DNA from: Slackia sp.
GTDB taxonomy: Bacteria > Actinomycetota > Coriobacteriia > Anaerosomatales > Anaerosomataceae
Reading direction: 5' to 3'
Assembly: GCA_020725885.1 (NCBI GenBank)
Contig: DYEA01000002.1
Span: 62,001-126,000 of the forward strand
DNA length: 64,000 nucleotides
Below, piece by piece: positions 1 to 64,000 of the stretch. The notes beneath the pieces were generated by a model. The model was given only the letters and a program-made list of their open reading frames with translations. It ran no database searches and was not told where the DNA came from. The position numbers were made by a program, and so were the translations under genes. Every line of letters starts with the position of its first letter. Within the stretch, counting starts at the first letter, position 1.

Positions 1-10
1 GGCAGACGAG

Positions 11-1012
11 CTACTCATCGCGCTTCACCCACCCGAAGGTCCGCGGCGCGAACGCCTTGTCGAGCAGCGGCGCCATGCCGTTCATGAACAGGATCGCGAA
101 GGTCGTGGCTTCGGGCATAGACCCGAAGAACCGTCCGACGGCGTTGAACAGTCCGCACCCGATCCCATACACCAGGCGCGCGTTCCTCGTCATCGGCGAC
201 GACACGTAGTCGGTCGCCATGAAGAACGCGCCGAGGAGCACGCCGCCAGCCATCACGTGGAAGAGCGGATCAGAGCCGAACGCCCACGACAGCACGGCCA
301 TGGTCCCCACATAGCCGGCAGGGATGCGCCAATCGATGATCCCGCGCCAAATCAGCACGAGGCCGCCGAGCACCAGCAGCGCGGCCGAAACCTCGCCCAA
401 GGACCCCTCGAGATTCCGGAACAACAGCGCCGGATACTGCGCCGAAAGGTCGAATCCGTAGGCGCCGCCCGCGGCGCGGTCAGCCGCGGCGATCGCCAGC
501 CGAGTCGCCCCGCTGATCGCGTCGAGCGCTCCGCTCGCTGGAACGTCGATGACCCGATACCAGCCCTTGGTCGGCAGCGCCGACAGAACGCCGCCCCACG
601 ACAAGACGGCGAACGCCCGCCCCACCAGCGCTGGGTTGAACAGGTTCCAACCCAGACCGCCGAAGACCATCTTGCCCAGCAGGATCGCCACCGCCGCGGC
701 TGCGACCGAGATCCACCACGGGGTCCGCGGCGGCATGCTCATCGCAAGCAGCAGGCCCGTGACGAGCGCGCTGCCGTCGCCAAGCGTCTGGGGCCGTCGC
801 GCCGCAGCATTCCACGCTGCTTCCGAGAGGAGGGCCGTCGCGATGCATGCCGCATACGTGATGACCGCCGGCGCCCCCATCAGCACGATGGACCACGCCG
901 CGGCGGGAGCAAGCGCTCCCACTACCCACAGCATGATCGACCGGCACGACGCCGGTGCGCGGATGTGCGGCGGCGCGGTCACGACCAGCCGTGGCATCGC
1001 GCGCTCGCTCAC
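11..1012 (-). CDS. rnfD: Rnf complex membrane subunit RnfD
   Basis: This is the integral-membrane subunit D of the Rnf ferredoxin:NAD+ oxidoreductase (ion-pumping electron transport) complex, 333 residues. Many hydrophobic segments span the protein, and the 'GGLGWNLFNPALVGRA' and 'SGATRL' stretches resemble the RnfD/NqrB family, where a Thr in an SGAT-type motif carries covalent flavin. A longer upstream reading exists, but the GTG at 1012 is chosen because it overlaps the rnfC stop (GTGA), which implies translational coupling. It lies directly downstream of rnfC. The next rnf gene would lie beyond the window edge. Confidence 0.93.
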   Translation of the reverse strand: MSERAMPRLVVTAPPHIRAPASCRSIMLWVVGALAPAAAWSIVLMGAPAVITYAACIATALLSEAAWNAAARRPQTLGDGSALVTGLLLAMSMPPRTPWWISVAAAAVAILLGKMVFGGLGWNLFNPALVGRAFAVLSWGGVLSALPTKGWYRVIDVPASGALDAISGATRLAIAAADRAAGGAYGFDLSAQYPALLFRNLEGSLGEVSAALLVLGGLVLIWRGIIDWRIPAGYVGTMAVLSWAFGSDPLFHVMAGGVLLGAFFMATDYVSSPMTRNARLVYGIGCGLFNAVGRFFGSMPEATTFAILFMNGMAPLLDKAFAPRTFGWVKRDE

Positions 1013-2310
1013 GGCCGCACCCCCTTGGCCATCAGGGCTCCTTTCGCGATCCGGATGAGCTGCACGAGGGGCCGATACGTGGGGCACGCGTAGCTGCACG
1101 CGCCGCACTCGATGCAGTCGAGCGCATGGTATTGCTCGGCGCGGTCCCACATGCGCACGTTCGCGTACGTACCGATGGCGAACGGCTGCAGGAACATCGG
1201 GCACGCCTCCGAGCACCTGCCGCACCGTATGCACGGCTGGTCTCCGTCCACGGGCTTCGGAGCATCGCCAGGTCCCAGCACGACGATTCCCGACATCCCT
1301 TTCGTCACGGGGACATCGAGCGTCCCGAGAGCAGGTCCCGTCATCGGGCCGCCCGCCACGACGCGCTCCACCTCGCCCGAGAAGCCGCCGGCCAGCGCGA
1401 TGAGGTCGCTCACCGGGGTGCCGATCAGCACGAGGTAGTTCCCCGGCCGCGCCACGCGGCCGGTCACCGTGACGACCCGCTCGACGAGCGGCTTGCGGCT
1501 GTCGACCGCGTCCGCGATCGCCGCTGCCGTCCCGACGTTGTGCACCAAAGCCCCTGCAGCGGCAGGCAGCTTGCCGTGAGGCACCTCTTTGCGCAGGACC
1601 GACCATATCAGCTGCTTCTCAGCGCCCTGCGGATACTTCGTCGGAAGCGGCAGCACCTCCACCTGCGTCCCGTCTGCCGCGCGCCGCATCGCGTCGATCG
1701 CGTCCGGCTTGTTCGACTCGATCCCTACGACCACGCGCCGCGCACCGACGGCCTCAGCGATCAGGACTCCGCCGCGCACGATCCGCTCAGGGCTCTCGAC
1801 CATGAGCCTGTGGTCGCAGGTGAGGTACGGCTCGCACTCGCACCCGTTGAGGATCACCGTGCTCACCGGATGCTCTTTCGGCGGCACGAGCTTCACCGCG
1901 GATGGGAAGGCCGCACCACCGAGCCCTACGATGCCGGCAGCGCGCACCGTCGAGGGCACGTCGTCTCCCTCGACCGGGACCCAGCGATCGAAGTCTTGCC
2001 CGCCATCCGGGGCGATCGTGACGCACGTGACGCGGGAGCCGGCCGCCGTCAAGCACTCGCCGACCTCCACGACCTCGCCGTCGACCGGGCTGTGCACCGG
2101 CGCGCTCACGAGGGCATCGACCGCCCCCACGACCTGGCCGCGCCGCACGCGCTCGCCCGCTTGCACGAGGGGCACGCACGGCGCACCGAGGTGCTGGCTC
2201 ATGGGCACGGTCAGCCGTTCAGGGACGGGAGCCCGCTCGATCGGCCGGCCGGCGCTCATCTCCTTCATGCCGGGAGGATGGACGCCCCCCGCGAATGCGC
2301 TCTTCGGCAC
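1009..2310 (-). CDS. rnfC: Rnf complex iron-sulfur/NADH subunit RnfC
   Basis: RnfC is the peripheral subunit that exchanges electrons between NAD(H) and the rest of the Rnf complex at the cytoplasmic membrane face. The 433-residue product has the N-terminal FxGGVHPP motif, the 'GLGGAAFPSAVKL' stretch of the FMN/NADH domain shared with NuoF, an SLBB-like region, and two C-terminal [4Fe-4S] motifs (CIRCGRCSEACP and CIECGACSYACP). An ATG 39 nt upstream is possible, but the GTG at 2310 has GAGGTGAT just ahead and puts the conserved motif near the N-terminus. It overlaps rnfD by 4 nt. Rnf fits an anaerobic energy metabolism using reduced ferredoxin. Confidence 0.95.
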   Translation of the reverse strand: MPKSAFAGGVHPPGMKEMSAGRPIERAPVPERLTVPMSQHLGAPCVPLVQAGERVRRGQVVGAVDALVSAPVHSPVDGEVVEVGECLTAAGSRVTCVTIAPDGGQDFDRWVPVEGDDVPSTVRAAGIVGLGGAAFPSAVKLVPPKEHPVSTVILNGCECEPYLTCDHRLMVESPERIVRGGVLIAEAVGARRVVVGIESNKPDAIDAMRRAADGTQVEVLPLPTKYPQGAEKQLIWSVLRKEVPHGKLPAAAGALVHNVGTAAAIADAVDSRKPLVERVVTVTGRVARPGNYLVLIGTPVSDLIALAGGFSGEVERVVAGGPMTGPALGTLDVPVTKGMSGIVVLGPGDAPKPVDGDQPCIRCGRCSEACPMFLQPFAIGTYANVRMWDRAEQYHALDCIECGACSYACPTYRPLVQLIRIAKGALMAKGVRP

Positions 2311-2447
2311 TGCATCACCTCGCCCATGCATCGGCTTGCATGACGTCAACAGTTCACGAGCAAAGGCGCCCTTCCCTTCCCGGAAAGCGCGAGCGGCGCG
2401 ACCAATCGGTGAACGGCTCCGGCAGCGCCGCGCCCCGGCCTACGAGC

Positions 2448-2849
2448 CTACGAGAAGAAGATCGCGATCTCGCGCTCTGCGCTCTCCGGGGAGTCGGAGC
2501 CGTGGATGATGTTCGCATCCAGCGTGAGGCCGAAGTCGCCTCGGATGGTCCCGGGCGCCGCGTCCTTCGGGTTGGTCGCTCCCATGAGCTTCCGGACGAC
2601 CGCAACCGCTTCTTCCCCCGACACGACCATCTTCACCACTGGGCCCGAGGTGACGTATCCGATCAGCCCCTCGTAGAACGGCTTCCCGGCGTGCTCGGCG
2701 TAGTTCGCCTCAGCCTGCTCGCGGGTCACGACGCCGAGCTCCATCCGCTCGATGGTCAGGCCGACGTCCTCCAGTCGCGAGACGATCCGGCCGACCAGAC
2801 GGCGCTCGACGGCGTCGGGCTTGATCATCACATACGTACGCTGGATCAC
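2448..2849 (-). CDS. ndk: Nucleoside diphosphate kinase
   Basis: Ndk transfers the gamma phosphate of NTPs to NDPs through a phosphohistidine intermediate. The 133-residue product is slightly shorter than the usual 135-150 and has the N-terminal 'RTYVMIKPDAVERR' and the active-site signature 'NIIHGSDSPESA' with catalytic His116. The start is GTG at 2849, preceded by AAGGAG at five nt. Longer upstream readings lack a better ribosome binding site. It lies between rnfC and a TPR gene on the same strand, but no functional link is evident. Confidence 0.96.
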   Translation of the reverse strand: MIQRTYVMIKPDAVERRLVGRIVSRLEDVGLTIERMELGVVTREQAEANYAEHAGKPFYEGLIGYVTSGPVVKMVVSGEEAVAVVRKLMGATNPKDAAPGTIRGDFGLTLDANIIHGSDSPESAEREIAIFFS

Positions 2850-2943
2850 GTGCACTCCTTCGTCGACCTGATGCAGGACCGTGTAACGGTAGCAACTGCG
2901 CGCAGTCGGACGCAATGCGCCCGCCAAACGCGGCCTGACGTCG

Positions 2944-4194
2944 TCACTGGCCGGTAGACCGCCAGTCGTTCGCGATGCCGCTCACCTTCCACCCGACCCC
3001 CTCGCGAGCAAGAGAGACCTTGTAGGCGAGCGGCGCCCCCTGCTCGAGGACGATCGTGACTTCGACTGCCGAGGTCTTCGCAGACCGGTCGACGGCGCCG
3101 ATCGTGTACGACGAGAACTTCGGAGGCAGCCCGCTCATCTCCTTCTCGACGTCCACCGTGGGCACCGCCACCCAGTACTGCTCCACCGGCTTGCCGGCGC
3201 GGTGCGCTTCGAGGAGCCCCCTGACCGTCATCTGCTGCGTCGGGAACCCGATGCCGCTCGCCCACAGGAACCCGAGCAGCCCCACGACGACCGCGACGAT
3301 CGCTACGGCCGAACCGACGCGCGTGAGCAGCCCGCGTTGCTGCCGCCTGGCCAACCGCTCGGCCTTGCGGGCGACCCTGTCGGCCTCCTTCATCTCCTCC
3401 TCGGTGCGGGTGAAGAACGCGATGTCCTCGTCGGCTTCGTCAAGGACGACCGGCGGCATCTCGCCGGTCCGCCACCCCTCCACCGTCTCTCGGGGAGGCG
3501 GCTCAAGGGCGCGCTTGCACGCGTCGTACGCCGCTGCAGCATCCGCGGCAAGCGAATGGCCGAACTCCGACGTCGCGCGCTCGAAAGCCCCCAGCGCCTC
3601 GCGCGGCTTCCCGAGCGCAGCAAGCGCAAGCCCGAGGTTCGCGCACGCCTTGCCCTTCCCGCGGTAGCCTTCGACGTCGAGAGCCGCCTTGAAGGCCTCG
3701 ACCGCCTCCTCGTAGCTGCGTAGGGACAGGTAGCACAGCCCAAGGCTGTTCAACGCCTTGCCTGGGTCGGGATTGGCCGGGTCGAGCGCCGCGGCGCGAT
3801 ACATCTCGCACGCCTCATCGACCCGGCCGAGAGAGCCGAGCGACGCGCCGGCGCCGTGCATGGCCTTGTAGCGCTTGGTGAACGACGCGTCTGCGAGGGC
3901 TTCCTGGAACGACCGCACCGCAGCCTCGTGGTCGCCGGCGGCCGCCTGGGCGATCCCGAGGTTGCACAAGGCGGTTCCCCGGTTCGGCAGGTCGGGGTCG
4001 GCCAGCGCGCGCTCGTACGCCATGACTGCGTCTGCGGCGCGGCCGAGCTTCATCAGCGCGTTCCCGGCTTTCGTGAAAGCCGTCCCGGTGCCGGCGCCAC
4101 CGGAACCAGCAGCCAGCAAGTACTCGCGAGCAGCTGTCCGCCAGTCCTGCGCGCGATACGCCTCGTCCGCCCTGCTCAACGCGGTCTCGTCCAC
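2944..4194 (-). CDS. TPR-repeat protein with one membrane segment
   Basis: A 416-residue protein of unknown specific role. Residues about 5-220 are consecutive tetratricopeptide repeats (alternating small and aromatic residues, such as 'NSLGLCYLSLRSYEEAVEAF'), which normally form protein-binding superhelices. A charged linker is followed by one hydrophobic segment near residues 300-325 and a C-terminal globular domain of about 90 residues, presumably extracytoplasmic. The start is GTG at 4194 with GGAGG eight nt upstream. It ends 95 nt before ndk. The likely topology is a cytoplasmic TPR arm anchored in the membrane, a scaffold-like arrangement; the partner cannot be named. Confidence 0.85.
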   Translation of the reverse strand: MDETALSRADEAYRAQDWRTAAREYLLAAGSGGAGTGTAFTKAGNALMKLGRAADAVMAYERALADPDLPNRGTALCNLGIAQAAAGDHEAAVRSFQEALADASFTKRYKAMHGAGASLGSLGRVDEACEMYRAAALDPANPDPGKALNSLGLCYLSLRSYEEAVEAFKAALDVEGYRGKGKACANLGLALAALGKPREALGAFERATSEFGHSLAADAAAAYDACKRALEPPPRETVEGWRTGEMPPVVLDEADEDIAFFTRTEEEMKEADRVARKAERLARRQQRGLLTRVGSAVAIVAVVVGLLGFLWASGIGFPTQQMTVRGLLEAHRAGKPVEQYWVAVPTVDVEKEMSGLPPKFSSYTIGAVDRSAKTSAVEVTIVLEQGAPLAYKVSLAREGVGWKVSGIANDWRSTGQ

Positions 4195-4208
4195 TGGCCG
4201 GTCCTCCC

Positions 4209-4865
4209 TCAGCGTCCGCGCTCGATCCGGACCGAGACCATGACGTCACCCGGCTCGATCCGCTTCACGACGTCCATCCCGTCGACGACCTCGCCGAACA
4301 CCGTGTACTTCCCGTCGAGGAACGGGGCCGGCGCCAGGCAGATGTAGAACTGCGATCCAGCGCTGTCAGGATCCTGCGCGCGGGCCATGGCGACGGTTCC
4401 CTCGAGGTGAGGACGGTCGTTGAACTCCGCCTTCAGCCGCCACCCGGGACCACCGGTGCCGACGGGCCCTTCCCCGGTCTTCGAATACGGGTCGCCGCCT
4501 TGCACGACGAAGCCGGGCTCGACCCTGTGGAAGGTCGTGCCGTCGTAGAACCCGCTTCGCGCAAGCTCGATGAAGCTCGCCACGTGGTTCGGCGCGTCCT
4601 GGGGGAAGAACCGTATCCGGATCTCGCCCTTCTCCGTGACGATGACGGCCACTTCGTCGCCAGCGACTTGAACGTCAGACTCGTGCACGGGAACCTCCTC
4701 TGGGAACACGGCGATGGACGCCTCGCTGGACTGCGAGAGGGCGGCTCCGTGCATCTGGTCCGGAGCGCTACGAGCCCCGGAGCACCCCGGCACCGCGGCC
4801 GCGACGAGCGACAGAGCAAGAGCTGCGGCCGCGGCGACGCTTCTTGAGAGTGTCCGTGTACGCAT
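4209..4865 (-). CDS. Cyclophilin-type peptidyl-prolyl isomerase, probable lipoprotein
   Basis: A 218-residue cyclophilin. After a short basic N-terminus and hydrophobic stretch comes 'AAVPGC', a plausible though imperfect lipobox, so the mature protein is probably a membrane-anchored extracytoplasmic lipoprotein. The catalytic domain shows family motifs 'FHRVEPGFVVQGGDP', 'GTVAMARAQDPDSAGSQFYI' and 'FLDGKYTVFGEV'. It isomerises X-Pro bonds, probably assisting folding of exported proteins. The ATG at 4865 has GAGGAAGG upstream and is preferred over an earlier start that would bury the signal. The gene is transcribed divergently from the EF-G-like gene and lies 14 nt upstream of the TPR gene. 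Confidence 0.92.
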   Translation of the reverse strand: MRTRTLSRSVAAAAALALSLVAAAVPGCSGARSAPDQMHGAALSQSSEASIAVFPEEVPVHESDVQVAGDEVAVIVTEKGEIRIRFFPQDAPNHVASFIELARSGFYDGTTFHRVEPGFVVQGGDPYSKTGEGPVGTGGPGWRLKAEFNDRPHLEGTVAMARAQDPDSAGSQFYICLAPAPFLDGKYTVFGEVVDGMDVVKRIEPGDVMVSVRIERGR

Positions 4866-5035
4866 CGTTCCTTCCTCGACACGACGACGCCCGACCGATT
4901 CTACCATCATGCCGCTCGACCGCCGCGCCCGCACCCTCGCGCGCGTGTGCTATCGTTTCGACCCGTGCAGCTGCTGGACGCTGGCTGCGCACGACGCGCA
5001 CGGCCGGCCTCGCCGGCCTGGTCATCGAGGAGGCG

Positions 5036-7105
5036 ATGCTCGTGGGAGCGCCAAGCACCGACAAGGTCCGCAACGTCGTCTTGGTCGGCCATGGAGGCTC
5101 AGGGAAGACGTCCCTCGCCGAGGCGATGCTCTTCATGGCTGGACACACCAAGCGCCTCGGCAGCGTCGACGACGGGCACTCGACGCTCGACTACGACGCA
5201 GAAGAGATAAAGCGCAAGATGACCATCAACCTCGCGCTCGCCCCCGTGGTCCACGAAGGCGTCAAGATCAACGTCATCGACACGCCCGGCTACGCCGACT
5301 TCATCGGCGATGCCATCGCGGGCATGGAGGCCGCCGAGATGGCCTTGTTCGTCGTGGACGCCGTCTCGGGACCGCAGGTGCAGACCCGCAAGCTCTGGAA
5401 GATCGCCGGCGAGATGGGCATCGCCCGTGCGGTGTTCGTCAACCGGATGGACAAGGAGCACGCCGACTTCGACGCCGTGATGTCCGCGCTCACGGCCTCG
5501 TTCGGGCACCGCATCGGAGCAGTGCAGATCCCCATCGGCGCCGAGTCCTCGTTCCGCGGCGTCGTCGACGTCATCCGTATGCGCGCCTATCACCACGAAG
5601 GCGACAAGGAGGAGATCACAGACATCCCCGCCGACCTCGCGGACGCCGCTGAGGCTGCTCGCGATAAACTGTGCGAGCTCGTCGCCGAGGCCGACGACGC
5701 GCTCATGGAGAAGTACCTGGAGGGAGAGCGGCTCACGCAAGAGGAGCTGGAGGACCTGCTCGGAAAGGCCATCGCCCAGGGCATCTTCATCCCCGTGTTC
5801 GTCGGCTCCGCCCTCAAGCTCCAGGGCATCGAGGACCTCATGGACGAGATCGTCTCGTTCTTCCCTGAGCCCACCGCGCACGGCCCGCTCAAGACGGTCG
5901 ACGGTCGCGAGGTCCCCTTCACCGTGGACGGCCCGACAGCAGTGCACGTCTTCAAGACCTTGTCGGACCCGTACATCGGCCGCATCAACCTCGTGAAGGT
6001 CGTCTCCGGGACCCTCGCGCCGAACACCGAGCTCGTCAATTCGCGCAGCGGCAAGAAGGAACGCATCGCGCACGTCTTCAAGATGACGGGCAAGGAGACC
6101 GTCGACATCGACGCAGCTCCTGCCGGCGACATCGCCGTCCTCACGAAGCTCGCGGACACGCTGACGAACGACACGCTCTCCGCCAACGGCGACATCGCCT
6201 TCGCGCCGCTCCCGCTGCCTGAGCCCCTGTATCCAGTCGCCATCGTCGCGAAGACCAAGGCGGACGAGGACAAGCTGGGGACCGCGCTCAAGACGATCGT
6301 GGACGAGGATCCGTCGCTTCGCATGCGCCGCGACGAGGAGACGCACCAGACGGTCATCTCGGCGATGGGCGACATCGCCATCGACGTCCTGCTCGCCCGG
6401 CTGCGCGACCGCTTCCACGTCGAGGCGGAGCTGCAGGACCTGCGGATCCCCTACCGCGAGACGATCCGCAAGGTCGCGACCGCTCAGGGACGCCACAAGA
6501 AGCAGACCGGCGGCGCCGGCCAGTTCGGAGACTGCTGGCTCAGGCTCGAGCCGAATCCTGGCGGCGGCTACGAGTTCATCGACGAGATCGTCGGCGGCAA
6601 GATCCCGCGCCAGTTCATCCCGGCGGTCGACAAAGGCGTCCAGGAGGCGATGGCCCAGGGCGTGCTTGCCGGATACCCTGTCGTCGACGTCAAGGTCGCC
6701 GTATACGACGGCTCGTACCACTCCGTGGACTCCTCCGAGATCGCGTTCAAGACCGCGGCGCGCATCGGCTTCCGCGCTGCCGCCGAGAAGGCCGACCTCG
6801 TCCTGCTCGAGCCGATCGCCACGTTGACGATCGAGGTCCCCGAACAGTACGCGGGCGCCGTGATGGGAGACATCAGCGCCAAGCGCGGCCGGGTGCTCGG
6901 CATGGACTCGCCCGAGCCTGGCGTCCAAGTCATCAAGGCGCAGGTCCCATACGCCGAGGTCGTCCACTACTCCCCCCAGCTGCGCTCGATCACCAGCGGC
7001 ACCGGCAGCTACACGATCAGCATCGAGTCGTACGAGCAGGTGCCCCACGACCTCGCGAAGAAGATCATCGAGCAGTCGCAGAAGGAGCGCGCCGAGTCGC
7101 ACTAG
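5036..7105 (+). CDS. EF-G-like translational GTPase (EF-G paralogue)
   Basis: A 689-residue translational GTPase of the EF-G fold: G domain with P-loop 'GHGGSGKTSL', G3 'DTPGYADF' and G4 'NRMD', then domains II-V including the late EF-G-type 'GGAGQFGDCWLRLEP' and 'AVMGDISAKRGRVLG'. Canonical EF-G has AHIDAGKTT in the P-loop and NKMD in G4, so this belongs to the EF-G-like group often called FusA2/EF-G2 rather than the main elongation factor. Its exact role is unsettled in the family. The ATG at 5036 is chosen for GAGGAGG just upstream and direct entry into the G domain; the reading frame is open further upstream but without support. Confidence 0.9.
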   Translation: MLVGAPSTDKVRNVVLVGHGGSGKTSLAEAMLFMAGHTKRLGSVDDGHSTLDYDAEEIKRKMTINLALAPVVHEGVKINVIDTPGYADFIGDAIAGMEAAEMALFVVDAVSGPQVQTRKLWKIAGEMGIARAVFVNRMDKEHADFDAVMSALTASFGHRIGAVQIPIGAESSFRGVVDVIRMRAYHHEGDKEEITDIPADLADAAEAARDKLCELVAEADDALMEKYLEGERLTQEELEDLLGKAIAQGIFIPVFVGSALKLQGIEDLMDEIVSFFPEPTAHGPLKTVDGREVPFTVDGPTAVHVFKTLSDPYIGRINLVKVVSGTLAPNTELVNSRSGKKERIAHVFKMTGKETVDIDAAPAGDIAVLTKLADTLTNDTLSANGDIAFAPLPLPEPLYPVAIVAKTKADEDKLGTALKTIVDEDPSLRMRRDEETHQTVISAMGDIAIDVLLARLRDRFHVEAELQDLRIPYRETIRKVATAQGRHKKQTGGAGQFGDCWLRLEPNPGGGYEFIDEIVGGKIPRQFIPAVDKGVQEAMAQGVLAGYPVVDVKVAVYDGSYHSVDSSEIAFKTAARIGFRAAAEKADLVLLEPIATLTIEVPEQYAGAVMGDISAKRGRVLGMDSPEPGVQVIKAQVPYAEVVHYSPQLRSITSGTGSYTISIESYEQVPHDLAKKIIEQSQKERAESH

Positions 7106-7132
7106 CGTCCAACCCGCTGTCTGCGCATGAGA

Positions 7133-7160
7133 CGAGGGCCTGGCTGCCGCCAGGCCCTCG
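7133..7160 (+). terminator. Intrinsic terminator-like hairpin after the EF-G-like gene
   Basis: An 11-bp GC-rich perfect stem (CGAGGGCCTGG paired with CCAGGCCCTCG, 6-nt loop) lies 28 nt after the stop at 7105 and is followed by a T-containing stretch. It also sits just beyond the 3' end of tRNA-Arg on the opposite strand and could serve both. Confidence 0.75.
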
Positions 7161-7172
7161 CTCGTTTCGTGG

Positions 7173-7248
7173 TGGTGCCCTCTGCAGGATTCGAACCTGC
7201 GGCCTTCTGCTCCGGAGGCAGACGCTCTATCCCCTGAGCTAAGAGGGC
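7173..7248 (-). tRNA. tRNA-Arg (anticodon CCG)
   Basis: The minus strand folds into a complete cloverleaf: acceptor GCCCTCT/AGAGGGC, D arm GCTC/GAGC, anticodon stem TCTGC/GCAGA with loop CTCCGGA (anticodon CCG), and T arm GCAGG/CCTGC with TTCGAAT. Discriminator A and the CCA end are encoded. It decodes CGG arginine codons. Confidence 0.97.
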
Positions 7249-7273
7249 ATCTGCGGCGCGATGCCGCCGGAGA

Positions 7274-7302
7274 ACAGTACCACAGGGCTGCGCCTTTTCC
7301 AA
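7274..7302 (-). promoter_or_regulatory. Sigma-70-like promoter for tRNA-Arg
   Basis: On the minus strand TTGGAA and TACTGT are separated by exactly 17 nt and end 26 nt upstream of the tRNA 5' end. This is a good fit to a housekeeping promoter. Confidence 0.6.
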
Positions 7303-7356
7303 GCCGTGACGAGCGGGTATGCTCATTGCCTCCACGTACGCCGTCCTGGAGGTCGT

Positions 7357-8261
7357 ATGGCACCGTCTGATGCGCTGCTCATCGTGAATCCGGCTGCCCG
7401 TCACGGTGAGACCAAGACCATGCTCCCCGCGATAGAGCGGCTCCTCGAAGGCATCCTGCCTCACGAGACCGTCCTCACCGAAGGCCCGGGAGACGCGCGG
7501 GAACTGGCTGCCTCCGCCGCGGGGAGAAGCGTCGTCGTGGCGGTGGGCGGCGACGGCACCGTCCACGAGGTCCTCAACGGCATCATGCGCATCCCCGAAC
7601 ACGCGGCCCGGCGCTCGGCATCATCCCCACAGGCTCAGGGAACGACACGCGACGGACGTACGGCATCCCCCCGGAGGTCGCGCAGGCGGCGCTGACGCTC
7701 GCCGCGGGCGAGCGCAGGAAGTTCGACGTCGGCGTGTGCAACGGGCTGTACTTCAACAACAGCTTCGCTGCCGGCCTCGACGCCAAGGTGACGGCCAAGG
7801 CCGTCGAATACAAGGTCACCACGCGCCGGGACGGCCTGTGGCTGTACCTCACTGCGCTGTTGCACGTCCTGTTCCACGACCTCGAGGGCTTCAGCGCGAC
7901 GGTCACGTTCGACGACGGCACGCCCCAGCGGCTCGAGACGCTCATCGTCGCGGTCACGATCGGGCAGACGTACGGCGGAGGCTTCCGCATAACGCCTCAC
8001 GCGGTACCGGACGACGGCTTGTTCGACGTGTGCACCATCGACCCGCTGTCGCTGCTCGGAGCTCTCGTGCGGCTGCCCTTCGTCGTGCTCGGCAAGCATA
8101 CCCGCATGCGCCCGGTCCACATGCTTCGGCACAGGTCGATCGTCATCGAGGCCGACCAGCCGGTCCCGGCGCAGATCGACGGCGAGGTGTTGCTCGAGCA
8201 GCGATACGAGATATCCCTCCTCCCTCAAGCAGTCACGTGCGTCGTGCCAAGACGAGGCTGA
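7357..8261 (+). pseudogene. Diacylglycerol kinase-family gene with a frameshift
   Basis: Two consecutive frames encode one diacylglycerol/sphingosine kinase-type protein. The first begins at ATG 7357 (GGAGG five nt upstream), reads 'LLIVNPAARHGETK' and the nucleotide-binding motif 'VGGDGTVHEVLNGI', then turns to nonsense after about 7605. The family sequence resumes in another frame as 'LGIIPTGSGNDTRR' near 7615 and continues to the stop at 8261 through 'YFNNSFAAGLDAKV' and 'QIDGEVLLEQRYE'. A one-base deletion between about 7600 and 7620, in a GC-rich run, explains this. Whether it is a real lesion or a sequence error cannot be told here. The family phosphorylates lipid substrates using ATP. 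The next gene is plsY, 6 nt downstream. Confidence 0.85.
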
Positions 8262-8267
8262 CTCACC

Positions 8268-8936
8268 ATGGCCTTGGCAACGCTCGTCGTCTTCGCGTTC
8301 TCCGTCCTCGTCGGATCCGTGCCCTGGGCGTACGTCATCGTCAAGGCGGTCACTGGCGAGGACATCACGGCGCATGGGAGCGGCAACGTCGGCGCGATGA
8401 ACGTGCGCCGGACGACCGGATCGTGGAGCTGGTTCGCCGTCGCAGTGTTCGCCGACGGCTCTAAAGGCCTCGTGCCCACGCTGCTTGCCAAGACCATTCT
8501 CGCGGGCCTGCCTGTCACGGCCCCATCCAGCGAGGCCGGCGCTGCCGCGCTCGTCATCCAGGCCGCCGTGGCCGGGGCCGTCGTCGGCCACAACTACTCC
8601 ATCTGGCTCGCTCTCGCGCGGCGGCGCCTCGCGCGGACCGGCAAGGGGCTCGCGGCCGGCGGCGGCGCGCTGCTCGCGTACGACGTGCGCTACTTCGTCG
8701 CCGTCCTCGTCGTCGGCCTCCTCGTCCTCGCCGCGACGCGCGTGATGCTCGTCGGCCAGGCCGCGGCCGCCCTCTCGCTGCCGGCGACGGCGGCGCTGCT
8801 CCGTTCGTCAGACGTGGGTTTCGCAGCGGCCGTCGCTGGCATCGTCCTTCTCGCCCACGCGCGACGCCTCGCCGGGCTTGCGCGTGGCGAGGAGCCGAGG
8901 CTCTACGTGGACGACGGCGCCGGGCCCCGCGGTTGA
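8268..8936 (+). CDS. plsY: Glycerol-3-phosphate acyltransferase PlsY (acyl-phosphate dependent)
   Basis: PlsY acylates glycerol-3-phosphate from acyl-phosphate, the first step of phospholipid synthesis, in the membrane. The 222-residue product is hydrophobic with several membrane segments and carries the family motifs 'GSVPWAYV', 'HGSGNVGAMNVRR' and 'VGHNYSIW'. The third motif is unusual: the usual FxGGKG(V) appears as 'LARTGKGLAAGGGA' and is set further from GHNYS than normal. The ATG at 8268 lies 6 nt after the lipid kinase-like frame, so the two were probably cotranscribed; both act in lipid metabolism. Confidence 0.87.
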   Translation: MALATLVVFAFSVLVGSVPWAYVIVKAVTGEDITAHGSGNVGAMNVRRTTGSWSWFAVAVFADGSKGLVPTLLAKTILAGLPVTAPSSEAGAAALVIQAAVAGAVVGHNYSIWLALARRRLARTGKGLAAGGGALLAYDVRYFVAVLVVGLLVLAATRVMLVGQAAAALSLPATAALLRSSDVGFAAAVAGIVLLAHARRLAGLARGEEPRLYVDDGAGPRG

Positions 8937-8951
8937 CCGTCTGGCACGCGC

Positions 8952-8979
8952 ACGGGCCGCCGGAGTCCCGGCGGCCCGT
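8952..8979. terminator. Hairpin between convergent plsY and ferredoxin genes
   Basis: A perfect 12-bp stem (ACGGGCCGCCGG, loop AGTC) lies between the ends of the two convergent genes. There is no clear T-run on either side, so it may act in either direction or only protect 3' ends. Confidence 0.55.
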
Positions 8980-9003
8980 CGCAGCTCGTCCATGCGTTCG
9001 GCG

Positions 9004-9180
9004 CTACGAGAGCTTGATCGCCTCGTTCGGGCACACCGACTCGCACGTCCCGCACTCCGTGCAGTCGTCCGGCCGGGCCAGCACAGCCACGTCCTCCAGG
9101 TCGAGCGCGCTCGTGGGGCACTCGTCCACGCAGATGCCGCACGCGGTGCACAGGTCGGGATTGACGACAGGCTTGCCCAT
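9004..9180 (-). CDS. 2[4Fe-4S] ferredoxin
   Basis: A 58-residue clostridial-type ferredoxin. Two CxxCxxCxxxC clusters (Cys11/14/17/21 and Cys40/43/46/50, each followed by Pro) fill almost the entire protein, giving two low-potential [4Fe-4S] centres for cytoplasmic electron transfer. The ATG at 9180 is preferred over a GTG 18 nt upstream because AAAGGA is well placed for it. The gene stands alone between convergent plsY and a long downstream-facing operon. The Rnf complex and other ferredoxin-dependent enzymes are plausible partners. Confidence 0.95.
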   Translation of the reverse strand: MGKPVVNPDLCTACGICVDECPTSALDLEDVAVLARPDDCTECGTCESVCPNEAIKLS

Positions 9181-9255
9181 GACGCAGTCCTTTCTCACCG
9201 TCGGACGTTCGCCGCTTCCGCGGTACGCACATGATACACCGCGCGCGGCCGGACG

Positions 9256-10821
9256 CTACCGCATCAGCGCTGCGACTTCGCACGGGTCGAAGAACGGGAA
9301 CGAAACCTCCCTGTCTGCGCGAGCCGCTGCCTCCGGACGACGCGAGCCAAGCTCTGCAAGCTCCGCCTCCATAGACTCGATCAGCGGGAGCAGAGCGGCA
9401 CGCAGGCGCTCGTTCACGTCTTGCAGCGCGGCGCTCAACGCCTTCCTGTCCGAATCTGGATCGGCGAAGCGGTCCAGCAAGGCACGCTTCTCAGCCGCCA
9501 GCGCTGCTGCCGTCTTCCGTTTCCCCTCGTCGTCGAACCTGGCTTCCGGGAGCAACCGATCGGGATTGTGTTCAGCCTCACGCAACCTGCGCCGCAACCA
9601 GGCAGCTCTCTCTTCTTCGGCCGCTCCGGCGACCGTCGGCGGCAGCATCGTCACCGACACGACCGCGTATGCCGGCGGAGAGATGCCCAGCCAGCGCTCG
9701 ATGACTGCGTCGGTGACCGCCTCGTACCTGGAACCGCCCACTCCGTGGATGAACAGGTCCGCGACGAACAGCCTTTGGAACATGGTCAGCGTCGCCGCTT
9801 TCGGCACGATCCGCAGACCCTCCGCTTCCAGCCGACTGGCTATCTCCGCCGGATCCGAGCCCGCTTCGGCAGCGCCTGCCCCCTCGATAGCGAGACGCCC
9901 AGACGCTGGTTCGTACCATGTGCGTGCGCGCCGGGCGCCCGCGATGACCCAGAAGGGCGTCTCGACTGCCCCGCCTTCTGCTGCGAGCTCCGGGAACGGG
10001 TGCGCGGAGGACCGCGTCTTGGTCCGCGCCCTGTATCTGAGCACCTCCTCATTGAAGATGTCCGCGAACCGACGCGCGTCCGCGATGACCTGGGCCGCGA
10101 ACGCGAGGAACGTCTCCGATGCGCACTGCTCGGTGAGGAACAGCTCGAGGTACTCCGTCCCAGCCGGCGCTTCGAACGCGCGGCGAGCCACGACCATCGC
10201 TTCTGCCAGGCTGCTCGTATGCCGAGCGGCCTCCTTGAGCACCACGATGAACCGCTGCGTGCGGGAACCGACATCGGGATCGGCGATCTCGGACGCGCAT
10301 GCTTCCACTGCAGCCGCGAACCGCTCCAACTGCTCCGCCGAGGGCGGCGGTGCGCACGCGTAGCACTCCTCGCGGCCGCCGCTGTGCAAGACGATCTCCC
10401 GACCGGCGCTCGGATCGCGGCGGCAGGGCGTGCGCAAGACCAGCCGGCCGACCCGGTCGCTGTCCACGACCAGGTCGATCGCGACAGCTCCCGACGCCTT
10501 CGCGTATCGGTCTGCCGCGAAGTGCTTGGCCCACACGCCCGGATGGAACAGCTGCGGCTGATGGCCCGTCATGACGATGGCGCCGGGCACGCCCGGCGGT
10601 TCACGGTACGGTATCCCCAACCGCTGGCACGCTGACGTCGCCGCGGCCAGCGCCTCCGCCCGGGCCTGGCGGCGCCGCTCGGTGAGCGGCACACCGGCGA
10701 TGGGCACCGACCATCCGGCTGCGGCGCGCTGCGTGCCTTCGATCACCGACCGCCACTCGTCGAGCGGCGGCACGACGAGCGCTTCCCCGTGCCTGTGCGG
10801 GATACGCAAGCTCCGCGGCAT
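9256..10821 (-). CDS. Uncharacterised protein, possible BshC-like cysteine ligase
   Basis: A 521-residue protein not recognised with certainty. Near residue 80 it has 'VMTGHQPQLFHPGVWAKHF', similar in position and shape to the GQQ(A/P)GL...GPLY motif of BshC, the putative cysteine ligase of bacillithiol synthesis. The C-terminal region (about residues 410-500) is Arg/Glu/Leu-rich and helical, like the BshC coiled coil. It starts 2 nt after the stop of a BshB-like deacetylase gene, which makes a thiol-cofactor role plausible. The remaining sequence shows no motif I can name. No BshA (GT4) is present in the window. It could equally be an unrelated family that travels with PIG-L deacetylases. 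Confidence 0.55.
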   Translation of the reverse strand: MPRSLRIPHRHGEALVVPPLDEWRSVIEGTQRAAAGWSVPIAGVPLTERRRQARAEALAAATSACQRLGIPYREPPGVPGAIVMTGHQPQLFHPGVWAKHFAADRYAKASGAVAIDLVVDSDRVGRLVLRTPCRRDPSAGREIVLHSGGREECYACAPPPSAEQLERFAAAVEACASEIADPDVGSRTQRFIVVLKEAARHTSSLAEAMVVARRAFEAPAGTEYLELFLTEQCASETFLAFAAQVIADARRFADIFNEEVLRYRARTKTRSSAHPFPELAAEGGAVETPFWVIAGARRARTWYEPASGRLAIEGAGAAEAGSDPAEIASRLEAEGLRIVPKAATLTMFQRLFVADLFIHGVGGSRYEAVTDAVIERWLGISPPAYAVVSVTMLPPTVAGAAEEERAAWLRRRLREAEHNPDRLLPEARFDDEGKRKTAAALAAEKRALLDRFADPDSDRKALSAALQDVNERLRAALLPLIESMEAELAELGSRRPEAAARADREVSFPFFDPCEVAALMR

Positions 10822-10823
10822 CC

Positions 10824-11510
10824 TCACACCAACGAATCCAACGACCGCACCCCGACGACCTCCGTGGCGAAGAACGGCTCGCCAGCGCACGACCCGACGA
10901 GCGAGCCCCAGTAGCGGGTCTGGAGCTCGACGCGTTGGAGGACGCCCGCGTTCGCCTCGTTGTCCACGAACTGCGACCGGTAGGCGCGCAGCGCATCCAT
11001 TTTCGCGCGCAGCGCCTCCTCGGACGCTGGCACGACGAACGACGGCACCAGGGCTGACGCCTCGTGGATGGCGGCGTACCGATACACCCTCCGCGGATAG
11101 TGGGGAGCACCCGGGATGTCCGTCTTGCTCAGCTTCGCGTAGAAGCGCCCGCCCAGCACGATCGCGGCCGCAGCGACGTGATCCGGGTGCGCGTCCTGCG
11201 CATACGGACCCACGACGATCCGCGGGCGGAGCTCGCGAAGCACCGCCGCGAGCGCTTTGCGCGCTTCGAGGGTGTCGGCAAGCTCCCGATTCGGCAGGTC
11301 CAGCGTGATGCGCCGCACGCCGAGCGCCGCGGCAGCCTCGGCCGCTTCTGCCCGTCTCCGGTCCGGCGACCCGTACGGGGTCGGCTCGCCGTCAGTCAGG
11401 TCCACGATGACGACCTCCAACCCCTCAGATGCCATCTGGAACGCAGCGGCCCCCATCCCGATCTCGACGTCGTCGGGATGCGCTCCGACGCACACCACGT
11501 CAGCCGGCAC
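10824..11510 (-). CDS. PIG-L/LmbE-family deacetylase, BshB1-like
   Basis: A 228-residue zinc-dependent N-acetyl sugar deacetylase. The zinc motif 'GAHPDDVEIGMGA' is at the N-terminus and the second metal/catalytic region 'QDAHPDHVAAA' near residue 110. The phrase 'DLTDGEPTPYGSPDRRRAEA' and the overall length match the BshB1 branch (deacetylation of GlcNAc-malate in bacillithiol synthesis), although MshB/Mca-type or other deacetylases share these motifs. The start is GTG at 11510 with GGGGAG upstream. It overlaps the glycosyltransferase gene by 11 nt and lies 2 nt before the possible BshC-like gene, so the three are probably one transcript. Confidence 0.85.
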   Translation of the reverse strand: MPADVVCVGAHPDDVEIGMGAAAFQMASEGLEVVIVDLTDGEPTPYGSPDRRRAEAAEAAAALGVRRITLDLPNRELADTLEARKALAAVLRELRPRIVVGPYAQDAHPDHVAAAAIVLGGRFYAKLSKTDIPGAPHYPRRVYRYAAIHEASALVPSFVVPASEEALRAKMDALRAYRSQFVDNEANAGVLQRVELQTRYWGSLVGSCAGEPFFATEVVGVRSLDSLV

Positions 11511-12228
11511 AGGACTCCCCTCCCGGTGCTTCAGACGCGGCCCTGCGGAGCGATCGCTCCCACACGGTCAGGTAGTAGGCCAGGCGCTTCTCGGGGTCGT
11601 CGAGATCCGCTCCGAAGCTTCGGTCGTGGTCGTGGTAGATGCGCTCCACCGCGATCTCCCGCACACGAAGTCCGCACCGCCACGCCTCGGCCCACAGCTC
11701 CAGCGGCAACGCGTACCCGTCCTCTGTGAGCTCCAGCCGGCGCAGGGCGTCGGCGCGATACGCCTTGAAGCCGCAGAACGCATCGGTTATTCCCCAACCC
11801 GTGACCTCGTTGATCGCCCGCGTGACAGCCGCGTTGACGCGCACCCGCTCGCTCGGCGCTGCGCCCACCGCCCGACTCCCGGGAAGGTACCTGCTGCCAG
11901 ACGCTATGTCGCAATCCTCGAGCGAGTCCAAGAACGACGGTATGTGCGCCGGCTCGTGCTGACCGTCGCAGTCCATCGTGACGATGCGCTCGACGCCGGC
12001 AGCGAACGCCGCCTCGAATCCGTCGATCAGCGAACGCCCGTATCCACGATTCTCGTCGTGGCAGAGCACGAGGACGTCGCGAAACCCGCGCAGCACTTCC
12101 GACGTCCTATCGGTCGACCCGTCGTCTACGACGACGATCGTCCCGTCGAACACGCCGCGGACCGCCTCCAGGACCGACGCGACCGTAGGCGCCTCGTTGT
12201 ACACGGGGAGCACGACCGCGTCACGCAC
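11500..12228 (-). CDS. Family 2 glycosyltransferase (polyprenol-phosphate sugar synthase type)
   Basis: A cytoplasmic GT-A fold glycosyltransferase of about 242 residues. It begins 'LPVYNEAPTVASVL', then 'VVDDGSTDRT' and the metal-binding 'MDCDGQHEP', followed by 'TDAFCGFKAYR', as in dolichyl/undecaprenyl-phosphate mannose or glucose synthases. No C-terminal membrane segments are visible. GTG 12228 is chosen (AGAGG upstream); GTG 12237 is an alternative. It overlaps OsmC upstream and the deacetylase downstream, indicating coupled translation. The acceptor lipid or sugar is unknown. Confidence 0.85.
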   Translation of the reverse strand: MRDAVVLPVYNEAPTVASVLEAVRGVFDGTIVVVDDGSTDRTSEVLRGFRDVLVLCHDENRGYGRSLIDGFEAAFAAGVERIVTMDCDGQHEPAHIPSFLDSLEDCDIASGSRYLPGSRAVGAAPSERVRVNAAVTRAINEVTGWGITDAFCGFKAYRADALRRLELTEDGYALPLELWAEAWRCGLRVREIAVERIYHDHDRSFGADLDDPEKRLAYYLTVWERSLRRAASEAPGGESCAG

Positions 12229-12691
12229 CCGCTGCACCTCTCCGCTCGACGTTCGGCGTGCCTGCGGGCGCCGCTTCTCGGACCTCGAAAGAGGTCTCCA
12301 CGCGCACCTGGGGGCCAAGCATGCCGCCGACCGAGCAGTACTTCTCTTCAGAAAGCTGGATGGCGCGCTCGACCGCCGCTGGCGAGACGCCGTAGCCCGT
12401 CACGACGAAGTGCAACCGTACCCGCACGTAGATCTTCGGGTACTCGTCCTCGCGCTGGACGCCTTCGACCGCGATCTCGAGCCCGCGCACGTCTTGCCGC
12501 TTCTTCTCGAGGATCGAGATCACGTCCATGCCCGTGCATCCGGCAAGCCCGCACAAGAAGACCTGCAACGGACGCATCCCTGCGCCCTCGCCTGCGTACG
12601 CTGGCCGGGCGTCCATCACCACCGCGTGGCCTTCAGGATCCCAGCCGACGAACTGCCGGTTCGCCGTCCAGCGAACGGTCACTGTGTCCAT
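12221..12691 (-). CDS. OsmC-family protein
   Basis: A 156-residue member of the OsmC/Ohr superfamily, whose members reduce organic hydroperoxides with two conserved cysteines. Cys52 in 'GLAGCTGMDV' and Cys119 in 'EEKYCSVGG' occupy the expected places. Ohr/OsmC peroxidases and the YhfA-like branch of unknown function cannot be separated on this evidence. The ATG at 12691 has GGAGG seven nt upstream. The gene opens a run with the glycosyltransferase and the deacetylase; if those make a low-molecular-weight thiol, an OsmC peroxidase would fit. Confidence 0.88.
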   Translation of the reverse strand: MDTVTVRWTANRQFVGWDPEGHAVVMDARPAYAGEGAGMRPLQVFLCGLAGCTGMDVISILEKKRQDVRGLEIAVEGVQREDEYPKIYVRVRLHFVVTGYGVSPAAVERAIQLSEEKYCSVGGMLGPQVRVETSFEVREAAPAGTPNVERRGAAGA

Positions 12692-12750
12692 GGCGCACCT
12701 CCGACGAGTCCGGGTCGTGCAGTGAGGATACCCTTACGCGCCGGATGAGG

Positions 12751-14427
12751 TCACATCTTGCGACCGAGCATCTGCGCCAGCTCGCGCGGCTCCTGCGCCT
12801 TGCTCATCGCCTCTTCGTACGTCACCTTGCCAGCTTGGACGAGCGCCTTCAGGTGCTGGTCGAGGGTCTGCATGCCCAGCTGCGCGCCGCCCTGGATGAT
12901 GGTCATCATCTGGTGCGTCTTGCCCTCGCGGATCAGGTTGCTGATGGCCGGGATGCCCAGCATGATCTCCATCGCGAGCACGCGGCTCCTCCCGTCGGCG
13001 GAGCGCAGCAGCACTTGGGACAAGACGCCTTCGAGCGTGCCGGAGAGCTGCATGCGGACTTGCTGCTGCTGATGCGGCGGGAACACGTCGATGATGCGGT
13101 CGACGGTGGCAGGTCCGCCCGTCGTGTGCAAAGTCGCGAGAACCAGGTGACCCGTCTCGGCCGCGGTGATCGCCGCGGAGATGGTCTCCAGGTCACGCAT
13201 CTCGCCGACGAGGATCACGTCGGGGTCCTGGCGCAGCACGCGCTTGAGCGCAGCCGCGAACGAGTGGGTGTCCTCTCCGATCTCGCGCTGGTTGACGTAC
13301 GCCTTCTTGTTCCGGTGCACGAACTCGATCGGGTCCTCGAGCGTGATGATGTGCACGCGGCGCGTCTCGTTGATGTGGTCGATCATCGCGGCGAGCGTCG
13401 TCGACTTTCCGGAGCCGGTCGGTCCGGTGACCAGCACAAGGCCGCGCGGCCGTTCCGCGAGGAACTTGCACACCCGCGGAAGCCCGAGCGAGTCCAGCGT
13501 CGGGATGGTCAGCGGGATCACGCGGAACACGGCGCCCATCGATCCGCGCTGCTGGAACACGTTGGCACGGAACCGGGACAGCCCCGGGATGCTGTATGCG
13601 AAGTCGAGCTCGAGCTCTGTCTCGAAGCGCTTGCGCTGCTCTTCCGACAGCAGGCTCAGGATCATCGCCTGCGTCTCGCGAGGCGACAGGGACTTGTATC
13701 CTTCAGCCGGGACGATCTCGCCGCGCACACGGATGCCGGGAGGGCTTCCCACGGTGATGTGGAGGTCGGACCCGCCCATGTCGAGCATCATCCGCAGCAA
13801 GTCGTCCACGTGGGGGATGTCGCTGCCAGGCGCGGCCGGGGCAGCCTCGACCTGGACCGCAGGGGTGCCCTGAGCCGGAGCTGCCTGCGGCGCGCCGTAC
13901 GCGGCGACGAACGGCGAGTCCTCAGGCAACGGTTGCGGGGCACCGTACCCAGAGAGCTGCTCGGCCGCAGGCTGAGCTGCCGGCGCTTCTCCCGTCGCGG
14001 CCGAAGGCGCGCTCTCTGTCCCCGCGCTGACGCCGGCCGCCTGCCCGCCTGCTCCAGATGCCAGCGAGAAGACCTTCTGCACGAGCGTCGCAGCGTCCAC
14101 GCTCGACGGCAAGTGAGCGGCCGCGCCGACCTGGCGCGCACGCAGAGCGGTGGCCTCGGTCGGGCTCTTCACGACGATCACGACGGGGATGTCAGCGAGC
14201 TCGTCGTCGGCCTTGAGCTCCTGGGTCATCGTGAACCCGTCCATGCCGGGCAGATCGCCGTCTGCGACGATCACCGAGGGCCGCTGCTGCTTGGCTACAG
14301 CCAGAGCGCGCATGGCCGACGGAAGAGACCTGACCGCTGCGTCCGGCATCACGGCCTTGACGGCAGTCTCCAGACGCTCGGCGAACCCGGGATCGTCGTG
14401 CACCACGAGGATGGTCGTCTCGCTCAC
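12751..14427 (-). CDS. pilT: PilT-like retraction ATPase with N-terminal receiver-like domain
   Basis: A 558-residue fusion. Residues about 5-120 resemble a two-component receiver: acidic 'VVHDDPGF' and phospho-Asp region 'VIVADGDLPGMDG', but the conserved Lys is missing ('GAAAHLPSS' where xYLxKPF is usual). An Ala/Pro/Gln-rich linker follows to about residue 205. The rest is a PilT-type secretion ATPase with Walker A 'GPTGSGKST', the His-rich 'TLHTT', Walker B 'VILVGEMRD' and 'FPPHQQQQVR'. PilT depolymerises type IV pili, driving retraction. The start GTG 14427 has AGGAAGGA upstream. No pilin genes lie nearby. Confidence 0.9.
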   Translation of the reverse strand: MSETTILVVHDDPGFAERLETAVKAVMPDAAVRSLPSAMRALAVAKQQRPSVIVADGDLPGMDGFTMTQELKADDELADIPVVIVVKSPTEATALRARQVGAAAHLPSSVDAATLVQKVFSLASGAGGQAAGVSAGTESAPSAATGEAPAAQPAAEQLSGYGAPQPLPEDSPFVAAYGAPQAAPAQGTPAVQVEAAPAAPGSDIPHVDDLLRMMLDMGGSDLHITVGSPPGIRVRGEIVPAEGYKSLSPRETQAMILSLLSEEQRKRFETELELDFAYSIPGLSRFRANVFQQRGSMGAVFRVIPLTIPTLDSLGLPRVCKFLAERPRGLVLVTGPTGSGKSTTLAAMIDHINETRRVHIITLEDPIEFVHRNKKAYVNQREIGEDTHSFAAALKRVLRQDPDVILVGEMRDLETISAAITAAETGHLVLATLHTTGGPATVDRIIDVFPPHQQQQVRMQLSGTLEGVLSQVLLRSADGRSRVLAMEIMLGIPAISNLIREGKTHQMMTIIQGGAQLGMQTLDQHLKALVQAGKVTYEEAMSKAQEPRELAQMLGRKM

Positions 14428-14573
14428 GCTCTCATTCCTTCCTGGCCGGATGAGCCTGACAGGCACTGCCGGTGTATCGGCACCGCTACGCCGGTGCTGT
14501 AGCCCTCCGTCCCTTGCCAAGCACGCTCGCGCGGCGCACAGGTATCATGTACCGGTCACGGGAAGGGACGTGC

Positions 14574-15860
14574 GTGCGGCTTTCCATCGAGAGACTAGCA
14601 TACGGCGGGGACGGCGTGGCTACCGGGCCCGATGGACGCGTCGCGTTCGTCCGGGGCGGATGTCCCGGCGACCTGGTCGACGCCGAAGTCTACGAGGAGC
14701 ATGCCCGGTTCGTCCGCGCACGGATCCTCGAGGTGGTCCAGCCATCTCCCTGGCGCGTCACCCCGCCGTGCGAGCACTTCGGGACGTGCGGCGGTTGCCA
14801 GTGGCAGCACGTCGCCTACCCGCAACAGCTCGAATGGAAGCGGCGCTCTGTCGCCGACGCGCTGGCGCGGATCGGCGCACTAGAAGCCGCCGTCGACGAG
14901 ACCGTCGCTTCGCCGCTTGAGTACGGCTACCGCAACAAGGTGGAGCTCCTGCCCCAGCCCGGATCCCCGACGTGCGCTCTCGGATTCGCGCGCGCCGGCT
15001 CCTCCGAGGTGGTCGCGGTACAACGCTGCCTGCTGCTCCCTGAGAAGCGCTCCGGCCTGCCCCGCGCGGCGGCAGGAGCGCTCGGGTTCGTCCTCAAGCG
15101 TTCGCAAACGCCCGTCACGCGCGTCGTCATCCGCTGCGCGCGCGACGGCGAGACAGAAGTCGACGTGTGGACCCCACCAGGACCGTTCCCCCGGACGCTC
15201 GCCGCCAAGGCGCTCGTCGACGCCACAGGAGCCCGCACGGTCACTCGGGTCGTGGTGCGGGGGCCTGCCTCCGCCCGCGACGTGCGCAAGGTCGAGGTCC
15301 TGACCGGACCCGGAGCCTGGAAAGAGCTGCTCGACGGCGACCGCTACCTGGTTTCAGCGCCATCCTTCTTCCAAGTCAACACTGCAGCTGCCGCCGAGCT
15401 CCGTCGTCTCGTGGCGCGCGCCGTCCAAGAGGCGGACCCAGACCACGTCGTGGACGCGTACGCAGGCGTCGGCACGCTGACGTTGCCGCTTGCACGCGTC
15501 GCGCGAACGACAGCGATCGAGTCTTCGGCGTCTGCGCTGGCCGATCTTCGCCGGAACCTCGCCCACGCTCGCCTGGATGCGGACGTTCTCCCCGGAGACG
15601 CTGAACACGCGCTCAACAACGCGGACCGGGCCGACGTCGTAGTCGTGGATCCTCCACGCGCGGGGCTGTCACGGGCAGCCCTCGACGCAGTCGTCGCCAC
15701 TGCCGCGACCCGGCTCGTCTACGTCTCCTGCGATCCCGCCACGCTCGCGCGCGACGCGAGGATCTTGTGCGACGCAGGGTTCAGAGCCCTGAACGTGACC
15801 CCGGTCGACCTGTTCCCGCAGACCTACCACGTCGAGACGGTCGCTGTGTTCGACCGCTAG
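14574..15860 (+). CDS. TrmA/RumA-family 5-methyluridine RNA methyltransferase
   Basis: A 428-residue SAM-dependent RNA methyltransferase that makes 5-methyluridine. An N-terminal TRAM-like domain ('IERLAYGGDGVA') is followed by an iron-sulfur motif, 'CEHFGTCGGCQWQH' plus a later Cys, typical of RumA/RlmD, then the SAM site 'VVDAYAGVGTLTLPLA' and the catalytic Cys in 'YVSCDPATLARDA'. The substrate (23S rRNA or tRNA) cannot be decided from sequence alone. GTG 14574 has AAGGGA upstream; an ATG 27 nt earlier is the alternative. The 3' end overlaps the convergent cytochrome b5-domain gene by 4 nt. Confidence 0.92.
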   Translation: MRLSIERLAYGGDGVATGPDGRVAFVRGGCPGDLVDAEVYEEHARFVRARILEVVQPSPWRVTPPCEHFGTCGGCQWQHVAYPQQLEWKRRSVADALARIGALEAAVDETVASPLEYGYRNKVELLPQPGSPTCALGFARAGSSEVVAVQRCLLLPEKRSGLPRAAAGALGFVLKRSQTPVTRVVIRCARDGETEVDVWTPPGPFPRTLAAKALVDATGARTVTRVVVRGPASARDVRKVEVLTGPGAWKELLDGDRYLVSAPSFFQVNTAAAAELRRLVARAVQEADPDHVVDAYAGVGTLTLPLARVARTTAIESSASALADLRRNLAHARLDADVLPGDAEHALNNADRADVVVVDPPRAGLSRAALDAVVATAATRLVYVSCDPATLARDARILCDAGFRALNVTPVDLFPQTYHVETVAVFDR

Positions 15861-16084
15861 ACGATCCTCCCAACCTCGGGGAAGTCGAGGATGTGCTCGT
15901 CATGCGGCGCGTCCTCGTGCGCGTCGGTCAAGTCCTGTCCGGCGAAGTGCATGCCTTCGTGGTCGCCGTCGGCCCACATCGCGCTCTCGGTGACGTCGTA
16001 CACGATGCCCTTGTAGGCCACGTAGGCGGGACGGCCGTCCTTCCCGTCGTAGGACTTCAACTCCTCAAGGGTGAACTCCTTCAT
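15857..16084 (-). CDS. Small cytochrome b5-like heme/steroid-binding domain protein
   Basis: A 75-residue single-domain protein. 'FTLEELKSYDGKDGRPAYVA' and 'YKGIVYDVTESAMW' match the start of cytochrome b5-like heme/steroid-binding domains, and several His follow (HEGMH, DAHEDAPHDEH). Stand-alone proteins of this size occur in anaerobes and may bind heme; the ligand and partner are unknown. No signal peptide is seen. It lies 67 nt downstream of the Crp-type regulator on the same strand and may be cotranscribed with it. Confidence 0.85.
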   Translation of the reverse strand: MKEFTLEELKSYDGKDGRPAYVAYKGIVYDVTESAMWADGDHEGMHFAGQDLTDAHEDAPHDEHILDFPEVGRIV

Positions 16085-16151
16085 GCGGTCCTCCTCGTCC
16101 GGATACGGTCACACGGTTCTTTCCCCACCGCCTGCCGTACGCCGCGCCCGG

Positions 16152-16853
16152 CTACTCGAGTTCGTCGGCCTGCGACTCCAGACGGGACTTCATACCGATC
16201 AGATCGACCACGATCTTCCGGCCCTTCGTCCGCACAAGACCCTCGCGCGCAAGAGCGGAGATGGCGCGGCTCGCGGTCTCGCGAGACGTCCCGGCGAGCG
16301 ACGCGATCTCCGCGTGCGTGAAGCCCTCGATGACCGGAACGCCAAGCGACTCGTAGGACGCGGTCGCGATGTTGAGCACCACTCGCATCACGCGGTGGTA
16401 CGCGTCGTGGAACACCACGTCCTCGAGACGCGCGATGAGCCCGCGAACCCGCCGGGACAGCGTCGCGATCAGCGTCACCGCGAGCTTCGGCTGGATCTGC
16501 ACTGCCGCAGCCAGATCCCGCCCGTCGAGCATGAGCACCTCGACGTCGGTGACCGCTACCACGTCCGCCGACCGGGGCTCCGCGTCGACGACGCTCATCT
16601 CGCCGAAGTGCGCTGGTGCTTCAAGGTAATCAAGCACGAGCTCTTTGCCTTGCACCGACGCGATGGCCACCTTGACGCGTCCGGAGGTGAGGAGGTACAT
16701 CGCGGTGCCTGGCTGGTCCTGCGAGATGATGTGCGAGCCCTTCGAGAACCTTCGGTAGACGAGCAGCCGCGAGAGCCGCACGAGATCCTCGTCCGGCAAC
16801 CCCGCGAACGCGGGGAACGCCCGGATCCGGGCGAGCGACGACTCCTCTGGCAC
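16152..16853 (-). CDS. Crp/Fnr-family transcriptional regulator
   Basis: A 233-residue regulator with an N-terminal cyclic-nucleotide-binding-type beta-roll (residues about 10-130) and a C-terminal winged helix whose recognition region reads 'THAEIASLAGTSRETASRAI'. The protein contains no cysteine, so it cannot carry an FNR-type iron-sulfur sensor; the effector is unknown. The start is GTG 16853 behind GAGGTGGG. Neighbours are the cytochrome b5-domain gene downstream and, upstream beyond a terminator, the large FAD/Fe-S oxidoreductase gene. Its targets cannot be assigned. Confidence 0.9.
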   Translation of the reverse strand: MPEESSLARIRAFPAFAGLPDEDLVRLSRLLVYRRFSKGSHIISQDQPGTAMYLLTSGRVKVAIASVQGKELVLDYLEAPAHFGEMSVVDAEPRSADVVAVTDVEVLMLDGRDLAAAVQIQPKLAVTLIATLSRRVRGLIARLEDVVFHDAYHRVMRVVLNIATASYESLGVPVIEGFTHAEIASLAGTSRETASRAISALAREGLVRTKGRKIVVDLIGMKSRLESQADELE

Positions 16854-16906
16854 CGATGCCCACCTCGCTTCCTGTTCGTCCGTGGCCGTTCGGCACTAGT
16901 GAAACA

Positions 16907-16942
16907 CGAAGGGCGCCGGATGTCACAGCCCGGCGCCCTTCG
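16907..16942 (-). terminator. Terminator of the FAD/Fe-S oxidoreductase gene
   Basis: A perfect 13-bp stem (CGAAGGGCGCCGG with its complement) lies 18 nt beyond the stop at 16960 and ends in TTCG bases on the minus strand. It separates this gene from the Crp-type regulator. Confidence 0.75.
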
Positions 16943-16959
16943 CTGACCGCGACTGCCGT

Positions 16960-19900
16960 CTACAGCTCGTTCTTCACGTAGTCCAGCATCCGGGGCAGGA
17001 AGTGCGGTATGACGAGCGGCAGCAGGTTCGGCAGCAGCGCGTCGAACGTCTTCGGCAGCAGGTCGGGCATGAGCTCCGTCATGTCCTCAGGCAGCGGCCC
17101 GACCCTGCGCGACACTTCGTCCAGCATCGCCGGCATGACCTTCGGCATCATGGAGGGCATCATCGCCGGCATCATCTTCGGCATCATCGCGCCCATGAGC
17201 GACAGGCCGCCTGGTATGGCGCGCATCGCCTTCATCATCGTGACCATGCCCGGAGGCATCGCCTTCATCATCTCCGGCAGCAGCGCAGCCATGATGTCGG
17301 CCACCGTCTCCGGCTTCATGAGGTAGATGAACTTCTCGAAGTAGCCCCACATCTCCATCGAGTACGCGGTCGGATCTGGAATCTCGACGCCGAGCGCCTC
17401 GGCCGCCACGTGCGCCAGGTCCACGACGGGGATGTCGATCTCCTTCTTGGTCGCCGAATCGCGCAGCTGCACCTGGCAGCACGGGCACAGCGCCACGACC
17501 GCGTCGGCCTCGATGTCGACCGCCTCGTCCAGGCGCATCTTGCCAAGCTCCGGCGCTACCGGCGTCTCGCCGATCAACGTCAGCACCGAGCCGCAGCACA
17601 GGCCGTCCTCGCGGTTGTGCTCCATCTCCACGAGCTCCACGCCCGGGATCGCCCGCAGCATGTCCCGCGGCGGTTCGTAGATGCCCTGCGCGCGGCCCAT
17701 GTGGCACGAGTCGTGGAACGTCAACCGCTTCTCGATGGGTTTCTCGAACTCGATGCGTCCGTCCTTTATCGCGTCGGCGACGAGCTCCGAGTAGTGCTTG
17801 ACCTCGAACTCGTACGGCTCGCCACGTTCTGCCGCGAGGTTCGCGTAGAACTCCTTCCACACGAGCCCGCACGCCGGACACGAGGTGACGATGGTCTTCG
17901 CGCCGCGCTTCCGCGCTTCGGCCACGTTGTGCTCGTAGATCTCCTCGAAGACGTCCCACTTGCCGGCGACCTTCATCGGGATGCCGCAGCACGCCTCGTC
18001 CGAGCCCATGTAGGTGAACTCGACGCCCGCTCTGTCGAGCAGCTCGACGGTGGCCTGAGCGACGTCGGTGTTGACGTAGCTCGCCGTGCAGCCGGCGAAG
18101 TAGAGGACGTCCGCCTGCTCCTTGACCTTCGGCCGGATGTGCTCAGGCATCCAGTCGCCGCGCTTCTCGCGCTTGCCGGCCCAGATGTTCTTCTGGCCGC
18201 GCAGAGCCGCCGCCATCATCTCGAACGGCGGGAAGGTCATCCGGCCCTCGTCGTGGATGAGCTTGCCGCGCATCGCCATCCACGAGTGCTCGACAGGCAG
18301 TTGCAGCTGGCAGCGCGTGTTGCAGACCTCGCAGGTGGTGCACACGAGGAACTTGTCGACCATCGCCTGGTCGAACTTCTCTCGGCCCTCGATGACCTCG
18401 CGCAGGTAGAGGTACTTGCCGCGCGGCGAGTGGCTCATCCACCCGCGCACGGAGTATTCCTCGCAGGTGGGCACGCAGTACCCGCACTGCGCGCACGCGT
18501 ACGCGTAGTACGCGACGTCTGCCGGTACGCCGTTGCGCTCCTTGGTGCCGACCGGATCGCCCTGGGGCGGACGCGCTGCGTTCGCGATCGGACGCACGAG
18601 CGGCTCGAACGCCAACGCGACCTTCATGAGCGCGTTCACGGCGCCGGTGCCGAGGATCTTCTTCGGGTTGAGGACGCCCCTGGGATCCTTCTCCCGCTTG
18701 AAGCGCGCCAGCGCCTCGAGCTTCTCCTTGCCGAGGACGCTCTCGGCCTCCTGCCGGAAGAACAGGCCGGTCGAGTACGCGCCGCCGCCGTGCTTCTTGG
18801 CGATCTTGATGACGACGAGGGACAGCGCGAACGCGAGGTTGAAGGCGAGCGAGCGCTCGTCGTGCGGGATGAAGCCCAAGAGCACGACCTCGTCGCCTTT
18901 GGAGACCATGCCCTCGAGCACGAACGGCTGCTTGAGCGCACCGTCGATGTCTGCAAGCACGTCAGCAAGCCGCTCGAGCGGCACAACGACCTCCGTCGGC
19001 ACGATCGAAGGGCCGATGCGCTTCAGGCGCATCGGAGCGAAGCGCTGCTCCCACTCGTGCTCGGCGGTCTCCGCATCCAGCTCCGTTCCGCTGTGCGCCC
19101 GTGCGATGGCCTCCAGCGCCGTGTCGATCGCGTGCCTGCGAGACTCGGGATAGGCGATCACGGCCAGGAACGCCTCCGGAAGATCCGGCTCGAACCCGAC
19201 GTGCTCCATCTCGTACGGATGTCCGTGCCGGTGCGGAAGCCGCTTCTTCATCCTGACCGACTCGGGGTTCAAGAACGTGATGGACCAGATCGGCAGGCGC
19301 TGGACCGAGATCTCCTTCAGCGCGCCGGCAAGAGCGCGAGCGTCCGGGAAGGCTATCAGGCGGTGCACCTCGCGCTCGGCCTCTCGGACCGGGATCACCA
19401 TCTCGGTGATGATGCCGGTGATGCCCTCCGCGTCAGCGACGTAGGTGAGGAGCTCGTCGCCGGTCATCTCCTGCACGCTGCCGTCAGGAAGGACGACCCG
19501 CGCGGCGAGGACGTTGTCTTTGAACCAGCCGCGCTCGAACGACCCGAAGCCGGCGCCGCCCTGCGCCAGCCATCCCGCGACCGTAGACGAGGGCAGCGAC
19601 GACGGGTACATCACGAGGTCGAGCCCCTCTTTCGCGAGCCGCTTCTGCAGCTGCTCCCAGATGACGCCGGCTTGCACACGAACCGTCTTGGCGGAGGCGT
19701 CCACCTCGAGGACCTTGCTCATCCCCGACATGTCCACAACGACGGCGCCCGGAACCGGAAGCACCCCGCCGTACCCGGACGTGGACATGCCCCGCGGCAC
19801 GAGCGGCACCCCGTGCTCGCGAGCAAGGCGGACGACGGCGACGACCTGGTCTTCGGTCTTCGGCCGGACAACGGCTCCGGCGATGCCCGTCGGCATCAAC

Positions 19901-20028
19901 GGCTTCACGAGCTTCGGCATCGAGCCGATGTCGCTCGAGTACAGCTTGCGCTCGACGCGGTCAACGCTCATCCGCGGACCGAAGACCTCCCTGAGCGACC
20001 GCTCGAATTCCTGGGTGAGACCCGCCAT
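16960..20028 (-). CDS. Fused FAD-linked oxidase / Fe-S (GlcD-GlcF type) oxidoreductase with Met-rich tail
   Basis: A 1022-residue fusion. Residues about 45-185 are an FAD_binding_4 domain ('VPRGMSTSGYGG', 'GWLAQGGAGFGSFERG') and about 225-465 the FAD-oxidase C domain, as in D-lactate/glycolate dehydrogenases. Residues about 510-600 carry two CxxCxxCxxxC motifs (CAQCGYCVPTC, CTTCEVCNTRC). From about 640 to 880 come two CCG domains ('YFAGCTAS', 'ACCGIP', 'FHDSCHMGRA', 'GLCCGS') like GlpC/GlcF/HdrB. The substrate is probably a 2-hydroxy acid, with electrons going to quinone or another carrier. The last 110 residues are rich in Met and Pro and are not part of the usual family. ATG 20028 has GGAAGG upstream; the promoter is described separately. 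Confidence 0.88.
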   Translation of the reverse strand: MAGLTQEFERSLREVFGPRMSVDRVERKLYSSDIGSMPKLVKPLMPTGIAGAVVRPKTEDQVVAVVRLAREHGVPLVPRGMSTSGYGGVLPVPGAVVVDMSGMSKVLEVDASAKTVRVQAGVIWEQLQKRLAKEGLDLVMYPSSLPSSTVAGWLAQGGAGFGSFERGWFKDNVLAARVVLPDGSVQEMTGDELLTYVADAEGITGIITEMVIPVREAEREVHRLIAFPDARALAGALKEISVQRLPIWSITFLNPESVRMKKRLPHRHGHPYEMEHVGFEPDLPEAFLAVIAYPESRRHAIDTALEAIARAHSGTELDAETAEHEWEQRFAPMRLKRIGPSIVPTEVVVPLERLADVLADIDGALKQPFVLEGMVSKGDEVVLLGFIPHDERSLAFNLAFALSLVVIKIAKKHGGGAYSTGLFFRQEAESVLGKEKLEALARFKREKDPRGVLNPKKILGTGAVNALMKVALAFEPLVRPIANAARPPQGDPVGTKERNGVPADVAYYAYACAQCGYCVPTCEEYSVRGWMSHSPRGKYLYLREVIEGREKFDQAMVDKFLVCTTCEVCNTRCQLQLPVEHSWMAMRGKLIHDEGRMTFPPFEMMAAALRGQKNIWAGKREKRGDWMPEHIRPKVKEQADVLYFAGCTASYVNTDVAQATVELLDRAGVEFTYMGSDEACCGIPMKVAGKWDVFEEIYEHNVAEARKRGAKTIVTSCPACGLVWKEFYANLAAERGEPYEFEVKHYSELVADAIKDGRIEFEKPIEKRLTFHDSCHMGRAQGIYEPPRDMLRAIPGVELVEMEHNREDGLCCGSVLTLIGETPVAPELGKMRLDEAVDIEADAVVALCPCCQVQLRDSATKKEIDIPVVDLAHVAAEALGVEIPDPTAYSMEMWGYFEKFIYLMKPETVADIMAALLPEMMKAMPPGMVTMMKAMRAIPGGLSLMGAMMPKMMPAMMPSMMPKVMPAMLDEVSRRVGPLPEDMTELMPDLLPKTFDALLPNLLPLVIPHFLPRMLDYVKNEL

Positions 20029-20060
20029 GCTTACCGCTTCCTTCCTTTGATCAGAAACCG

Positions 20061-20109
20061 ATACCGTGCGGGGTATAACGCGACCCTGCCAGGATACCCC
20101 CCTCGGTAT
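20061..20109. promoter_or_regulatory. Two identical-pattern palindromes ATACC-N6-GGTAT (candidate operators)
   Basis: The palindromes occupy 20061-20076 and 20094-20109, 33 bp apart centre to centre. The upper one overlaps the -10 and spacer of the minus-strand promoter and the lower lies just downstream of its expected start. This is the typical layout of a repressor acting on the oxidoreductase gene. The regulator is not identifiable here. A further half-site GGTAT is at 20126-20130. Confidence 0.6.
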
Positions 20110-20119
20110 GCTTCGTCAA
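20091..20119 (-). promoter_or_regulatory. Sigma-70-like promoter of the FAD/Fe-S oxidoreductase
   Basis: On the minus strand TTGACG and TATCCT are separated by 17 nt, 63 nt upstream of the ATG at 20028. A weaker extended -10 (TGGTATGCT, 20125-20133) faces the other way toward the HAD gene. Confidence 0.65.
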
Positions 20120-20169
20120 CGCTCTGGTATGCTGCTCCCGTTCGCGAACCGATCGGCAAGGGAGATCCC

Positions 20170-20886
20170 GTGCGCGGCGTGCTCTTCGACCTCGATGGAA
20201 CCCTGTTGGACATCGACCTGCCGGCGTTCCTCGACCGCTACTTCGACGCCCTCACCCAGTGGTCTTCCCCCCTGCTGGCCGAGACCCGCACGACGCCCGA
20301 GGAGTTCCTCCACGCCATACGTTCTGGTACCCGCGCGATGATGTCCCCTCACGCTGGCCGCACGAATCGAGAAGTATTCCATGACGCGCTTCTCAGCTGC
20401 ATCGGCTTGGACTTGGACGCCGCGTGGCCGGTCTACGAGCGGTTCTACCGCGAGATCTTTCCGCGTCTCGGCGAGAGCGCGAGACCGATGCCGGGCGCCC
20501 GCGAAGCAGTCGAGACGGCCTTAGGGCTCGGACTGAAGGTCGTGGTCGCGACCAACCCCATCTTCCCCCTCGTCGCGGTCCAAGCTCGGCTGGCCTGGGC
20601 GGGACTCGGCGATATCCCGTTCGCCGGCATCACGTCTTACGAGCAGATGACGGCGTGCAAGCCGCACCTCGCGTACTTCCGAGAGGCGGCGGCGCTGGCC
20701 GGCCTCGCCCCGCACGAATGCATCATGGTCGGCGACGACCGCTACCTCGACATGCCCGCCTCCGACGTAGGGATGCGGACGTTCTACGTCGGAGAGCCCG
20801 CAGACGGAGGCTGGGTCGACCTCTACGGAGACTTGGCCGGCTTCGCCGACCTGCTCCCGCGGCTCGTCACAGCTTCCGGCGGATGA
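20170..20886 (+). CDS. HAD-superfamily hydrolase
   Basis: A 238-residue haloacid dehalogenase-fold phosphatase. Motif I 'LFDLDGTLLD' starts at residue 5, motif II is the Thr of 'VVATNPIF', the motif III Lys is in 'MTACKPHLAYF', and motif IV is 'MVGDDRYLDM'. This set indicates an active Mg-dependent phosphohydrolase, but the substrate cannot be read from sequence. The start is GTG 20170 with GGGAG upstream. It is divergent from the FAD/Fe-S oxidoreductase, and its 3' end overlaps the DUF2249 gene by 20 nt in convergent arrangement. Confidence 0.9.
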   Translation: MRGVLFDLDGTLLDIDLPAFLDRYFDALTQWSSPLLAETRTTPEEFLHAIRSGTRAMMSPHAGRTNREVFHDALLSCIGLDLDAAWPVYERFYREIFPRLGESARPMPGAREAVETALGLGLKVVVATNPIFPLVAVQARLAWAGLGDIPFAGITSYEQMTACKPHLAYFREAAALAGLAPHECIMVGDDRYLDMPASDVGMRTFYVGEPADGGWVDLYGDLAGFADLLPRLVTASGG

Positions 20887-21181
20887 GGGCCACCCAGGCT
20901 CCGTCGAGGCGCTGGTCGCAGTCGAACTCGAACTTCCCTCTCGACTCGCGCCGCAGGTCCAGCTGGTAGCCGAGCCCCGAAGGGTCGTGGTCGCAGATCA
21001 CGACGAGGCTGTCGACGCAGTCGAGCTCGAGCATCTTGTCGACGATCGCGAACACCACAGGCCGACGCATGGCAGGCGTGAGCCCGCGTACGTCCACCAC
21101 GAGTCCTGTCGGGGCAGCGAGCACCCGGGATCCCCTCCGTTCACGACGGTCGTTTGCGTGGAACGGCGTCGATGCGCTCAT
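20867..21181 (-). CDS. DUF2249-family protein
   Basis: About 104 residues in the shortest likely form. The core reads 'VVDVRGLTPAMRRPVVFAI' then 'VICDHDPSGLGYQLDL' and ends '...DGAWVALIRRKL', the pattern of DUF2249/SirA-like domains often seen near respiratory or denitrification genes in anaerobes; biochemical function is unknown. The start is uncertain: ATG 21181 is chosen, ATG 21208 is in frame with a weak AGGA, and neither has a strong ribosome binding site. The gene is convergent with the HAD gene and divergent from the hydrogenase operon. Confidence 0.7.
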   Translation of the reverse strand: MSASTPFHANDRRERRGSRVLAAPTGLVVDVRGLTPAMRRPVVFAIVDKMLELDCVDSLVVICDHDPSGLGYQLDLRRESRGKFEFDCDQRLDGAWVALIRRKL

Positions 21182-21631
21182 CGGTTTGATTACACGCCAT
21201 CGTCGCATATCCTGCCGCAGCCGTCTTCGGGGCTGCCGAATCTTCTGGTGGCCATCTGCACACACCGTTGCTGAATTGATACACTTGCCCCATGCGAGTC
21301 GCTGTCACAGCTGCTCGACCTTGGGGGCGCCGTCTGAGAACGGCAGGGCGACGCATTGCCATCGTGCAGCGGTTCGTGCGGCGTCGTGACTTGGCGCTCC
21401 CCCGCCTTCGTCACCCGTCTCCACGGCTCGTCGTTCCCCACAGTGCGGTATCCTGCTTCAAGGGGAGCCGTGTCCCTTCGAGCGCCGCTTGGGCGCAGGG
21501 ACATGCGTCCGTGTCCAGGATTCATCGAGGAGGAAGAAAGGAGGGAAGTGCGCTGAGGGGCTGAAGCCCCAAGATCGACGTGTGTTGAAGCAAGCATGTC
21601 GGTTCGAGAAGACACCAAGGAGGTGTATGGC
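21182..21631. other. Gene-free region upstream of the hydrogenase operon
   Basis: About 450 nt separate the DUF2249 gene from the hydrogenase small subunit. A short open frame on the plus strand (21292-21564) is Arg-rich with no family resemblance and is not called. A perfect 6-bp hairpin with a 2-nt loop (GGGGCT/AGCCCC, 21557-21570) lies 62 nt before the start codon. No convincing -35/-10 pair or FNR-type palindrome was found by eye. The region presumably holds the hydrogenase promoter and leader. Confidence 0.5.
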
Positions 21632-22864
21632 ATGGCGCAAGAGGCGCACGGTGCACTGCACGACCTGCTCGCGGTCCGTGGCGTGACCCGTCGTGACTTC
21701 CTGAAGTATTGCGGCTCCGTGGCCGCGATGCTCGGGCTGTCCGAGACGATGGCACCCCAGATCGCGGCCGCCCTCGAAGGGGCGCCGAAGCTGATGCCGG
21801 CCCTGTGGCTCAACGGTGGTTCGTGCACCGGCTGCACCGAGTCCATCGCGCAGGTCGACACGCCTGACGTGGCCTCGATCGTCCTCGACTACCTGTCCTT
21901 CGAGTACTTCGAGACGATCATGGCCGCCGCAGGCTCGTGGGCGGAGCACAACATCACGAAGCGCGCCGAAGAGGGCGGCTACATCCTCGTGTACGAGGGC
22001 TCCGTCATGACCGGCCTGGACGGCAACACCCTGTTCGTCGGCGGCGGCCCTGAGAACGAGGGCGCCAAGAAGGGCATCGAGATCCTCGAAGAGGCGGCCA
22101 AGAACGCCGCGGCAGTCATCGCCGTCGGATCCTGCGCCGTCGACGGCGGATGGGTCTACGGGTATCCGAACGCGTCCGAGGCCACCGGCGTCGCCGCATG
22201 GCTGCAGCACAAGAACATCAAGACCCCGGTCGTGAGCATGCCGACCTGCCCTGTCAACCCCGAGTGGGTCGTCGCGATGGTCGTCCAGCTCCTGCTCGTC
22301 GCAGATCGCGACCCGGCGAAGTTCCTGCAGGTCACGCCGATGGTCGAGGTTCCCTACACGGACGCCGTGACGGGCGAGAAGGTCACGCTGCTCATGCCCA
22401 AGGCGATCTACGGGCAGACGATCCACGACAACTGCCCGCGTCGCGGCCACTTCGAGAACGGCGAGTTCGTCACCGAGCTCGGCAGCAAGGAAGAGGCCAT
22501 GGGCTACTGCCTGTACAAGGTCGGCTGCAAGGGCCCGCAGACCTTCACGCAGTGCCCCGTCACCCGTTGGAACCGTCGCGCGAGCTGGTGCGTCGAGTCC
22601 GGCGCCCCCTGCATCGGCTGCGGCGGCCTCAACTGGGTCGACAACAACTCGCCGTTCCTCAAGCGCATGTCTGACACGCGCATCGGCGACACCTTCGTCC
22701 AGCCGGGGACCATCGGCGCCGCTGTCGGCGCAGCCGCAGCGGCCGGCCTGGTGCTGCACGGCATCGGCATGAAGGCCGCCGGCCGCATCGGCGACGGGCC
22801 TCCCATGGAGGAGATGAAGGCGTACGACCGCAAGCGTCTCGCGAAGAAGGGAGGCGATAAGTAG
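21632..22864 (+). CDS. hysB: [NiFeSe] hydrogenase small subunit, Tat-exported, membrane-anchored
   Basis: The electron-transfer subunit of a group 1 type hydrogenase, 410 residues. The Tat signal 'RRDFLK' is at residues 20-25. The proximal cluster region reads 'GGSCTGCTES', 'GSCAVDGG' and 'MPTCPVNPEW'; distal and medial ligands lie in 'HDNCPRRGHF', 'GYCLYKVGCKG' and 'CIGCG'. At the position where [NiFe] enzymes have Pro (NWPI) this protein has Cys320 ('SWCVESGAPCIGCG'), which in characterised [NiFeSe] enzymes makes the medial centre [4Fe-4S]. A C-terminal hydrophobic helix (about residues 365-390) anchors it. ATG 21632 follows AAGGAGG. The stop overlaps the large-subunit GTG by 1 nt. Confidence 0.95.
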   Translation: MAQEAHGALHDLLAVRGVTRRDFLKYCGSVAAMLGLSETMAPQIAAALEGAPKLMPALWLNGGSCTGCTESIAQVDTPDVASIVLDYLSFEYFETIMAAAGSWAEHNITKRAEEGGYILVYEGSVMTGLDGNTLFVGGGPENEGAKKGIEILEEAAKNAAAVIAVGSCAVDGGWVYGYPNASEATGVAAWLQHKNIKTPVVSMPTCPVNPEWVVAMVVQLLLVADRDPAKFLQVTPMVEVPYTDAVTGEKVTLLMPKAIYGQTIHDNCPRRGHFENGEFVTELGSKEEAMGYCLYKVGCKGPQTFTQCPVTRWNRRASWCVESGAPCIGCGGLNWVDNNSPFLKRMSDTRIGDTFVQPGTIGAAVGAAAAAGLVLHGIGMKAAGRIGDGPPMEEMKAYDRKRLAKKGGDK

Positions 22865-24540
22865 TGGCTCGTGTCGTTGTCGATCCCGTGACCCGAATCG
22901 AGGGTCACCTGCGCGTCGAAGTCGAAGTGACCAACGGCAAGGTCTCCGACGCATGGGTCTCCGGCACGCTGTGGCGTGGCATGGAGAAGGTGCTTGTCAA
23001 CCGTGCACCGGAAGACGCGTTCTGGGTCGCCCAGCGGATCTGCGGCGTTTGCCCGATCTCGCACAGCCACGCCTCCGCGCAGTCGTGCGAGGACGCCTTG
23101 GGCATCAAGATCCCGAACAACGCCCGCATCATCCGCAACCTCATCGAGGCGGCGCAGTACCTGCACAGCCACATCCTGTGGTTCTACACGCTGGCTGCGC
23201 TGGACTACGTCAACCCCGTCAACGCGCTGAACGCCGACATCGCCGACACCTACGCGCTCGCGCAGGCAGCCGGCACCCGTATCGCGGACTTCGGCGCTGT
23301 TGCGGCCCGCCTCAAGGCGTTCGTCGAGAACGGCCAGCTGTCGATCTTCACGGGTCACGAGGGCTGGTTCGGCGTCGGCGCCGAGAAGCATCCTGGCTAC
23401 GTCCTGCCGCCTGAGCTCGACCTCATCGCTACCGCGCACTACCTCGAGGCGCTCGAGCTCCAGGCCGTCGCCGCGGAGATCATCGGCATCATGGGCGGCA
23501 AGTTCCCGCACCAGATGACCTCGATCCCGGGCGGCACCGCGTTCGTCCCGACCGAGCAGAAGCTGGACGACATCCTGTTCCGCTTCACCCGGGTCAAGGA
23601 GTTCATTGACACGGCGCTCATCCCCGACACGCTTGCGATCGCGCCGTACATCCTCGACGCCGCGTCGTTCGGCGGCGGCTGCGGCAACTTCCTGTCATGG
23701 GGCGTCTTCGAGGCCGAGGACCTGGATCCGTACAACCGGTACCTCGCCCGCGGCTTCATCGAGACCTCCAAGGGCCTCACTGCCCAGGAGGTCGGTCCGG
23801 ACGACGTCACCGAGGACGTCGAGCACTCCTGGTACGACGACGCGACGTCTGGGCTCAATCCCAAGGCTGGGAAGACTGAGCCGAAGTGGGAGCAGTACTC
23901 CACGGGCGGCAAGTACTCGTGGGGCAAGGCCGCACGCTGCAAGGGCGTCCCTGCCGAGGTCGGCCCGCTCTCGCGCATGCTCGTCGCGTACGTCAAGGGC
24001 CGTCCCGAGGTGAAGTCGATCATCGACGACACGCTCGCGAAGCTCTCTGCGGCCGCTGGCGCCAAGCTGGAGCCGACGGTGCTCGTCTCGCTGCTCGGCC
24101 GCGTCGCGGCCCGCAACCTCGAGGCGAAGGTCATCGCCGACTGGTCGATCGAGTGGGTGAACGAACTCATCGCGGCCCTCAAGGGCGGCGACAGCTCGTT
24201 CTTCGTCACGGAGCGCGCCGATTCCGGCCAGGGCGCCGGCCTCTGGGAGGCGCCGCGCGGCTCCGTCGGCCACTGGATGACCGTCGAGGGCGGCAAGATC
24301 GCGAACTACCAGGTCGTCGCTCCGACCACCTGGGACATCGCGCCGCGTGACAGCAAGGGCGTCCCCGGCCCGATGGAGCAGGCGCTCATCGGCACGCCGG
24401 TGGTCGACTCCGAGCGGCCGCTCGAGATCTTGCGCGTCGCTCACAGCTTCGATCCTTGAATCGGGTGCGCTGTCCACGTGGTGGACACCGTGACCGGCAA
24501 GGAAGTCACGCTCTCGACCTCGCCGATGGGGGTGATGTGA
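22864..24540 (+). CDS. hysA: [NiFeSe] hydrogenase large subunit, selenoprotein (TGA = Sec at 24457-24459)
   Basis: The catalytic subunit holding the Ni-Fe site that oxidises or makes H2. The N-terminal 'VDPVTRIEGHL' and L1 motif 'RICGVCPISHSH' are intact. The frame meets TGA as codon 532, directly after 'AHSFDP', and continues as IGCAVHVVD for 26 more codons to TGA 24538. With Sec at the TGA the motif is DP-U-IG-C-AV-H, exactly the L2 metal-ligand motif DP(C/U)xxCxxH, so the true product is 558 residues and conventional gene calling would cut it at 24459. The 20 residues after the His are the C-terminal peptide removed by the maturation protease. A SECIS-like hairpin is annotated separately. 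Sec machinery (selA, selB, selC, selD) is not in the window. Confidence 0.93.
24471..24487 (+). promoter_or_regulatory. Candidate bacterial SECIS hairpin in hysA mRNA
   Basis: A 7-bp perfect stem (TGTCCAC/GTGGACA) with loop GTG starts exactly 11 nt after the TGA, inside the coding sequence. Spacing and 17-nt size match the minimal upper stem-loop of E. coli fdhF. No bulged U is evident and the loop sequence differs from fdhF, as expected for lineage-specific SelB recognition. Confidence 0.75.
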
Positions 24541-24541
24541 G

Positions 24542-25186
24542 ATGGCAGGGCACCCGCACTATCGTGAGGCGCATCCGCTCATCTTCGTGATCACCCACTG
24601 GATCAACCTGATCTGCATGGTGATGCTCGCCTTCTCCGGCTTCTACATCCACTACCCGTTCTTCGACGGGTTCATGGGTGTGGCCCGCGGCATGCACTTC
24701 GTCGCGATGTACGTGGTCATCATCAACCTCACGTTCCGGATCGTCGCCGCCTTCTTCGTCAAGACGGCGCAGGATCTGGACTCGCGTGAGGTCGACCTCG
24801 ACATCAAGAACTGGCTGCCGCAGGAGAAGAACCGCCACCAGTTCTGGGAGACCGTGAAGTACTACCTCTTCCTGCGCAAGGAAGGCGTGATTTCTGCCAA
24901 GTACGGTTCGCTCCAGAAGATCGCGTACCTGGCGACCATCCCGCTCACCTACCTGCAGGCGTACACGGGCTTCGCGATCTACGGCCCGACGATGGACTGG
25001 GCCTTCTTCCGCGGAGGGCTCGACCTGGTCGGCGGTCCGATGAACATGCGCATCATCCACTACCTGGGGATGTGGGTGTTCATCCTGTTCACGATGGTGC
25101 ACGCGTACCTCGCGAACATCTACAACTTCGCTCCGAGCAAGCTCATCTTCCTATGGAAGGAGACCGTGCCGGAGGGCAAGCACTAG
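24542..25186 (+). CDS. Hydrogenase cytochrome b subunit
   Basis: A 214-residue integral-membrane di-heme cytochrome b of the HyaC/HupC family that passes electrons from periplasmic hydrogenase to the quinone pool. Membrane segments lie at about residues 14-36, 50-75, 120-142 and 170-192. The likely heme ligand His are in 'FVITHWINL', 'RGMHFVAMY', 'IIHYLGMW' and 'FTMVHAYLAN'. ATG 24542 starts 1 nt after the large-subunit stop, with a GGGGGTGA element upstream inside that gene, implying coupled expression. With menaquinone as acceptor the operon would form an H2-oxidising respiratory module. Confidence 0.93.
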   Translation: MAGHPHYREAHPLIFVITHWINLICMVMLAFSGFYIHYPFFDGFMGVARGMHFVAMYVVIINLTFRIVAAFFVKTAQDLDSREVDLDIKNWLPQEKNRHQFWETVKYYLFLRKEGVISAKYGSLQKIAYLATIPLTYLQAYTGFAIYGPTMDWAFFRGGLDLVGGPMNMRIIHYLGMWVFILFTMVHAYLANIYNFAPSKLIFLWKETVPEGKH

Positions 25187-25208
25187 CCTGCTGCCTAGCG
25201 AAGTCTGG

Positions 25209-25240
25209 ACGGGCCTCGGGCTACCGGGGCCCGTTCCTTT
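25209..25240 (+). terminator. Terminator-like hairpin after the cytochrome b gene
   Basis: ACGGGCC (25209-25215) pairs with GGCCCGT (25228-25234), followed by TCCTTTA. It could attenuate transcription between the structural hydrogenase genes and the protease gene 36 nt further on. Confidence 0.6.
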
Positions 25241-25276
25241 ATCATGAAGCCAGGTCGCGGGACGGATGGGAGATGC

Positions 25277-25864
25277 GTGGCTGAGGAACGTATCCTGGTG
25301 CTCGGCGTCGGTAACGCCCTGATGCGCGACGAAGGCGTCGGCCCGCGCATCGTCGAGGCGCTCACGGCCGGCTACTCGTTGCCGGGCAACGTCCGCGTGG
25401 TCGATGCGGGCACCCTCGGATTCGCCATCGTCCACTTGCTGCGGGACATCGACTACGTGCTGGTAGCGGACGCAGTCGATGGAACCGGCCATCCGCCGGG
25501 AACCGTCTTGCGCTTGAAGCCGGAGCACTTCGCCCCCAACCAGGTGCTTCACTCGCTGCACGACGTACGCCTCGTCGACGTGCTTGCGGCGGCTCGGCTC
25601 ATCGGCGTCGAGCCGGACGTCGAGTGCATCGGCGTGCAGGTCGAAGACATCGCACCGGAGGAGTTCGAGGTAGGGCTGACGCCCGCCGTGGAAGCCGCGC
25701 TTCCACGGGCGGTCGCCGCAGTGCTCATGCTCTTAGAGGAGCGCGGAGTCCGTCACGTGACGACGAGCGCGGCAGACCCCGGCTTCGCCGCTGCTGTCGC
25801 GCGAGCTCTGGCAGAGATGAGGATGCGCCTGGAGACCACAGGCTCCTCGGCAGACTACTCGTGA
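25277..25864 (+). CDS. Hydrogenase maturation protease
   Basis: A 195-residue endopeptidase of the HyaD/HybD/HycI family, which removes the C-terminal peptide of the large subunit after nickel insertion. It begins 'ILVLGVGNALMRDEGVG', the family GxGNxLxxDEGxG motif, and has the metal-binding Asp in 'VLVADAVDGTG' and His in 'HSLHDV'. Its substrate should be the 20-residue tail after the His of the DPUxxCxxH motif. The start is GTG 25277 with GGGAG upstream. It ends overlapping the convergent histidine kinase gene by 10 nt. Other Hyp maturation genes are outside the window. Confidence 0.94.
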   Translation: MAEERILVLGVGNALMRDEGVGPRIVEALTAGYSLPGNVRVVDAGTLGFAIVHLLRDIDYVLVADAVDGTGHPPGTVLRLKPEHFAPNQVLHSLHDVRLVDVLAAARLIGVEPDVECIGVQVEDIAPEEFEVGLTPAVEAALPRAVAAVLMLLEERGVRHVTTSAADPGFAAAVARALAEMRMRLETTGSSADYS

Positions 25865-26958
25865 GCCGGAGGCAGCAAGAAGCCGATCGAGCTCCCTACC
25901 CCCTCGACGCTCGTTGCGAAGACCTGGCCGCCGTGGTCTTCGACGATCCTGCGCACGATGGCAAGGCCGAGCCCGGCCCCGCCCGTGGAGGCGGCCCGGG
26001 CCTCGTCGGCGCGGTAGAAGCGCTCGAAGATGTACGGCAGGTCCTTCTCGGGGATACCCGTGCCCGTGTCCGAGACCGTGACGCGCCTCCACCCCTCCAC
26101 AGTGTCCACGGTCACCACGACGCTGCCGTGAGTCGTGTGCTTGAGCGCGTTCCCGATGAGATTCCTGATGGCCTGCGCGATGCGGAACTCGTCCGCGACC
26201 ACCTCGCCCGCGCCGGAGCAGGCGGCCGCGACCTCGACCCCCTCTGCGGCGAGCAAACGGGCACGCTCCACCTCTCGGCCAGCCACCTCGCACAGGTCGA
26301 TGCGCTGCATGTCGTAACTCAGACCTCCGGCCTCAGCGACTGCGAGCTCCTGCAGCTCGTGCACGAGACGCGAGAGCTGCTCCAGGTCGTCGACCATCGA
26401 ACGCACCCTGGCCTCGTCAAGCGGCATGACGCCCTCGGCCACCGCTTCGGCCTGCGCCCGCAAGGCCGCTATGGGGTTCCGGAGCTCGTGCGCCACGTCC
26501 CCGACCATGCGCCGCCTGAGCGCTTCGCTCCGCTCCAGGCTCTCAGCCATCGCGTTGAACGCAGTGGCGAGCTCCTCGATCTCAGCGGGCCCGCTGACTT
26601 CGACCCTGTGCGCCAAGTCGCCGCGCGCGATCGCCTCTGCTCCTGAGGTGAGCTGCCGCAACGGGCGGACGAGATACCCCGCCAGCGCGACCGCAGCAGC
26701 CGCTGCGATGACGGCCGCCACCGCCGCGGAAACGAGGATGCCCCGGTCGACCCCGAGCAGGAACGACCGCTCCGCCGCGCCGAGCACCATCCGGCCGAAT
26801 CCCATGCCGGGACCCATGTGCATGCCGTACGCGCTGAGGTACGCCGCGAACGCGCTCGAAAGCGCGCGGCGCGCGATGAAGCCTGCCACCAACACCGACG
26901 CCAGCGATACGACCAGGATGGCCAGGAAGACCTGGAAGGACAAGCGAGCGCGCTTCAT
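25855..26958 (-). CDS. Sensor histidine kinase
   Basis: A 367-residue membrane sensor kinase. Two membrane segments (about residues 8-30 and 72-97) frame a short, Met/Gly-rich external loop of about 40 residues ('YGMHMGPGMGFGRM'), which hints at metal or redox sensing but is not diagnostic. HAMP, then HisKA with the phospho-acceptor His in 'DVAHELRNP', then HATPase with 'NALKHT', 'VSDTGTGIP' and 'GLGLAIV' follow. Its ATG overlaps the stop of the response regulator gene (ATGA), so the pair is cotranscribed. It faces the hydrogenase operon, but a regulatory link is not shown. Confidence 0.93.
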   Translation of the reverse strand: MKRARLSFQVFLAILVVSLASVLVAGFIARRALSSAFAAYLSAYGMHMGPGMGFGRMVLGAAERSFLLGVDRGILVSAAVAAVIAAAAAVALAGYLVRPLRQLTSGAEAIARGDLAHRVEVSGPAEIEELATAFNAMAESLERSEALRRRMVGDVAHELRNPIAALRAQAEAVAEGVMPLDEARVRSMVDDLEQLSRLVHELQELAVAEAGGLSYDMQRIDLCEVAGREVERARLLAAEGVEVAAACSGAGEVVADEFRIAQAIRNLIGNALKHTTHGSVVVTVDTVEGWRRVTVSDTGTGIPEKDLPYIFERFYRADEARAASTGGAGLGLAIVRRIVEDHGGQVFATSVEGVGSSIGFLLPPAHE

Positions 26959-27647
26959 CTCGGCGTCTCCACCTTGTATCCGACCCCGAACACCGTCCTG
27001 ATGTAGCGCGGTTCCTTGGGGTCGTCGCCGATCTTCTTGCGGATGTTCTTCACGTGCGCGTCGATGGTGCGCTCGTAGCCTTCGAACGCGTCCCCGGACA
27101 CCGCTTCGAGCAGCTGCAGTCGGCTGTACACACGGCCGGGATGCGACACCATGGTCGCCAGGATCTCGAACTCGGTCCGCGTGAGCGCCACTGGCACGCC
27201 GCCGACGGTCACCTCCCGACGGCTCAGGTCGACGACGAGGTCTCCGACTGCGACGACCTCGCCCGCCCCGGCCGTGCTTGCGCGCTCGACACGGCGCAGT
27301 ACGGCCTTCACGCGCGCGACGACTTCCCTCGGGCTGAACGGCTTCGACACGTAGTCGTCGGCACCGACCTCAAGACCGATCAGCCTGTCGATCTCGTCGG
27401 TCTTGGCGGTCACGAGGATCACCGGCAGGTCGTGCTCGCGCTGGAAACGCCGGGTCAGCTCGATCCCGTCGACGCCTGGGAGCATGATGTCGAGCAGCGC
27501 GATGTCGGGCCGCTTCTCGCGCACAGCAGCAAGCGCCCCCTCGCCATCGTGAGCCGTGACCACGTCGTAGCCAGCAGCCTGCAAGTACGCGGCCAGGACT
27601 TCCACGATCTTCTCGTTGTCGTCCACCACCAGAACGGTCTTCTTCAT
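26955..27647 (-). CDS. OmpR-family response regulator
   Basis: A 230-residue DNA-binding response regulator. The receiver has the acidic pair 'VVDDNEK', phospho-acceptor Asp in 'ALLDIMLPGVDG', switch Thr 'LVTAKT' and Lys in 'DDYVSKPFSPRE'. The C-terminal winged helix ends '...KKIGDDPKEPRYIRTVFGVGYK', typical of OmpR/PhoB. ATG 27647 follows GAAGGAAGG. It overlaps the downstream kinase gene by 4 nt. The target genes are unknown. Confidence 0.95.
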   Translation of the reverse strand: MKKTVLVVDDNEKIVEVLAAYLQAAGYDVVTAHDGEGALAAVREKRPDIALLDIMLPGVDGIELTRRFQREHDLPVILVTAKTDEIDRLIGLEVGADDYVSKPFSPREVVARVKAVLRRVERASTAGAGEVVAVGDLVVDLSRREVTVGGVPVALTRTEFEILATMVSHPGRVYSRLQLLEAVSGDAFEGYERTIDAHVKNIRKKIGDDPKEPRYIRTVFGVGYKVETPR

Positions 27648-27718
27648 GGCCCTTCCTTCTGCGCTCCACGGATAGTGCCCGCGCGACGTGAACGGCGTGT
27701 GAAGCGCGCGTGTCGCTC

Positions 27719-29635
27719 TTATGCGTCGAGCAGGCCGCGGACCACGCCTTCGATCCCCGCTGCGTCGAAGCCTGCGTACGCGAACAGGTCGCCCGCCTTG
27801 CCTGACCCTTGGTACCCGCGCACGCCGTGAGGGACGATCCGGGCGCTTAGGCCTCGCAGCGCGGCGAACTCCGCCACGCTCGCCCACAGCCCCGTGCGCC
27901 AGTGGTGGTCCTCCACGCACAGCACGAACGGAGAGTGCGAAAGCGTGAGCGCAAGATCCTCTGGCAGGTCGAGCGGCGCGGAGACGATGCCCACTGCAAG
28001 GCTCACTCCTTCCGCCCTCATCGCGTCAGCGGCCGAGACGGCAGACGACGCAAGCGTCCCCATGCCGAGGATCGTCCCGTCGCCGCCGTCGCGCACCCAA
28101 TCGATGCGCCCGTACTGGAACTCGTAAGCGTCGTCGAAATACGCGGCGCCATCCTGCGTCCGCACGAGCGGGACCTTCGACCTTCCCATAGCGAACGCGA
28201 CGTTCCCTGGTTCGTCGGCGAGCGCCGTGACCGCTCGGTAGGTCTGCAGCGGATCCGCGGGAACGACCACGCGCCAGCCGAACAGGTTCCGGAACAGGCC
28301 GACGTAGTCGAGGCACTGGTGGGTCTTGCCGTCTTCGCCCACGTCGAGCCCGCAGTGGGTCAGGACGAGCCGGACGTTCGTCGCGTTGATGTCGTTCAGC
28401 CGCTGCTGGTTGTACGCTTCGTCCGCACCGAACACCCCGAAGTCCGCCCAGAACGTCACGACGCCGCTGATCGAGAGCGTCCCTGCCACGGTCGCCGCGT
28501 TGTGCTCGCCGACGCCGCACTGCACGAAACCCTCCGGCCGGAGGCGCGCGAACGCCTCGGTCTTCACGGACGACGCGAGGTCGCAGTCGAGCACCGCGAT
28601 GGGCACGGCGGGATTCTGGCGCGCGATGTCCTCCAGTGCAGCGCCCCATGCGGAGCGGCAGTCTGTCTCCAAGAAGTCCTCAGCCGGGCGAGATGGACGC
28701 ACGGCCAGGCGCGGAGGCCGCTCCTGCGGACGGCAGTGCTGCATGACCGCGGCAGCCTGCCTGGCAGGCTCGTACCGTTCCAGCGCCGGTTCGAGGCCGA
28801 GCTCCTCCATCGCAGCACGGTACTCCTCGCGCGTGAGAGCCCGCCCGTGATACTCCGCCTTCCCTTCCATGAACGAGACGCCCTTGCCGATGACGGTGTG
28901 CGCGATCACGGCGACAGGGCGGTCCCGGTCTGCGACCGCCGCGGCGACCGCTTCGTACACGGCTGCCACGTCGTGCCCATCGACCTCTATCACGCCCCAC
29001 CCGTCGGCAGCGAAGTCCTTGGCGACGTCGACCGGCATCACGTCGGCCGTCCTTCCCGAGATCTGGATCCCGTTCAGATCCACGACCACGGTGAGGTCGG
29101 AGAGCCCTTCCTTCGCCGCAAGCCGGCGGGCCTCGGCCACCTGCCCCTTGTGCTGCTCGCCGTCGCTCATCGCGACGAACGTCCGCCAACCGAGCCCCGT
29201 CATCCGCGACGCGAGCGCGAATCCCACGCCTGCGGAAAGCCCCTGGCCGAGGTTGCCGGTCCCCCACTCGACACCGGGGACCGAGCGCTCGACGTGGCCC
29301 TCGAACGGGCTGCCTGCCTGCCGGAAGTGCGCGATCGCGTCGTCCAGGTCGAAGAAGCCCGCCTGCCCGAGGACGGCGTACACTCCAGGCGAGGTGTGCC
29401 CGTGGCTCACCACGATGCGGTCGCGGTCAGGCCGTCCCGGGTCCCGCGGGTCCACCGACGCGAACGTCCACAGAACGAGGTAGACCTCGAGGGACGACAT
29501 CGATCCGCCAGGATGCCCGCTGCCGGCCAGCGTCGTCATCGTCAGGACGGCCCCGCGAGCCAGGCGAGCCCGATCCTCGAGCTCCGCGACCGTCTCCGCA
29601 TCCAATCTCGGGACCGAGAACCCTCTCCCTACCAT
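27719..29635 (-). CDS. tkt: Transketolase
   Basis: A full-length 638-residue thiamine-diphosphate transketolase for two-carbon transfer in the pentose phosphate pathway. The N-terminal half has 'AGSGHPGGSMSSLEVYLVL', the cofactor region 'SDGEQHKGQVAEA' and 'DLNGIQISG'; the C-terminal half has 'QCGVGEHNAATVAG' with the catalytic Glu. The TPP motif begins SDGE where GDGE is usual, and the protein resembles fused archaeal-type N and C transketolase halves more than the classical plant/E. coli type. ATG 29635 follows GAGGAGAAG. It is divergent from the inositol phosphatase-family gene with an 80-nt shared promoter region. Confidence 0.9.
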   Translation of the reverse strand: MVGRGFSVPRLDAETVAELEDRARLARGAVLTMTTLAGSGHPGGSMSSLEVYLVLWTFASVDPRDPGRPDRDRIVVSHGHTSPGVYAVLGQAGFFDLDDAIAHFRQAGSPFEGHVERSVPGVEWGTGNLGQGLSAGVGFALASRMTGLGWRTFVAMSDGEQHKGQVAEARRLAAKEGLSDLTVVVDLNGIQISGRTADVMPVDVAKDFAADGWGVIEVDGHDVAAVYEAVAAAVADRDRPVAVIAHTVIGKGVSFMEGKAEYHGRALTREEYRAAMEELGLEPALERYEPARQAAAVMQHCRPQERPPRLAVRPSRPAEDFLETDCRSAWGAALEDIARQNPAVPIAVLDCDLASSVKTEAFARLRPEGFVQCGVGEHNAATVAGTLSISGVVTFWADFGVFGADEAYNQQRLNDINATNVRLVLTHCGLDVGEDGKTHQCLDYVGLFRNLFGWRVVVPADPLQTYRAVTALADEPGNVAFAMGRSKVPLVRTQDGAAYFDDAYEFQYGRIDWVRDGGDGTILGMGTLASSAVSAADAMRAEGVSLAVGIVSAPLDLPEDLALTLSHSPFVLCVEDHHWRTGLWASVAEFAALRGLSARIVPHGVRGYQGSGKAGDLFAYAGFDAAGIEGVVRGLLDA

Positions 29636-29715
29636 GGACTTCTCCTCGCGCCAGGACAGCCAGCCGCCTGAACAAGTACCATGAGGATACCCGACTTCTG
29701 CTTGGAGGAGGCTTC

Positions 29716-30522
29716 GTGGACGACCTGCTCGAGACCGCTGCGGCCGCCGCCCGCGCCGGCGGGGCCATATTGCGATCCATGCGCGACAGATTCGGGCCCG
29801 TCAGGACGAAATCGTCCAGCGCTGACCTCGTCACCGACGCGGACGTGGCAGCGGGCGTCGCCGCCTGCACGGCCATCGCTGAGCGCTTCGAAGGCGCTCG
29901 CTTCCTCGTGGAGGAGCCGGAGGTCTACGAGCGAGCAGGAGTCGCCACGGGGGCGATCGGCTTCGGGGACGTCTGGGTGATCGACCCCCTCGACGGCACG
30001 ACCTCGTTCGTCCACGGCTACCCGTGCTACTCGACCAGCGTCGCCTTGGTCCGCGGCGATCAGCCCGTCTGCGGCGCCGTCTACAACGCAGCCGCAGACG
30101 AGCTCTTCACCGCACAGGCGGGGCACGGCGCCTGGCTCGACGGATCGCGCCTGGCCGTGAGCGTTGTCGAGCGCCTCGAGGAATCGCTGCTCATCACCGG
30201 CTTCCCCTACGACCGCGGCCGGCCCTTCGACGTGCAGATGCGGGTCTTCGGACGCATCGCTCGCGTGGCGCACGGCATCCGTCGAGACGGCTCGGCAGCC
30301 GTCGACTGCTGCCACGTGGCCGCAGGCCGTGCCGACGGATTCTGGGAGTTCGAGCTCAAGCCGTGGGACCTCGCCGCCGGCGCGCTCGTCCTGCGCGAGG
30401 CTGGCGCAGTCGTCACGGGCACCGACGGGAGCCCGTGGACCGCAAGCACGCCAGGGATCGTAGCGGCCGGGCCGCACCTCCACCTTGCGCTGCTCGAAGC
30501 CGTCCTCGAGGCCCAACGCTAG
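29716..30522 (+). CDS. Inositol monophosphatase-family phosphatase
   Basis: A 268-residue Mg-dependent sugar-phosphate phosphatase (IMPase/CysQ/HisN group). Motifs are 'ADLVTDADVAAG', 'VEEPEVY' (Glu metal ligand), 'VWVIDPLDGTTSFVHG' and 'FELKPWDLAAGALVLREAG'. The substrate may be inositol phosphate, fructose bisphosphate, PAP or histidinol phosphate; sequence alone does not decide. The start is GTG 29716 with GGAGGAGG upstream. Its stop overlaps the convergent hemY-like gene by 4 nt. Confidence 0.92.
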   Translation: MDDLLETAAAAARAGGAILRSMRDRFGPVRTKSSSADLVTDADVAAGVAACTAIAERFEGARFLVEEPEVYERAGVATGAIGFGDVWVIDPLDGTTSFVHGYPCYSTSVALVRGDQPVCGAVYNAAADELFTAQAGHGAWLDGSRLAVSVVERLEESLLITGFPYDRGRPFDVQMRVFGRIARVAHGIRRDGSAAVDCCHVAAGRADGFWEFELKPWDLAAGALVLREAGAVVTGTDGSPWTASTPGIVAAGPHLHLALLEAVLEAQR

Positions 30523-32024
30523 CGAGGCGGCCCGCTCTCGCGCTGCTCCTCGTGTGTGAAGCCGAGGTCGCGCAGCACCTTCTCGGCCGCGCGCTCGCCG
30601 CTCTCGATGCAGTTGGGGATGCCGACGCCGCGGAACGCGCTGCCCGCCATGGCGAAGCCAGCGATCGTGGCGACACGCTCCTCGACCTCCTCGACGCGAT
30701 CGAGGTGCCCCAGCGTGTACTGCGGCATGCCGCCCACCCACCGGTACACCGAAGCGAACACCGGCCGAGCGCCATCGGGCATTCCGAGCAGGCCGACGAT
30801 CTCCTTGCGGGCGGTCTCGATGAGGTCCTCGTCGCTGGCGTCGGTCAGGTGCTGGTTGCGGGGGCCGCCGATGAACCCGCGCATGAGCACCCGGCCGGCC
30901 GGAGCCCTGTCGGGCCATTTCGACGACGACAGCGTCACCGCGAGCAGCGGCCGCTTCTCGACGAGCGGCACGAGGATGCCGTGCCAGCGCTGGTCGAACG
31001 GGCAGTCCTCTTCGCGGAACGCGAGCGGCACCGTCACCGAGGACGAGCACGGCGTCTGACCAACCAGCTCCGCCACACGCGCGTCGACGCCCGAGGCCAA
31101 CGCGGCCCCCGAGAACGCCTCCACCGCGAGCACCACGGCATCGGCCTCCAACGTCTCTCCGTCATCGAGGGTGACGCGCCACCCGTCCGCAGAGCGGCCG
31201 ATTTCCACGACCCGTCGGCCGAGCAGCATCCGCCCGGCACCGATGGCCGAGCCCATGGCGTCCGGCAGCGTCTGCATGCCGCGCACGAAGGTGTTGAAGA
31301 ACGACCAGGGCTTCTGCCCTGGGCGAGCAGGCTGGCGCGCGCGCATGGCTTCTCGTGCCTTGCGCTGCTCGAGGAAGCCGCGGATGAGCGAACCGTGCTT
31401 CTGCTCCATCTCCAGGAACTCGGGGAAGGTGGCGGCAAGCGACATGACCGAGGGATCCGAGGCGTGCACGCCGCCCACCAGCGGCTCCGCGACCCGGTCC
31501 AGCGCCTCCCTGCCCATGCGCCGCACGACGAAGCTCTCGAGCGTCTCGTCGTGGTCCTTGGCCGTCTCTCCGGGGGCCCACCGCTCCTTGCGCGGCAGCA
31601 CGAGGTCGAGCGCCATGCGCAGCTTGCCAGGCCACGAGTACAGCGATGTGGTCGCGAGCGGCAGCAGCTTCGTCGGCGCGAACATCATGATGCCGTCGGG
31701 CAGCTCGACGAGGCGGCTGCCCTTCACGATGAGCGTCCGCTTGTTCTCGTCCCGGGCAGGGACGATGTCGTCCTCGATCCCGAGCATGCGGGCGATGCGG
31801 CGCACAGCCGGCTTCGTCGAGACGAACGCGTCAGACCCCCCGTCCACCACGTAGCTGCCGCCGTCCGGATCGGGCACGATGTCAGTGGCCAGTTTGCCAC
31901 CCAGGCGCCCCGCCTGCTCGACCAGCACGACGTCGACGTCGTGACCCGCCTGACGCGCACGCATGACACGGTACGCGGCGCCCAGCCCGGCGACGCCCCC
32001 GCCGACGACCACTACCCGCTTCAT
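30519..32024 (-). CDS. hemY: Protoporphyrinogen/coproporphyrinogen oxidase HemY, copy 1
   Basis: A 501-residue FAD-dependent porphyrinogen oxidase of the HemY/CgoX family. It starts with the dinucleotide fold 'VVVGGGVAGLGAAYRV', followed by 'LVEQAGRLGGKLATD', and ends with the family C-terminal FAD motif 'GVGIPNCIESGERAAEKVL'. It lies downstream of a second, closely similar gene with an ATGA overlap and is last in a hemE-hemH-hemY-hemY series. In Actinobacteria and Firmicutes the family oxidises coproporphyrinogen III before iron insertion by HemH/CpfC. Confidence 0.9.
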   Translation of the reverse strand: MKRVVVVGGGVAGLGAAYRVMRARQAGHDVDVVLVEQAGRLGGKLATDIVPDPDGGSYVVDGGSDAFVSTKPAVRRIARMLGIEDDIVPARDENKRTLIVKGSRLVELPDGIMMFAPTKLLPLATTSLYSWPGKLRMALDLVLPRKERWAPGETAKDHDETLESFVVRRMGREALDRVAEPLVGGVHASDPSVMSLAATFPEFLEMEQKHGSLIRGFLEQRKAREAMRARQPARPGQKPWSFFNTFVRGMQTLPDAMGSAIGAGRMLLGRRVVEIGRSADGWRVTLDDGETLEADAVVLAVEAFSGAALASGVDARVAELVGQTPCSSSVTVPLAFREEDCPFDQRWHGILVPLVEKRPLLAVTLSSSKWPDRAPAGRVLMRGFIGGPRNQHLTDASDEDLIETARKEIVGLLGMPDGARPVFASVYRWVGGMPQYTLGHLDRVEEVEERVATIAGFAMAGSAFRGVGIPNCIESGERAAEKVLRDLGFTHEEQRESGPPR

Positions 32025-33544
32025 CTCGCCTCCTCCGGACGGCGGCTGCCCGATGCGTCGGCTGACGACACAGCAGGCACCTCGATGCCCAGGTCCGCGA
32101 GGACCTTGTGGGCGGCTCGCTGTCCGCTTTCCAGCGCATTGGGGACCCCGACGCCGCGGTATGCGTTGCCCGCGAAGGCGACGCCTGGCATCTGGGCCTC
32201 GATGGCCTCGATCTCCGCCACCCGGGCGAGGTGCCCCAGGGTGTACTGCGGCATCCCGCCCGGCCAGCGGAACAGGCGGGCGTACCGCGGCGTAGCGCTG
32301 GCGCTCATACCGAGCAGGTCCGCGAGCTCCTCGCGCGCAAGCTGCACGAGCTCATCGTCTGCCGCCTCAAGCACGCCTTCGTCCCGCGGTCCGCCCAGGA
32401 ATCCGCGGAGCAGGACCCGGCCTTGAGGAGCTCTTCCGGGCCACTTCGAGGACATCAACGAGATGCCCGTCAGGTGACGCCGCTCGACCGCGGGGGTCAG
32501 GACGCCATGCCAGCGCTTGTCGAACGGGCAGTCCGACTCGTCGTAGGCCAGCACGACGGTGGCAGAGGACGAGCAGGGCACCGACCCGATCAGCTCCGCG
32601 ATGCGCCCGTCGACGCCTTCCGCGAGCGAGGCCGCCGCCCACGCTTCGGCAGCGACGATGATCCCGTCGGAATCGATGCTCGAGCCGTCGCTCAGGTGCG
32701 TGCGCCAGCCGCCCCGCCGCGGCTCGATGCGCGTGGCCGCGACCCCCGTCCGGATGCGGCCCCGGCCTGCGGCGTCCGCGAGCGCATCAGTGATGCGCTG
32801 CAGACCGCCCACGAACGACGAGAAGAAGGTCCTGCGCGGCGCACCCGCGGGAACGCGCGCACGCATCGCCTCCACCCGCTTGCGTTGCTCCAGGAACCCG
32901 CGGATGAGCGAGCCGTGCTTCTGCTCCATCTCGAGCAGGTTGGGATACGTCGCGGCGAGCGACATGGTCGCTGGATCCGAGCCGTTGACACCCCCGACGA
33001 GCGGCTCGGCGAGCCGCGCGAGGCACTCCCGGCCCATGCGCCGCACGACGAAGCTCTCGAGCGTCTCGTCGTGGTCGGCTGCGGTCTCTCCCGGTCCCCA
33101 CCGTTCCTTCGGAGGGATGAGGAGGTCGAGCGCCATTCGCAGCTTGCCCGGCCACGAGTACAGCCGGGTCGTCGCCAGCGGCACGAGCTTCGTCGGCGCG
33201 AACATCATGATGCCGTCAGGCAGCTCGACGAGCTTGCCGTCCTTCACGATGTAGGTCCGCTTGTTCTCGTCCAGCGTGCCGCACAGCTCCGAGGCGATGC
33301 CGAGCTCCGCGGCCGCGTTCCGCACAGCCGGCTTCTCCGTCAAGAACGAGTCCGAGCCGCCGTCTGCGACGTACCAGCCGCCGTCGGGGTCTGGAGCGCG
33401 GTCCGTGAAGATCTTGCCGCCGAGACGCTCGTCCTTCTCGACCAGGACGAACTCGACCTGCTCGCCGCGGCTTCCGGCCTTGGCGACTTCGTACGCCGCT
33501 CCGAGGCCGGCGATACCGCCTCCGATGATCGCGATCCGCTTCAT
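32021..33544 (-). CDS. hemY: Protoporphyrinogen/coproporphyrinogen oxidase HemY, copy 2 (tandem paralogue)
   Basis: A 507-residue paralogue of the adjacent hemY-like gene. 'IIGGGIAGLGAAYEVA', 'VEKDERLGGKIFTD' and 'RGVGVPNALESGQRAAHKV' match the copy 1 segments one for one, and stretches such as 'ELPDGIMMFAPTKL' and 'LESFVVRRMGRE' are identical or nearly so. The two have clearly diverged elsewhere, so the duplication is not recent. They could form a heterodimer, divide substrates, or one could act on a different tetrapyrrole. It follows hemH by 78 nt. Confidence 0.9.
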   Translation of the reverse strand: MKRIAIIGGGIAGLGAAYEVAKAGSRGEQVEFVLVEKDERLGGKIFTDRAPDPDGGWYVADGGSDSFLTEKPAVRNAAAELGIASELCGTLDENKRTYIVKDGKLVELPDGIMMFAPTKLVPLATTRLYSWPGKLRMALDLLIPPKERWGPGETAADHDETLESFVVRRMGRECLARLAEPLVGGVNGSDPATMSLAATYPNLLEMEQKHGSLIRGFLEQRKRVEAMRARVPAGAPRRTFFSSFVGGLQRITDALADAAGRGRIRTGVAATRIEPRRGGWRTHLSDGSSIDSDGIIVAAEAWAAASLAEGVDGRIAELIGSVPCSSSATVVLAYDESDCPFDKRWHGVLTPAVERRHLTGISLMSSKWPGRAPQGRVLLRGFLGGPRDEGVLEAADDELVQLAREELADLLGMSASATPRYARLFRWPGGMPQYTLGHLARVAEIEAIEAQMPGVAFAGNAYRGVGVPNALESGQRAAHKVLADLGIEVPAVSSADASGSRRPEEAR

Positions 33545-33622
33545 CGACGCTTCGGCACCTCGCTCCTGATACGCGCACGCGACCGCTTGCCGGAGGGTCG
33601 ACGCGCCTGTCGCCGTCAGCCC

Positions 33623-34594
33623 CTACCCCTCGCCGCACCCCATGCGCGCCACGACGTCCGCGATCCCTTCGGCAAGCGCCGGGTGGGCGTTCGGCACGCT
33701 CGAGCGCGCGAACGCGAGCCCAGCCCTCTCGGCTGAAGACCTGATCTCGACGTCGACGTCGTACAGCGTCTCCATGTGGTCCAGAGCGAAGCCGACCGGC
33801 GCCACCACGAACCCAGATACGCCTAACCCCCGGGCTGCGTCGATGACGTCGTCGACGTCCGGCCCCAGCCACGACGAGCCGCGCGCTCCACGGGACTGAT
33901 AGCACGCCACCCACGGCGTGTCGCAGTCAAGGCGGCCCCACGCGTCGTGGCCGCCGAGCGCGAGATCCGTGCCAGCCGGCATGCCTGCTGCAGCGGCTAC
34001 AGCATCGCACACCGAGCGGAACGCGCGCACGTACGCGTCGTCGATACGGCCGTCCTCGATCGGAAGGCTGTGCGCTGTGAACGCCACGAGGACGCGGCGC
34101 TCTCCGAGCTCCGAGAGCGCGGCCGCCAGCGCCTCGGCGTGAAGCCGGGGGTACACCTCGAGCTGCGACAGAGAGGGCCCCTCGCAGACGCGCACACCTG
34201 CATGCGAGCGGACTGCCGCCTCGATCGCTTCCCGGTATCGTTCGTGCGTCACGCCGGCCTCCAGCGGCGACAACGAGACGTGCGCAAGGCACCGGCACCC
34301 GCGGACCGCCAGCTCCTCGATGGCCTCCGCGATCGTCGGCCTCCAATACCGCATGCCGACGGAAACGGGGACCGCCCTTCCGCGATCACCGAGGACCTGC
34401 TCGACCAGCCGCGCGAGCTCGACCGCCGTCGCTGCCAGAGGAGAGCAACCGCCGATGCGCTCGTACCGGGCCCGGACCCGCTCCACGACGACCGGGTCGG
34501 GCTCCCTGCCCGTGAGGTTCCGCATGAACGGCCCCACGGCGTCCGGGCAGTCGGGGCCCCCGAACCCGGTCAGCAGCACTCCGTCAGCCTGCAT
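33623..34594 (-). CDS. hemH: Ferrochelatase
   Basis: A 323-residue chelatase that inserts Fe2+ into a porphyrin; in Actinobacteria the substrate is usually coproporphyrin III (CpfC). Family landmarks are 'GFGGPDCPDAVGPFMRNL', the metal-site His in 'FTAHSLPIEDG', 'CYQSRGARGSSWLGP' and the signature 'APVGFALDHMETLYDVD'. It overlaps hemE by 11 nt and precedes the two hemY-like genes. No HemQ/ChdC is seen in the window. Confidence 0.94.
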   Translation of the reverse strand: MQADGVLLTGFGGPDCPDAVGPFMRNLTGREPDPVVVERVRARYERIGGCSPLAATAVELARLVEQVLGDRGRAVPVSVGMRYWRPTIAEAIEELAVRGCRCLAHVSLSPLEAGVTHERYREAIEAAVRSHAGVRVCEGPSLSQLEVYPRLHAEALAAALSELGERRVLVAFTAHSLPIEDGRIDDAYVRAFRSVCDAVAAAAGMPAGTDLALGGHDAWGRLDCDTPWVACYQSRGARGSSWLGPDVDDVIDAARGLGVSGFVVAPVGFALDHMETLYDVDVEIRSSAERAGLAFARSSVPNAHPALAEGIADVVARMGCGEG

Positions 34595-35663
34595 GCTTCC
34601 CGCCGCGGATGCGCTCGGAGTGCTCGTGCACCAGGCGGACCAGCGTCTTCGCCTTCTCCGGATCAGTGGTCTTGTGAATGCCGTGCCCGAGGTTGAAGAT
34701 GTGCCCTGGACGCGTCCCTACGGCCTCGAGGATCTCGACCACCATGCGCTCGAGCTCGTCGTCCGGCGCGAAGAGCGCGACCGGATCGATGTTCCCTTGG
34801 ATGGCGAAACGCTCGTCGATCAGGCCGACGGCCTTGCGCATGTCCAGCCGCCAATCTATCCCGACCACGTCGCACCCGGTCTGCAGAGCGAGCTCGATCA
34901 TGGACGTCGCGCCGTTCGGGAAGTAGATGACCGGGACGCCGCCAGGGACGACCTTTTTGCCGTGCTCGACGAGCGCCTGCACGACCCGCGTCGTGTGCGG
35001 CAGGACCGACCGCTCGTAATCGCGAGGGGGCACGTACCCCACCCAGCTGTCGAACACCTGCACGGCCTGCGCACCGGCGTCGATCTGAGCCGACAGGTAC
35101 GCGATCACCGTGTCGGAGATCTTCGTCATGAGCTCATCCCACGCCGCGGGGTCGCTCCACATCAGCGCCTTCGTGACCTCGTAATCTCGCGTGCCGTGCC
35201 CCTCGATCATGTAGCTCGCGAGCGTGAACGGCGCCCCACCGAAGCCGATCAGAGGCACCTTGTCAGCGAGCTCGCGGCGCAGGATCCGGATGGCCTCCAT
35301 CACGAACCCGGTGTCCTCGATCGGGTCCGCGACGCGCAGCCGCCGCACGTCGGCAGCCGTGCGAACGGGATTGTGGATCACAGGACCCTCGCCCTTCGCG
35401 AACTCCAAGTCGAGCCCCATTCCCGGAAACGGCACGAGGATGTCTGAGAACAGGATCGCCGCGTCCACACCGATGATGTCGACCGGCTGCAAGGTCACTT
35501 CCACCGCGAGATCCGGCGTGCGGCACATCTCCAAGAACCCGTGCTTCTCGCGGATCGCTCGGTACTCCGCCATGTAGCGGCCTGCCTGGCGCATCATCCA
35601 GATGGGAGTCCGTTCCGTCGGCTCACGCCTGCAGGCGCGCAGGAACAAGTCGTTGAAGGGCAT
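34584..35663 (-). CDS. hemE: Uroporphyrinogen decarboxylase
   Basis: HemE decarboxylates uroporphyrinogen III to coproporphyrinogen III in the cytoplasm. The 359-residue product has the substrate-binding signature 'WMMRQAGRYMAEYRA' near the N-terminus, the catalytic Asp in 'AILFSDILVPFPGMG' and 'GAQAVQVFDSWVG'. ATG 35663 with AAAGGA upstream is preferred over an in-frame start 36 nt earlier. It opens the heme gene series and overlaps hemH by 11 nt. Confidence 0.95.
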   Translation of the reverse strand: MPFNDLFLRACRREPTERTPIWMMRQAGRYMAEYRAIREKHGFLEMCRTPDLAVEVTLQPVDIIGVDAAILFSDILVPFPGMGLDLEFAKGEGPVIHNPVRTAADVRRLRVADPIEDTGFVMEAIRILRRELADKVPLIGFGGAPFTLASYMIEGHGTRDYEVTKALMWSDPAAWDELMTKISDTVIAYLSAQIDAGAQAVQVFDSWVGYVPPRDYERSVLPHTTRVVQALVEHGKKVVPGGVPVIYFPNGATSMIELALQTGCDVVGIDWRLDMRKAVGLIDERFAIQGNIDPVALFAPDDELERMVVEILEAVGTRPGHIFNLGHGIHKTTDPEKAKTLVRLVHEHSERIRGGKHAG

Positions 35664-35719
35664 TCGGGGGTCCTTTCGACACGGTGTGGAACCGCGCACA
35701 AGTCTACCACGAGAAAACG

Positions 35720-35750
35720 GACGGGCCCCGGCGCATCACCGGGGCCCGTC
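35720..35750 (-). terminator. Intrinsic terminator of the acetyl-CoA synthetase gene
   Basis: A perfect 12-bp stem (GACGGGCCCCGG) with a 7-nt loop lies 18 nt past the acs stop. It is followed on the minus strand by CCGTTTTCTC, a proper T-run. It separates acs from hemE. Confidence 0.85.
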
Positions 35751-35768
35751 TTCACGGCACCGTCAGTG

Positions 35769-37757
35769 CTACACCTCCGGGGCGGTATCCAGGATCTTCT
35801 GGACGATGCTGGGATCGGCCAGCGTGCTGATGTCGCCGAACGCCTCCATGTCGCGCTCGCCTGCGGCGATCTTCCTCAGGATGCGCCGCATGATCTTGCC
35901 CGAACGGGTCTTCGGAAGTTCGGGAACGAAGTGGATGAAGTCCGGCTTCGCGATCGGGCCGATCTCCTCCCGGACGTGACCGGTGAGGATCTTCGACAGC
36001 GCCTCGCTCGGCTCGTTGCCGTGTCTGAGGATGACGTAGGCGTAGATGCCCTCGCCCTTGACATCGTGCGGATACCCGACGACGGCGGCCTCGGCTACCG
36101 CAGGATGGCTCACGAGCGCGCTCTCGATCTCAGCAGTGCCCATGCGATGACCCGACACGTTGATGACGTCGTCGACACGGCCGAGCAGCCAGTAGTAGCC
36201 GTCCTCGTCCACGCGTGCGCCGTCACCAGTGAAGTACCTGCCAGGGAAGGCCGAGAAGTACACTTCCTTGACCCGCTTGTTCTCTGGATCGCCCCAGGTA
36301 CCGCGGAGCATGCCCGGCCATGGCTTCTTGATGCACAGACGCCCGCCGCTGCCGACCGGCGTAGGAGTACCGTCTTCGTTCACTACCTCCGGCACGATGC
36401 CGAAGAACGGGCGGGTGGCCGAGCCCGGCTTCATGGGCGTGGCGCCAGGCAGGTTCGTGATGATGTGGCCGCCGGTCTCGGTCTGCCAGTAGGTGTCGAC
36501 GATCGGCACGCGCTCCCGGCCGATGTTCTTGTAGTACCACATCCACGCCTCTGGGTTGATCGGCTCGCCGACGGTGCCCAGGATACGGAGCGTGCTCAGG
36601 TCGTACTTCGCCGGCCACTCCTCGCCCGCCTTCATGAGAGCGCGGATGGCCGTCGGCGCCGTGTAGAACTGGTTCACGCCGTGCTTCTCGATGATCTCCC
36701 AGAACCGGCCTGGATCCGGATACGTCGGGACGCCCTCGAACATCAGCGTCGTCGCACCGACGGCCAACGGCCCGTAGACGATGTACGAGTGCCCGGTGAC
36801 CCAGCCGATGTCGGCGGTGCACCAGAACACGTCCTCGTCGTGGTAATCGAAGACGTACTTGAACGTAGTGGCTGCGTACAGAAGGTACCCGCCTGTCGTG
36901 TGCAGCACGCCCTTCGGCTTGCCGGTCGAACCAGAGGTGTACAGGATGAAAAGCGGATCCTCCGCGTCCACCCACTCGATCTCGCAGTGCCGCTTGACGT
37001 CGGCGGCCCGCACTTCTTCGTGGTACCAGAAGTCGCGACCAGGCTCCATGTCCACGCGGGTCCGAGCACGCGACACGACGATGACAGACTCGACCGACGG
37101 GCACTCGAGAAGCGCCACGTCGGCTTCGGCCTTCAACGGCGTGAGGCGGCCGCCGCGGATGCCTTCGTCCGCAGTGATCAGCATCTTCGCTTCGCAGTCC
37201 TGGATGCGGTCGCGGAGCGCGGCCGACGAGAACCCGCCGAACACCACCGAGTGGATGGCGCCGATGCGAGCGCACGCGAGCATCGCGATCGGCAGCTCAG
37301 GGATCATCGGCAAGTAGATGGCGACGCGGTCGCCCTTCTTGATGCCGTGCTTCTTGAGGACGTTCGCGAACCGGCAGACCTTGTAGTACAGCGACTGGTA
37401 GGTGTACATCTTCGTGCGGCCCTCGTCAGACTCCCAGATGATGGCCGCCTTGTTCCTCCGCCAGCTGTTCAGGTGCCGGTCGATGCAGTTGTAGGACACG
37501 TTCAGCTTGCCGCCCTTGAACCACTCCACGCGCGGCGTGTCGAACTCGTACTCCAGGACTTTGTCCCACTTCTTGTGCCAGTGGAGCATCTCCTCGGCCA
37601 TCTCCGCCCAGAACCCCTCAGGGTCTTCGACAGAGCGGCGATACATCTCCTCGTACTGCTCCATGCTGTTGATGTACGCACGCTCAGAAACCCATGCGGG
37701 CGGTGGGATGACGCGGGATTCTTGCGACAGCGCTTCGATGTGCGTCGACTCCGTCAT
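35769..37757 (-). CDS. acsA: Acetyl-CoA synthetase (AMP-forming)
   Basis: A 662-residue ANL-superfamily enzyme that activates acetate with ATP and CoA. The A3 loop '[19 protein letters not shown]', '[10 protein letters not shown]' (A5), '[20 protein letters not shown]' (A7-A8) and the C-terminal '[11 protein letters not shown]' containing the acetylatable Lys are all present. Full length for the family. It is a single gene bounded by a terminator, with about 450 nt of upstream sequence that also holds a candidate RNA gene on the other strand. It may serve acetate assimilation or recycling. Confidence 0.96.
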
Positions 37758-37948
37758 GCTCGCCTCCCTCGTTCCGTGCCGGCTGCATCGTCACGCGACG
37801 GCCTGACCGGCCTCGCGCCGTGACGCAATGGTACGAGAGGTGGCGTCCATCAGAGCCGGCCCCCGGGCGTCTGGCGGCGAATTCTCGGTGGGCGGCGCTG
37901 CGCCGTCGGCCTGCGGCGGGCGCGAACCGCCAGCACGAGGGGCTGTTG

Positions 37949-37969
37949 CACCGATGTTTCACCGATGTT
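37949..37969 (+). repeat. Direct repeat CACCGATGTT twice, 11-bp period
   Basis: Two identical 10-mers at 37949-37958 and 37960-37969 are spaced by one helical turn. They end 23 bp upstream of the -35 of the candidate RNA promoter, the usual place for an activator site. Confidence 0.55.
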
Positions 37970-37992
37970 GCCGACCGCCTGCGTAACTGGAG

Positions 37993-38021
37993 TTGCAAAT
38001 GTCCGCTCGCTGCGCTATGGT
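37993..38021 (+). promoter_or_regulatory. Sigma-70-like promoter of the candidate RNA
   Basis: TTGCAA (37993-37998) and TATGGT (38016-38021) are separated by exactly 17 nt. Transcription would start near 38028. Confidence 0.6.
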
Positions 38022-38027
38022 CCGGTG

Positions 38028-38198
38028 CGAACAGTTTCCCTTCCCTCAGTGCGAGCCGGCATCAGGCGCGCCGGCAGGCTACAGGATCGGAGACCGGCAT
38101 CCCGATCCGGCGACGGGACGTCGCTGGCCTAACGAGACTCAGGGGTAGACAGGGAAGGAATGGCGAGAGCCCTGGCCCGAAGGCCAGGGCTCTCCGGT
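38028..38198 (+). ncRNA. Candidate stand-alone structured non-coding RNA
   Basis: About 170 nt lie between a good promoter and a strong hairpin terminator, with no coding frame of interest. The 5' end CCTTCCCT (38039-38046) pairs with AGGGAAGG (38151-38158) to close the molecule. Inside are GCCGGC/GCCGGC (from 38055), GGATCGG/CCGATCC (38083-38107) and GCGAC/GTCGC (38110-38124), the last two enclosed by AGGC/GGCCT. The next gene downstream is on the opposite strand, so it is not a leader for a plus-strand gene. I do not recognise it as SRP, 6S, 5S, RNase P, tmRNA or a known riboswitch. Read the other way, the region would be part of the acs leader. Confidence 0.5.
38165..38194. terminator. Strong bidirectional hairpin terminator
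   Basis: A perfect 13-bp stem (GAGAGCCCTGGCC) has loop CGAA on the plus strand and a stable C(TTCG)G tetraloop on the minus strand. It is followed by TTT on the plus strand. It could end both the candidate RNA and the convergent ferredoxin/DegV transcript (stop at 38210). Confidence 0.75.
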
Positions 38199-38209
38199 TT
38201 CTCGAAGGC

Positions 38210-38506
38210 TCACGCGTTCTTAGCCGATGCGGGGCGCACGGGCCGCACTACCAGTCCGTCGGCGACCTCTGCCAAGCACGCCAGCGTCATCCCCTGAGGG
38301 ACACGCGCGGCGCGCCCTTCGGCCGGACGGACAGCCGCAGGCTCGCCAGCCAGCACGCGCACCGCGCAGTCACCGCAACTCCCACGGCCGCCGCAACTGG
38401 ATGCGATCCGAAGGCCGGCGCGGCGGGCCGCCTCGAGCACCGTCGTGCCGCAAGGCACGACGGCCTCGAGGCCGTACGGCTCGAACCGGACGCGGCAGCT
38501 CCCCAC
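38210..38506 (-). CDS. [2Fe-2S] ferredoxin-like protein
   Basis: A 98-residue plant-type [2Fe-2S] ferredoxin domain. The cluster loop is 'SCGGRGSCGDCAVRVL' (CxxxxCxxC) with the fourth ligand in 'LACLAEV'. Proteins like this occur alone or as the N-terminal domain of reductive activators; here it is stand-alone. GTG 38506 follows the degV stop by 1 nt (TGACGTG) with GAGGA upstream, so it is translationally coupled to degV. The electron partner is unknown. Confidence 0.88.
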   Translation of the reverse strand: MGSCRVRFEPYGLEAVVPCGTTVLEAARRAGLRIASSCGGRGSCGDCAVRVLAGEPAAVRPAEGRAARVPQGMTLACLAEVADGLVVRPVRPASAKNA

Positions 38507-38507
38507 G

Positions 38508-39356
38508 TCACGTCCTCGGGAGCACCGCGACGCCCCATCCGGTGCCCGTGTGCGCGGTGATGACGGGCCCCGCTTCCACCACGTACATGCGCTCTACTGC
38601 GTACCGCTCGGCGATGCGTTCGGCGAGATAGCGCGCCTTGTCTTCCGACAGCGCATGCATGACTGCGAACACGCCGCGATCGGATGCTCCCATCTGCTCA
38701 GCGACCCACGCGATGGTCCTGTCGAGAGCCGCCCGAGTCCCCCTGACGCGAGCCACAGCCTCGAATGCGCCGCGCGCATCGGTGGTGATCAGGACCTTCA
38801 GGTCCAGCAACCCGCCGAGCAGCGCTGACACCTTCCCGATGCGGCCGCCCTTCGCAAGGTTGTCAAGTTTGTCGAGCCCGACGACCATCTTCACGGCAGC
38901 CCGAGCCTCCTCGAGGACTTCCAGCACGCGCGCAGCCGGGTCGCCAGCTGCCGCGGCCTTGGCCGCCTCGATCACTTGCAGCGCCTCGCCCCACGCGAGA
39001 TTGAGGGTGTCGAACACGTGCACCCGTCCGCCGAAACGCTTCGCGGCCTCCCGTGCTGACTCGATGGTGCCGGACAGCGCGGACGAGATGTGCACGGACA
39101 CCACCTCCGCGTACCGGGAAAGCGCGCGCTCGTATGCTTCTACGAAGGTCCCTACGGACGGTTGCGACGTGGTGGGAAGCTCAGGCGCAGCCGCCATCCG
39201 CTCGAAGAATTCCCGCTGCGTGATGGTCCCATCCTGAAACGTCGTGCCGCCCACCGTCACCGACAAGGGCACGACCTCGACGTCGAACTCCGCAGCCAGC
39301 TCCGGGGTGATGTCGGACGTGCTGTCCGTGACGATGCCGACGGTCCGTGCGGACAC
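38508..39356 (-). CDS. DegV-family fatty-acid-binding protein
   Basis: About 282 residues. DegV/FakB proteins bind a fatty acid, and FakB types present it to the FakA kinase. 'VGIVTDSTSDITPE' at the N-terminus and 'FFERMAAAPELPTTSQPSVG' with the lipid-site Thr-Ser, followed by 'ISSALSGTIESA', are diagnostic. GTG 39356 is preferred because AGGTGG precedes it; GTG 39365, directly after the HIT gene stop, is the alternative. FakA is not in the window. Confidence 0.92.
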   Translation of the reverse strand: MSARTVGIVTDSTSDITPELAAEFDVEVVPLSVTVGGTTFQDGTITQREFFERMAAAPELPTTSQPSVGTFVEAYERALSRYAEVVSVHISSALSGTIESAREAAKRFGGRVHVFDTLNLAWGEALQVIEAAKAAAAGDPAARVLEVLEEARAAVKMVVGLDKLDNLAKGGRIGKVSALLGGLLDLKVLITTDARGAFEAVARVRGTRAALDRTIAWVAEQMGASDRGVFAVMHALSEDKARYLAERIAERYAVERMYVVEAGPVITAHTGTGWGVAVLPRT

Positions 39357-39365
39357 CGTGACCAC

Positions 39366-39713
39366 CTACTCGAAGTGGACCATGCCGTGCGTCATCCGGC
39401 GTCCACCGATGACGTGCACATGCAGGTGGCCGACGGTCTGCATCGCGTCCGGTCCGTTGTTCACGATGACCCGATAGCCCGACTCCGCCACCCCTTTGGC
39501 GGCAGCGACCTTCGGCACGGCAGCGAACAGCGCGCAGATGACCTCGGACGGCACGTCGGCGCCGAGCCTGTCGTAGTGCTGCTTGGGCACGACCAGGGTG
39601 TGCACGGGCGCCTGCGGTGCGATGTCGTCGAACGCGATGACGAGGTCGTCGGAGTACACGACCCGTGCCGGGATCTCTCCCCTGGCGATCATGCAGAACA
39701 CACAGTCGCTCAC
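39366..39713 (-). CDS. HIT-family nucleotide hydrolase
   Basis: A 115-residue histidine-triad protein of the Hint branch. The triad HxHxH is in 'VGHLHVHVIGG' and the N-terminus reads 'DCVFCMIARGEIPARVVY', with the usual CxxC zinc-type start. These enzymes hydrolyse nucleoside phosphoramidates or similar. It lies between xseB and degV on the same strand, with short gaps, and is probably cotranscribed with them. Confidence 0.95.
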   Translation of the reverse strand: MSDCVFCMIARGEIPARVVYSDDLVIAFDDIAPQAPVHTLVVPKQHYDRLGADVPSEVICALFAAVPKVAAAKGVAESGYRVIVNNGPDAMQTVGHLHVHVIGGRRMTHGMVHFE

Positions 39714-39735
39714 TTGAGGTCCTTTCTCGTCGTCT

Positions 39736-39972
39736 TCACTCTGGCACGCCGTTGTCTTCCAGTTCGCCGATGAGCATCGTCACCTTCTGCTCAGCCGCCT
39801 CGAGCTTCGCGCGGCACGCGCGCAGCAACGCGACGCCTCGTTCGTACCGTTCGAGGCTTTCCTCGAGCTCGAGCGCGCCGCTCTCGAGGTCGGCGACGAT
39901 CTGCTCCAGCTCCGCGAGCGCCTCGCCGAAGGTCATGCCATCGATGCCCGCCGTTCCGTTCGCCTCGCTCAC
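39736..39972 (-). CDS. xseB: Exodeoxyribonuclease VII small subunit
   Basis: A 78-residue small helical subunit that pairs with XseA. 'MTFGEALAELEQIVADLESG' and 'LEESLERYERGVALLRACRAKL' are the family pattern. It overlaps xseA by 4 nt. Confidence 0.95.
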   Translation of the reverse strand: MSEANGTAGIDGMTFGEALAELEQIVADLESGALELEESLERYERGVALLRACRAKLEAAEQKVTMLIGELEDNGVPE

Positions 39973-41306
39973 CGCTGTTCCTCCTGGGTCTCGCGCACCG
40001 TGCAGGAGATGCGGCCGTCGTGCACCCGCACGACGACGCCGTCCCCCGCGACGACCTCAGCAACCGACCGCACCACCCGGCCAGTCGCCTCCGCATAACA
40101 TACCGCATATCCCCGTCCGAGGACCTTGAGCGGCGACAGGCCGTCGAGACGCGCCGCCGCGACCGCAGTCCGCTGCGCGTGGCCCTCGAGAAGCACGCCT
40201 CCCGCACGCCGAAGGTCACGAGCCGCCAGCGTGACGCTGCTCTCGCTTGCGTCGAGCAGCCTCCTGCCCTCAGCGGCGAGCGACCGGCGGATCGACGCCA
40301 GCCGCTCTCCTTCCCGGCGCATCGCGTCTGGCAGCGCAGACACGATGCGTGAAGCCGCTTCGTCCACCGCTTGCGCCCAACCAGACAGCACGCTCACCGG
40401 GTCGCTGAACGGCCGGCGGTGCGCCAGAAGCTCCAGACGGTGACGCTGGCGTTGTATCCCATGCCGAAGAGCCCGGGCGAGCAGCCGGCGCATCTCGTCG
40501 AATCGCTTCAGCACCTCCGCCGCCGACGGCGCCGCCGACTCAGCCGCCGCAGTCGGCGTCGATGCGTGCACGTCGGCGACCATGTCTGCGATCGAGACGT
40601 CCGGCTCGTGGCCGATGCCGGTCACCACCGGCACCGGACACGCCCTGATGGCCCGGGCGACGGCCTCGTGGTTGAACGGCATGAGGTCTTCGTACGATCC
40701 GCCGCCTCGGCACAAGATCACCACGTCGATGCCGGGCTCGCGGCCGATGCGGCGCAAACCTTCGACGATGGCCTCGACGGCCCCGTCGCCCTCGACCTGC
40801 ACGCCCGCGATGACCACCTCCGCCGCCGGGTAACGGCGCTTCAGCGTGCGCAGCACGTCGTGGACCGCTTTCCCGCGCGGCGACGTGACCACCCCGATGC
40901 GGCGCGGATACGGAGGCAGCGGGCGCTTGATAGAGCGCGCCATGAGGCCTTCCGCTTCGAGCTTGCGTGCAAGCGCGGCGACCTGCAGCCGGAGCACCCC
41001 TTCCCCGGCAGGCGCCATGCTCCGCACCTGGAACTGCATGCGCCCCTTCTGGGCGTACACGGTGAACGTCCCAGAGGCCTCGACGAGCATCCCTTCACGA
41101 AGCTCGAAGCCGCACTGCTCGTACGAGTCGCGCCACATCATGCACGGCATGGCGGAACGCTCGTCGCACAGCGTGAAGTACACGGCCTTGTAGCCGGGCT
41201 TGATCGTCGCCTCCGAGACCTCGCCGATCACCCGCACCGAGATCGTCTCGAGCGCGGACTTCGCCAGGCTCAAAGCCTCGGATACCGAAAGCGCGCCCTC
41301 GCTCAC
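39969..41306 (-). CDS. xseA: Exodeoxyribonuclease VII large subunit
   Basis: The catalytic subunit of exonuclease VII, which degrades single-stranded DNA from both ends; 445 residues. The N-terminal OB fold reads 'VIGEVSEATIKPGYKAVYFTL', the nuclease core has 'RIGVVTSPRGKAVHDVL' and 'VILCRGGGSYEDLMPFNHE', and 'VTGIGHEPDVSIADMVAD' follows, all standard. A long helical region and a short C-terminal segment complete it. It is coupled to xseB by a 4-nt overlap and its start overlaps the rnd stop, making a DNA/RNA processing operon. Confidence 0.96.
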   Translation of the reverse strand: MSEGALSVSEALSLAKSALETISVRVIGEVSEATIKPGYKAVYFTLCDERSAMPCMMWRDSYEQCGFELREGMLVEASGTFTVYAQKGRMQFQVRSMAPAGEGVLRLQVAALARKLEAEGLMARSIKRPLPPYPRRIGVVTSPRGKAVHDVLRTLKRRYPAAEVVIAGVQVEGDGAVEAIVEGLRRIGREPGIDVVILCRGGGSYEDLMPFNHEAVARAIRACPVPVVTGIGHEPDVSIADMVADVHASTPTAAAESAAPSAAEVLKRFDEMRRLLARALRHGIQRQRHRLELLAHRRPFSDPVSVLSGWAQAVDEAASRIVSALPDAMRREGERLASIRRSLAAEGRRLLDASESSVTLAARDLRRAGGVLLEGHAQRTAVAAARLDGLSPLKVLGRGYAVCYAEATGRVVRSVAEVVAGDGVVVRVHDGRISCTVRETQEEQR

Positions 41307-42493
41307 CGCGCCTCCTCCCCTGGATCACGGAGGCCGTCCTTAGACGGGAAGCGAGCGGGCAGCGCGCACGCTTCCCCGTCCACGACGCCGAGCACCACAT
41401 CTCCTCGCAACAGACCCTCGAGCTCGGCGCCCACCATCGCGTGACGCCATCCGCTCGCAAGCGGGCTGGACTCGTCGCCCTCGGCGAACGCTTCCAGGTC
41501 GTCCCTCGTGGCGAGCGACGCCGGGGCGACTCCGTGCTGGCGCGCCCTGAGGCGCACGAGCGCAGCCATCAGGTCGACCACCTCCGCCCGGACTTCGCTG
41601 CGGCGTCTCGATGGGAGCACCGGCCACTCCTCGCGCGGGACTGCGAGCCCGCGTTCGACTGCAGACAGGATGTCGCGGCCGTGCCGTCGCACGACCTGTT
41701 CGGACATGCCGCGAACAGCACCGAGAGCCGCTTCGGTACGGGGCGCCCGCCGCGCGATCTCCACGAGCGTCTCGTCTGGCACCAGCCAGCGTCTGGGCAC
41801 GTCCCTCCGCTGCGCCTCCACCTCGCGCCAGGCCGCCACCTCACGAAGCACGGCCAACTGCTGCCCTTTGAGCGAGGAAGCACGCTTGACGCGCCTGTAC
41901 TGAGCGTAGGGATCGACGTCGTACGTCGCCGGGTCCGCCATGCGCTCGAACTCCTCGGCAAGCCACCCCAGCCTGCCTGCGGACTCAAGGCGAGCCCGCA
42001 TCGTGCGGTACAGCCCGGGGAGGTGCCGCACGTCGTCCAGAGCGTAGGCCACTTGCTCTGGCGACAGCGGCCGCACGGACCAGTCAGTGAACCGCTGGCC
42101 TTTGTCGAGCCTGACCCCGAGCAGAGACGAGACCACGTCCTGGTAGCCCGCTTGTTCGCTGAAACCGAGGAGCGTGGCCGCCACCTGCGTGTCGAACACC
42201 GGCGCCGGGGGCGCCCCGAGGACGCGGTTCAGGATCTCGATGTCCTGAGCGCCTGCATGGAACACCTTCGTCACCGTCGGATCGGCCATCAGGGGCTGCA
42301 GCAAGCCGAGATCGACTGAACCGAACGGGTCCACCGCGACCGCTTCGTCGTCGGTCGCGAGTTGAAGCAAGCACAGCCGCGGGTAGTACGTGCGTTCCCG
42401 CATGAATTCCGCGTCCACCGCTAAGACGTCCGTCGCGCGGACGCGTGCGACGAATGCAGCGAGCTCGTTGGACGCTTGGATCAGCACGGGCAT
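41303..42493 (-). CDS. rnd: Ribonuclease D
   Basis: A 396-residue 3'-5' exoribonuclease. DEDDy catalytic motifs are 'VDAEFMRE', 'FHAGAQDIEIL' and 'YALDDVRHLPGLY', followed by HRDC domain(s) between about residues 205 and 380. In family members it trims tRNA and other stable RNA 3' ends. ATG 42493 is chosen as the start at the beginning of the domain; an upstream in-frame extension has no family similarity. It overlaps xseA by 4 nt and is divergent from the second lipid kinase-like gene. Confidence 0.93.
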   Translation of the reverse strand: MPVLIQASNELAAFVARVRATDVLAVDAEFMRERTYYPRLCLLQLATDDEAVAVDPFGSVDLGLLQPLMADPTVTKVFHAGAQDIEILNRVLGAPPAPVFDTQVAATLLGFSEQAGYQDVVSSLLGVRLDKGQRFTDWSVRPLSPEQVAYALDDVRHLPGLYRTMRARLESAGRLGWLAEEFERMADPATYDVDPYAQYRRVKRASSLKGQQLAVLREVAAWREVEAQRRDVPRRWLVPDETLVEIARRAPRTEAALGAVRGMSEQVVRRHGRDILSAVERGLAVPREEWPVLPSRRRSEVRAEVVDLMAALVRLRARQHGVAPASLATRDDLEAFAEGDESSPLASGWRHAMVGAELEGLLRGDVVLGVVDGEACALPARFPSKDGLRDPGEEAR

Positions 42494-42560
42494 CCTGCCT
42501 CGGAGGATGGGTGGCGTAGAATCGTCAGAGAGTGTACCGCATCCCGATGACGAGGAAGCC

Positions 42561-43454
42561 ATGGACGTCCTGGTGGTGGCGAACTTGCGGTCCGGCTCCG
42601 TCGACGCCGGGCTGCTCGAGTTCGTCCGGCACATGCTGGACGCCGGAGCGAACGTCACCGTGCGATTCGCCGCTCAGCACGCTCCCGCTGAGTCGCTGCT
42701 GGCCGACGCCGGAACGTTCGATCGGGTCGTCGCAGCCGGAGGGGACGGCACCGCCTCCAGCGTCCTGTATGCGCTGCGCGACAGCGGCATCCCTGTGGCG
42801 TTCTTCCCCGCGGGAACCGCGAACCTGTACGCACGGAACCTCGGGCTCCCGAAGGATCCCCAAGCGCTCGCCGAGCTCGCCCTCGAAGGACAGCCGTCGC
42901 GATACGATCTCGGCGAGCTCGTGGTCGGAGGATCGTCGCGCGGGTTCTTCGTGATCGCTGGAGCCGGCTTCGACGCCCAGATCATGAGCGGAGCAGAACC
43001 CCTGAAGCCGACCATCGGCGAGGGAGCGTACATCCTCGCGGCGCTCCAATCGGCGAAGTCATGGCCCTCCACGCTGATCCTGACGCTCGACGGCAGGAAG
43101 GTCGTGACAGAGGGCAGCACGGTGCTCCTCGTGAACCTCGCTCGCATCCAGTTCGACCTCTCGGTAGTGCACGAGAGCGACGCGACGGACGGCGTCTTCG
43201 AAGTCGTGGTGATGAAGACCCGCACGCTTGCGGACCTCGTGCCTGCGATCTGGGCCGCGCTGCTCGATCGGGTGGCATCGTACCCAGACCGCCCTGGATT
43301 CGAGGTGCACACCGCCCACGAGGTCGAGGTGATCGCGGAGCCGCCGCTGCCCGTCCAGCACGACGGCGAAGTCGACGCCAGCACACCGCTTCAGGCCAGA
43401 GTCCTCCCCGGTGCCGCGCTCGTGGTCGCCCCGGACCGTCACTCGCGCGTCTGA
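42561..43454 (+). CDS. Diacylglycerol kinase-family protein
   Basis: A 297-residue lipid kinase-like protein. 'VVAAGGDGTASSVLYAL' is the nucleotide-binding GGDGT motif, 'FFPAGTANLYARNLGLP' replaces the usual PxGTxND, and the C-terminal 'QHDGEV' corresponds to the DGE substrate motif. Unlike its frameshifted relative at 7.4-8.3 kb this copy is intact. The GTANLYAR variant instead of GTxND suggests a distinct subgroup. ATG 42561 has GAGGAAG upstream. The 3' end overlaps the convergent L,D-transpeptidase gene by 16 nt. Confidence 0.9.
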   Translation: MDVLVVANLRSGSVDAGLLEFVRHMLDAGANVTVRFAAQHAPAESLLADAGTFDRVVAAGGDGTASSVLYALRDSGIPVAFFPAGTANLYARNLGLPKDPQALAELALEGQPSRYDLGELVVGGSSRGFFVIAGAGFDAQIMSGAEPLKPTIGEGAYILAALQSAKSWPSTLILTLDGRKVVTEGSTVLLVNLARIQFDLSVVHESDATDGVFEVVVMKTRTLADLVPAIWAALLDRVASYPDRPGFEVHTAHEVEVIAEPPLPVQHDGEVDASTPLQARVLPGAALVVAPDRHSRV

Positions 43455-45157
43455 ACCAAGGCCCCCAGCGGGACCCGCGGGAACAGATCGAGGACGTCGC
43501 GGTTGTACATCCTGATGCAGCCGTGCGACGCCTTGGTCCCGATCACCCACGGCTGATTCGTTCCGTGGATGTTGTACCGCGTGTAGACGTAGCGCACCGA
43601 GTCGCCGCTCACCACCCTGCGGAACAGCCGCATCTTCCTGGGGCCGTAGATCCCGGCAGGGTCCGTGTAGTACTTCGCGCCGATCCGCCACATCGCAACC
43701 GGCGTCTCCATGTGCGGCCTCCCGATGGCCACTGGGTACGACTTCACGAGCACGTCGCCCTTCACCCAGTAGAGCCGGAAGTCTGACTTGTCGATGACGA
43801 TGGAGGTCGACGCAGGATAGGCCAGCCGCCTGTACCGCGCGGCGGTTTCCGACAGCCCTCCGTCGCTTGCCACCGCCACGACGCGCAGGGCTGTTCCGGA
43901 GGGCGGCATGGACTGGATGCCGAACGTCACCTCAGAGAAGGGGCTCGCGGCCTTCGCGGCCACAAGCATGCTCCCGCTGTACAGCCGCACCTCGCGCGTG
44001 TTCACGCCGGTGCGCACCGAGACGGACGCCTTGCCTCCGGTCAAAGACCCTGGCTTCGGCGACAGGATCTCGGGCGGGTGCGGCGCGCCTCGCAGTTCGC
44101 GTTCGACGCCGGGCGGCACGGCCGCCGCTCCACCGGCTATCGAAACGAGGCCGACTGGCGGGTCGCCCTCCGTCAGGCAGGCCGCCGTCGGTGCCGGCAC
44201 TCCTGACGATCGGACGAGCAGGACGGGGCCACCGCCGGATGCGGCGAGCTGAGCGCATGCCGCCGCATCCGCCACGCTGCATGCGACGACCGCCGAGCCC
44301 CGCGCCACGACGCCACGCTCCCACAGCTTCCGCGCGACCGCCGCCGCCGTGCCATAGCGGTCGCTGCCGTGCCAGCGCTCGCTCGCATTCACGGCCGCTG
44401 CCGCTGCGTCCGACACGACGCCGCGGCCGCCGATCACGACCGTTTCGGAGGCTCCCAGCGCGGCCAGCGTCGAGCGCGTGGCCCCCGGAACCGCGTCCCG
44501 CTGCACGAGCAGCACCGGCACGGAAGAGGCCGCGCCTGCCGCAGACGCTCCCAACGCGTCCGCGAACCCGAACCGCGACTCCCCGTTCACCAGCAACACG
44601 AGCCCGGGCCAACCGTCCGCCGAGTCTGCCGCGAGAGAGGCCACGAGCGAGCCGACGGCTGCGGCAGTGACGTACCGGTCCGCGCCTGCGACGCGTCGCG
44701 CCGCCGGCCCATCGCCCAGCAGCTCGACGACCTCCGCCACGCACTGTTCGGAGACGGAGCCAACGCCCCCGATCACGAAGACGCTCACCGTGCCCTCGAT
44801 CGCGCCGATCTCGCGCAGCGCATCGGCCGCCGCCAGCGGGACGCGGTCCCGCTGCACCAGCAGCAGCGGACCGTCCACTGCTCCGGTGAGCGTCGCAGCG
44901 ACCAGAGCGTCCGAGACGGCCGACTGCTCGCCGCTGGCGATGACGACGGAGCGCACGCCTGACCAGCCCGGGAACGCAGCGCGCGCGAGTGCGACGGCGG
45001 TCCCGTATCTGTCAGAGCCCGCGAAACGCTGCGTCTCAACGCGCACGTCGGCGGACGGAACTGGCGCGAGCGCGATCGCCGGTTGGGCGAAAGCGACGAC
45101 CACGATGGTCATCAGCACACAGACGACACCGGCCCCCCGACAGAGACGGAACGTCAT
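43439..45157 (-). CDS. Secreted L,D-transpeptidase with three CWB2 cell-wall-binding repeats
   Basis: A 572-residue exported protein. ATG 45157 begins a signal peptide ending near 'AQPAIALAPVP'. Residues about 37-335 are three CWB2 (PF04122-like) repeats, the first starting 'RFAGSDRYGTAVALARA' and including 'VFVIGGVGSVS', which bind cell-wall polymers. The C-terminus (about 450-572) is a YkuD domain: 'IDKSDFRLYWVKG', then 'YNIHGTNQP' and catalytic 'SHGCIRMYN'. It should cross-link peptidoglycan or attach proteins to it. The ribosome binding site is weak. The next gene upstream also carries CWB2 repeats. Confidence 0.92.
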   Translation of the reverse strand: MTFRLCRGAGVVCVLMTIVVVAFAQPAIALAPVPSADVRVETQRFAGSDRYGTAVALARAAFPGWSGVRSVVIASGEQSAVSDALVAATLTGAVDGPLLLVQRDRVPLAAADALREIGAIEGTVSVFVIGGVGSVSEQCVAEVVELLGDGPAARRVAGADRYVTAAAVGSLVASLAADSADGWPGLVLLVNGESRFGFADALGASAAGAASSVPVLLVQRDAVPGATRSTLAALGASETVVIGGRGVVSDAAAAAVNASERWHGSDRYGTAAAVARKLWERGVVARGSAVVACSVADAAACAQLAASGGGPVLLVRSSGVPAPTAACLTEGDPPVGLVSIAGGAAAVPPGVERELRGAPHPPEILSPKPGSLTGGKASVSVRTGVNTREVRLYSGSMLVAAKAASPFSEVTFGIQSMPPSGTALRVVAVASDGGLSETAARYRRLAYPASTSIVIDKSDFRLYWVKGDVLVKSYPVAIGRPHMETPVAMWRIGAKYYTDPAGIYGPRKMRLFRRVVSGDSVRYVYTRYNIHGTNQPWVIGTKASHGCIRMYNRDVLDLFPRVPLGALVQTRE

Positions 45158-45219
45158 GGACGTAGCAATCGACGATGCAGGACACGCATCATGCGCTTGA
45201 CCCGCTCGTGGCCCCAGTC

Positions 45220-47490
45220 TCACTTTCGAAGAACCTCCAGCGATTCGTTTCTCACGGCCATCGACACAGCGCCTTCCCCTCCCACGAAACAGACATTCGC
45301 ACACTCGTGAGCGTGCTCCGCAAGCACGCTCGCTGTGGAAGCCGGCAACGCATGTGCCTGCGTGAGCAACATCGGCGAGCGCGTGGCACCGAACATCGGC
45401 CCAGCGACCAGTCCGTCAGGGAACCTCTCGCCAGAGACGACGCCTGCTTGAGACCACGTAAACCCCATCGACCCGGCGCCCCTTGCGACCGCCGCCGCCG
45501 TAGCGTAGCGATCTAGCCCAGCCCACCGTTGCACGGAGCAGCCGACCTTGGTCTTCAAATCCCGCTCGACTTGTAGCGGAACTGCAGCCAATCCCCCCAC
45601 GACGATGACTTCGCGAATCCCGAATCGCTCAAGCGTTTGGACAAGAGCGTCGTCGACGCCTGTTCTGGGATCAAGCAGGAGAACCGGCCAGCCTCTAGCC
45701 GCGGAGACGGCAGAGACGCTGAGCGCGTCCGGAAACGTCTGCCCCGTGACGAGAAACGCCCCGTGCTCGAAGCTCGAACCTTGCAGCGTCATGCATGTGG
45801 CGGCAACACGCCGAGCCGTCTCGTATCGGTCGACTCCTGCAATCCTCTGCACCGTGATGCTGTCATCTGAAGAGCGGAGCGCCCGCTCCACCGTCGGACT
45901 TACAACCCCTGTTCCTCCAACGATGTAGATCCTCTTCGGCCGTAGCCGCCGAATCTCGGCGACTACCACGTTGGGAAGGAAGTCCTTGCCGACGAGAAGC
46001 ACAGGCGCGTCGACCACCCCGGCCAAGGCGGCGCTCCCGAGCGCATCGGGCCAGGATTGACCAGTTGCGACGATGACATTGTCTGCACCATCCGGATACA
46101 TGTAGCGAGAAACCGCCGCTGATGTGGCGTAGCGGTCACGTCCAGCCAACACAGTCGATATCGTTCCGCGGTCATTGACGAAGATGTCGACGTACTCATT
46201 CGTGTCGCCAGCGACGAGATTACCCGCACGAGACTCGAATGCGATGCGTCTACCATCCGCCGAAATCGCCGGTCGGGCGCTCCAGTCCGCTCCCCCTTCG
46301 CCGGAACTGCTGACACTGACTCTGAAAGTTTCACGAGACAGCAGGTCATGCACGAACACGTCCGAGCACCCGTTGAAGTCCCCTTCGACCAGGTTCGACG
46401 CCGACGAGGAGAACGCGACAAACCTGCCGTCAGCCGAAATGGCCGGGTTCTCGTTCGACGCATACGTATAAGTCTCTTCACCCGTGCTGCTCACTGACGC
46501 GCGCACGGTTTCGCCTGTGCGACGGTTGTAGACGAAGATGTCTCTCCCGAACAAACCGCCGTTCGTATCGTCCGGAACGAGGTTCGGGGCCAGCGACTCG
46601 TATGCAACGTAGACGCCATCAGCAGAGATCGCCGCGTTGTAGCTGTGTCCGCGAGCCTCCTCCCCGTTCTGATTCACCGTTATACGCTCGGTCACTCCCC
46701 GCAGCCGATCGTAAACGTATATGTCGTTCGCACCGTTCGCATCCCCCATCATCCAATACGATTCAAACGCCACGTATCGCCCATCGCCTGAGATATCCGG
46801 AGCATAGCTGTTGCCGACGATCCTTGTGCCAGAGGGGGTGACGCTTGCGACGGTGGTCTCGCCACTCTGCCGGTCATGGAGGTAGATGTGCCAGCCGACA
46901 CTATCCTGCGGCTCAACCAGGTTCCTCGCACACGACTGGAACGCCACGAATCTGCCGTCGTCGGAAATCGCTGGAGAGATGCTGTCACCATCCCCTTGCT
47001 CCCCAGAGGTGCTGACGGACACTCGCTCCGTCTTGCCAGTCACCCGATCGTGCACGAACACGTCATCACAGTTGTTCGTATCGCCCCCCACAAGGTTATC
47101 GGCCTCCGTGATGAACGCCACGAACCTGCCATCCGCTGAAATCGATGGCTTCCCGCAATCGGCGTTGACCTTTCTGCCAGCAGAGTCAACGCTTACCAAA
47201 ATGGTCTCGCCCGTTGACAAGTCACGCACGAATACGTCTGCGATAGAATCTCCGTCACCAGGAGCAAGTCCTGGTTCCCGGGATACGAATACGACGAATC
47301 GCCCATCCGCCGAGATATCGGGCTCGAAGCCTCCATACATTGATTGCGCGTCCGTCGTTGCGAGGTTCGCCCGGACGGTCGAGGGCGCTATCCCATAGGA
47401 GGCCGTGGGTTGGGACATCATGAAAGCGCCTACAAGAGCGGCAGACACTCCGGACACCCACGTGCTGCGAAGCCTCCCGTAAGAAATCAC
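45220..47490 (-). CDS. Secreted beta-propeller protein with three CWB2 cell-wall-binding repeats
   Basis: A 756-residue exported protein. After a signal peptide (residues about 1-32) come at least six repeats of roughly 55-65 residues with 'ISADGRFVAF' and 'DVFVHDRxTGxTxRVSVSxxG', a TolB/PD40-type beta-propeller, to about residue 440. The rest is three CWB2 repeats ('GRDRYATSAAVS', 'GVDRYETARRVA', 'GLDRYATAAAVA'). It is likely displayed on the cell wall; the ligand of the propeller is unknown. The start is GTG 47490 behind GGGGGAG. Its sequence is noticeably less GC-rich than the neighbours, a possible sign of transfer. Confidence 0.9.
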   Translation of the reverse strand: MISYGRLRSTWVSGVSAALVGAFMMSQPTASYGIAPSTVRANLATTDAQSMYGGFEPDISADGRFVVFVSREPGLAPGDGDSIADVFVRDLSTGETILVSVDSAGRKVNADCGKPSISADGRFVAFITEADNLVGGDTNNCDDVFVHDRVTGKTERVSVSTSGEQGDGDSISPAISDDGRFVAFQSCARNLVEPQDSVGWHIYLHDRQSGETTVASVTPSGTRIVGNSYAPDISGDGRYVAFESYWMMGDANGANDIYVYDRLRGVTERITVNQNGEEARGHSYNAAISADGVYVAYESLAPNLVPDDTNGGLFGRDIFVYNRRTGETVRASVSSTGEETYTYASNENPAISADGRFVAFSSSASNLVEGDFNGCSDVFVHDLLSRETFRVSVSSSGEGGADWSARPAISADGRRIAFESRAGNLVAGDTNEYVDIFVNDRGTISTVLAGRDRYATSAAVSRYMYPDGADNVIVATGQSWPDALGSAALAGVVDAPVLLVGKDFLPNVVVAEIRRLRPKRIYIVGGTGVVSPTVERALRSSDDSITVQRIAGVDRYETARRVAATCMTLQGSSFEHGAFLVTGQTFPDALSVSAVSAARGWPVLLLDPRTGVDDALVQTLERFGIREVIVVGGLAAVPLQVERDLKTKVGCSVQRWAGLDRYATAAAVARGAGSMGFTWSQAGVVSGERFPDGLVAGPMFGATRSPMLLTQAHALPASTASVLAEHAHECANVCFVGGEGAVSMAVRNESLEVLRK

Positions 47491-47696
47491 GGCTCCCCCA
47501 TTCCCTTCGTTCTACCCAACAGCATCCTGCAAGGCGACAGCGCTCGCACGAGCGCCTTGCCGCTTCATCAGTGTACGGCCTTAGCCCTGTGTTGCAGAAT
47601 AGGGTCTTACGCCTGCAACCACCCATTCGCAAGAACCGGGATTCCCTCCCATCCCGATGATTCGGCAAGACACAGCACAGTCCAAGAAACAAGCGA

Positions 47697-47726
47697 GGCG
47701 GCATCGGCGTTCTCGCCGACACCGCC
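47697..47726 (-). terminator. Original terminator of tRNA-Val, now separated by the element
   Basis: On the minus strand GGCGGTGTCGGCG pairs with CGCCGATGCCGCC (13 bp with two G-U pairs, loop AGAA), followed by CTTGTTTCTTGG. It lies 18 nt past the left attachment repeat, where the tRNA 3' flank was before integration. Confidence 0.7.
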
Positions 47727-47743
47727 CCTGACCTGGGGTGTTC

Positions 47744-47789
47744 ATGGTGGGCGCTGTAGGATTTGAACCTACGACCCCTTCCGCGTCAA
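47744..47789. repeat. Left attachment site (46-bp direct repeat)
   Basis: Identical over 46 bp to 54116-54161, the 3' half of tRNA-Val plus CCA. Only the 3' portion of the tRNA is present here, the classic trace of integration into a tRNA 3' end. Confidence 0.95.
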
Positions 47790-48124
47790 CCACCGGCCGC
47801 ACGACCGGGGCTGTCCGCGGTTGTCGCAAAACCGCAGGTAGAAGGCTTAGCGCGGCAACGGCGCACATGGACGGACACCCACGTTTTGAAACGCGTTGCT
47901 GTACCGGTTGCTGTACCGGCAGGCCGTCTCCGAGGCCACGGCGGACGGCCTACACGGCCTGGCGAGGCACCGTGCACGATCGGGCCTTGCCGTACCCGAG
48001 GGGGGTATGTTGCGCCGCCGGCACCGCGACCCGGCACCGCCCAAGACGACAAAAAACGCACGGCGTTATTCCGACCTGATTTGTCAGCATTACACGAAGG
48101 CGCGATCGTGGAGGAGGCAGGCAC
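47790..48124. other. Gene-free left end of the element
   Basis: About 335 nt between the left attachment site and the first gene. It holds an inverted repeat GCGGTT/AACCGC (47817-47835), the recombinase arm-type repeats (47895-47916) and, at the end, the ribosome binding site of the first gene. No coding frame with family resemblance was seen. Confidence 0.6.
47895..47916 (+). repeat. Left arm-type repeats GTTGCTGTAC x2
   Basis: Two identical 10-mers at 47895-47904 and 47907-47916 with a 12-bp period. The same pair, in the same orientation and spacing and preceded by the same GAAACGC, occurs at the right end. They are probably recombinase or accessory-protein binding sites. Confidence 0.75.
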
Positions 48125-48583
48125 ATGCAGACCGTCACCGCGCAGAACGCAGAGCCCGACGACCACGCTCCTGCGACCTGTCAGACCAGGCACCGCAAGA
48201 GCAGCCGCAAGCGCACCAAAGGCGAGCAGGGCGAGCGCACAGCAGCGCGCCTCCTCGCCTCTCTCGGCTGGACGTGCGAGCGTTGCGGCCATGAGCGGGC
48301 GACCTGCGACATCATCGGCAGAGACCCGACGGGCGAGACCTGGGCCGTCGAAGTGAAGAACCGGGCCATCATCGACCCGCTCCGCCACATGGAGCAGGCG
48401 AGCCGGAACGCGAGCGCCATAGGGGCACGGTGGATGGTCATGGCCTACCTGCACGGCACCGGCTCGTGGCTCGTGCTGCGGGACGGCCTGCTCCCGGAGG
48501 TCTGGCCTGATGGGGCTACAAGGCCTCGGACGGACGGGCCGCGCCGATCAGGTGCAAGAAGTCAGACTCGCTCAGTATCCTGA
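48125..48583 (+). CDS. Putative PD-(D/E)XK-fold nuclease-like protein
   Basis: A 152-residue protein. The middle reads 'KGEQGERTAARLLASLGW', then 'CDIIG', then 'WAVEVKNR', matching the helix-D-ExK arrangement of restriction-endonuclease-fold proteins such as Hjc-type resolvases and viral VRR-like nucleases. A CERCGHERATC stretch between them might bind metal. Function could be Holliday-junction or DNA-end processing in element replication. ATG 48125 follows GGAGG. Its last 68 nt overlap the end of the convergent exonuclease gene, unusual for two real genes, so its C-terminal tail is probably unstructured. Confidence 0.65.
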   Translation: MQTVTAQNAEPDDHAPATCQTRHRKSSRKRTKGEQGERTAARLLASLGWTCERCGHERATCDIIGRDPTGETWAVEVKNRAIIDPLRHMEQASRNASAIGARWMVMAYLHGTGSWLVLRDGLLPEVWPDGATRPRTDGPRRSGARSQTRSVS

Positions 48584-49412
48584 GAGGATGCCCGGCAGCG
48601 ATGAGCTCCTCCGCCCTTCGATGCTTGGAGCTCTTCTCGTGGCCGTTCAGCCGTCTGACGTCCTGATCGCCGAGCACGAGCAGCGTCGTCTTCTTGCCCA
48701 CGTAGTCCGCCACCTGGCAGCCGGCCGCCGCTGCGAGATCGGCCGCCTCGTGGCGAGGCATGGAGAGCTGGCCTGTGAAGACCAGCACCTCGCCGAAGAG
48801 CGGGCCTTCCGGGTCGCCGCTCCTCGTGATGGGCGCCGAGGGGTAGCTCTTGTGCTTCGTGTGCTTCCGCGGCGTGATCGGCCTGCGCGCGAGGCGCAGC
48901 AGCCCGTCGAGGTCTTCCCCGGTGCGCCTGGCAGCCTCCACGATGATGCGGCCGGCGGCCTTCGCGTCCTCGAGCGCGTCGTGGTGGCGGAAGTCGTAGC
49001 CGATGAGGGCGCACACGTCGCCCAGGCCGTAGCCGCTCCTCGCGCACTCCTTCCACACGCGGCGCGCCACCTTGGCCGAGTCGAGCCAGGTGCACGCGGG
49101 CATCGCCGCCTCGTAGCGGGCGAACGCCCTGTCAAGCGACACCCGGTCGAAAGCCGTGTGGCTCACCACCACATTGCCGCCGAGCAGCCCGCCGATGCTC
49201 TCAGCGATGGCGGCGAGGTTCGGCGCCCCTGCCACCGTCTCGGGCGTGATGCCGTGCACGGCGACGTTGAAGGGGTCGAACACGTCTTCCGGGTCCACGT
49301 AGGACTGCCACTCGTCCGCGAGCTCGCCCCCGGAGAACAGGGCGATGCCCACCTGGCAGACCGACGCGAGGCTTGCGTTCGCGGTCTCGACGTCCACGGC
49401 GACGAAGTCCAT
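48516..49412 (-). CDS. DEDDh exonuclease with C-terminal BRCT domain (DnaQ-like)
   Basis: A 298-residue protein. Residues 1-165 are a DnaQ/RNase T-type 3'-5' exonuclease: ExoI 'AVDVETANASLASV', ExoII around 'VVSHTAFDRVSLDRA', ExoIII 'HHDALEDAKAAG'. Residues about 205-298 are a BRCT domain ('EVLVFTGQLSMPRHEAADLAAAAG', continuing to 'KSSKHRRAEEL'), the domain also found in NAD-dependent ligases. Such fusions are known in Gram-positive genomes and probably process DNA ends or nicks. ATG 49412 is chosen (GGGGGAG upstream). Confidence 0.88.
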   Translation of the reverse strand: MDFVAVDVETANASLASVCQVGIALFSGGELADEWQSYVDPEDVFDPFNVAVHGITPETVAGAPNLAAIAESIGGLLGGNVVVSHTAFDRVSLDRAFARYEAAMPACTWLDSAKVARRVWKECARSGYGLGDVCALIGYDFRHHDALEDAKAAGRIIVEAARRTGEDLDGLLRLARRPITPRKHTKHKSYPSAPITRSGDPEGPLFGEVLVFTGQLSMPRHEAADLAAAAGCQVADYVGKKTTLLVLGDQDVRRLNGHEKSSKHRRAEELIAAGHPLRILSESDFLHLIGAARPSEAL

Positions 49413-49618
49413 CGCTCCCCCCTCTCTCGACCGGGCAGCGATCCGCGCATCGCCGCCCTGCCTCCGCTGCATGGAATCGTACCCCTTGCAGGCGTCCGGG
49501 GCACCCCCGCGCCGCCATGCCGCCAGACGGGCGACAAGACCCCGCCGGATTCTGTTCCAAAACAGCGCATTTCTGGCCGTTTTCAGCCCTCAGAGGCGCG
49601 TTCGGGCGTCGAGACGAG

Positions 49619-49651
49619 GAATCGCCCGCCTGGGGCTCAGGCGAGCGATTC
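49619..49651. terminator. Hairpin between element genes
   Basis: GAATCGC plus CGCCTG pair with CAGGCG and GCGATTC across one C-A mismatch with a 5-nt loop, downstream of the Cys-motif gene. A second imperfect inverted repeat (GCGCG...CGCG) follows. It lies in a 276-nt gap with no other feature. Confidence 0.5.
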
Positions 49652-49688
49652 TTGGCGCGAAAAAGGCCTGTTTTGCGCGTCCCCGGCG

Positions 49689-49955
49689 TCAGCTCCGGTA
49701 CGGCCACAGGTGGCAGCCCTCAGACGGGCATTCGGCGACGAGGCGGCGCTGCCCGGCCATGCACTCGACGCACCGCTTCCTGATCGCCTGGCCTCTCGTG
49801 AGCCGCTGTCCGGGAGCGGCGACCTCGCGGCCTTTCCTGTAGCGCCACAGGACGCACGAGACGGCGTCGCAGGAACGCAGGTCGTCACCGGCGCACTCCT
49901 GGCAGTAGCGCCGTATCGCTTCGCGGCGTGTCGCCGCTTGTGTCAACGAAGGCAT
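49689..49955 (-). CDS. Small protein with duplicated zinc-ribbon-like Cys motif
   Basis: An 88-residue protein made of two copies of one unit. The pattern AIRxxCxxC(A/M)(G)x(5-7)CxxxxCxLWxYR appears from residue 13 ('AIRRYCQECAGDD') and again from residue 57 ('AIRKRCVECMAGQRR'). Each unit offers four Cys, enough for one zinc ion. Single-unit proteins with a similar Cys pattern are found in phages and prophages; the function is unknown to me. ATG 49955 follows AAAGGA. Confidence 0.75.
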   Translation of the reverse strand: MPSLTQAATRREAIRRYCQECAGDDLRSCDAVSCVLWRYRKGREVAAPGQRLTRGQAIRKRCVECMAGQRRLVAECPSEGCHLWPYRS

Positions 49956-50041
49956 GGCAGCCGTCCTTTCTTCATTGCCGATCGCCTTGCATCAGCGAGC
50001 GGCGTCGTCGGCTTGGAGACATGGCTCTGTCTTCACTGCCG

Positions 50042-50246
50042 CCGCCCTCCCCCGTTGGGGGGTTGGGGGGCTTCTCGTATCTCTCGTATCTCTAGTACTT
50101 CTAAGGGGCGCTGTTGCAGCAGGTCAGCCGGGGTGTGCTGTTGCGTCTGGTGTTGCGTCTGCTGTTGCGTCTGCTGTTGCGTCCTGACGCAACAGCAGCG
50201 TGCTGTTGCAGCAACAGCGCTCCGTGCGGCAGCCCGTCTGGGGGCA
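50042..50246. other. G-rich tract, CTCGTATCT repeats and iteron cluster
   Basis: The 290-nt gap after the winged-helix gene holds a G-run pair GGGGGGTTGGGGGG (50057-50070), a tandem CTCGTATCT, and the 12-bp iterons annotated separately. No gene is called. Confidence 0.6.
50138..50218. repeat. 12-bp iterons with inverted copies (candidate replication origin or operator)
   Basis: Four head-to-tail 12-mers, consensus CTGTTGCGTCTG (50138-50185, last copy diverged), are followed at once by the inverted GACGCAACAGCAG (50186-50198) and a palindrome GCTGTTGC-A-GCAACAGC (50202-50218). Iterons beside a Rep-like gene are typical of replication origins of plasmids and some integrative elements. Confidence 0.65.
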
Positions 50247-50933
50247 CTACGAGGAGTCCGCACGCTCCGGTTCCTCTGGCCACTCGTAGCAGCAGTCCTC
50301 GCATCCGTCGCACAGATGCGGAATCTCGTAGAGTCCTTCGCCTAACGACACCCACATGCCTTGCCGCACGAGCTCTTCCAGCCCCGCGTTCCACTCTTCC
50401 TCTGTCATGAAGTCCGGGACATAGATCCGTACCTTCTTGTCGCTTCCCGGCATGTAGGAGGGAAAGATGAGGTTCGTCGGCGACCACCAGCCGGCCTCGC
50501 ACACAGAGCAGAGGAACTTCGCCGCGACCCGATCCACCACCCAGGCCGCACTTGCGCGCACCCACTGCATCCACTCCTCTTTGTCGAAGCCCTCGTCGCC
50601 GCCACCGTCGCAAGCGGCACCGGCAAAGGCCGAGCCTTCCAGACGAGGGTCTTCGATGATCTCTATCTCGGAGGCCTCGTGCTGGTTCTTGCCGGGGCTG
50701 TACCTGATGAGGGCAGGCCGCTTGTCGTTCGAGGAGGCGAGGCTCTTCAGGGCACGCGTGACGTGGGCAGGGTCTATGCCGGTCTCACGCGAGATGCCCC
50801 GCGGCCCGATGTTCACCACCCTCGGCGGCTTCGTGCTGGCGAGCCTGAGCAGGCAAAGGTACACGCGGCGCTCCGTCTCCGTCAGCTTGCTTTCGACGAA
50901 CGCGTCAGGCACCTTGTGCCAGGGGCGGCTCAT
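50247..50933 (-). CDS. Winged-helix protein, possible replication initiator
   Basis: A 228-residue protein. Residues about 8-80 form a winged helix ('LTETERRVYLCLLRLAST', then 'ISRETGIDPAHVTRALKSL'), as in phage and plasmid replication proteins. The C-terminal half has CSVC and HLCDGCEDCC, possible metal ligands, and no clear similarity. Adjacent iterons 30 nt downstream support, but do not prove, a Rep role. ATG 50933 lacks a strong ribosome binding site. Confidence 0.55.
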   Translation of the reverse strand: MSRPWHKVPDAFVESKLTETERRVYLCLLRLASTKPPRVVNIGPRGISRETGIDPAHVTRALKSLASSNDKRPALIRYSPGKNQHEASEIEIIEDPRLEGSAFAGAACDGGGDEGFDKEEWMQWVRASAAWVVDRVAAKFLCSVCEAGWWSPTNLIFPSYMPGSDKKVRIYVPDFMTEEEWNAGLEELVRQGMWVSLGEGLYEIPHLCDGCEDCCYEWPEEPERADSS

Positions 50934-51056
50934 GACGGCCGCCCCCCGGCTGTGCTATCGTCGGCGACGAAGGCTCCCCCGCCTTCTTTTCCGCGCCCCT
51001 GGAACCCTCCCGGGGGCGCGGGCCTCGTTCCTCGCCAGGCGTCCATGCCTCGCACC

Positions 51057-51254
51057 TCACCCGGCACGCCGGAGCCCCGCGACGAAGGCCTCGATCGAGT
51101 CCGCCGGGACGAGCGTGCGCCGCCCGATCTTGACGGTCTCCAGCTCTCCTCGCCCGATGAGCTCGTAGACCGTGGTCCTCTGGACGCCGAGGATCTGCAC
51201 CGTCTCGTTGATCGAGTAGAGCATCCGCGGCGCCTTCGTGCTTGCGTTGTCCAT
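51057..51254 (-). CDS. Excisionase-family helix-turn-helix protein
   Basis: A 65-residue MerR-like/Xis DNA-binding protein: 'YSINETVQILGVQRTTVYEL' then 'ETVKIGRRTLVPADSIEAFV' is the excisionase-family pattern. Such proteins bend DNA for excision or act as small repressors. ATG 51254 follows AAGGGG. It is divergent from the 286-residue gene, with a palindrome between them. Confidence 0.88.
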   Translation of the reverse strand: MDNASTKAPRMLYSINETVQILGVQRTTVYELIGRGELETVKIGRRTLVPADSIEAFVAGLRRAG

Positions 51255-51321
51255 TGCTTCCCCTTTCTCTGTCCTGACGGTTGCGGGCGGGCTTGCGCGT
51301 ACCCGCTTCAGGTGCTATCTT

Positions 51322-51345
51322 AGGTCACGGTCTGATAGTTGACCT
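51322..51345. promoter_or_regulatory. Palindrome AGGTCA-N12-TGACCT and overlapping promoter
   Basis: The half-sites sit in the divergent region between the excisionase-like gene and the 51388 gene. The right half overlaps TTGACC (51339-51344), a -35 followed after 17 nt by TTTACC. It is a candidate operator controlling the plus-strand genes of the element. Confidence 0.5.
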
Positions 51346-51387
51346 GTCATCTTTGCAATGCTTTACCTTAAGTTGGGAGGTCTGACT

Positions 51388-52248
51388 GTGTGGAATCTTG
51401 AGGAGATTGCATCGAGCCACACGCAGGGCGACTACCTGCGCTGGGGCGACTGGGCCGTTCCGAGACGCGTCGGGGCTCTGCTCGAGGCCGATGGGAAGGA
51501 GCTCCAGGGCACGCTCAGGGCCTCGTTCGAGATGAGGAACGGCGTGCCCGAGTGCACATCGCTCGTGATCGAGCTCAAGGAAGGCAAGAGGCCTGTACGG
51601 CAGTCAGACCTCGAGATGCTGCCAGAGCTCGCACCGCCGCTCGGCCGCATCGCCGTCCGCGCCCTCCTCCAAGGGGCCAGGCGGTACGACGATGAGAAGC
51701 AGGCCGTACGGCCTCCTGGGGCGGACACGGCCTGTGAGGCGCAGATGGCGGAGGCCGTGCTCTCGGCGCGGCTGGGACACGGTCGAGAGCTTGACGAGGC
51801 GGAGCGCCTGCTCGAGGTCGCCCGCGTCTTTCTCTCGCACGACGAGACGCCTTTGCGCGCTGTTGAGAACCGATTCCACGTCTCGACGCCCACCGCCTCG
51901 CGCTGGGTGAACAAGGCCCGCCAGGCCGGGCTCGTGCCGCCGAAGAGGTCGCCGCGGCACGTGCGGCGCCAGGCCCGCGAACGCCTCGAAGCACTCCTGA
52001 AGCCGCTCGAGCAGGCGGGCCCGCCCTACCGCCTCGCTGACGCCGTGGACGACGTGACGGCGGACACCTTCCGCGCCCTGCTCCGCACCGAAGGCCGGGA
52101 GGCAGCGTACGCCTACCTGTGGAAGGCGATCGATCAGAACACGGAGGAGGGGAAGACGGTAGGCATGTTGTGGGGCGACACGCTCCAGGCCTACCTTGAG
52201 GACCTGAAGGCACGGCGTGAGGAGGAGGGAGGCGCAGAACATGCGTGA
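51388..52248 (+). CDS. Uncharacterised element protein with possible helix-turn-helix
   Basis: A 286-residue protein of unknown function. Residues about 150-205 read 'LRAVENRFHVSTPTASRWVNKARQAGLVP', which looks like a helix-turn-helix of the type used by small regulators, followed by an Arg-rich segment. Before it is a beta-rich N-terminal part and after it an acidic helical C-terminus. GTG 51388 is chosen for GGGAGG seven nt upstream; ATG 51358 is the alternative. It overlaps the next gene by 8 nt and precedes the recombinase, so it may regulate integration or replication. Confidence 0.65.
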   Translation: MWNLEEIASSHTQGDYLRWGDWAVPRRVGALLEADGKELQGTLRASFEMRNGVPECTSLVIELKEGKRPVRQSDLEMLPELAPPLGRIAVRALLQGARRYDDEKQAVRPPGADTACEAQMAEAVLSARLGHGRELDEAERLLEVARVFLSHDETPLRAVENRFHVSTPTASRWVNKARQAGLVPPKRSPRHVRRQARERLEALLKPLEQAGPPYRLADAVDDVTADTFRALLRTEGREAAYAYLWKAIDQNTEEGKTVGMLWGDTLQAYLEDLKARREEEGGAEHA

Positions 52249-52738
52249 TCGAGGCGAAACAGCGCCAAGCCCGGAGCAGCCGCTCGGTGATGTGCTCCAC
52301 GAAGCCAAGCGCGATCTCGACGGGGCGCAGCGGTTAGGCGGCTCGCTTTCGTGGACCATCGGCGACAAGCTGGCGGCCGTCTGGGACGCCCTCGCAGGAA
52401 GCCTGCCGCCCGCGCAGGCGCGCAAGCAGTACCGGGCGTTCCTCGATTCCTTGGAGCACCCGCTGTCCCCGGGCCAGGCCTCGCGCCTGAAGACCTTCGC
52501 GCAGCTGCGCTCGGAGGCCGCCCGGACGCTACCGGCCTACAAGGGCTACTACGCCGCAAGGGCGGTCTTGGAAGGCAGGCTGACAGAGCGGGAGGCCGTC
52601 GAGCTCGCGCACGGGCTGAGCGTGCACGACTTCCAGGCCGCCGTGTGGCCGGACGAGAAAGGGGCGGCCGTCAAGGAGCGGGCGTGCCCGGTGGACGGCA
52701 GGCCCTGCCCTCGGGCGGCGAAGGCCGGGGCCGTCTAG
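52241..52738 (+). CDS. Uncharacterised element protein
   Basis: A 165-residue hydrophilic, mostly helical protein without a family I recognise. It ends with a Cys-containing stretch 'KERACPVDGRPCPRAAK'. ATG 52241 lies within the end of the upstream gene behind GGAGGGAGG, so expression is probably coupled. It is followed after 101 nt by the recombinase gene. Confidence 0.65.
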   Translation: MRDRGETAPSPEQPLGDVLHEAKRDLDGAQRLGGSLSWTIGDKLAAVWDALAGSLPPAQARKQYRAFLDSLEHPLSPGQASRLKTFAQLRSEAARTLPAYKGYYAARAVLEGRLTEREAVELAHGLSVHDFQAAVWPDEKGAAVKERACPVDGRPCPRAAKAGAV

Positions 52739-52839
52739 ACTCCGCCACGCCGCGGGCGGCGCCGTCAGCGGGCGCTGCAAACCGATAGCGGAAACCGAAC
52801 AGCGGCAGGCTTGGAGCCAGGACACGGAGGAGGCGCACC

Positions 52840-54006
52840 ATGCGCAAGCGGCAGCAGGGCCGCATCATCGCCAAAGCGGCCAACGGAGAAGGCAGCATCT
52901 ACAGGCACGCCAAGGGCTACTGGGTGGCCGCCGTCGTCGCCGACGACCCGGAGACGGGCAGACGCAAGCGCTACTGCTTCTACGGCAAGACGCAGGCCGA
53001 GGCGAAGCGCAAGCTCAAGGAAGCCGTCTCGCGCATCGAGCGGCACCGCCCGGTGCGCGACTCGCAGCGGACGGTCGCCGAGTGGATGCAGCAGTGGTGC
53101 GCCACCACGCTCGAGGCCTCGGACAGGAAGCCCGCGACGAAGTCCAACTACCGGGCGCTCAGCCGCCACCACCTCGAGCCGCCGCCGTTCGGCGCGGTCC
53201 CGCTCTCGAAGCTGCGCCCCTCGGACATCGAGCGCCTGCTCCTCGACATGCGGGAGCAGGGCTACTCCGACGCCACGCGGCAGCGCGTCTACAACATCTT
53301 GCGGCTCGCCGTCCGCGACGCGATGAGGGACGGGCTCCTCGCAGAGAGCCCGCTGCGAGGCCTCAGGCAGCCGCGCATCGCCCGCAAGGAGGCGCGGTAC
53401 CTCACGCCGCTCGAGACCCGCGCACTGCTCGACGCCGCCAAGGGCACGCGGTACCACGCGCCGCTGGCGCTGATCGCAGGCCTCGGGCTCCGCAAGGGCG
53501 AGGCGCTCGGGCTCAGGTGGGAGGACGTGGACCTCGAGGCCGCCACCCTGCGGGTCCGCGGGACGCTCGCCCGCATAGACGGCCAGCTCGTGCTCACCGA
53601 GCCCAAGACGCCCAAGAGCAGGCGGACGCTCGCCCTCTCCCCCGGCATCGTGGCCCTGCTCAAGGAGCAGAAGAGGCGCCAGCTCGAAGACCGGCTGAAA
53701 GCGGGCTCCCTGTGGCACGACTCCGGCCACGTGTTCACGACCGAGACCGGCAGGCCGATGGAGCCGCGGAACCTGTTCCGCGCCTTCCAGCAGGCCGCCA
53801 AGAAGGCCGGCATCGAAGGCGCCTGCGTGCACACGCTCAGGCACTCGGCGGCCACGGCCTGGATCGAGCAGGGGCACAGCCTCAAGGCCGTTTCGGAGCT
53901 CCTGGGGCACGCGGACATCCGCGTGACGGCCGACATCTACGGCCATCTGACCGAGGAGGCCGCCCGTCGGGCCGTGCTGGATCTGGCGGAGGCGCTGGGG
54001 CTGTGA
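52840..54006 (+). CDS. int: Tyrosine recombinase (integrase)
   Basis: A 388-residue phage-type integrase that inserts the element into tRNA-Val. An N-terminal arm-binding segment ('GSIYRHAKGYWVAAVV', AP2-like) is followed by a SAM-like core-binding domain (about 70-165) and the catalytic domain. Catalytic residues are visible: Arg in 'GLRKGEALGLRWEDVD' (about 217), 'HTLRHSAATAW' (about 331-335), 'LLGHADIRVT' and the nucleophilic Tyr in 'ADIYGHL' (about 367). All key residues are present, so it should be active. It points toward the attachment site at the tRNA, the usual arrangement. Confidence 0.96.
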   Translation: MRKRQQGRIIAKAANGEGSIYRHAKGYWVAAVVADDPETGRRKRYCFYGKTQAEAKRKLKEAVSRIERHRPVRDSQRTVAEWMQQWCATTLEASDRKPATKSNYRALSRHHLEPPPFGAVPLSKLRPSDIERLLLDMREQGYSDATRQRVYNILRLAVRDAMRDGLLAESPLRGLRQPRIARKEARYLTPLETRALLDAAKGTRYHAPLALIAGLGLRKGEALGLRWEDVDLEAATLRVRGTLARIDGQLVLTEPKTPKSRRTLALSPGIVALLKEQKRRQLEDRLKAGSLWHDSGHVFTTETGRPMEPRNLFRAFQQAAKKAGIEGACVHTLRHSAATAWIEQGHSLKAVSELLGHADIRVTADIYGHLTEEAARRAVLDLAEALGL

Positions 54007-54025
54007 GCACGCTTCCGCGAAACGC

Positions 54026-54047
54026 GTTGCTGTACTCGTTGCTGTAC
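54026..54047 (+). repeat. Right arm-type repeats GTTGCTGTAC x2
   Basis: Identical 10-mers at 54026-54035 and 54038-54047, same orientation and 12-bp period as the left pair, placed between the recombinase stop and the right attachment site. Confidence 0.75.
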
Positions 54048-54068
54048 TGGCCTCCGAAACGAGGCGAG

Positions 54069-54098
54069 GGCGGCACCGGAGAAGCCTCCGACACCGCC
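54069..54098 (-). terminator. Element-borne replacement terminator for tRNA-Val
   Basis: On the minus strand GGCGGTGTCGGAG pairs with CTCCGGTGCCGCC, matching the chromosomal hairpin at 47697-47726 except for stem-preserving changes. It lies 18 nt downstream of the tRNA CCA end, so the tRNA keeps a terminator after integration. Confidence 0.7.
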
Positions 54099-54115
54099 CC
54101 CTACCTGGGGTTTCG

Positions 54116-54161
54116 ATGGTGGGCGCTGTAGGATTTGAACCTACGACCCCTTCCGCGTCAA
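54116..54161. repeat. Right attachment site (46-bp direct repeat, within tRNA-Val)
   Basis: Identical to 47744-47789. It covers the anticodon loop to the CCA end of the intact tRNA-Val gene plus one flanking base. Confidence 0.95.
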
Positions 54162-54191
54162 GGAAGTGCTCTCCCCCTGAGCTAAGCGCCC
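54117..54191 (-). tRNA. tRNA-Val (anticodon GAC)
   Basis: Complete cloverleaf on the minus strand: acceptor GGGCGCT/AGCGCCC, D arm GCTC/GAGC, anticodon stem CTTCC/GGAAG with loop TTGACGC (anticodon GAC), T arm GTAGG/CCTAC with TTCAAAT, discriminator A, CCA encoded. A TACAAT -10 element lies about 25 nt upstream. It is the integration target. Confidence 0.97.
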
Positions 54192-54268
54192 GTCTGTCAA
54201 GGACAGCGACGCATATTGTAACAGCACGCGCGTCGACTGCCACCCCGAATTTCGTGCGCATTCCCACC

Positions 54269-54297
54269 TTGCGCCCGCCCAAGCCCGTTGCTAGACT
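54269..54297 (+). promoter_or_regulatory. Sigma-70-like promoter for tRNA-Gly and tRNA-Cys
   Basis: TTGCGC and TAGACT are separated by 17 nt, ending 11 nt before the tRNA-Gly 5' end. Confidence 0.65.
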
Positions 54298-54308
54298 ACG
54301 CGTTGCGC

Positions 54309-54384
54309 GCGGACGTGGCTCAGTTGGTAGAGCACAACCTTGCCAAGGTTGGGGTCGCGGGTTCGAGTCCCGTCGTCCGCTCCA
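54309..54384 (+). tRNA. tRNA-Gly (anticodon GCC)
   Basis: Acceptor GCGGACG/CGTCCGC, D arm GCTC/GAGC, anticodon stem CAACC/GGTTG with loop TTGCCAA (anticodon GCC), T arm CGGG/CCCG with TTCGAGT, CCA encoded. Followed 13 nt later by an inverted repeat GAAGGTTGG/CCAACCTTC (54397-54440). Confidence 0.97.
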
Positions 54385-54462
54385 GACGACCGTTCGGAAG
54401 GTTGGTCCGAGGCCGGTGTGGCCCTTGCGGGCCAACCTTCTCGATTGATAGCGGCACATCGC

Positions 54463-54536
54463 GGCGACGTGGCCAAGTGGCAAGGCAGGGGCCTGCAAAG
54501 CCCTTATCCCCGGTTCGAATCCGGGCGTCGCCTCCA
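54463..54536 (+). tRNA. tRNA-Cys (anticodon GCA)
   Basis: Acceptor GGCGACG/CGTCGCC, anticodon stem with loop CTGCAAA (anticodon GCA), T arm CCCGG/CCGGG with TTCGAAT, CCA encoded. It lies 78 nt after tRNA-Gly and is probably cotranscribed. Confidence 0.96.
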
Positions 54537-54543
54537 GAAGCCA

Positions 54544-54580
54544 AAGCCCCGGCGCATGCTCAGCGCCGGGGCTTCGTTCT
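54544..54580 (+). terminator. Terminator of the tRNA-Gly/tRNA-Cys transcript
   Basis: A perfect 12-bp stem (AAGCCCCGGCGC) with a 7-nt loop is followed by CGTTCT. It also borders the end of the convergent small gene at 54579. Confidence 0.8.
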
Positions 54581-54731
54581 AGACGCCGTACTTCACCTGG
54601 ATGCGGCGGGCCTGCTCCAGGCGATACAGCCCGCGAGCGAGCGCCTCGGGATCCTGGATGTTCTCGACGGCCCACTTCACGATCTCGCGAGGGACCAGCG
54701 GGTAGCGCTTGCGCGCCTGCGACAGGGTCAT
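54579..54731 (-). CDS. Small uncharacterised protein (50 residues)
   Basis: A 50-residue basic, helical protein ('MTLSQARKRYPLVPREIVKW' ... ending RIQVKYGV), with no family I recognise. ATG 54731 has AAGGAG eight nt upstream, a strong argument that it is translated. It lies 83 nt downstream of the UbiX gene on the same strand and may belong to that operon. Confidence 0.6.
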   Translation of the reverse strand: MTLSQARKRYPLVPREIVKWAVENIQDPEALARGLYRLEQARRIQVKYGV

Positions 54732-54813
54732 GGCGTGCTCCTTCACTGCTACGACTGGTGCTGCATCTGTTCTACGGCGACCCACTACTGCTCGATTCTG
54801 CTCCGCTTCGCGG

Positions 54814-55440
54814 TCATCCGTCAAGCGCCGGCTCTGAGCCAGACCACCGTTCGAAAAGCCGGTGCGGGAAGCCGAGCACGTCGAGCGCCTTGCCCACCAC
54901 GAAATCGACCATGTCGTCGACGGTCTTGGGCATCGTGTAGTACGCAGGCATGGCGGGCACGATCGCCGCTCCCGCTTCCGCGAGCGTCGTGAGGTTGCGC
55001 AGGTGGATGAGGTTGAGCGGCGTCTCGCGAGGCACGAACACCACTGGGCGGCGCTCTTTCAGCACGACGTCGACGACGCGTTCGGCGAGGTCGCTCGCGA
55101 GGCCGGCGGCGCAGGACGCTACGAAACCCATCGACGCGGGCACCACCAACACCGCGTCGGGGGCGTTCGAGCCGCTGGAGACCGGGTCGAACAGGTCCGC
55201 GTCGTCAGCGACTCGCACGGTCGCTGTACGCGACAGGTCGAGAAACGACGCAAGCGACGCGGCCCTGTCGGGACCGTCGAGCGCGAGCCCGACCTCGTAT
55301 CGCGCGACCGCCTCTCCCGTCGGGGTGAAGATCGCGACCACCTCGGCCCCGCCGTCAGCCAGCTGCTGGATGGCGCGCAGCCCGTACGCGGAGCCGGACG
55401 CTCCAGTGACGATCACTGCCGCTCGCTTGATGGCCTCCAT
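54814..55440 (-). CDS. ubiX: UbiX-family flavin prenyltransferase
   Basis: A 208-residue enzyme that prenylates FMN to make the cofactor of UbiD-type decarboxylases. Motifs are 'VIVTGASGSAYGLRAI', 'VPASMGFVASCA' and 'RETPLNLIHLRNLTTLAEAG'. The active-site region VPASMG replaces the common VPCSMG. Clustering with UbiA- and UbiD-family genes suggests it supports menaquinone synthesis (MqnM/UbiX role). It ends the three-gene run, 3 nt after the UbiA stop. Confidence 0.93.
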   Translation of the reverse strand: MEAIKRAAVIVTGASGSAYGLRAIQQLADGGAEVVAIFTPTGEAVARYEVGLALDGPDRAASLASFLDLSRTATVRVADDADLFDPVSSGSNAPDAVLVVPASMGFVASCAAGLASDLAERVVDVVLKERRPVVFVPRETPLNLIHLRNLTTLAEAGAAIVPAMPAYYTMPKTVDDMVDFVVGKALDVLGFPHRLFERWSGSEPALDG

Positions 55441-55443
55441 CGC

Positions 55444-56325
55444 TCACACCCCGATCAGCACGTCTGCAACGGCACCTACCAGAACGACGACGGCGATGAT
55501 GCCGTTCGTCGTGAAGAATGCGGCGTCTACCCTGCTCAGGTCCTCAGCGCTCACGATGGAGTTCTCGTACCACAGCAAAGCGGCCGCCACCCCGACCCCC
55601 ACGAACCAGAGCACGCCGGCGCCAGCGAGGCCGCCAGCCGTCGTGAGAAGCGCCACCGTCAGCGCGTGCAGGACCCGAGTCTGCCGCAACGCGGGCGCGA
55701 CACCGATGTCGGCGGGCATGGAGTGGATCCCGTCGCGACGGTCGCACTCGACGTCCTGCGTCGCGTAGATGATGTCGAACCCAGCGGTCCACACGGTCAC
55801 AGCAAGCCCCATCGCCCACGGCGCGGGATGGGCCGGCGGCGCACCCACAGCGAGCCACGCGCCGACGGGCGCCAGCCCTAAGCACATGCCGAGCCAGTAG
55901 TGGCACAGGTTCGTGAACCGCTTCGTGTACGGGTAGACGACGAACGCCACGAGCGGGATGGGCGCGAGCGGCCGCACGACGGGCGCGAGCTGCCAAACGC
56001 CCACGAGATAGAGCGCGAGCGTCGCCGCGGCGAAGACCCACAGTTCACCCGCCTTCACGAGCCCCGCAGGCACGGCACGGCCGGCGGTGCGCGGGTTCCT
56101 CGCGTCGATCTCCTTGTCGATCGCACGGTTCAGCACGAACGCGAACGAGCGCGCCGACACCATCACGACCGTGATCCAAGCGAGCGACCCCCACGAAGGC
56201 AACCGGCCGGACTGAGCTGCCCCGTACAGCGCGCCTACGAACGCATACGGGAGCGCGAAGATCGAGTGCTCGAACTTCACGAGCTCCGCGAAGATGCGGA
56301 CCCTCTCGGCGACCTTACGAATCAA
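55444..56325 (-). CDS. ubiA: UbiA-family prenyltransferase (MqnP-like)
   Basis: A 293-residue integral-membrane aromatic prenyltransferase with eight or nine membrane segments. The first Asp-rich motif is 'NRAIDKEIDARNPRTAGRAV' and the second 'YATQDVECDRRDGIHSMPAD'. This subgroup, next to UbiD and UbiX, matches MqnP, which prenylates 1,4-dihydroxy-6-naphthoate in the futalosine menaquinone pathway; 4-hydroxybenzoate is the alternative substrate. It overlaps the UbiD gene by 11 nt. Confidence 0.92.
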   Translation of the reverse strand: MIRKVAERVRIFAELVKFEHSIFALPYAFVGALYGAAQSGRLPSWGSLAWITVVMVSARSFAFVLNRAIDKEIDARNPRTAGRAVPAGLVKAGELWVFAAATLALYLVGVWQLAPVVRPLAPIPLVAFVVYPYTKRFTNLCHYWLGMCLGLAPVGAWLAVGAPPAHPAPWAMGLAVTVWTAGFDIIYATQDVECDRRDGIHSMPADIGVAPALRQTRVLHALTVALLTTAGGLAGAGVLWFVGVGVAAALLWYENSIVSAEDLSRVDAAFFTTNGIIAVVVLVGAVADVLIGV

Positions 56326-57811
56326 GGCCGAGCCCTTCCCAGAGCTCGTCGATCCGGGCCTTGACCTCCGGGCTCATCTCGAGCGCATCGGGCCACTCCC
56401 GCAGGTGCCCCTCGCCCGGCAGCGGCTTCGTCGCGTCGATCCCCATCTTGAAGCCGAAGCTCTCGTAGTTGCTGGCGTGGTCGAGCCGGTCGAGCGGGCC
56501 CTTGCTGACGAGCACGTCGCGGCTGGGGTCCACGTTGTTGAAGCACCGCCAGGCCACCTGGGAGTAGTCGTGGCAGTCCACGTCCTCGTCGACGACGATC
56601 ACGAACTTCGTGAACATCATCTGCCCCATCGACCACGCGAAATTCATCACCCGGAACGCCTGGCCGGGGAACTCCTTCTTGATCTGGAAGATCGCGCAGT
56701 TGTGGAAGACGCCCTCGAGCGGCAGGTCGTAGTCGATGACCTCGGGCATCATAGCCTTGATGACCGGCAAGAACAGGCGCTCGGTGGCCTTGGCCATGTA
56801 GCAGTCCTCCATCGGCGGCCTGCCGACGATGGTGGCGGGATACAGCGGATCCGAGCGCATCGTGATCGCGTCGACGTGGAACACGGGGAAGTCGCCCGCG
56901 AGCGAGTAGTAGCCGGTGTGGTCGCCGAACGGGCCTTCGCGGCGAAGCTCCCCGATACGCACGTGGCCTTCGAGCACGATCTCAGCGTGCGCGGGAACGA
57001 GCAAGTCGTTGGTCACGCACCGCACCACCTCGACCGGCTCGCTGCGCAGCACGCCGCTGAACAGGTACTCGTCGATCATCGGCGGGACGGGAGCCGTCGC
57101 TGCATAGATCGTCGCAGGATCCCCGCCGAGGGCGACCGATACCGGCATCGTCTCGTGCCCTGCCGCCGCCCACTCGCGCAGGTTCTTGGCGCCGTCGTGG
57201 TGCTCGTGGATGTGCAGGCCGGTAGTGCGCTCGTCGAACACCTGCAGGCGGTACATGCCGACGTTCAAGCGTCCCGAAAGCGAACGCGTGACCACGAGGG
57301 GCAGCGTGATGAACGGGCCGCCGTCGCCCGGCCACGTCGTCAGGACCGGCAGCGCGCCGAGATCCACCTCGTGTCCCCGCAGCACCGCCTGCTGCGCCGG
57401 CGCCTTGCTGCCTTTCACTTCGCGCGGTCCGGACGCCGCGAGGTCCTTGAGCCCGATAAGCGCGTCCAGCTTGCCCTTCAGGGAGGACGGTGCGTCCAGC
57501 GGGACTTTGTCCATCAGCTCGCGCGCCTTCACGTCCAAGTCGCGCCAATCCCCCGTCTGCGGGTCGACGCCGAGGGCCCAGGCCATCCGCCGGTACGAGC
57601 CGAAGAGGTTCATGGCCACCGGCATGCCGAAAGAGCGCCCGGCTTCTCGGCTCACCGGCCGCTCGAAGACGAGCGCCGGGCCATGCCGTTTGCTCACCCG
57701 GTCGGCCACCTCAGGAATCTCGAGGCGCACGTCGAGCTCCGCCGGCACGCGCCGCACCTCTCCGTGCGACTCAAGCAGCTGCACGAACTCACGCAGGTCG
57801 CGGAACGCCAT
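56315..57811 (-). CDS. ubiD: UbiD-family decarboxylase (MqnL-like)
   Basis: A 498-residue prenylated-FMN-dependent decarboxylase. 'FGSYRRMAWALGVDP', 'GMYRLQVFDERTTGLHIHEH' and the catalytic-region 'EGPFGDHTGYYS' (with the conserved Glu/Arg in 'GELRREGPFGDH') match the family. In this cluster it would decarboxylate the prenylated 6-naphthoate in menaquinone synthesis (MqnL). It leads the UbiD-UbiA-UbiX run and follows a HAD gene by 9 nt. Confidence 0.94.
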   Translation of the reverse strand: MAFRDLREFVQLLESHGEVRRVPAELDVRLEIPEVADRVSKRHGPALVFERPVSREAGRSFGMPVAMNLFGSYRRMAWALGVDPQTGDWRDLDVKARELMDKVPLDAPSSLKGKLDALIGLKDLAASGPREVKGSKAPAQQAVLRGHEVDLGALPVLTTWPGDGGPFITLPLVVTRSLSGRLNVGMYRLQVFDERTTGLHIHEHHDGAKNLREWAAAGHETMPVSVALGGDPATIYAATAPVPPMIDEYLFSGVLRSEPVEVVRCVTNDLLVPAHAEIVLEGHVRIGELRREGPFGDHTGYYSLAGDFPVFHVDAITMRSDPLYPATIVGRPPMEDCYMAKATERLFLPVIKAMMPEVIDYDLPLEGVFHNCAIFQIKKEFPGQAFRVMNFAWSMGQMMFTKFVIVVDEDVDCHDYSQVAWRCFNNVDPSRDVLVSKGPLDRLDHASNYESFGFKMGIDATKPLPGEGHLREWPDALEMSPEVKARIDELWEGLGLDS

Positions 57812-57820
57812 CGGCCCTCC

Positions 57821-58534
57821 TCAGCCGTCCAACTCCAGCACGGACAGCAGCTCTTCGAAGCTTCGCACCGTCGCCGTCCCGCCAGAGACCGGCGAGGCGC
57901 CCTCGCCACGCACGATCAGGACCGGCGTCATCTCGACCGCGCGGGCGCCCAGCACGTCGGCGTAATGGTGATCGCCCACGTGGACTGCATCCTGCGGTTT
58001 GACGCCGATACGCTCGCATGCGAGCACGAAGATGCGCGGATCGGGCTTGCGCAACCCCACTTCCGCGGAGGAGATCACCAGGTCGAAGAGATGGCCCATC
58101 TCCAGTCCCCGGATGAGGGCGGCAAGCCGTGTGTCCCAGTTCGAGATGATCCCGGTCTTGACTCCTGCCGACCGGAGCTTGAGCAGCGCCGGCACCACGT
58201 CCGGATACGGACGCCAGCGCTCTGGCCGGCCGAACTCGTCGTACACCTTCCGCGCGATCTCGGCGGCCTGATCGCCGATACCGAGCCGGTCGCACAACAG
58301 CGAGTACATCCCGACCCAGACAGAAGAGGTCTCCTCTTCGTCGGTCCAGAACGTGTCGTCGGCCCGGTACCGGTCCTCGTAGTACGCATCCACGAGCGGC
58401 ATCAGAGACTCGATGGCTTCGAGGTCTGCGTCGTGCCCGAACTCCGCGAGCACCTCCTGGCAGACGCTCGACACGCTCGGATGCGGCTCGAGCAGCGTGT
58501 TGCCGACGTCGAAGAAGACGGCCTTGGGGCGCAT
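57821..58534 (-). CDS. HAD-superfamily hydrolase
   Basis: A 237-residue HAD phosphatase with a helical cap. Motif I 'VFFDVGNTLLE' has Gly-Asn instead of Asp-Gly after the second position (DVGNT), a known variant; motif II is 'GIISNWD', motif III the Lys in 'GLRKPDPRIF', motif IV 'HVGDHHYAD'. The second catalytic Asp of motif I (DxD) is therefore absent, Gly taking the place between D and N. The substrate is unknown. ATG 58534 overlaps the nitroreductase stop (TGATG); GTG 58537 is the alternative. Confidence 0.87.
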   Translation of the reverse strand: MRPKAVFFDVGNTLLEPHPSVSSVCQEVLAEFGHDADLEAIESLMPLVDAYYEDRYRADDTFWTDEEETSSVWVGMYSLLCDRLGIGDQAAEIARKVYDEFGRPERWRPYPDVVPALLKLRSAGVKTGIISNWDTRLAALIRGLEMGHLFDLVISSAEVGLRKPDPRIFVLACERIGVKPQDAVHVGDHHYADVLGARAVEMTPVLIVRGEGASPVSGGTATVRSFEELLSVLELDG

Positions 58535-59100
58535 CACTCGAGGTACGTGGCGACGTCGCGCCGTCGCTCCGCAGGAACCGGCTCTTCAGCCGGCTTCCCG
58601 ACAAGCACGAGCCCAGCGAGCAGCCGCTCCGCAGGCACCCCGAGCGCGGCCTTCACCTGGTCGACGACCCACCTCGGAGCCGTGATGCAGCATGCACCCA
58701 GTCCGAGATCCACGGCGCGCAGCATCAAGTTCTCGATGGCGGCGCCAGCGGCTACCAATGTGTTGACTTGATCGACTTCATCAGCGCTCTGTGGGACCGA
58801 GACGCCGATCACGACGGGCGCCTTGCCGAGGTCGGCATAGAACCGCGCCGCCTTGTCGAGGAGTTCCGGAGGCAAGACGCTCGCATATTCCTCCAGGAAA
58901 CGCGTCGACTGAGCGACCGCCTCTCCGACAGCTTCACGGGCGTGCCCGGTCGCAACGTGGAAATGCCAGGGCTGGGCGTTGAACGACGAAGGTGCGTGTA
59001 TCGCGGCGTCGATGAGATCGTCGATCACGTCCCGATCGATCTGCTCGCCAGTGTACAGCCGGATCGAACGCCTCTTGGCGATCGCCTCCAAGAGTTCCAC
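58534..59100 (-). CDS. Nitroreductase-family flavoprotein
   Basis: A 188-residue FMN-dependent oxidoreductase: 'AIAKRRSIRLYTGEQI' with the FMN-phosphate Arg residues, 'AAIHAPSSFNAQPWHFHV', and 'LGLGACCITAP' near the end. The natural substrate is unknown. GTG 59100 with GGGAGG five nt upstream is preferred over GTG 59106. It overlaps the HAD gene by 1 nt in the TGATG junction. Confidence 0.92.
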   Translation of the reverse strand: MELLEAIAKRRSIRLYTGEQIDRDVIDDLIDAAIHAPSSFNAQPWHFHVATGHAREAVGEAVAQSTRFLEEYASVLPPELLDKAARFYADLGKAPVVIGVSVPQSADEVDQVNTLVAAGAAIENLMLRAVDLGLGACCITAPRWVVDQVKAALGVPAERLLAGLVLVGKPAEEPVPAERRRDVATYLE

Positions 59101-59145
59101 GAGCACCTCCCAAGCCCGAAAGCGTACCTGCCAAGCATACCCGTT

Positions 59146-59937
59146 TCACGTCCGACGCGCGACACGCTCGACGCTGCGGACGTGCTTCTCGAGCCTCACC
59201 GTGGTGCCGCCGCCCTCGCAAACCGAGAAGTCCACGCGGTCCATCAACGCACGCATGAACATCACCCCCCGGCCTGACGCGGCATACAGGTCCGCTTCAG
59301 CCGGCAGCGTCCCATCGAATCCGCATCCTTGGTCGGAGACCTCGATCGCCACCCGGTCGTCGTATGCCTCGACCGCCACCGCCACCACGTCCGAGCTGCC
59401 GCCGGGCGACCCGTGACGCATCGCGTTCGCCAGTGCCTCCCCGACCGCCACACGGATGTCGAACAATGTCGACTCGGGGATGCCGAGTCCTTCGAGCAGC
59501 GACACGACCGCCGCCCGGGCTGCCGCGAGCTCCGCCGTATCCGCGCGGAACGACATGCGCTCCTCCCACCGTGGGGCGCCCTCGGTGTCAGGAAGCTCGA
59601 TCGACGACACGGCCTCCGTTTCGTCAGCGGCAGTGGAGATGACCGGCGCCAGCTTGAGCAATCCCGAGAGCTCGAGCACCCTGCTCACGTCGCGATTCGC
59701 GCCTGCGAGAACGAGCTTGCCGCCCCGCGGCTCCAGCGCACGGTCCAGCCATACGATCAGGGCCATGCACGAGCTATCGACGTACCCCACGCGAGAGAGG
59801 TCGAGCACGACGTTCTGGCAGCCGCGATCGAGCGCCTCTGACAGGGCCTCCTGGACCTCGGCCGTGCTGACGACGTCGAGCTCGCCCTCGACCCTGGCGA
59901 TGCACGTCGACCGGTGTGTGAACTCGACCTTGACCAT
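59146..59937 (-). CDS. STAS - HATPase fusion (anti-sigma antagonist plus RsbW-like kinase)
   Basis: A 263-residue fusion. Residues about 1-100 form a STAS domain ('LDLSRVGYVDSSCMALIVWL', with the phosphorylatable Ser in DSS), as in SpoIIAA/RsbV. Residues about 125-255 form a GHKL ATPase of the SpoIIAB/RsbW type ('FDIRVAVGEALANAMRHG', 'SDQGCGFDG', 'SGRGVMFMRAL'). Antagonist and kinase are usually separate proteins whose binding switches a sigma factor. Having both in one chain suggests intramolecular switching. It lies 21 nt downstream of the SpoIIE phosphatase gene. Confidence 0.9.
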   Translation of the reverse strand: MVKVEFTHRSTCIARVEGELDVVSTAEVQEALSEALDRGCQNVVLDLSRVGYVDSSCMALIVWLDRALEPRGGKLVLAGANRDVSRVLELSGLLKLAPVISTAADETEAVSSIELPDTEGAPRWEERMSFRADTAELAAARAAVVSLLEGLGIPESTLFDIRVAVGEALANAMRHGSPGGSSDVVAVAVEAYDDRVAIEVSDQGCGFDGTLPAEADLYAASGRGVMFMRALMDRVDFSVCEGGGTTVRLEKHVRSVERVARRT

Positions 59938-59958
59938 CGCTCCGTCCGCAGGCTTCCG

Positions 59959-62900
59959 CTACCCGTTGCTCATTCCCAGCTCGGACGCCGGTTCAAACCC
60001 GGCGATCCCGGTGTAACATGCCGCAAGGATGGCGACGTCGTCCCGGAGCTGGCCACCGGAGAAGCGCTCGAGCTCCTCTAATACCGCGCCGGGAACCGAC
60101 CCGACGTCAGGCGCATGGCGGAGGATGCGCCTGATCCGCCCCTCGCCGAAGAGCTTGCCGTTGCGACGTGTCTCGCTCACGCCGTCCGTGTACAGCAGCA
60201 AGCAGTCGCCCGCCTTCATCACCACGGTCTGCTCGTCGTACCCAGCGTCGCGAAGAGCCCCGACGAGCGGTCCGGTCGTCCCCAGCCGCACGATGTCGCG
60301 CGAAGCGCCGCGCAGCAGCAGCGCTGGAGGATGGCCGCCGTCGGCCCACGACAAGACACCCGTACCCACGTCCAGCATCCCGAGCCAGATCGTGAAGATG
60401 TCGTTCGGATTCCCGCTGTCCACGACCATGCGGTTCAAGGCCTGCAGGATCGCGCTCGCCCCAGAGCCTGCCGCGACCATCCCACGCACGGTGAAGCGGA
60501 TCATCGACGTCTTGGTCGCGGCCTCGACGCCTTTGCCGCACACGTCGGCTATCACGAAGACCACTCGGCCGTCCGGTGAGTGGAACGCGTCGTAGTAGTC
60601 GCCGCCGATCTGCGCCGTGCCTCCAGCCGGGACGTACGCGGCCGCGACCTCCACGCCGTCGAGCCTCGGCAGCCTCGTCGGCAGGATGCTGGACTGCAAG
60701 ACGCGCGAGACCTCGTGCTCCCGGCTGAACAGGTTCGCCGTGTCGATAGCGAGCGCCGCGTGCGAGGCGAACGTGCTCAGCAGGTCCGCGTCCCCTTTGT
60801 CGAACGCGTCAATCCGGCGTCCGAGGGTCGCAAGCACGCCGATGGCGCGTCCCCGCGCAACGAGCGGAACGAGCAGCGCGGACCTCAGCCCCACCTTCAC
60901 GGCTGCGCGCGCGAACGCGCCGCCGACCCGGTCCAGGCTGGTGAGAAGCATCGACTGCTGCGTCTGCAGCACCGCTCCTGGCAGGTCTTCTCCAGGTGCG
61001 AACCGCAGGTCCAGCATCGTCCGGTCCAGGACACCGCGCGCCATCGGCACGACCAGCTGCTTCTTGTCGGGATCCCACCTCATCAGGATGACGGCGTCCG
61101 CGTTGAGGATCTTCTGGACGACGTCCAGGACTCGGCCGAGCACGACGTTGACCTGGAGCGAAGACGACACCGCTTGCGAGACCCTGAACATGGTCTCCAG
61201 GCTCGCAGCGCGCTCCTGGGCTTCACGGAACAGCCTGGCTCGCTCCAACGCGAGGGCCATCTGCCGCCCAAGGGTCTCTGCGACGCGAAGGTCGCGCTCT
61301 CCAGCAGCCCTGTCGGGCTCCGCCGTGCCCACGGCGATCAGACCTGTCACGCGCCCTCCGAGCTTCGCGTACGCGACGACCGCCGTGCGGATCGATTCCC
61401 GGCTCAACCACGCCGCGACCGCCGGGTCGCCTGCGTCCTCGGTCAACACCGCCACTGCCGACGACGCCTCCGGACCTTCGTCCAACGTGTTCCGCTCGTC
61501 CTCAAGGACCGACAAAAGGCTGCTGACCGTCTGCGACGACCCCGGGCTTTCGCGCCCAAGCACCGTGACCACATCGAGCCATGCAAGCCGCCAGGGCATC
61601 CCCAAGGTCTCGGCGGCGCACGCCGCGACCTTGTCCAGGGCGCTCGGCAAGTCCGCCTCCTCGAACAGCAGCTGCGCTGCGCGCTGCAGCGCCTCCGCCT
61701 CCTCCCTCGCGGCGCGCTGCTGCTCGAACGAGCGGGCTTTCTCGAGCGCGAGCGCCGCCTGTGCTGCGAACGAGCCCAGCAGGTCCACCTCGGCAGCCGT
61801 GAACGGCCTTCCGCCCGTCCGCGTGACGGCCAAGACGCCGACCACGCCGCGAGCGGCGCGCAACGGCACCGCCAGGGTCGCCTCGTGCGCCGCTTGCGAG
61901 GCACCGCTGGGCGACAGACGCTCCCGGAAGCTGTGCCGTATCGTCCGGGCCTCGCCCGGGCCCAGCAGGTCCTCGCCCTCGGCCGGATCGAGCGTGATGA
62001 CGGATCCCACAGCGGGCTCTTCCGCACCGCGAGCGGCGACCAAGCGAAGCCGCACCGTGCGCGAGCCGTCCGGCTCGACCAGGTACACCGCTGGGTCGCA
62101 GAGTCCGATCAGGTGGATGACAGAGCGGACCACCTTGTCGGCCACCGCCTCCGGCTCCTCCGTCTCCGCCAACAGACGCGTCGCTTCCTGGAGCCTGTTG
62201 AGCCGCATGGTCACGAGGTTGAACGACTCGAGCAGCCGCCCGACCTCGTCTCCACGGTCGACGGCCACGGGCTCTAGGACTGCCCCCTGGGCCGCGGCCC
62301 GAGCGCGCGACTCGAGGGCGCGCAGCGGCCGCACGAGCCACGAGAACGCGAAGATCGCGATGACCACGGCGAGGACCATCAAGGCCACGTAGGCAGCGAT
62401 CGCGGGACGGAGTGCACCCAGGGTCTCGCGCAGCGCAGCGCCCGCCGGCTCGAGCACCACGACTTCCCAGTCAAGCCCGGGAACCCCCGTCACTCTCCCG
62501 GCGAGCCCCCGGTATGAACCCGCTGACCGCGTCGACAACCTCACGCGGCGACCGCCGTCCCCCTCTTCGCTCTCGACCTCGACCGACTGAAGCTCCTCGG
62601 CAGGAACCGAGCCCCCCGAGAGGACCACCGCTCCGTCTGGCTCGCGGATGAACACGATCGGCGACCTGCTCGTGGCGCTGATCTGATCGAGAGTGGTCTG
62701 GATCCGCTCCGTCTGCACGGCTGCGACGAGGACCCTCGCGTCAGCCCGCGCAGTCGGAACCTCCACAGCGATCCAAAGCGTCGATCCGTCACGGATCCAC
62801 GTGCTGCGGCCCCCGCTCTCACGGAGCGAGGCGCTCCACGCCTGGATCTTCGCCGCAGACGGCGCCCCCGTGGCAGGATACGAGGCGACGACCGTTCCCG

Positions 62901-63237
62901 ACGCATCCGCAAGTGCCAGATGATCCAGGTACGGACCGTTGTCGAGGAGCGCGACCCCCAGCGCCAGCCGCGCCTGCCGGGGCGAGCCGCTCCGCACGTC
63001 GTCCCGCTCCGCGAGCGCCCGCGTGATGCGGTAGGTCGTCTGCAGATGCGACGAGACCTCGAGAGCGAGCACGTCGCGGTATGCACCGATCCGCGCCTGC
63101 TGCTCGTTGCTGACCACCGAGTACACGCCGAAGGCAGCGGTGATGCCGAGCAGCACGGTCGTGGCGACGGCAAAGGTAGCTGCTATGCGCGTGTACCTCG
63201 CCGCCAGGCTGTCCCTGCTCAAGACAGTGGGCTTCAC
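59959..63237 (-). CDS. Membrane SpoIIE-type PP2C phosphatase with sensor, HAMP and three GAF domains
   Basis: A 1092-residue signalling phosphatase. Membrane segment 1 (about residues 12-36) and segment 2 (about 280-303) enclose an extracytoplasmic Cache-like sensor. HAMP (about 304-355) is followed by GAF domains at about 352-500, 519-655 and 686-830, and a C-terminal SpoIIE domain (849-1075) with 'GGDYYDAF', 'VIADVCGKGVEAA' and 'DGVSETRR', whose Asp residues bind Mn/Mg. It should dephosphorylate a STAS Ser, most likely on the neighbouring fusion protein. GTG 63237 with GGAAG upstream is preferred over a TTG 42 nt earlier. Confidence 0.92.
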   Translation of the reverse strand: MKPTVLSRDSLAARYTRIAATFAVATTVLLGITAAFGVYSVVSNEQQARIGAYRDVLALEVSSHLQTTYRITRALAERDDVRSGSPRQARLALGVALLDNGPYLDHLALADASGTVVASYPATGAPSAAKIQAWSASLRESGGRSTWIRDGSTLWIAVEVPTARADARVLVAAVQTERIQTTLDQISATSRSPIVFIREPDGAVVLSGGSVPAEELQSVEVESEEGDGGRRVRLSTRSAGSYRGLAGRVTGVPGLDWEVVVLEPAGAALRETLGALRPAIAAYVALMVLAVVIAIFAFSWLVRPLRALESRARAAAQGAVLEPVAVDRGDEVGRLLESFNLVTMRLNRLQEATRLLAETEEPEAVADKVVRSVIHLIGLCDPAVYLVEPDGSRTVRLRLVAARGAEEPAVGSVITLDPAEGEDLLGPGEARTIRHSFRERLSPSGASQAAHEATLAVPLRAARGVVGVLAVTRTGGRPFTAAEVDLLGSFAAQAALALEKARSFEQQRAAREEAEALQRAAQLLFEEADLPSALDKVAACAAETLGMPWRLAWLDVVTVLGRESPGSSQTVSSLLSVLEDERNTLDEGPEASSAVAVLTEDAGDPAVAAWLSRESIRTAVVAYAKLGGRVTGLIAVGTAEPDRAAGERDLRVAETLGRQMALALERARLFREAQERAASLETMFRVSQAVSSSLQVNVVLGRVLDVVQKILNADAVILMRWDPDKKQLVVPMARGVLDRTMLDLRFAPGEDLPGAVLQTQQSMLLTSLDRVGGAFARAAVKVGLRSALLVPLVARGRAIGVLATLGRRIDAFDKGDADLLSTFASHAALAIDTANLFSREHEVSRVLQSSILPTRLPRLDGVEVAAAYVPAGGTAQIGGDYYDAFHSPDGRVVFVIADVCGKGVEAATKTSMIRFTVRGMVAAGSGASAILQALNRMVVDSGNPNDIFTIWLGMLDVGTGVLSWADGGHPPALLLRGASRDIVRLGTTGPLVGALRDAGYDEQTVVMKAGDCLLLYTDGVSETRRNGKLFGEGRIRRILRHAPDVGSVPGAVLEELERFSGGQLRDDVAILAACYTGIAGFEPASELGMSNG

Positions 63238-63323
63238 GGAGCTTCCGACCTGTGGGTGGATACGACGCCTGCGCTGCAATCCTACCGAAACGCAGCACGG
63301 CCGTCACGGACGGCGGCGGCCGT

Positions 63324-64000
63324 TCAGCCTATCGAGCCCAGGAACGGCAGCAATCGGACGAGCGCAGCTGAGAGTCGCCCCATCTGACCGGACGCTATGA
63401 GCGCCCCCATGACCACGAGGACGGCCCCGGAGAACCGCGAGACGGCAGCCGAGTGCCGTTGCAAGACGCGCAACACCGGGCCGATGCGCTCGAGGGTCGC
63501 TGCGGTGAGCAAGAACGGAAGCCCGAGACCCGCAGAGTATGCCAGCAGCAGCACCGCCGCCCGCGCCGAATCGCCCGTCTGCGCGGCCATTCCCAGGATC
63601 ACCGCCAGAACCGGCCCCACGCATGGCGTCCAGCCGAACCCGAAGGCCGCCCCCATCACCAGCGCCCCGAAACGACCAAAGCGGCGGCTTCGGGTCAGGT
63701 CCGCCCTGACCTCGCGGTACAGCCATGGCACCTTCACGATGTCGAGGAGCAGCACTCCGAACGCCGCGACGGCAAGCCCCGATGCGATCGTCAACGGTTG
63801 CTTGAACGACGCGAGCGCCGGCCCAAGCGTCGCCGAGGCGAACCCGGCGGCAGCGCCCATGAGCACGAACACTGCGCTGAACCCGAGCACGAACAGGGCG
63901 CTCGGAACCAAGACCTCGCGGCTGCTTCGCGCCTCGTCCGCTGACCCGCCGGCCGACATCCCAGCGATGAAGGATATGTAGCCAGGGATGAGCGGCAGCA
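63324..64000 (-). CDS. ccdA: CcdA-like thiol-disulfide membrane protein (5' end outside the window)
   Basis: The C-terminal 225 or so residues of a CcdA/DsbD-beta family protein, which carries electrons across the membrane for cytochrome c maturation or other extracytoplasmic thiol reactions. The frame is open to the window edge and reads 'LPLIPGYISFIAG' there, the family sequence just after the first Cys. The second redox Cys is in 'FGWTPCVGPVLA'. Several membrane segments follow. The start codon and first Cys lie beyond position 64000. Confidence 0.9.
   Translation of the reverse strand, partial: LPLIPGYISFIAGMSAGGSADEARSSREVLVPSALFVLGFSAVFVLMGAAAGFASATLGPALASFKQPLTIASGLAVAAFGVLLLDIVKVPWLYREVRADLTRSRRFGRFGALVMGAAFGFGWTPCVGPVLAVILGMAAQTGDSARAAVLLLAYSAGLGLPFLLTAATLERIGPVLRVLQRHSAAVSRFSGAVLVVMGALIASGQMGRLSAALVRLLPFLGSIG

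Follow-up and report, generated by a model that had tools for sequence, protein, structure and literature searches.

OLE and raiA are structured noncoding RNA classes in which long unpaired, near-invariant segments suggest a protein-binding or tertiary core. Redox control of a smaller RNA is described for RoxS of Bacillus subtilis, which is linked to the NAD+/NADH balance and whose promoter is bound by Rex (PMC5419742). The published Rex site of Staphylococcus aureus is TTGTGAA-W4-TTCACAA (PMC2883068). The first isolates of the actinobacterial order Anaerosomatales were reported in 2022, and its isolates use H2 or formate for growth, together with sulfur compounds or Fe(III) (PMC9686372).

We analyzed a locus from this order within a 64,000-nucleotide stretch of DNA (the window), where an undescribed stand-alone structured RNA had been proposed to lie in a gene-free gap of about 450 nt. 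The gap measures 452 nt, from the start of acs, the acetyl-CoA synthetase gene (37757, minus strand), to the end of a ferredoxin gene (38210, minus strand), both identified from Pfam. Comparison of homologous loci shows a stand-alone plus-strand gene for a structured RNA, with its own sigma-70-type promoter, core and terminator and a predicted length of about 165 nt including the terminator. The original prediction is thus supported by conservation across the order, by compensatory changes and by a promoter and terminator on the plus strand. The promoter, the 8-bp pairing of the transcript ends, the internal hairpins of the multibranch (P2 and the junction of P3, P4 and P5) and the 13-bp terminator are all present as it described them. 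The features of the locus are:

37981-37998, plus strand: palindromic operator-like element GCGTAAC-TGGA-GTTGCAA overlapping the -35, from comparison with the order consensus
37993-38021, plus strand: promoter, with -35 TTGCAA (37993-37998), a 17-nt spacer and -10 TATGGT (38016-38021), conserved across homologues
38034-38161, plus strand: conserved structured core, GTTTCCCTTCCC ... GGGAAGGAAT, roughly 130 nt, from homologue comparison
38039-38046, plus strand: 5' strand of P1, CCUUCCCU, pairing with 38151-38158
38055-38075, plus strand: P2 hairpin GCCGGC...GCCGGC, from comparison and fold
38076-38130, plus strand: P3 (AGGCU/GGCCU) around P4 and P5, a three-way junction, weak in the window species
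38084-38108, plus strand: P4 hairpin GGAUCGG-A-GA-[CCGGCA]-UC-CCGAUCC, from comparison
38110-38124, plus strand: P5 hairpin GCGACG-GGA-CGUCGC, variable in sequence, from comparison
38134-38147, plus strand: near-invariant, mostly unpaired strand GAGACUCAGGGGUA between P3 and P1, from comparison
38151-38158, plus strand: 3' strand of P1, AGGGAAGG, pairing with 38039-38046
38165-38194, plus strand: intrinsic-terminator hairpin of 13 bp (38165-38177 with 38182-38194), CGAA loop and a weak T-run downstream, from conservation and fold
38210-38506, minus strand: gene for a 98-aa 2Fe-2S ferredoxin-domain protein, from Pfam

The RNA is found in nearly all of the order's genomes that were searched. Searches with blastn gave matches in 26 of 27 genomes of the same family, and a first covariance model, built from 25 same-family sequences, identified homologues in 64 of 69 genomes of the order, distributed over 16 families. 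A broader model again recovered 64 of the 69, representing 37 of 40 genera. The covariance model search of 329 other genomes of the same class yielded no convincing homologue; two weak matches (G103 and G157) were rejected as having neither the motif nor the synteny. In a 396-genome sample of the phylum, the broader model recovered its own genus and one match at E = 0.008 (G593) that we treat as chance. The exact two-motif pattern occurs 39 times in 84,980 named species genomes, and the labels of the matches (Anaerosomatales, Coriobacteriia, unclassified Actinomycetota) place the window in Anaerosomatales/OPB41; two of the MAGs among them bear other genus labels and are probably misnamed. No match was found in viral contigs or plasmids. 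Judged from the genomes searched, the RNA is restricted to the window's own order, Anaerosomatales.

Each genome with the RNA carries a single locus, divergent from acs. One genome also has a partial second copy at a contig end (G094 C37:5-80), possibly the result of an assembly split. Wherever the neighbors can be assigned, the RNA lies on the plus strand between acs and a ferredoxin or degV gene, both on the minus strand, and the core lies 215-439 nt upstream of acs. The region directly upstream of acs (37757-37980, minus strand) contains KCCGBMYACC-type repeats; of 60 loci, 37 have one or more and 14 have two or more. The repeats, about 21-22 nt apart in some loci, lie upstream of a TACCAT-like -10 and resemble a site for an activator of acs. 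On the other side of the RNA, many other families of the order have their ferredoxin match within a longer open frame, of about 500 codons or above, and this suggests that the gene is either shortened in the window's family or a different gene.

The core consists of an end-pairing stem (P1), the P2 hairpin, the three-way junction and the unpaired 3' strand. Across the order P1 takes the form CCUUCCC/GGGAAGG and is recovered in most independent single-sequence folds, the remaining helices in many of them. Some folds, including that of 38023-38204, contain an alternative P1 that pairs the first UUCCC with GGGAA and the second CCC with CAGGG. However, most sequences prefer CCUUCCC/GGGAAGG, which is lengthened in two loci that have GGGAAGaGGAA; the alternative may represent a second state in these fold models. 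The P4 hexaloop CCGGCA is invariant in all 62 distinct sequences. The tip of P2 (CGG-GGAAU-CCG) is near-invariant in other genera and lost in that of the window, and in many deeper families the P5 loop reads CCAGGCA. In seven loci of one family (f10: L070, L071, L079, L081, L086, L091, L093) the middle of the RNA is rearranged, with the CCGGCA loop and the 3' strand GAGACUCAGGGGUA kept.

Covariation across related genomes gave compensatory changes above shuffle controls. It was counted on a sequence-only alignment with shuffles as the null, and 88% of the cells counted are paired. Double-change cells number 53 compared with 22.4 in shuffles, the covariation score is 0.186 compared with 0.111 (0 of 500 shuffles reach the observed value), and each of P2, P3, P4 and P5 scores better with its own partner than in 300 of 300 partner shuffles; the relatedness of the sequences inflates such tests, and these values are strong indications, not formal p-values. 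The score also falls when the pairing partners are slid, and one pair in the P2 tip is seen as C-G, G-C, U-A, A-U, G-U and U-G. P1 is hardly tested by covariation because its pairing is nearly invariant. The folds of 38029-38196 (z -4.1) and 38023-38204 (z -3.2) are each better than all 200 dinucleotide shuffles. The comparative evidence settles that this is more than chance structure, and the compensatory changes argue for an element that acts at the RNA level.

The reverse strand of the locus also folds better than shuffles, so folding energy alone cannot choose the strand. Among 46 distinct terminators, however, the wobble cells read as plus strand comprise 34 G-U and 1 A-C, which together with the promoter indicates a plus-strand transcript. 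In nearly all homologous loci the core is preceded, at a distance of 10-25 nt, by a promoter of the form TTGC..-16 to 18-TAnnn(T/C), and from its spacing the RNA is predicted to start at about 38027-38031. The terminator hairpin is followed by a weak T-run, which averages 3.4 T in 12 nt. A generic consensus scan flagged neither promoter nor terminator, and the case for both is therefore made from their conservation. The gene has its own promoter and terminator, a conserved structure with covariation and no open reading frame, and indels in its variable hairpins are not multiples of three. As originally proposed, the downstream gene is convergent, here and in the loci examined, so the RNA does not lead any plus-strand gene.

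The original description did not include a palindrome at the -35 that resembles sites of a respiratory regulon. The order consensus is TTGTAAC-N4-GTTGCAA, of which the -35 forms the right half in 41 of 63 loci. About one locus in three, that of the window species (GCGTAAC) among them, has lost the left half-site or has a degenerate one, while the -35 stays. Ten relatives together have 29 occurrences of TGYAAC-N4-GTTRCA, and the RNA promoter accounts for ten of them; the 19 other sites compare with 5 for a reversed-pattern control. We inspected the neighbors of 27 site-bearing loci other than the RNA in ten genomes. The sites adjoin nuoA at ten, including twin-site operons in the window's genus, and fdhG, a TAT-signal molybdopterin subunit of the formate dehydrogenase type, at nine. 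Two adjoin the small subunit of a NiFe hydrogenase, and two a tungstate-type ABC transporter beside a mobA-like gene. Thus 23 of the 27 have a respiratory or tungstate/mobA-like neighbor, and four do not. The window's own genome has three sites, one a twin site, at two nuo (complex I) operons (C6:24568-24702 and C8:68584-68599); these are TGTAAC-N4-GTTACA-like and lie upstream of the operons.

The motif defines what appears to be an undescribed respiratory regulon across the order, and the growth of isolates on H2 or formate (PMC9686372) fits it. Given the similar sites ahead of nuoA, fdhG and NiFe-hydrogenase genes, the RNA seems to belong to a respiratory or redox regulon. We strongly infer that its transcription is controlled by a regulator binding TTGTAAC-N4-GTTRCAA. 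The predicted site overlaps the -35, and binding should therefore repress. The first candidate binder is a repressor of the Rex type, which NADH would release. Three Rex-domain proteins are encoded in the genome, one of them confirmed as Rex by NCBIfam, and the geometry of the palindrome and its regulon fit Rex. However, the S. aureus half-site differs from the TGTAAC of the RNA operator (PMC2883068). The surroundings of the three rex genes showed no operator. Two CRP/FNR-type regulators, also encoded in the genome, are the second candidates; one such gene lies in the window (16152-16895, minus strand) and is a possible alternative binder of the palindrome.

Our best explanation, which we hold with about even confidence, is that this is a redox-controlled, trans-acting structured noncoding RNA, probably working through a conserved and possibly protein-binding core. 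The RNA would be made according to redox or electron-donor state, through the operator it shares with nuoA, formate dehydrogenase and NiFe hydrogenase genes. A repressor bound over the -35 would block its synthesis and, if of the Rex type, would be let go by NADH. The RNA would then act in trans to adjust carbon and electron flow, which is the weaker part of the proposal. The invariant CCGGCA loop and the GACUCAGGGGUA strand would be recognized by a protein or by tertiary structure rather than exposing an open antisense seed. The latter is disfavored because the complement of GACUCAGGGGUA is essentially absent elsewhere (of 62 matches to the 12-mer complement of the invariant strand in the 69 genomes, almost every one is the RNA itself) and P1 holds the C-rich segment in paired form. 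A tentative extension of this proposal is that the RNA represents a new redox-controlled class unrelated to known families, in which the CCGGCA loop and GACUCAGGGGUA strand form a ribonucleoprotein or tertiary machine coupling the oxidation of H2, formate and NADH to acetyl-CoA and acetate metabolism.

It is possible, with a probability well short of even, that the RNA is instead a constitutive housekeeping ribonucleoprotein RNA, similar in spirit to 6S, OLE or raiA, with a core that binds a protein or large complex and a palindrome that just tunes the promoter. The extreme conservation of the unpaired segments, the single locus per genome in 37 of 40 genera, the retention of the -35 where the left half-site is lost and the lack of a conserved antisense target would all be consistent with this. 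However, 41 of 63 loci retain the palindrome, which agrees with the sites of a respiratory regulon, and restriction to one order speaks against a universal role.

It is rather unlikely that the RNA acts by base pairing in the manner of RoxS/RsaE, with P1 opening and the C-rich 5' segment UUUCCCUUCCC blocking the Shine-Dalgarno sequences of metabolic mRNAs. This C-rich end is complementary to GGGAAGG-type ribosome-binding sites, and the redox-type operator recalls the Rex control of RoxS (PMC5419742). However, the segment is paired in P1 in most predicted folds, rather than exposed as a seed, and its pairing partner is equally conserved. A search of the acs leader for a conserved 7-8-mer complement found none; the short complements present there are not conserved.

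The multibranch fold, the conserved unpaired strands and the terminator immediately after them would also suit an RNA that senses a ligand, regulates its own termination accordingly and leaves a short regulatory transcript. This is very improbable, since the downstream gene is convergent wherever assigned, rather than in the same orientation as for a riboswitch or attenuator, leaving nothing to control in cis, and no alternative anti-terminator pairing was established. Least probable is a cis-acting leader within the acs transcript on the minus strand, or a DNA-level regulatory sequence of acs: although the position upstream of acs is constant, the core is 215-439 nt away with the acs-proximal repeats and a -10-like element in between, the promoter, terminator and G-U wobbles indicate the plus strand, and the compensatory changes imply an RNA, so that conservation solely as an acs leader does not hold.

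If the redox-controlled, trans-acting RNA is the correct reading, the predicted operator suggests an RNA layer inside the respiratory regulon of H2- and formate-oxidizing organisms. Should the regulator be Rex, Actinomycetota would have come to pair a redox repressor with a small RNA independently of RoxS in Firmicutes. The near fixation of the unpaired strands over 16 families points to a specific binding partner. The gene is unlisted, with no Rfam 15 family, and is present in nearly all members of an order of largely uncultivated subsurface actinobacteria.

No common housekeeping RNA had been recognized in the locus, and an Rfam 15 scan of the window agrees, with no family reaching the gathering threshold. 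Scans at E<=10 of the window and eight homologous loci gave chance matches, mostly of rnk_pseudo or DUF3800-type families to the generic terminator hairpin. A literature search of openly available papers found no description of the RNA. The RNA resembles 6S RNA (RF00013) in standing alone, in its similar length and in its paired ends. However, 6S RNA is rod-like with a central bubble and the Anaerosomatales RNA is branched; with no RF00013 match in or near the locus, this identity was rejected. A candidate elsewhere in the genome (G000 C6:358309-358485, minus strand; 46.0 bits against the Rfam cut-off of 46.4) is probably the true 6S RNA. Bacterial Y RNA (YrlA type) shares an end-pairing stem, and P1 has a possible bulged C, but it was rejected as no TROVE/Ro (Ro/Rsr) protein was detected in the genome and no Y RNA match was found.

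RoxS/RsaE of Bacillus and Staphylococcus gave no family match at E<=10 in targeted scans. They have a redox-repressor operator at the promoter, a tie to central carbon and NADH metabolism and C-rich segments (PMC5419742), the first of which may have a parallel here in the operator-like palindrome of Rex geometry. However, the Anaerosomatales RNA keeps its C-rich segment paired in the end stem, has a far more elaborate and conserved core and comes from a different phylum. The RNA shares long unpaired, near-invariant segments with OLE and raiA, but it has no sequence or structure match to them in Rfam 15, is much shorter than OLE and occurs in one order. We place it, as a new family, in the broad category of bacterial noncoding RNAs that are structured and stand alone.
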